This document shows positions 1 to 15,638 of a stretch of 15,638 bases of DNA, one piece after another (the stretch's first letter is position 1; every line of letters starts with the position of its first letter). Made by a program: the position numbers and the translations under genes. A model generated the notes under the pieces. It was given only the letters and a program-made list of their open reading frames with translations. It was not told the DNA's origin and did no database searches. Source of the stretch: DAOVGU01 sp030637775 [NCBI: bacterium] (GTDB lineage Bacteria > Ratteibacteria > UBA8468); contig DAOWFY010000158.1 of assembly GCA_030637775.1 (NCBI GenBank), positions 1-15,638 of the forward strand. The letters run 5' to 3'.

Positions 1-494
1 AACTGAATCCAGAATTTGCTGAGGCCTATAATAATTTAGGCACAATCTATGCCCATGATGGTCCTCCCGAGAAAGCAATCTCCTCCTATGAAAAGGCTAT
101 TTCCCTTAATCCAAAAAAGGCCGTTTTCCATTATAATCTGGCTTTGTCCTATGAGTCGCAAAGAAGGATAGAGGAGGCGCTTAATGAATACCAGAAAGCA
201 ATAAGGTTAGAGCCGGCTAACCATACCTACCGTCTGGAATATGCGAGAACTCTCTATATCCTGAAAAGATGGGATGAGGCTCTTTCTGTCTACAAGAGAG
301 CACTCAGGACTGCTCCTGACCTTAAAGAGAAGTCCAGACTCTATACCGTTATCGGTGGTATTAACTACTATCAAAAAAAGAAGATTTCAGAGGCGATTGT
401 CTGTTGGAAAAAAGCTTTAGAATTGGATCGCGATAACAGCCGGGCGGCCTTTCTCCTTAAAAAAGTTGCACCTAAAAATCCCGCTACTCACTAA
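1..494 (+). CDS. TPR-repeat protein, C-terminal part (5' end outside window)
   Basis: The frame starting at base 3 is open from the left edge to the TAA at 492-494, so this is the last ~163 residues of a longer protein. It is built of 34-residue tetratricopeptide repeats. The motif A-x-x-N-L-G-x-I-Y ... A-I-x-x-Y-x-K-A-I-x-L-N-P is visible first near residues 8-37, then in degenerate copies ending with EAIVCWKKALELD. Such repeats form a helical scaffold for protein-protein contacts. No catalytic domain is seen in the visible part. The tail is short and lysine-rich. A TTG at 144 could be mistaken for a start, but the TPR pattern continues upstream of it, so the gene begins outside the window. 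The specific role cannot be inferred. Confidence 0.85.
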   Translation, partial: LNPEFAEAYNNLGTIYAHDGPPEKAISSYEKAISLNPKKAVFHYNLALSYESQRRIEEALNEYQKAIRLEPANHTYRLEYARTLYILKRWDEALSVYKRALRTAPDLKEKSRLYTVIGGINYYQKKKISEAIVCWKKALELDRDNSRAAFLLKKVAPKNPATH

Positions 495-502
495 TCATAC
501 TT

Positions 503-628
503 ACTTCAGTAGGGATATGCGGGAGGATTAACTTCTTGATATTTGTCACAGCAAATTAAGTATGATATAATGAATAAATTATTAAATTGCGCCGCTATAC
601 TATCTGCTAACTTCAGTAGCAATATGCG
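503..628 (+). repeat. Pair of 19-base direct repeats flanking a promoter
   Basis: ACTTCAGTAGGGATATGCG (503-521) and ACTTCAGTAGCAATATGCG (610-628) match at 17 of 19 bases and are 107 bases apart. One copy lies just upstream and one just downstream of the strong promoter at 543-571. They could be operator half-sites or a small repeat duplication. No coding potential is seen between them. Confidence 0.6.
543..571 (+). promoter_or_regulatory. Sigma-70-type promoter for the DUF5658-like gene
   Basis: TTGTCA (543-548), a 17-base spacer and a perfect TATAAT (566-571) predict a start of transcription near 578. It reads toward the small membrane-protein gene and may also feed mgtE. The rest of the 495-659 gap holds only the direct repeats and AT-rich sequence. 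Confidence 0.7.
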
Positions 629-694
629 TAATCAGTCTTTCAGATTAAGCTTATAGCAAATGATGGTAATCTTTTTAACCCTGTTGATCGCGAT

Positions 695-946
695 TTGAGT
701 TTTACCGACCTTGGTCTTACCTTGCGAAGTATCCAATCAGGGAGTTTTAAGGAGGCCAATCCTCTGATGCAGATAGTTATGAGGTACGGTGGAGTGGAAT
801 CAATGATTCTAACCAAATTTCTTGTTACCGGTTTCTTCGTTACCACCTGCATTAAGGCAAGAAGAACCTCAGTGGCGGAGGCTGGCTCTCTCTTTGTTTT
901 CCTGAGTTACCTCCTTCTTCTCTTCCATTGGACAGTGGCATTTTAG
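695..946 (+). CDS. Small membrane protein, DUF5658-like, probably frameshifted at its 5' end
   Basis: The 83-residue frame from a TTG at 695 contains FTDLGLTLRS followed by EANPLM. This is the pattern of DUF5658-type small membrane proteins: an aspartate in the first helix, then a conserved E-x-N-P-L-M, then a helix with lysine. Two more hydrophobic helices follow, around residues 31-48 and 66-82. There is no ribosome binding site, and the first helix would be cut short. In another frame, ATG at 660 encodes MMVIFLTLLIAI and stops at TGA 696-698, exactly where the first helix should continue. One base missing in the TTT at 694-696 would join the two parts into a normal protein of about 95 residues. 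The gene may therefore be a recent pseudogene, an assembly error, or use an unusual start. The function of the family is unknown to me. Confidence 0.6.
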   Translation: MSFTDLGLTLRSIQSGSFKEANPLMQIVMRYGGVESMILTKFLVTGFFVTTCIKARRTSVAEAGSLFVFLSYLLLLFHWTVAF

Positions 947-995
947 GCCCCGCAATAGTTGACCCTTTTAGCAATTTATATCTTTTGGAGCGTTC

Positions 996-1025
996 TTGAC
1001 CATTCTATTGTCACCGTTGTATAAT
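996..1025 (+). promoter_or_regulatory. Promoter of mgtE
   Basis: TTGACC (996-1001), an 18-base spacer and TATAAT (1020-1025) predict transcription start near 1032, only about 12 bases before the mgtE ATG at 1044. There is no room for an Mg2+ riboswitch. A TTG start at 996 in the same frame is excluded because it would lie in the -35 box. Confidence 0.7.
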
Positions 1026-1043
1026 ACACAAAACCATACCGAT

Positions 1044-2393
1044 ATGAGAAAACATAGGCTCTTGGTGCCAGAGATAAGGAAGTTATTAAAGGAAAATCGG
1101 ATCGAGGAGATGAAGATGGCTCTGGAGAATCTCCATCCGGTTGATATTGCCTCTATTTTAGCCAATCTCAAAGATGAGGAGGCAAGAGTTCTCTTTCGCC
1201 TCCTTCCCAAAGATATTGCTCTGGAAACCTTTAATGAATTGGAGGAGGAGGAGGAGGCAGGTCTTCTTTCGTTGTTGGGGAAAAATTATGCCGCCGAGGT
1301 TTTAAATGAGATGGCTGCCGATGAGAGGGCCGACCTTTTCGAAGAGATGCCGACAGAAATCATCCAACGGTTTCTCCCCTTGATGAGCCCCGAGGAACGA
1401 GCCGATGTGGAGAAACTTCTCAAGGAGAAGGAGAACTCTGCCGGAAGCATCATGACCACCGAGTATGCCTCTTTAAGAATAGAATTAACTATTAGTGAAG
1501 CCCTGTCGAGCATCCGGCAGATGGCACCCAGGAAAGAGACGATCTACTACCTCTATGTCATTGACAATGACGGAAAATTGATTGGCGTTGTCTCTCTGAA
1601 AGACCTGGTTTTAGGAGAGCCTTCTCAGAAGATTGGCGAGCTTATGCATCCTGAAGTAATCAGTGTAAGAGAGGATCAGGACCAGGAGGAGGTAGCAAGG
1701 TTGATTGGCAAGTATAATTTTTTAGCCGTGCCGGTCGTTGATAATAAGAATAAGCTCTCGGGGATTGTCACCGTTGATGACAGTTTAGATATCATTAAAG
1801 AAGAAAATACCGAAGATATTCATAAGATGGCGGCGATGGAGGCGCCTGAGGAGGAATATTTCAAGACCAGTTTCTTTGTGTTAGCCCGCAAAAGAGTCCT
1901 CTGGCTGGTTGTTTTGCTTGTTGCTCTGACCTTCACCGGCAATATTCTCAAAGGTTATTCCCATGCTCTGGAGGCTTTAGTGGCACTTGCCTACTTTATT
2001 CCTTTGCTCATCGGAACCGGGGGCAATGCGGGAGCACAGTCATCGGCCACAATTATTCGGGGGCTAGCCACCGGTGAGTTATCCTCACAGCAGACCTTTA
2101 GAGTGATGCGTAGAGAGATTGGTTTAGGACTACTCCTGGGTGCTATTTTGGGTTGCTTTGGTCTGGGGAGAGTTTTACTAACAGAGAGAAGCCTTCTTCT
2201 TGGGCTCACCGTGGGTATTGGACTGGCGGCCACCATTGCCGTAGCCACAATCACCGGAGCGTTTATTCCCCTCCTATTGCGGCGCATGCGTATTGACCCG
2301 GCAGTAGCGGCGGGTCCTTTTATTGCCACAGCGATAGACCTCGCGGGCCTTATCATTTACTTTCAAATTGCCAAGTTTCTCCTGCATGTATAG
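1044..2393 (+). CDS. mgtE: Magnesium transporter MgtE
   Basis: 449 residues, the usual MgtE length. The order is: N-terminal helical MgtE_N domain (LHPVDIASIL, then ADERADLFEEMP and the LPLMSPEERADVEKLL repeat unit); two CBS domains beginning near SAGSIMTTEYASL and ELMHPEVISVRED; a connecting acidic helix; and a membrane domain of about five helices from VLWLVVLLVAL onward. The membrane domain carries the family signatures PLLIGTGGNAGAQSS (about residues 320-334) and RMRIDPAVAAGPF followed by an aspartate in the last helix, which lines the Mg2+ pore. In studied members the cytosolic domains sense Mg2+ and close the channel. I chose ATG 1044 because MRKHRLL matches the family start and the upstream extension overlaps the promoter. 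The leader is too short for a Shine-Dalgarno site. The stop codon runs straight into the palindromic repeat at 2394. Confidence 0.96.
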   Translation: MRKHRLLVPEIRKLLKENRIEEMKMALENLHPVDIASILANLKDEEARVLFRLLPKDIALETFNELEEEEEAGLLSLLGKNYAAEVLNEMAADERADLFEEMPTEIIQRFLPLMSPEERADVEKLLKEKENSAGSIMTTEYASLRIELTISEALSSIRQMAPRKETIYYLYVIDNDGKLIGVVSLKDLVLGEPSQKIGELMHPEVISVREDQDQEEVARLIGKYNFLAVPVVDNKNKLSGIVTVDDSLDIIKEENTEDIHKMAAMEAPEEEYFKTSFFVLARKRVLWLVVLLVALTFTGNILKGYSHALEALVALAYFIPLLIGTGGNAGAQSSATIIRGLATGELSSQQTFRVMRREIGLGLLLGAILGCFGLGRVLLTERSLLLGLTVGIGLAATIAVATITGAFIPLLLRRMRIDPAVAAGPFIATAIDLAGLIIYFQIAKFLLHV

Positions 2394-2503
2394 AAAAATA
2401 GGGACACATCCTATTTTTATTTTTGATTATCTATGGAGTTTATGATGTTTTTTTAATGTTTATAAAATGATGGATGAGAAAAATGGGATGTGTCCCTATT
2501 TTT
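2394..2503 (+). repeat. Inverted pair of palindromic repeats (REP-like doublet)
   Basis: The 18 bases at 2394-2411 (AAAAATAGGGACACATCC) recur as a perfect inverse complement at 2486-2503. Each copy is also a hairpin by itself. The left one pairs AAAAATAGG (2394-2402) with CCTATTTTT (2410-2418) and is followed by a T-rich run, so it could terminate mgtE transcription. The right one pairs AAAAAT-GGG with CCC-T-ATTTTT. Two inward-facing hairpins with an AT-rich spacer resemble REP/BIME units mobilised by TnpA-REP (RAYT) enzymes; none is encoded here. Confidence 0.8.
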
Positions 2504-2509
2504 AATCTG

Positions 2510-3496
2510 ATGGACCTATTACCCAAAGTTAACCAGACGATAAAGAGGTATTCTCTTATTGAAAAAGGGGATAGGGTTCTTTTGGGAGTCTCTGGGGGAC
2601 CGGATTCGGTTGCTTTACTTCACCTCCTTTCCCGCTTAAAAAAGAGATTAAAATTTTCTCTCCTTCTCTGTCATCTTAACCATGGTCTTCGGAAAGAGGC
2701 GGGAGAAGATGCTCGTTTTGTGAAGGAATTGGCAAACTCCTTTTCCCTTCCCATTACGGTTGGAAAAAGGGACCTCTCTAAAGCAAGGAAATCCTCTTTA
2801 GAGGAGAAAGCCAGAGATGCGCGCTATCAATTCTTTGCTCAAGTTGCTAAAAAGTATCGGGTTAATAGAATTGCGCTGGGACATAACCTTGATGATCAAG
2901 CCGAAACCATTCTTTTAAGGATTATTCGGGGAACCGGACTGCTGGGATTAGGGGGGATAAAGGTTAAGCGATCCCTGGAGGATAACCCGGGGGTTCAGAT
3001 TATCCGGCCTCTGCTGAAGGTTGGCAGAGAGCAAATTCTTGATTACTTAAAGGAAAGAAAACTATCCTTTGTAACCGATTCCTCTAACATCTCTCCCGTT
3101 TATCTTCGCAATAGAATTAGAGCCGAGCTTCTTCCCCTTCTTTCTGAATATAATCCTCAAATTAAGGAATCTCTGGCTAAGCTTGCGATTGCCTGCCAGG
3201 AGGATTTTGCCTTTATTGAAAAAACTGCTGCCTCATTTTTGGACAAAATTTTAAAAAGAAAAGAGCAAAAGCTGATCATCAAAATTAAGGAATTCTCAAA
3301 AACTCCCCAAAATCTGCAAAAGGAAATTTTAAGAGTTGCGATAAAGTCTCTTGCCAAAAAACCCTTGACTTTCTCGGCAATTGAGTCTCTCCAATCCCTG
3401 ATTACCAAGGGAAAAGGCAGATCTTCCCTTTCCTTACCGGGAGGTCTGGTAGCTACCCGCATTCACAAGGATTTGGTCATCTCACTTTACAAATAG
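2510..3496 (+). CDS. tilS: tRNA(Ile)-lysidine synthase TilS
   Basis: 328 residues. TilS converts C34 of the CAU-anticodon tRNA-Ile to lysidine with ATP and lysine, so that it reads AUA as isoleucine. The N-type ATP pyrophosphatase P-loop SGGPDS is at residues 28-33, followed by LCHLNHGLRKEAGEDA, a LGHNLDDQAET block and TDSSN, all typical of the catalytic domain. The rest is the helical middle domain with only a short C-terminal part, shorter than in E. coli but common in other phyla. The frame continues upstream to 2474, but those 12 codons lie mostly inside the palindromic repeat, so ATG 2510 (MDLLPKVNQTI) is preferred. No clear Shine-Dalgarno site is present. The gene precedes dnaG by 25 bases and is probably cotranscribed with it. 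Confidence 0.93.
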   Translation: MDLLPKVNQTIKRYSLIEKGDRVLLGVSGGPDSVALLHLLSRLKKRLKFSLLLCHLNHGLRKEAGEDARFVKELANSFSLPITVGKRDLSKARKSSLEEKARDARYQFFAQVAKKYRVNRIALGHNLDDQAETILLRIIRGTGLLGLGGIKVKRSLEDNPGVQIIRPLLKVGREQILDYLKERKLSFVTDSSNISPVYLRNRIRAELLPLLSEYNPQIKESLAKLAIACQEDFAFIEKTAASFLDKILKRKEQKLIIKIKEFSKTPQNLQKEILRVAIKSLAKKPLTFSAIESLQSLITKGKGRSSLSLPGGLVATRIHKDLVISLYK

Positions 3497-3521
3497 GAAT
3501 TTTTGGGGTACAAGGTTAACA

Positions 3522-5282
3522 ATGGCTTTTATTTCAGAAAGAATTTTAGAAGAGGTTAGAGAGGCAAATGATATTGTTGAGGTAATTTCTTCTCATCTTC
3601 CCCTGAAAAAGAGCGGCAAGAATTATAAGAGTCTCTGTCCCTTTCATTCAGAGAAGACCGCCTCCTTTATCGTTAACCCCGAGAAGCAAATCTTCCACTG
3701 CTTTGGCTGCTCGGCCGGCGGGAATATCTTTACCTTTGTGATGAAGATGGAAAATCTTACATTTCCTGAGAGCGTGACCTTTTTAGCAGAGAAAGCGGGG
3801 ATAAAACTTGAATGGGAAAAAGGCTCAGAGGAAAAAAAGAATCTTCGCCGCGAGTTGATAAGGGTAAACAATGCCGCCGTCACCTACTTTCATCATAACC
3901 TCACAAGAACAAAAAGAGCAATAGAGTATTTAGCAAGAAGAGGGATTACAGAGAGCTCCATCAAAAGATTTAAATTGGGCTATGCCCAAAAGGCTCCCGA
4001 TGCCCTTAAAAAAGGATTAAAGGTGCAAGGATTCTCTGAAGAGCTTCTCCTAAAAGCAGGGCTTCTTCGCTTATCGGAGGAGAAGGATTTTTATTATGAC
4101 TACTTTCGCGATCGGATTATCTTTCCTATCCAAAATACTGCCGGAGAATGTCTTGCTTTTGGGGGCCGGGTATTGGATGAATCGGTAATGCCCAAATACC
4201 TTAATTCTCCTGAAAGTCCCATCTATCATAAAGGCCGGGTCCTTTATGGTCTTTCTTTAGCTAAAGAGACGATTAGCAAGAAAAAAAGGGCAATTATCGT
4301 AGAAGGTTATTTAGATCTTATCAAAACCTCCCAGGGGGGAATAGAAAACATTGTCGCCCCTTTAGGAACTGCTTTGACGATCGAGCATATTCGGCTCCTT
4401 AAACGGTATACGGAAAATGTTGTTCTTTCCCCGGATAGTGATGAAGCCGGCCACATCTCTGCTTGCCGCAGTCTTGAACTTCTCTTAGAGGAGGGGTTAA
4501 GGACAAAGGTCGTCTTTCTTCCCGAAGGTTATGACCCTGATCGCTATATCACAGAGAAAGGAGCGGAGAACTTCCAGACTTTAATCGACAAGGCGCCAGA
4601 CCCTTTTGATTATAAAATGAGGCTTCTTTCTCTAAAAGTAGATGCGACGAGCATTGAAGGAAAGCTTATCATTGCGGAAGAGCTCCTTGCTCTTGTTGCA
4701 AAATTGGACAATACCATCGAAAGATCAGAGTATCTAAAGAGACTTGCAGAAAGAATGAATCTTGATGAAGAGGACCTGAAGAGTGAGTTAAAGAAGATTT
4801 TGGCCGGGAGGACCCACTCTTTGAAATCGCTTACCGTAGAGGGTAGAGGGAGTTTAGTTCGGGCGCAGGAAATTCTCATCCGCTTCAGTTTAGAAAAAAG
4901 GGAAGCACTGGAAAAGACACTCAGTTTGATTTCTCCTACCGATTTTACGGGAATCTATCAAAAGATCTTTGATAAGATTCTCTGGCTTTCCCGCAAGGAT
5001 GAGAAAATTGCTCCTTCGGAGTTAATCAGTAGTTTAGGAGATGATTTAGAAGCGGGGGAGGTAATCTCCTCTATCCTTTTGGAATCCGCCACTGAACCGA
5101 TGGCGGAAGGTATGAAGGAAAAGATGATCGAGGATTGTGTGAGGAGGATTAGAAAGGAAAGGATTGAGAAAAGATTAGAGTCGCTGAAAGATCTCATCAA
5201 GGAGGCTGAGAGCCGCGGGGAGCTCGATGCCAGACTCTTAGCGGAGTATCAGCATTTCTCCAAGCTAAAAAACAGGAAATGA
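3522..5282 (+). CDS. dnaG: DNA primase DnaG
   Basis: 586 residues, normal for the replicative primase that lays down RNA primers at the fork. The N-terminal CHC2 zinc-binding domain has ligands C39, H42, C60 and C63 (CPFH ... CFGC). The Toprim catalytic core follows, with E261 in VEGYLDLIK and D305/D307 in LSPDSDEAG, then DPDRYI. The C-terminal ~150 residues are helical and charged, fitting the DnaB helicase-binding domain. ATG 3522 gives the canonical start (MAFISERILEEV). dnaG followed by rpoD is the classical macromolecular-synthesis operon order, but here the two are separated by a large structured element starting directly after the stop. Confidence 0.96.
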   Translation: MAFISERILEEVREANDIVEVISSHLPLKKSGKNYKSLCPFHSEKTASFIVNPEKQIFHCFGCSAGGNIFTFVMKMENLTFPESVTFLAEKAGIKLEWEKGSEEKKNLRRELIRVNNAAVTYFHHNLTRTKRAIEYLARRGITESSIKRFKLGYAQKAPDALKKGLKVQGFSEELLLKAGLLRLSEEKDFYYDYFRDRIIFPIQNTAGECLAFGGRVLDESVMPKYLNSPESPIYHKGRVLYGLSLAKETISKKKRAIIVEGYLDLIKTSQGGIENIVAPLGTALTIEHIRLLKRYTENVVLSPDSDEAGHISACRSLELLLEEGLRTKVVFLPEGYDPDRYITEKGAENFQTLIDKAPDPFDYKMRLLSLKVDATSIEGKLIIAEELLALVAKLDNTIERSEYLKRLAERMNLDEEDLKSELKKILAGRTHSLKSLTVEGRGSLVRAQEILIRFSLEKREALEKTLSLISPTDFTGIYQKIFDKILWLSRKDEKIAPSELISSLGDDLEAGEVISSILLESATEPMAEGMKEKMIEDCVRRIRKERIEKRLESLKDLIKEAESRGELDARLLAEYQHFSKLKNRK

Positions 5283-5284
5283 AG

Positions 5285-5637
5285 AGGCTCGGAAAGTTTC
5301 TTCGGCGGCACGTTTGTCAGCCCCAGCGAGGCTGACTGCACTCTCGTTGCTCCTCACTCGTCCTCTTTCGAGGACACCGTGCCCGCTCGTCGCTAACAAG
5401 GCCGCTACAGAAACTTTCTTCGCCTTGTGTATACACTAATGTGAGGTGGTTTTCGTAGAGGGCATTAGACCCCGTATGAATGCCAGAGCAGAGGAGGAGT
5501 CCATAGCGAGCATCTCTGCGAGCGAATGCTGTGCGACGAGTAAGGAGCACGAGATAGCTATTATAGTGCGAGTCGGTGAGTACCCTGACCGACGAAGCGA
5601 TAGCTGAGGAGAACCCTCGAGAAAACGCACCGAACAT
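5285..5637 (+). promoter_or_regulatory. Structured two-domain leader element, copy A (rpoD leader)
   Basis: This 353-base block fills the dnaG-rpoD gap. Domain 1: an 11-bp stem 5291-5301/5409-5419 (one G-U pair) encloses hairpin 5316-5322/5330-5336 (loop CCAGCGA), hairpin 5360-5365/5370-5375, and GGCACG 5307-5312 with CGTGCC 5378-5383. A palindrome GTGTATACAC (5427-5436) links to domain 2. There, segments 5439-5442/5634-5637, 5445-5448/5628-5631, 5449-5454/5621-5626 and 5458-5462/5614-5618 form one long stem interrupted by GA/GA, a bulged G and GUA/GA. It encloses hairpins 5461-5466/5479-5484, 5509-5513/5526-5530, 5531-5534/5547-5550 and a nested 5556-5561/5600-5605 with 5572-5577/5588-5593. 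Copy B upstream of lpxB keeps the architecture with compensatory changes. The rpoD ATG follows three bases after the last stem base, without a Shine-Dalgarno site. It is not a known family to me. Confidence 0.75.
5476..5607 (+). other. Possible short ORF inside the leader element (43 codons)
   Basis: ATG 5476 opens MNARAEEESIASISAS and stops at TGA 5605-5607, in the same frame as rpoD and 11 sense codons before its ATG. In copy B the same ORF begins at 13968 (- strand), reads MNARAEEESIASITAS and runs in frame into lpxB. Over these 16 codons the differences are two synonymous changes and one Ser/Thr change. No ribosome binding site precedes either copy. It may be a real upstream ORF or simply a by-product of RNA conservation. 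Confidence 0.3.
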
Positions 5638-5640
5638 ACT

Positions 5641-6792
5641 ATGAAGAAAAGCACAAAGAAGAAGGATAGGATTGAGGCCTTAATTAAAAAGGGAAAGGAG
5701 AAGAGATTTCTCTCCTACGCGGAGGTTGACGAGGCCCTACCTCGGGATGTGGTTGATCCGGAAGAGATTGAAGACCTCTTCCAGCGACTGGATAACCTTG
5801 ATATTGCTGTGGAAGAGCCGATATCTTTAAAGGATCATTATGAAGCTGAGGAGGAGAGAAGAATCCTTGCCGAGGAGATAAGGAATCCTCTTCGCGCTTA
5901 CCTTAAAGAGATAGGGGTGACTTCCCTTTTGACGCCAACTGAGGAGGTCGATTTAGCAAGACGAATCGATGAAGCAAGGAAGAAACTTCGAGAAGCAATT
6001 AGAAAAAAGAGCTCCGCTAAAACGCTTCGCAAGAGGGTATGGGAATTAGAAAGATTAAAGGGTCATCTCATCAGAGCGAATCTCAGGCTCGTGATCAATA
6101 TTGCCAAGAAATATACCAATCCTAAATTGACCATTCGTGACCTTATTCAGGAAGGCAACATTGGATTGATGAAGGCGGTGGAGAAGTTTAAGTATCGGCA
6201 AGGTTATAAGTTCTCTACCTATGCTACCTGGTGGATTCGTCAGGCCATTACCCGGGCCATTGCCGATCATTCTACGACAATCAGAATTCCCGTACATATG
6301 AGGGAGAAGATCAATAAATTAAATAAAATCCGCACCGGGCTTGTGCAAACCCTGGATCGGGAGCCTACCTTAGAAGAAATGGCCAAAAAGACAAAAGCCC
6401 CCTCTGTTAAAGTAAAGACCATTCTCCGGTCCATGCATCAGGAGCCGGTTTCCTTAGAGATGCCTATTGGCGATGATGGGAAAACCACCTTTGGTGATTT
6501 TGTGGAGGACAAGAACAAGAGCTCTCCCGTAAGTTCTGCTACTAAAGTCATTCTTGCTGAGGAGATTGAGAAGATTTTTTTGGTCCTGGATGAAAGGGAG
6601 AAGGAAATTTTAAGATTGCGGTTTGGTTTAAGGGATAAGAGGTATCAGCGAACCCTGGAGGAGGTAGGAAAATACTTTGATCTTACGCGAGAAAGGATCC
6701 GTCAGATTGAGGCAAAGGCTTTGGAGAAGCTACGTCGCTGCAAAAAGATTAAAAAGTTGAAATCGCTTTTAGGGGAATATTTGAGCAGTTAA
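5641..6792 (+). CDS. rpoD: Primary RNA polymerase sigma factor RpoD (sigma-70/SigA)
   Basis: 383 residues, the short SigA form without the long non-conserved region of the E. coli protein. A short lysine-rich region 1.1 is followed by region 1.2 ([11 protein letters not shown]). Region 2 (about residues 141-210) includes [26 protein letters not shown] and the promoter-melting and -10-reading segment [16 protein letters not shown]. Region 3 starts at [13 protein letters not shown]. The region 4.2 helix-turn-helix ([20 protein letters not shown], from residue 338) reads the -35 box. This agrees with the near-perfect TTGACA/TATAAT promoters elsewhere in the window. The start is fixed by an in-frame TGA at 5605 and no other ATG between. 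The leader element, rather than a Shine-Dalgarno site, abuts the start codon, which suggests expression is controlled through that RNA. Confidence 0.96.
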
Positions 6793-6890
6793 GAGATGAC
6801 TGGACTTTGTTCACTCGGGCTTTCTTATTCCTCGGCACTATCGTGCCTGCGGCATAACCGCCAGCTTCGCTCACAAACCTCAGTCATCTC
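6793..6890 (+). terminator. Branched hairpin element after rpoD
   Basis: Directly after the rpoD stop, GAGATGACTG (6793-6802) pairs perfectly with CAGTCATCTC (6881-6890). The loop contains GGCAC/GTGCC (6834-6838/6843-6847) and GCGG/CCGC (6849-6852/6858-6861). No T-run follows, so it is not a canonical intrinsic terminator. It may stabilise or end the dnaG-rpoD message, or be an intergenic repeat. It lacks tRNA features. Confidence 0.5.
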
Positions 6891-6901
6891 CTGTAATTAT
6901 C

Positions 6902-6907
6902 TATAAT
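6902..6907 (+). promoter_or_regulatory. Possible -10 box for lysC-cimA
   Basis: A perfect TATAAT lies in AT-rich sequence 115 bases before lysC, but no good -35 hexamer is found 16-18 bases upstream. A start near 6914 would place the partial leader element in the lysC 5' leader. Confidence 0.3.
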
Positions 6908-6930
6908 TGCTTTACTATTATCTTTAATGT

Positions 6931-7006
6931 TCTCCCCTTTGGGGAGACACAGAGGGGCGCGAGGAGGTAACAAGGCACGCTTACAGGGAACTTCCTCGCC
7001 TTGGTG
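6931..7006 (+). promoter_or_regulatory. Partial third copy of the leader element (lysC leader)
   Basis: TAACAAGGCACGCTTACAGG at 6968-6987 and the following bases to 7006 match the 3' half of domain 1 of copy B almost base for base. Upstream, at the matching distance, hairpin CTCCCC/GGGGAG (6932-6937/6941-6946, loop TTT) takes the place of hairpin 2 with different but pairing bases. CAAGGC/GCCTTG (6971-6976/6998-7003) is kept, and GCGAGGA/TCCTCGC (6959-6965/6993-6999) is an alternative. The 5' half of domain 1 and all of domain 2 are missing. Confidence 0.55.
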
Positions 7007-7021
7007 GAGAGATAAAGGAAA

Positions 7022-8293
7022 ATGAAAATAGTTGTTCAGAAATATGGGGGCTCTTCTTTAGCAACCGCCGCAAGGATAAAAAATGTTGCTAAAAAAATAG
7101 TTGCCTTTTACAGGAGGAAAAAAGGAGTCTCTCTGGTGATCGTTGTCTCGGCAATGGGGGGGGCTACTGATCGGTTAATCAATCTGGCAAATATGCTGGG
7201 AAAGTCCCCGGAAGGAGGGCTCCCGTCCTGTGGACGGGAATTAGATAGGCTCTTAGCTACCGGGGAGGAGGTATCGAGCAATCTGCTTGCTCTGGCCATT
7301 AGCTCTTTGGGTCTTTCTGCCATCTCCCTTACAGGGGGGGAGGCGGGCATCATCACCAATAGGGCTCATACTAAAGCAAAGATTCTTTCCCTTGATACAG
7401 ACCGAATCAGAAAGGAGCTGAAGAAAGGGAGGATAGTTATTGTCGCCGGATTTCAGGGGATAAGTGATCAGGGAGAAATTACAACGCTTGGTCGGGGAGC
7501 CTCGGATCTTTCGGCGGTTGCTTTAGCCAAGGCCTTAGATGCCGAAAGGTGCGAAATTTTCTCCGATGTTAAGGGGATCTATACCGCCGACCCCTCTGAG
7601 GTGAGAGCCGCCAAAAAGATTTCCCGGATCTCCTATGATGAGGCATTAGGGATGGCGGGATGTGGTGCCCGGGTAATGCAGGGTAGAGCTTTGGAATTAG
7701 CAAAAAAATTCAGGATTCCTCTTTTTGTAGGCTCAAGTTTCTCGAAAGGAGGACTCCCGTCCGGTGGACGGGATGGAAAGGGCACAATCATTACTCCCCC
7801 ACCAAAATTTAGTGGGGGATTTGTAGAGGCGCCTTTAGTCAGTAACGTTGCCCTGAATGAGAAGGAAGCGAAGGTTTCCGTCTTTCGGGTTTTAGATCGG
7901 CCGGGAATTGCGGCCAAGATCTTTGCTCCCATTGCGAGAGCCGGGATTAATGTCGATATGATTGTCCAGAATGTAAGTAAGCAGGGCTATACTGACCTCT
8001 CCTTTACCGTCTCTATTGAGGACTTAGAAAGAACGATGAAGATTGCCAGAAAGATTTCCCGGCAGATTGGCGCCGGAAACGTAGGTTTTGATAAGGATAT
8101 TGCCCGGGTCTCTATCATCGGCCTTGGCATGCAAAGTCATCCTGGGGTAGCAGCAAAAATGTTTTCTGCTTTAGCTAAGCATAGAATTAATATTAAGATG
8201 ATTACCACCTCTGAAATTAAGATTTCCACCGTTGTTCCCAAAAAGGAGGGGAAAAAGGCTTTGAGAGCCGTGCATAAGGAGTTTATAGGATGA
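7022..8293 (+). CDS. lysC: Aspartate kinase LysC
   Basis: 423 residues. It phosphorylates aspartate with ATP, the first step to lysine, threonine, methionine and diaminopimelate. The amino-acid kinase domain shows KYGGSS (residues 4-12), VVSAMGGATD, RELDRLLATGEE and TLGRGASDLSAVALA, then EIFSDVKGIYTADP. Two C-terminal ACT domains begin near VSVFRVLDRPGIAAKIF and VSIIGLGMQSHPGVAAKMF, the usual site of feedback inhibition. Compared with the family I infer small insertions at residues about 64-73 and 242-267, where palindromic repeats sit in frame: one before RELD, two in the linker between kinase and ACT domains. Weak Shine-Dalgarno candidates (AAAGGA 7014-7019, GGAG 7006-7009) precede ATG 7022. 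The stop overlaps the cimA start as ATGA. Confidence 0.95.
   Translation: MKIVVQKYGGSSLATAARIKNVAKKIVAFYRRKKGVSLVIVVSAMGGATDRLINLANMLGKSPEGGLPSCGRELDRLLATGEEVSSNLLALAISSLGLSAISLTGGEAGIITNRAHTKAKILSLDTDRIRKELKKGRIVIVAGFQGISDQGEITTLGRGASDLSAVALAKALDAERCEIFSDVKGIYTADPSEVRAAKKISRISYDEALGMAGCGARVMQGRALELAKKFRIPLFVGSSFSKGGLPSGGRDGKGTIITPPPKFSGGFVEAPLVSNVALNEKEAKVSVFRVLDRPGIAAKIFAPIARAGINVDMIVQNVSKQGYTDLSFTVSIEDLERTMKIARKISRQIGAGNVGFDKDIARVSIIGLGMQSHPGVAAKMFSALAKHRINIKMITTSEIKISTVVPKKEGKKALRAVHKEFIG
7212..7239 (+). repeat. Palindromic repeat inside lysC, copy 1
   Basis: A 28-base unit with an 8-bp hairpin TCCCGTCC/GGACGGGA (7221-7228/7232-7239, loop TGT). It matches copy 2 at 26 of 28 positions and encodes EGGLPSCGRE, just before the kinase motif RELD. 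Confidence 0.8.
7746..7773 (+). repeat. Palindromic repeat inside lysC, copy 2
   Basis: Same unit as 7212-7239, in the same orientation and reading frame. The hairpin is TCCCGTCC/GGACGGGA (7755-7762/7766-7773, loop GGT). It encodes KGGLPSGGRD in the linker between kinase and ACT domains. Confidence 0.8.
7795..7819 (+). repeat. Second type of palindrome inside lysC
   Basis: TCCCCCAC (7795-7802) pairs with GTGGGGGA (7812-7819) around a 9-base AT-rich loop. It lies 21 bases after copy 2 of the other palindrome and encodes PPPKFSGG in the same interdomain linker. Its sequence is unrelated to the 28-base unit. Confidence 0.65.
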
Positions 8294-9852
8294 ATAAAAT
8301 TGAGGTTTATGATACGACGCTGCGCGATGGAGCGCAGGGAGAAAGCATATCCTTCTCCTTAGATGAAAAAATCAAAATTTGCCAGCGACTTGATAATATC
8401 GGGATTGACTTTATTGAAGGGGGATGGCCCGGCTCCAATCCCAAGGATGTCGCCTTCTTCAAAGAGATAAAAAAGAAAAGATTAAAAAACAGCAAAATAA
8501 TTGCCTTTGGCAGTACGCGCAGAGCTAAAAATTCTGCGGGAAAGGATAAAAATCTTAATGCTCTTCTTTCCGCCAAAACAGAGATTGTTGCCATCTTTGG
8601 TAAAAGTTGGGACCTACACGCAAGAGAAGTACTGCATATCTCCTTAGAGAAGAACCTCAAAATTATTGAAGACTCAATCAAATACTTAAAGAGAAATAAC
8701 TGCCGGGTCTTCTTTGATGCTGAGCACTTCTTTGATGGTTATAAGGTAAACGCCGATTATGCTTTAAGAACCATTTTTGTTGCCCAAGAGGCTGGTGCCG
8801 AAAGGATTATCCTTTGCGATACCAATGGAGGAGTTTTACCTGAGGAACTACAAAATATCATCAAGGAGGTAAGAAATAAAATCAAAACCCCTCTGGGAAT
8901 TCATACCCACAATGATTCGGGAATGGCGGTGGCTAATTCCATTCTGGCGGTGGGCTCAGGAGTGATTCAGGTTCAGGGAACAATTAATGGCTTTGGGGAG
9001 AGATGCGGTAATGCCGACCTCTGCATTATCCTGCCCGTCTTAAAACTAAAATTGGGCAAGAAAATTTTAGCTAAAGAGCAATTGAAAAATCTAACCGGCC
9101 TTTCCCGTTATGTCAATGAATTGGCCAACCTTATTCCCCAGAATAATCAGCCATTTGTGGGAAGAAGTGCCTTTGCTCATAAAGGAGGGATACATGTTGA
9201 TGCCATCAGCAAAACTCCGAAAAGTTATGAGCATGTCGATCCAACCCTGGTGGGCAATGAAAGAAGAATTCTCATCTCAGAACTTTCCGGTAAAAGCAAC
9301 ATTCTCTATAAATTGGAGAAATTTGGCATAAAACAACCAAAGGAAAAGGTTAAAGAAATGGTGAAACTTTTAGGAAGTTTAGAGAAAGAGGGTTACCAGT
9401 TTGAGGCCGCGGATGCCTCCTTTAATCTTCTGGCGCGCAAAGCATCCAAGGGATATAAGAGGTTTTTCAAACTGCTTGGTTTTCGGGTTATTGTGGAAAG
9501 GAAAAATGGTAGAATCATTTCTGAAGCTACCGTTAAATTAAGAGTAAAGGATGAAACCGCATATACGGTAGCCGAGGGGGACGGTCCGGTTGATGCCCTG
9601 GATATTGCGCTGCTCAAGGGTTTAGAGAAGTTTTATCCGGTACTTTCCGATCTCCGGCTTATTGACTATAAGGTCAGGGTCTTAAACCCCGAGGCGGGCA
9701 CCGCCGCCAAGGTAAGGGTCCTCGTTCAGAGCTCCGATAAGAAGGGGAGTTGGGGAACGGTCGGGCTTTCCGAAAATATCATTGAGGCCAGCCTTCAGGC
9801 CCTCATCGATTCCATCGAATACAAACTCTGGAAAAGCAAAGGAACAATATAA
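8290..9852 (+). CDS. cimA: (R)-citramalate synthase CimA
   Basis: 520 residues. It condenses pyruvate with acetyl-CoA to (R)-citramalate, the entry to the threonine-independent route to 2-oxobutyrate and isoleucine. The N-terminal HMGL-like TIM barrel starts with DTTLRDGAQGESISFS, with metal-binding D13 and the catalytic R12. IEGGWPGSNPKD separates CimA from 2-isopropylmalate and homocitrate synthases. The metal-binding HTHND has H205 and H207, followed by GFGERCGNADL and GGIHVDAISK. The C-terminal ~130 residues are the LeuA-type allosteric domain that binds the end product, probably isoleucine. It overlaps lysC by four bases, which suggests translational coupling. Lys/Thr precursors and isoleucine synthesis would thus be controlled from one transcript. 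No clear terminator follows. Confidence 0.94.
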   Translation: MNKIEVYDTTLRDGAQGESISFSLDEKIKICQRLDNIGIDFIEGGWPGSNPKDVAFFKEIKKKRLKNSKIIAFGSTRRAKNSAGKDKNLNALLSAKTEIVAIFGKSWDLHAREVLHISLEKNLKIIEDSIKYLKRNNCRVFFDAEHFFDGYKVNADYALRTIFVAQEAGAERIILCDTNGGVLPEELQNIIKEVRNKIKTPLGIHTHNDSGMAVANSILAVGSGVIQVQGTINGFGERCGNADLCIILPVLKLKLGKKILAKEQLKNLTGLSRYVNELANLIPQNNQPFVGRSAFAHKGGIHVDAISKTPKSYEHVDPTLVGNERRILISELSGKSNILYKLEKFGIKQPKEKVKEMVKLLGSLEKEGYQFEAADASFNLLARKASKGYKRFFKLLGFRVIVERKNGRIISEATVKLRVKDETAYTVAEGDGPVDALDIALLKGLEKFYPVLSDLRLIDYKVRVLNPEAGTAAKVRVLVQSSDKKGSWGTVGLSENIIEASLQALIDSIEYKLWKSKGTI

Positions 9853-9901
9853 TCACCTCCCTAAATAAAACTGTTACCCATCTACCATCCAGTACACCGC
9901 C

Positions 9902-9930
9902 TTGAAGTTAGAGGCTGATTGCGGTATAAT
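9902..9930 (+). promoter_or_regulatory. Promoter of the AbiEii-DUF6922 pair
   Basis: TTGAAG (9902-9907), a 17-base spacer and TATAAT (9925-9930). The expected start of transcription, seven bases on, is 9937, which is the first base of the GTG start codon, so the message is probably leaderless. The rest of 9853-9901 shows nothing notable. Confidence 0.7.
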
Positions 9931-9936
9931 TAAGGT

Positions 9937-10575
9937 GTGAGACTATTCCGGGAGGTTCTAAGTAAAAGGCAGACTGAAATTCTGCCCCATCTTTTTTTTC
10001 TTAAGGAAGAAAGGTTCTATTTAGCCGGAGGTACTGCCCTTGCCCTGCAAATCAAACATCGCACCTCTATCGATTTTGATTTCTATACAGAAGCGGAATT
10101 CCTCCCTGAGGATATAATTGAACTGTTTCAGAAAGAGACAAAGGAGATTACTGAAATTCAGACCGGAAGAGGAACTTTAATCAGCCGTATCAAAAGAGTG
10201 GAGGTCAGTCTTTTTCATTACCCTTATTTACTCTTAGAACCTTTTGTCGAAAGCAAGAATTTGAATTTAGCTTCACTCAAGGATATTGCGGCGATGAAAT
10301 TAATTGCCATTATTCAAAGAGGAACAAAAAGGGATTTTTTCGACCTCTATTTTCTGATTAGAAACTTTGGTTTAGAAAAGATTATTGAATTAACCCAGAA
10401 GAAATATCCTCCTTTCAATCCCTATTTAGCTCTGCAGGCCTTAACCTACTTCGAAGATGCCGAAAAAGAAGATTTAAATGAAAGGAAAATTATCTTCTTT
10501 AAACCTGTCTCTTGGAATAAAGTTAAGGAGTCTTTTATCAAAGAGGTTAGAGTCTACAAGAAAAAATTAGAATGA
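9937..10575 (+). CDS. Nucleotidyltransferase, AbiEii/AbiGii (MenT-like) toxin family
   Basis: 212 residues. YLAGGTALALQ (about residues 29-39) followed by H-R-T-S-I-D-F-D-F-Y is the core of the DUF1814/AbiEii nucleotidyltransferase fold: GG for nucleotide binding and the D-x-D metal pair. KDIAAMKLIAIIQRGTKRDFFDLYFL is the conserved C-terminal block. Relatives are type IV toxins (AbiEii) or tRNA-modifying toxins (MenT). The GTG start at 9937 gives a full-length N-terminus and coincides with the predicted transcription start. The stop overlaps the next gene as ATGA, so both are coexpressed. Whether the pair acts as a toxin-antitoxin or phage-defence module is inference from family. It lies between a biosynthetic operon and a repeat cluster, a typical accessory insertion site. 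Confidence 0.85.
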   Translation: MRLFREVLSKRQTEILPHLFFLKEERFYLAGGTALALQIKHRTSIDFDFYTEAEFLPEDIIELFQKETKEITEIQTGRGTLISRIKRVEVSLFHYPYLLLEPFVESKNLNLASLKDIAAMKLIAIIQRGTKRDFFDLYFLIRNFGLEKIIELTQKKYPPFNPYLALQALTYFEDAEKEDLNERKIIFFKPVSWNKVKESFIKEVRVYKKKLE

Positions 10576-10880
10576 AAAATAAAATTCCTAAATTCATTGC
10601 TCCCTGTCTCTGGTCCTATAATATTAACCGGATGGATTTGGAAGAGGATCGGGAACTTATTGTTACCCAAGTTCTAAATTATGGAGTCTGGAAGGATGTT
10701 AAATGGCTCTATTCGGTCTATACCGAAGAGGATATTAAAAAGGTCGTTTGCAATCCTCGCCGTGGTCTTTGGTTTCCCAAGGTCTTAAATTTCTGGGAAA
10801 CTGTCCTGAAGATTAAAATTCCCAAGGATAAAAGAGAGAAGGCTTTATTCAAACCGCAAAGCGTTGCGAGGTCGCTTTAG
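10572..10880 (+). CDS. DUF6922-like protein, partner of the AbiEii-type nucleotidyltransferase
   Basis: 102 residues with IPKFIAPCLWSY, then DLEEDRELIVTQVLNYG, WLYSVYTEEDIKKVV and LWFPKVLNFWETVL. I recognise this as the pattern of small DUF6922 proteins commonly found beside AbiEii-type nucleotidyltransferases, where an antitoxin role is suspected. No helix-turn-helix is obvious. The overlap with the upstream gene (ATG in ATGA) supports cotranslation. The last codons (SVARSL and the TAG) come from the palindromic repeat at 10864-10892; the stop lies in the hairpin loop. The original C-terminus may have been replaced. The gene order here is toxin-like gene first, partner second. Confidence 0.6.
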   Translation: MKNKIPKFIAPCLWSYNINRMDLEEDRELIVTQVLNYGVWKDVKWLYSVYTEEDIKKVVCNPRRGLWFPKVLNFWETVLKIKIPKDKREKALFKPQSVARSL

Positions 10881-10947
10881 CGACCGTGGCAATCTCTCAC
10901 TTCTCTGAAAAGAGAGATTCTTCGTCCGCCTTAGGCGGACTCAGAAT
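10864..10947 (+). repeat. Cluster of palindromic intergenic repeats between convergent genes
   Basis: Three hairpins follow each other: GGTCGCT/AGCGACC (10870-10876/10879-10885) flanked by TTGC/GCAA; TCTCT/AGAGA with GAAA loop (10902-10906/10911-10915); and GTCCGCC/GGCGGAC (10924-10930/10934-10940) flanked by ATTCT/AGAAT (10917-10921/10943-10947). The first and third look like members of a REP-like family in which the outer sequence (TTGCGAG...GCAATCTC, ATTCTTCG...AGAATGACA) is kept and the stem varies. They lie between the converging DUF6922-like and msbA genes and could serve as a bidirectional terminator. Confidence 0.65.
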
Positions 10948-10963
10948 GACAATGGTTCAGCGA

Positions 10964-12766
10964 CTATTTAATTTCTTCCCCTTGTAGTCTGTAGAAGTGG
11001 CAATAAGGACCTTTCTGATTGAGGAGTTCCTGGTGGGTACCTTTTTCAACGATTCTTCCCTCCCGAAGGACAATAATTAGATCCGCCTGCCTGATGGTGG
11101 AGAGGCGATGAGCAATGACAAAGGAGGTTCTTTTCTCCATTACCCTCTTTAATGCTCTCTGAACCAGTTTTTCGCTCGCAGAATCAAGATTGCTGGTTGC
11201 TTCATCAAGAATTAAAATGGGCGGGTCCTTAAGAATCGCCCGGGCAATGGCGATCCTCTGTTTCTCCCCGCCGGAGAGTTTCGCTCCTCTCTCGCCAATA
11301 ATTGTCTCGTAACCGGCCTCTAAAGTTTCAATAAAGGTGTGAATGTTGGCGATTTTGGCGGCTTCTATAATTTCGTTCTTGGTTGCTTCTGGTTTCCCGT
11401 AGGCGATATTATTTCTGATGGTATCATTGAAGAGAATTGGCTCCTGAGTAACCAGACCTATTTTCTCCCGCAGGGACCTTAGTTTGAAGTTCTTGATATC
11501 CTCTCCATCGATTAAAATGGCTCCCTGGCTTGGGTCATAGAAACGCAGGAGAAGATTAATCAGGGTTGTCTTGCCTACCCCGGAACTGCCGACAATGCCC
11601 AGGGTCTCTCCCGCTTTTATCTCAAGATTGATGTCCTCAAGAATATCCTTCTTCTGATAACGAAAGGAGAGATGAGAAAATTCTATTTCCTTTAGTCCGG
11701 ATAGTTCTCTTGCAGTTTCTTTTTCAACCACCTCGTATCTTTCCTGCAAAATCTTAAAGATTCTGGGAAGGGCAGAGCCTCCCGCCTGAATCTTGGCATT
11801 TGCTGCAGCCATCCCTTTTACCGGGCTGATAATCGAGAAGAGGGCAACAAGGAAGAGAAGGAAGATGCCGGTTGAAAGTCGACCGGCTAAAACCTCCTTG
11901 CCCCCCAAATAGATGATAACTGCTCCTCCACTTACGCCAACAAGTTCGGTCAAGGGGGGGAGGAGGGCGATCCTTTTTATCTGTTTGACCATCAAACGAA
12001 AGAATCTTTCATTCTCCTGGCCGAAGAGCGCTTTCTCCCGCTCCTCACCGGTAAAGGCTTTAACGATCTGGATACTCCCAATTTTTTCCTGTAAGATAGT
12101 GGTGAGATCCGCCATCTTCTCCTGCAATAAAAGAGCGATTTTTCGCAGATGTTTCCCAATTCTCAGAATGGGAAAACCGAGGAGAGGCAGGACAAAAAGG
12201 GAAAGAAGAGCTAATTTCCAGGAGATGAAAAAGAGGATAAAAAGGTAGAGAACCACCGTGAGAAATTTGAAAATAAGGTTAGGTATTGCTTCCGAGATCG
12301 CTATCTCTAAGAGCCCCACATCATAGGTGATTCTGGCCATTAATTCTCCCAACCGACCTTTATGGAAGAAGTCAAGGGAGAGAACCTGTAAGTGCCCGTA
12401 GAGTCGGTTTCGGAGATCGGTAACGGTGCGCTGACCAAAATGCCTCATAAAATAGACCTGGCAGAAAGAGCTTATCCCTTTTAATAAAAGGAGAAGGACA
12501 ATGATAACTAAAAGCCATTTCAGGATGAGAAGGGGGGGAAGCGAATTAAGAAGTTTTACCAGCCTTTCCCCTTTTGTCAAAAGGAAAGGAGGTAAATCCT
12601 TCTGGAGGATAATCTCTTTTTTGGAGAAGACCCGATCAATCAGGGGGCAGATAGTCGTCAGGGAGATAGCATTGAAGAGGGTAGAAAGCAGCATAAAGAA
12701 AAGGCCTAAATAAAAGTAGGAAAGGTGTGCTCTTGTCCACCTTCTCAATTTCAAATATTCCTTCAT
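10964..12766 (-). CDS. msbA: ABC exporter MsbA-like, lipid A flippase
   Basis: 600 residues, a half-transporter with fused domains. The N-terminal ~330 residues form six membrane helices (ABC_membrane type). The ATPase domain has Walker A GSSGVGKTT (about residue 390), Q-loop VTQEPILF, signature LSGGEKQRIAIARAI (about residue 495), Walker B ILILDEATSNLDS and switch H in IAHRLSTI. The ATGA overlap with the lpxB stop supports the assignment as the lipid A core exporter MsbA over a drug exporter, because both would serve outer-membrane lipid A assembly. Sequence alone cannot exclude a general lipid or multidrug exporter. The gene ends just before the repeat cluster. Confidence 0.85.
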   Translation of the reverse strand: MKEYLKLRRWTRAHLSYFYLGLFFMLLSTLFNAISLTTICPLIDRVFSKKEIILQKDLPPFLLTKGERLVKLLNSLPPLLILKWLLVIIVLLLLLKGISSFCQVYFMRHFGQRTVTDLRNRLYGHLQVLSLDFFHKGRLGELMARITYDVGLLEIAISEAIPNLIFKFLTVVLYLFILFFISWKLALLSLFVLPLLGFPILRIGKHLRKIALLLQEKMADLTTILQEKIGSIQIVKAFTGEEREKALFGQENERFFRLMVKQIKRIALLPPLTELVGVSGGAVIIYLGGKEVLAGRLSTGIFLLFLVALFSIISPVKGMAAANAKIQAGGSALPRIFKILQERYEVVEKETARELSGLKEIEFSHLSFRYQKKDILEDINLEIKAGETLGIVGSSGVGKTTLINLLLRFYDPSQGAILIDGEDIKNFKLRSLREKIGLVTQEPILFNDTIRNNIAYGKPEATKNEIIEAAKIANIHTFIETLEAGYETIIGERGAKLSGGEKQRIAIARAILKDPPILILDEATSNLDSASEKLVQRALKRVMEKRTSFVIAHRLSTIRQADLIIVLREGRIVEKGTHQELLNQKGPYCHFYRLQGEEIK

Positions 12767-13893
12767 AGCCTCTCTAAAATAATTTTTGCGGCGCGAGCGG
12801 CTGCTCCGGGGCTCCCCAGGGCTCTCTTTACCTCCTTTAATTGGCTGCTTATCTCTTCCCCTTTTTTTCTTTGATTAAGAAGAGCAAGGGCGGTTGGCAG
12901 AATTCCTCGGGCATTTGCCCTTCTCTGGATAAATTCAGGTACTATTTCCTTTTTAGCGATGATGTTGACCATACCGATATAAGGGAGTTTGACTATTCTT
13001 TTAAGAAAAAAATAGGCAAGGGGAGAAACCTTGTAGAGAATAATCATTGGTCGCTCTAAAATCGCAATCTCCACGGTGGCGGTGCCGGAGGCAGTGAGGA
13101 TGAGATCGCTGCTCTTGATGAGCTCGTACTTTCTCTCTTTAGTTACCGGAAGAGAAATTTTCTCCAGTTTTAAGATTTTTTCTATTTCCTTTTCCATTAA
13201 AGAACTGGCGGCTAAAATGGCAAATTGGGTCTCTTTTTTTTCTTTCCTGATTAATCGGGTTAATTTTACCATCACCGGGAGAACTCTTTTAACTTCACAG
13301 GAGCGACTACCGGGGAGAAGGGTTACTAAAGAACATTTCTCCTTCAGGGAGAAATGCTTCATTATCTCTTCCTTGCTCTCGGTTGGTTTCACTACGTCTA
13401 AAAGGGGGTGTCCCACAAAGGAAGTAGACAGTCCCTCCTTTTCGTAGATTGCTTTCTCAAATGGTAAAATAGTAATCATTTTGGTGAAAAGAGAGACGAT
13501 CTTTTTGATACGACCTTTTCCCCAGGCCCAAACCTGGGGGCCGATGTAATAGATAAGGGGTATCGGGAGATCTTTAATTTTTTCTGCTACCCTCAGATTG
13601 AAACCAGGATAGTTGATAAAAATAACCACATCAGGTCGTTCTTCTTTGATTCTAACAATGAGTTGATAAAGGACGCGGCGAAAGAGAAAAATATACCGGG
13701 CCACTTCAACAAATCCGACAAGAGAAAAACGGGTAAGATCAAAGAGAATCTTTATTCCCGCGGCCTTCATCCTTTCTCCTCCCACTCCGAAAATCTGTAA
13801 AAGAGGCTCCTTTTCTAAAAGAGATTTTGCCAAGAGAGCGCCATGAAGGTCTCCCGAGATATCCCCGGTAATAATGAATATTTTGGCCATCAT
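12763..13893 (-). CDS. lpxB: Lipid-A-disaccharide synthase LpxB
   Basis: 376 residues from the ATG at 13893, matching the ~380 of the family. LpxB (GT19) joins UDP-2,3-diacylglucosamine to lipid X, making the lipid A disaccharide at the inner membrane. Family signatures seen: TGDISGDLHG at the start, FGVGGERM, INYPGFNLR, YYIGPQVWAWGKGRIKKI, ILPFEKAIYEKEG, FVGHPLLD, LLPGSRSCEVKR and ASGTATVE. The frame is open upstream to an ATG at 13968, adding 25 residues (MNARAEEESIAS...) encoded by the leader element; MMAKIF at 13893 (or MAKIF at 13890) is the family start. No Shine-Dalgarno site is seen; the leader stem ends directly at this ATG. The gene overlaps msbA by four bases. Confidence 0.93.
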   Translation of the reverse strand: MMAKIFIITGDISGDLHGALLAKSLLEKEPLLQIFGVGGERMKAAGIKILFDLTRFSLVGFVEVARYIFLFRRVLYQLIVRIKEERPDVVIFINYPGFNLRVAEKIKDLPIPLIYYIGPQVWAWGKGRIKKIVSLFTKMITILPFEKAIYEKEGLSTSFVGHPLLDVVKPTESKEEIMKHFSLKEKCSLVTLLPGSRSCEVKRVLPVMVKLTRLIRKEKKETQFAILAASSLMEKEIEKILKLEKISLPVTKERKYELIKSSDLILTASGTATVEIAILERPMIILYKVSPLAYFFLKRIVKLPYIGMVNIIAKKEIVPEFIQRRANARGILPTALALLNQRKKGEEISSQLKEVKRALGSPGAAARAAKIILERL

Positions 13894-14162
13894 ATACTCG
13901 GAGTACTTTCTCGATGGCACGCTCGCAGTAATGCTCGCTATGGACTCCTCCTCTGCTCGGGCATTCATACGGGGTCTAATGCCATCTACGAAAGTCTCCT
14001 CGTATCGGTTTAAACACCAAAGCGAGGAAGTTTCCTGAAGCGTGCCTTGTTAGCGACGAACGGGCACGGTGTCCGCCAAAGGCGGACGAGTGAGGAGCAA
14101 CGAGAGTGCAGATTCCCTCGCTGGGGGAATCAAACGTGCCGCTGAAGGAAACCTCCGAGCCT
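13894..14162 (-). promoter_or_regulatory. Structured two-domain leader element, copy B (lpxB leader)
   Basis: Homologue of the rpoD leader, read on the - strand. Domain 1: 11-bp outer stem 14156-14146/14036-14026 with one G-U pair; hairpin 1 14131-14125/14117-14111 with loop CCAGCGA; hairpin 2 14087-14081/14077-14071 with loop TTT; GGCACG/CGTGCC 14140-14135/14068-14063. The palindromic linker GTTTAAAC is at 14008-14015. Domain 2: paired segments 14005-14002/13897-13894, 13999-13996/13903-13900, 13995-13990/13910-13905 and 13986-13980/13919-13913, separated by GA/GA, a bulged A and GUA/GA. Inside is the conserved hairpin GGCATT/AATGCC. Copy A's extra hairpins are absent. The last stem base is directly followed by the lpxB ATG. 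The predicted transcription start (14156) is the first stem base. Confidence 0.75.
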
Positions 14163-14192
14163 ATTATACTTCATTTCCCTTATAGTTGACAA
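14163..14192 (-). promoter_or_regulatory. Promoter of lpxB-msbA
   Basis: On the - strand, TTGTCA (14192-14187), an 18-base spacer and TATAAT (14168-14163) predict a transcript starting at about 14156. The -35 box overlaps that of the divergent gyrB promoter. Confidence 0.7.
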
Positions 14193-14214
14193 GGAAAGAT
14201 TAATATTATATAAT
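14186..14214 (+). promoter_or_regulatory. Promoter of gyrB
   Basis: A full-consensus promoter: TTGACA (14186-14191), a 17-base spacer and TATAAT (14209-14214). The expected start is near 14221, giving a leader of about 46 bases that holds the Shine-Dalgarno site AAGGAG (14252-14257). Confidence 0.85.
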
Positions 14215-14233
14215 ATATTTATAGGACATTTAA

Positions 14234-15638
<1,405 letters not shown>

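What the first reader, a model, noticed from the sequence alone, without database searches (positions are those of the whole stretch)
5285..5637. Duplicated two-domain leader element with covarying stems (rpoD and lpxB)
Copy A (5285-5637, +) and copy B (14162-13894, -) align along their length, but their stems differ while still pairing. Pair changes in which both partners changed: hairpin 1, four of seven pairs (GTCAGCC/GGCTGAC versus GATTCCC/GGGAATC) around an identical loop CCAGCGA; hairpin 2, one pair; outer stem of domain 1, three pairs plus two G-U exchanges; domain 2 stem, about six pairs. That is about 14 compensatory changes in two sequences, while single-stranded segments such as the 23 bases at 5337-5359 are identical. 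Such a pattern is expected for selection on RNA structure. Both copies are oriented toward and end at the start codon of a housekeeping gene. I recognise no Rfam family.
Basis: partly seen in the sequence, partly recalled or inferred. Interest (0 to 1): 0.95.

Follow-up and report, generated by a model that had tools for sequence, protein, structure and literature searches.

The report
Folded repeats docked at gene edges
The two similar leader-like stretches are members of a scattered family of folded DNA repeats that sit right beside gene starts, gene ends and similar boundaries in an uncultured bacterium; their stems change in matched pairs, but they do not look like switches dedicated to rpoD or lpxB.

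Summary
Window 5285-5637 (before rpoD) and about 13895-14162 (before lpxB, minus strand) share two domains, and stems differ by matched changes. The reading as a dedicated leader does not hold. Each domain is a separate member of an interspersed repeat family with about 50 places, fragments included, in the held stretches of this 1.40-Mb draft genome. Domain 1 (type A, about 145 nt) runs one way; domain 2 (type B, or a longer B/C form) is inverted, tail to tail. Members share ends (L, R) and a terminal stem but carry exchangeable cores. Pairing is stronger within copies than between swapped copies (0 of 300 and 0 of 1000 permutations). The L end is docked: 36 of 37 S-class cases lie 2-7 nt after a stop codon, 22 of 26 T-class cases exactly 7 nt from a start codon; 38 of 101 motif hits were neither. 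Relatives show empty sites or another core at the same site. Type A relatives occur in MAGs labelled Ratteibacteria, Omnitrophota and others. No Rfam match. Best reading: a non-autonomous, structure-conserved, probably mobile palindrome, BIME/REPIN-like in form and MIRU-like in docking; mobiliser unknown.

The parts
5285..5427 (+). Type A element, class S: TCGG of the L end (5289) begins 6 nt after the dnaG stop codon (TGA 5280-5282); R end at 5427
5316..5336 (+). Hairpin 1 of A: 7-bp covarying stem 5316-5322/5330-5336, loop CCAGCGA
5345..5397 (+). Helix P3 of A: 5346-5350 with 5392-5397, encloses hairpin 2
   Evidence: register read from the letters
5360..5375 (+). Hairpin 2 of A: stem of variable length and sequence between copies
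5427..5436 (.). Palindrome GTGTATACAC between the two tail-to-tail R ends
5437..5637 (-). Long B/C-type element, inverted, class T: R end from 5437, L end near 5637, 7 nt between CCGA (5630-5633) and the rpoD ATG (5641)
5462..5501 (-). B core helix 5468-5473 with 5496-5501, covarying among copies; the near-invariant GGCATT/AATGCC pairing would cross it (pseudoknot or kissing loops, inferred)
5508..5637 (-). C module, also found at other places of the genome
14018..14162 (-). Type A element upstream of lpxB; its L end directly follows a -10-like box (TTGTCA-18-TATAAT, 14192-14163, minus strand)
13895..14008 (+). Type B element, inverted to that A element and to lpxB; L end just upstream of the lpxB start (13888-13901 reads CCGAGTATATGATG on the minus strand)
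6968..7003 (+). Detached right end of an A element between rpoD and lysC

Best explanation
The finding is two composites made of members of one family of non-autonomous interspersed palindromic elements (about 100-270 nt) of a Ratteibacteria/Omnitrophota-type lineage. Shown: many copies; shared L and R ends that pair with each other; several exchangeable cores (A, B, B/C, and a further one in G001); covarying helices in A and B; docking of the L end at gene boundaries; tail-to-tail pairs; differences between relatives site by site (empty, same core, other core). Inferred: copies spread through a folded single-stranded DNA or RNA form, by an unidentified enzyme or by gene conversion; insertions survive because the docked position spares the stop codon, start codon, promoter or tRNA beside it; a copy inside a transcript becomes a folded spacer that may alter processing, stability or translation as a side effect. 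The rpoD and lpxB copies are then incidental leaders, not switches evolved for these genes.
For: About 50 places in the own genome. Swap tests: terminal stem, P3 and hairpin 2, 0 of 300 permutations reach the observed mean in the family set and in the set from other MAGs; B helix, 22 cores, mean -10.2 within against -4.5 swapped, 0 of 1000; pair counts. In the named collection all four free pairs of hairpin 1 are Watson-Crick in 67 of 78 matches to a pattern that did not require pairing. Docking: S class 36 of 37 at 2-7 nt, T class 22 of 26 at exactly 7 nt, 38 of 101 hits neither. In the own-genome stretches R ends are not docked: 8 to 62 nt to a following start for 8 of 20, none within 120 nt for 12. 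One copy starts 1 nt after a tRNA-Gln gene, one directly after a -10-like box. Of 16 site comparisons with both flanks on one relative locus, 6 are empty in the relative, 6 hold the same core type, 4 another core or composite (counted by hand). B at C144 where G003 has A at the same site (one flank only). T-class neighbours are unrelated genes.
Against: No target-site duplication was recognised and no mobilising enzyme found: two own-genome Y1 transposase genes have another inverted repeat at their sides, no reverse transcriptase match in 4 of 4 family genomes, a TnpB-type domain in 1 of 4 and not the own. No movement was observed; loss of ancestral copies or gene conversion could give the same differences. 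Spacing of exactly 7 nt to start codons is stricter than mere tolerance predicts and could point to function. At least four of the T-class sites are the same gene in two species, so the 22 are not all independent. The strand tests contradict each other, so RNA and single-stranded DNA cannot be told apart.
Confidence: 0.75

Rival explanations
1. A dedicated cis-regulatory RNA leader (riboswitch-like or protein-binding) shared by rpoD and lpxB.
For: Both copies lie directly upstream of the genes, fold better than shuffles and have covarying stems; the lpxB copy begins at a promoter-like site, so it would be the 5' leader.
Against: About 50 places in the genome; absent at rpoD in G002 and replaced by another core in G001; many copies follow stop codons; neighbours are unrelated genes; no Rfam family at gathering score and only three sub-threshold hits at E up to 10.
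Confidence: 0.06
2. A host-owned intercistronic element (mRNA processing, stability or translation start) spread by recombination and kept for function at many operon junctions.
For: Exactly 7 nt between L end and ATG in 22 of 26 T-class cases, 2-7 nt after stop codons in 36 of 37 S-class cases; helices conserved in other lineages.
Against: Presence differs between species at the same junction; cores are exchangeable; the two classes place opposite strands in the transcript; the stronger strand is opposite for the A helix P3 and the B helix.
Confidence: 0.15
3. REPIN-type elements moved by the Y1 (RAYT-like) transposases of these genomes.
For: Y1_Tnp matches occur in each of G000 to G003, two in the own genome; inverted doublets, intergenic position and compensatory changes are as reported for REPINs (passages of PMC3116915).
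Against: The inverted repeats at the two own Y1 genes begin GGGGTCAG, unlike L or R. Over 10 Y1 loci the A and end queries gave no hit; the only two hits were 18 nt of B (E 0.09, own L239) and 33 nt of C (E 2.5e-4, G006 locus L237). These units are several times longer than a REP.
Confidence: 0.12

Closest known systems
REP / BIME / REPIN
   Same: Many intergenic palindromic copies, inverted doublets, compensatory changes in the hairpin (REPIN paper PMC3116915, passages seen; BIME recalled).
   Different: Units of 100-270 nt with internal helices and exchangeable cores; other repeats at the own Y1 genes; fixed spacing to start codons.
Bacterial MITE-like small repeats (ERIC, NEMIS/Correia, RUP, RPE, CIR)
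   Same: About 100-200 bp, mainly intergenic, transcripts highly base-paired (review PMC2229807, passages seen).
   Different: No TA duplication recognised; several cores within shared ends; one-ended docking.
MIRU of mycobacteria
   Same: Described as apparently mobile and inserting at start codons, probably with minimal impact on the gene (PMC12548453, one passage seen).
   Different: In MIRU an ORF is coupled to the gene at -4 spacing; here no consistent short ORF at the start codon was seen in 23 T-class cases, and stop codons are docking sites too.

Membership tests
Rfam riboswitch / leader RNA | Match to a curated covariance model at gathering score | tested here: not met
   0 matches for the window and for 12 related loci; three sub-threshold lncRNA hits at E 1.2-8.4 for 5200-5700
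Dedicated rpoD / lpxB leader | Conserved at the same gene in relatives | tested here: not met
   rpoD: G001 other core, G002 none, G003 none in 184 nt held; lpxB: G003 none in 500 nt, G001 none in 72 nt held
REPIN | Two inverted palindromic units with a spacer | tested here: met
   Tail-to-tail R-R pairs: 5 of 9 motif hits in the own stretches judged real, both window sites included; many copies are single
REPIN | Same repeat flanks the RAYT gene | tested here: not met
   Both own Y1 genes have other inverted repeats at their sides
MITE | Terminal inverted repeats | tested here: met
   L and R pair imperfectly; 0 of 300 permutations reach the observed mean energy
MITE | Target-site duplication | tested here: inconclusive
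   None recognised by eye in the printed comparisons; no systematic test
MITE | Parent transposon with the same ends | not tested
   Only PF01797, PF00078 and PF07282 were searched
MIRU | Docking at start codons | tested here: met
   22 of 26 T-class cases at exactly 7 nt
MIRU | Short ORF coupled to the gene at -4 spacing | tested here: not met
   An upstream frame ending 4 nt into the gene was listed with a start codon in 3 of 23 cases; no consistent frame or end

The most novel reading that the evidence does not exclude
A new class of boundary-seeking mobile element with its own folded architecture: one end recognises the edge of a gene (start codon at exactly 7 nt, stop codon, promoter or tRNA end), the core is an exchangeable cassette whose loops recur in MAGs labelled as different phyla, and movement goes through a folded RNA or single-stranded DNA form by an unknown enzyme.
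Probability: 0.2. Interest if true: 0.85.

Novelty: new variant of a known kind. Interest (0 to 1): 0.62.

Why it matters
A repeat whose fold more than its sequence is kept, whose cores are exchanged, and whose one end keeps a fixed distance to start codons would link small palindromic repeats to a targeting mechanism, and would show how a bacterium with a small genome tolerates dozens of insertions at gene junctions. It also warns that a pair of covarying 'leaders' in one window can be a dispersed repeat.

Tried and rejected
Known RNA family: none at gathering score. A pseudoknot GGCACG/CGTGCC in type A: considered and dropped, because CATGCC variants do not keep the pair and copies of other lineages lack GGCACG (read). 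A conserved TC/TC internal loop at the base of the terminal stem: dropped, because copies with other letters there exist and the scan required it. RNA strand from pairing strength: P3 and hairpin 2 of A pair better on the R-to-L strand (P3 44 of 48, hairpin 2 24 of 48 family copies; 17 of 24 and 14 of 16 elsewhere), the terminal stem shows no preference, and the B helix is better on the L-to-R strand (19 of 22): inconclusive. MIRU-like coupling ORF: not consistent. Mobiliser: Y1, reverse transcriptase and TnpB-type searches gave no candidate. Elements outside the family: intergenic in 23 of 24, but the automatic stem ends ran too far outward to judge docking.

Faults and drops. A first count of hairpin-1 pairs used the wrong register and was redone. 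Hairpin 1 is biased because my scanner demanded a stem; searches are not (64 used copies chosen by hand, 26 of those held). In one search, 50 family copies became 48 and 26 others became 25, 24 or 16 after dropping copies cut by ends, with N, or with too long a hairpin-2 region. The de novo scan gave 110 hits, of which 44 were kept as true elements; the 4-bp base of the stem paired better within (mean 3.30 of 4) than swapped (2.16), and the column for inverted R ends used a motif too strict and is not used. The L-end motif missed some L-end forms (for example the B copy of lpxB). One search scored 40 of 58 candidates, 40 of 41, and at most 14 and 13 per genome, so copy numbers are lower bounds. 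Papers: only search listings and passages of three papers were seen.

Full report
Observation. The region 5282-5640 lies between dnaG (3522-5282, Pfam) and rpoD (5641-6792). It is matched on the other strand by 13920-14165, upstream of lpxB. In the first copy hairpin 1 is GTCAGCC-CCAGCGA-GGCTGAC; in the second the stem is GATTCCC/GGGAATC with the same loop. Single-strand folds beat dinucleotide shuffles (z -3.9, 0 of 100; z -4.5, 0 of 200).

A family, not a pair. A search of the own genome with the whole stretch gave 58 matches (40 of 58 candidates scored). Searches with the parts C, B and the second A copy gave 19, 22 and 43. In the held stretches (136514 bases) these fall into about 50 separate places, fragments included (counted by hand from the listing). 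Several lie at contig ends, as repeats do in draft assemblies. The stretch is composed of independent members: type A (5285-5427) is followed, tail to tail, by an inverted long B/C member (5437-5637); upstream of lpxB, A is followed by an inverted B. A motif scan for tail-to-tail R ends gave 9 hits in the own stretches, 5 of which I judge real, both window sites included. Members share the L end and R end, which pair as the terminal stem, and differ in the core.

Structure. Type A: terminal stem; hairpin 1 with loop CCAGCGA; helix P3 enclosing hairpin 2. Swap tests compared duplex energy within copies and between copies. Family set (48 copies): hairpin 1 -7.6 against -1.3, P3 -6.3 against -5.5, hairpin 2 -11.4 against -5.9, terminal stem -30.1 against -24.0. 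Other MAGs: -11.7 against -4.8 (25), -10.0 against -8.1 (24), -20.8 against -9.9 (16), -42.7 against -22.4 (24). In each test 0 of 300 permutations reached the observed mean (hairpin 1 is biased there by the scanner). On an alignment of 26 copies, 17 named pairs (hairpin 1, the outer hairpin 2 and the base of the terminal stem; not P3) gave 97.5% paired cells, 8 pairs changed on both sides and a covariation score of 0.339, against 0.146 shuffled and at most 0.086 slid; 'further pair types' did not exceed the shuffles (368 of 500). Type B: the helix seen as GGCAAC/GTTGCC, GGCGAC/GTCGCC, GACTCC/GGGGTC and others covaries over 22 distinct cores (-10.2 against -4.5, 0 of 1000). It would be crossed by the near-invariant GGCATT/AATGCC, so a pseudoknot or kissing pair is possible but not shown.

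Docking. Of 101 hits of an L-end motif in family loci (own genome and G001-G003), 37 follow a stop codon of an open frame (S class; 36 at 2-7 nt, mode 6; one at 18). Another 26 face a start codon (T class; 22 at exactly 7 nt; the others 4, 8, 56, 56). The other 38 were neither; some look like false motif hits or are cut by locus ends. At least four T-class genes (dprA, hypA, gcvPA, pilT-like) appear in two species, so the cases are not all independent. One copy starts 1 nt after a tRNA-Gln gene and the A copy of lpxB directly after a -10-like box. R ends in the own stretches are not docked (8 to 62 nt to the next start for 8 of 20, none within 120 nt for 12). Of the T-class genes, 17 plus rpoD were scanned: Pfam points to dprA, ribosomal protein L6, hypA, gcvPA, ligA, nusB, lpxA, an AAA ATPase, a T2SSF and a T2SSE protein, an EPSP-synthase family (murA-like) protein, a Ham1 protein, cobU, nusG, an ABC ATPase, mlaD and ftsZ (gene names are my reading of the Pfam hits).

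Turnover. At the dnaG-rpoD junction G002 has 6 nt and no element, and G001 has another core plus a leftover CCGAGTATATT before ATG; for G003 only 184 nt are held and show none. Of 16 comparisons in which both flanks of an own-genome place lay on one relative locus in the same order, 6 are empty in the relative (rpoD in G002; C134:1306, C175:3834 and C170 in G001; C14 in G002 and G003), 6 carry the same core type and 4 another core or composite (rpoD, C85 and C47 in G001; C170 in G002) (counted by hand, copies of one relative genome counted once). Most of these relative loci were held because they contain elements, so the proportion is biased. With one flank matched, C144 has B where G003 has A, C129 has A in both with other helices, and C119 is empty in G003. 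In G001 the flanks of the lpxB site lie in opposite orientation on one locus, so this site was left out of the 16.

Distribution. With type A, 5 of 61 genomes matched, and with the B/C part 8 of 61: own, one of the same genus, two of the family, the rest weak. A pattern scan of the named genome collection gave 77 stretches with 78 matches. Labels as deposited, not checked, include Omnitrophota/Omnitrophica, Ratteibacteria, Aminicenantes, Yanofskybacteria, Deltaproteobacteria and Verrucomicrobia. Four free pairs of hairpin 1 are all Watson-Crick in 67 of 78, three in 6, two or fewer in 5, which look like chance. Viral contigs: 0.

Mechanism. Best reading: non-autonomous palindromic elements kept by their fold, docked where they do little harm. 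Movement is inferred from empty and re-occupied sites. The enzyme is unknown: Y1 transposases are present but the two own ones have other repeats at their sides, reverse transcriptase gave no match in 4 of 4 genomes, and a TnpB-type domain is present in 1 of 4, not the own. Whether RNA or single-stranded DNA is the selected form is open, since the strand tests disagree. For the host, the composites of the window are folded spacers of roughly 270 and 350 nt; effects on transcripts are possible and untested.

Comparison. Form resembles REPIN/BIME, size resembles bacterial MITE-like repeats, docking resembles MIRU. None fits in every feature tested. In the papers library, searches for Omnitrophota with palindromic repeat (3 papers), Ratteibacteria with repeat (3), palindromic elements with compensatory change (11), palindromic repeats with start and stop codon (8) and structured RNA with Omnitroph (229 holding three of four terms, 10 listed, none of these with the word Omnitroph) showed no title or abstract start that describes such a family (listings only, open-licence papers only).

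Noticed in passing
window 7209-7239 and 7743-7773: lysC carries two in-frame copies (90%) of a 31-nt palindromic piece; at the first place G001 lacks it and G002 has a similar insert. It looks like a palindromic element inside a protein gene.
   Followed up: partly
window 2394-2503: Inverted repeat AAAAATAGGGACACATCC... between two genes that look like mgtE and tilS (names recalled, not scanned); REP-like in look (recalled).
   Followed up: no
window 6928-6960: Hairpin family TGTTCTCCCC...GGGGAGACACAGAGGGG, 8 hits in the held own-genome stretches, several inside or beside these elements.
   Followed up: partly
window 6784-6900: Another stem-rich palindrome directly after rpoD (GAGATGACTG...CAGTCATCTC).
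   Followed up: no
window 14163-14214: Divergent promoter-like pair: TTGACA-17-TATAAT on + (12 of 12) and TTGTCA-18-TATAAT on - (11 of 12); 4 promoter-like sites found in the region against 1.0 in shuffles.
   Followed up: partly
L149 and window 13385-14665: In G001 the two flanks of the lpxB site lie in opposite orientation, with elements of this family between them: possible repeat-mediated inversion.
   Followed up: partly
L164, L173, L190, L206: In CG22 and Lake Pavin Omnitrophota MAGs the hairpin-2 region is expanded by a further structured-looking stretch of over 100 nt.
   Followed up: no
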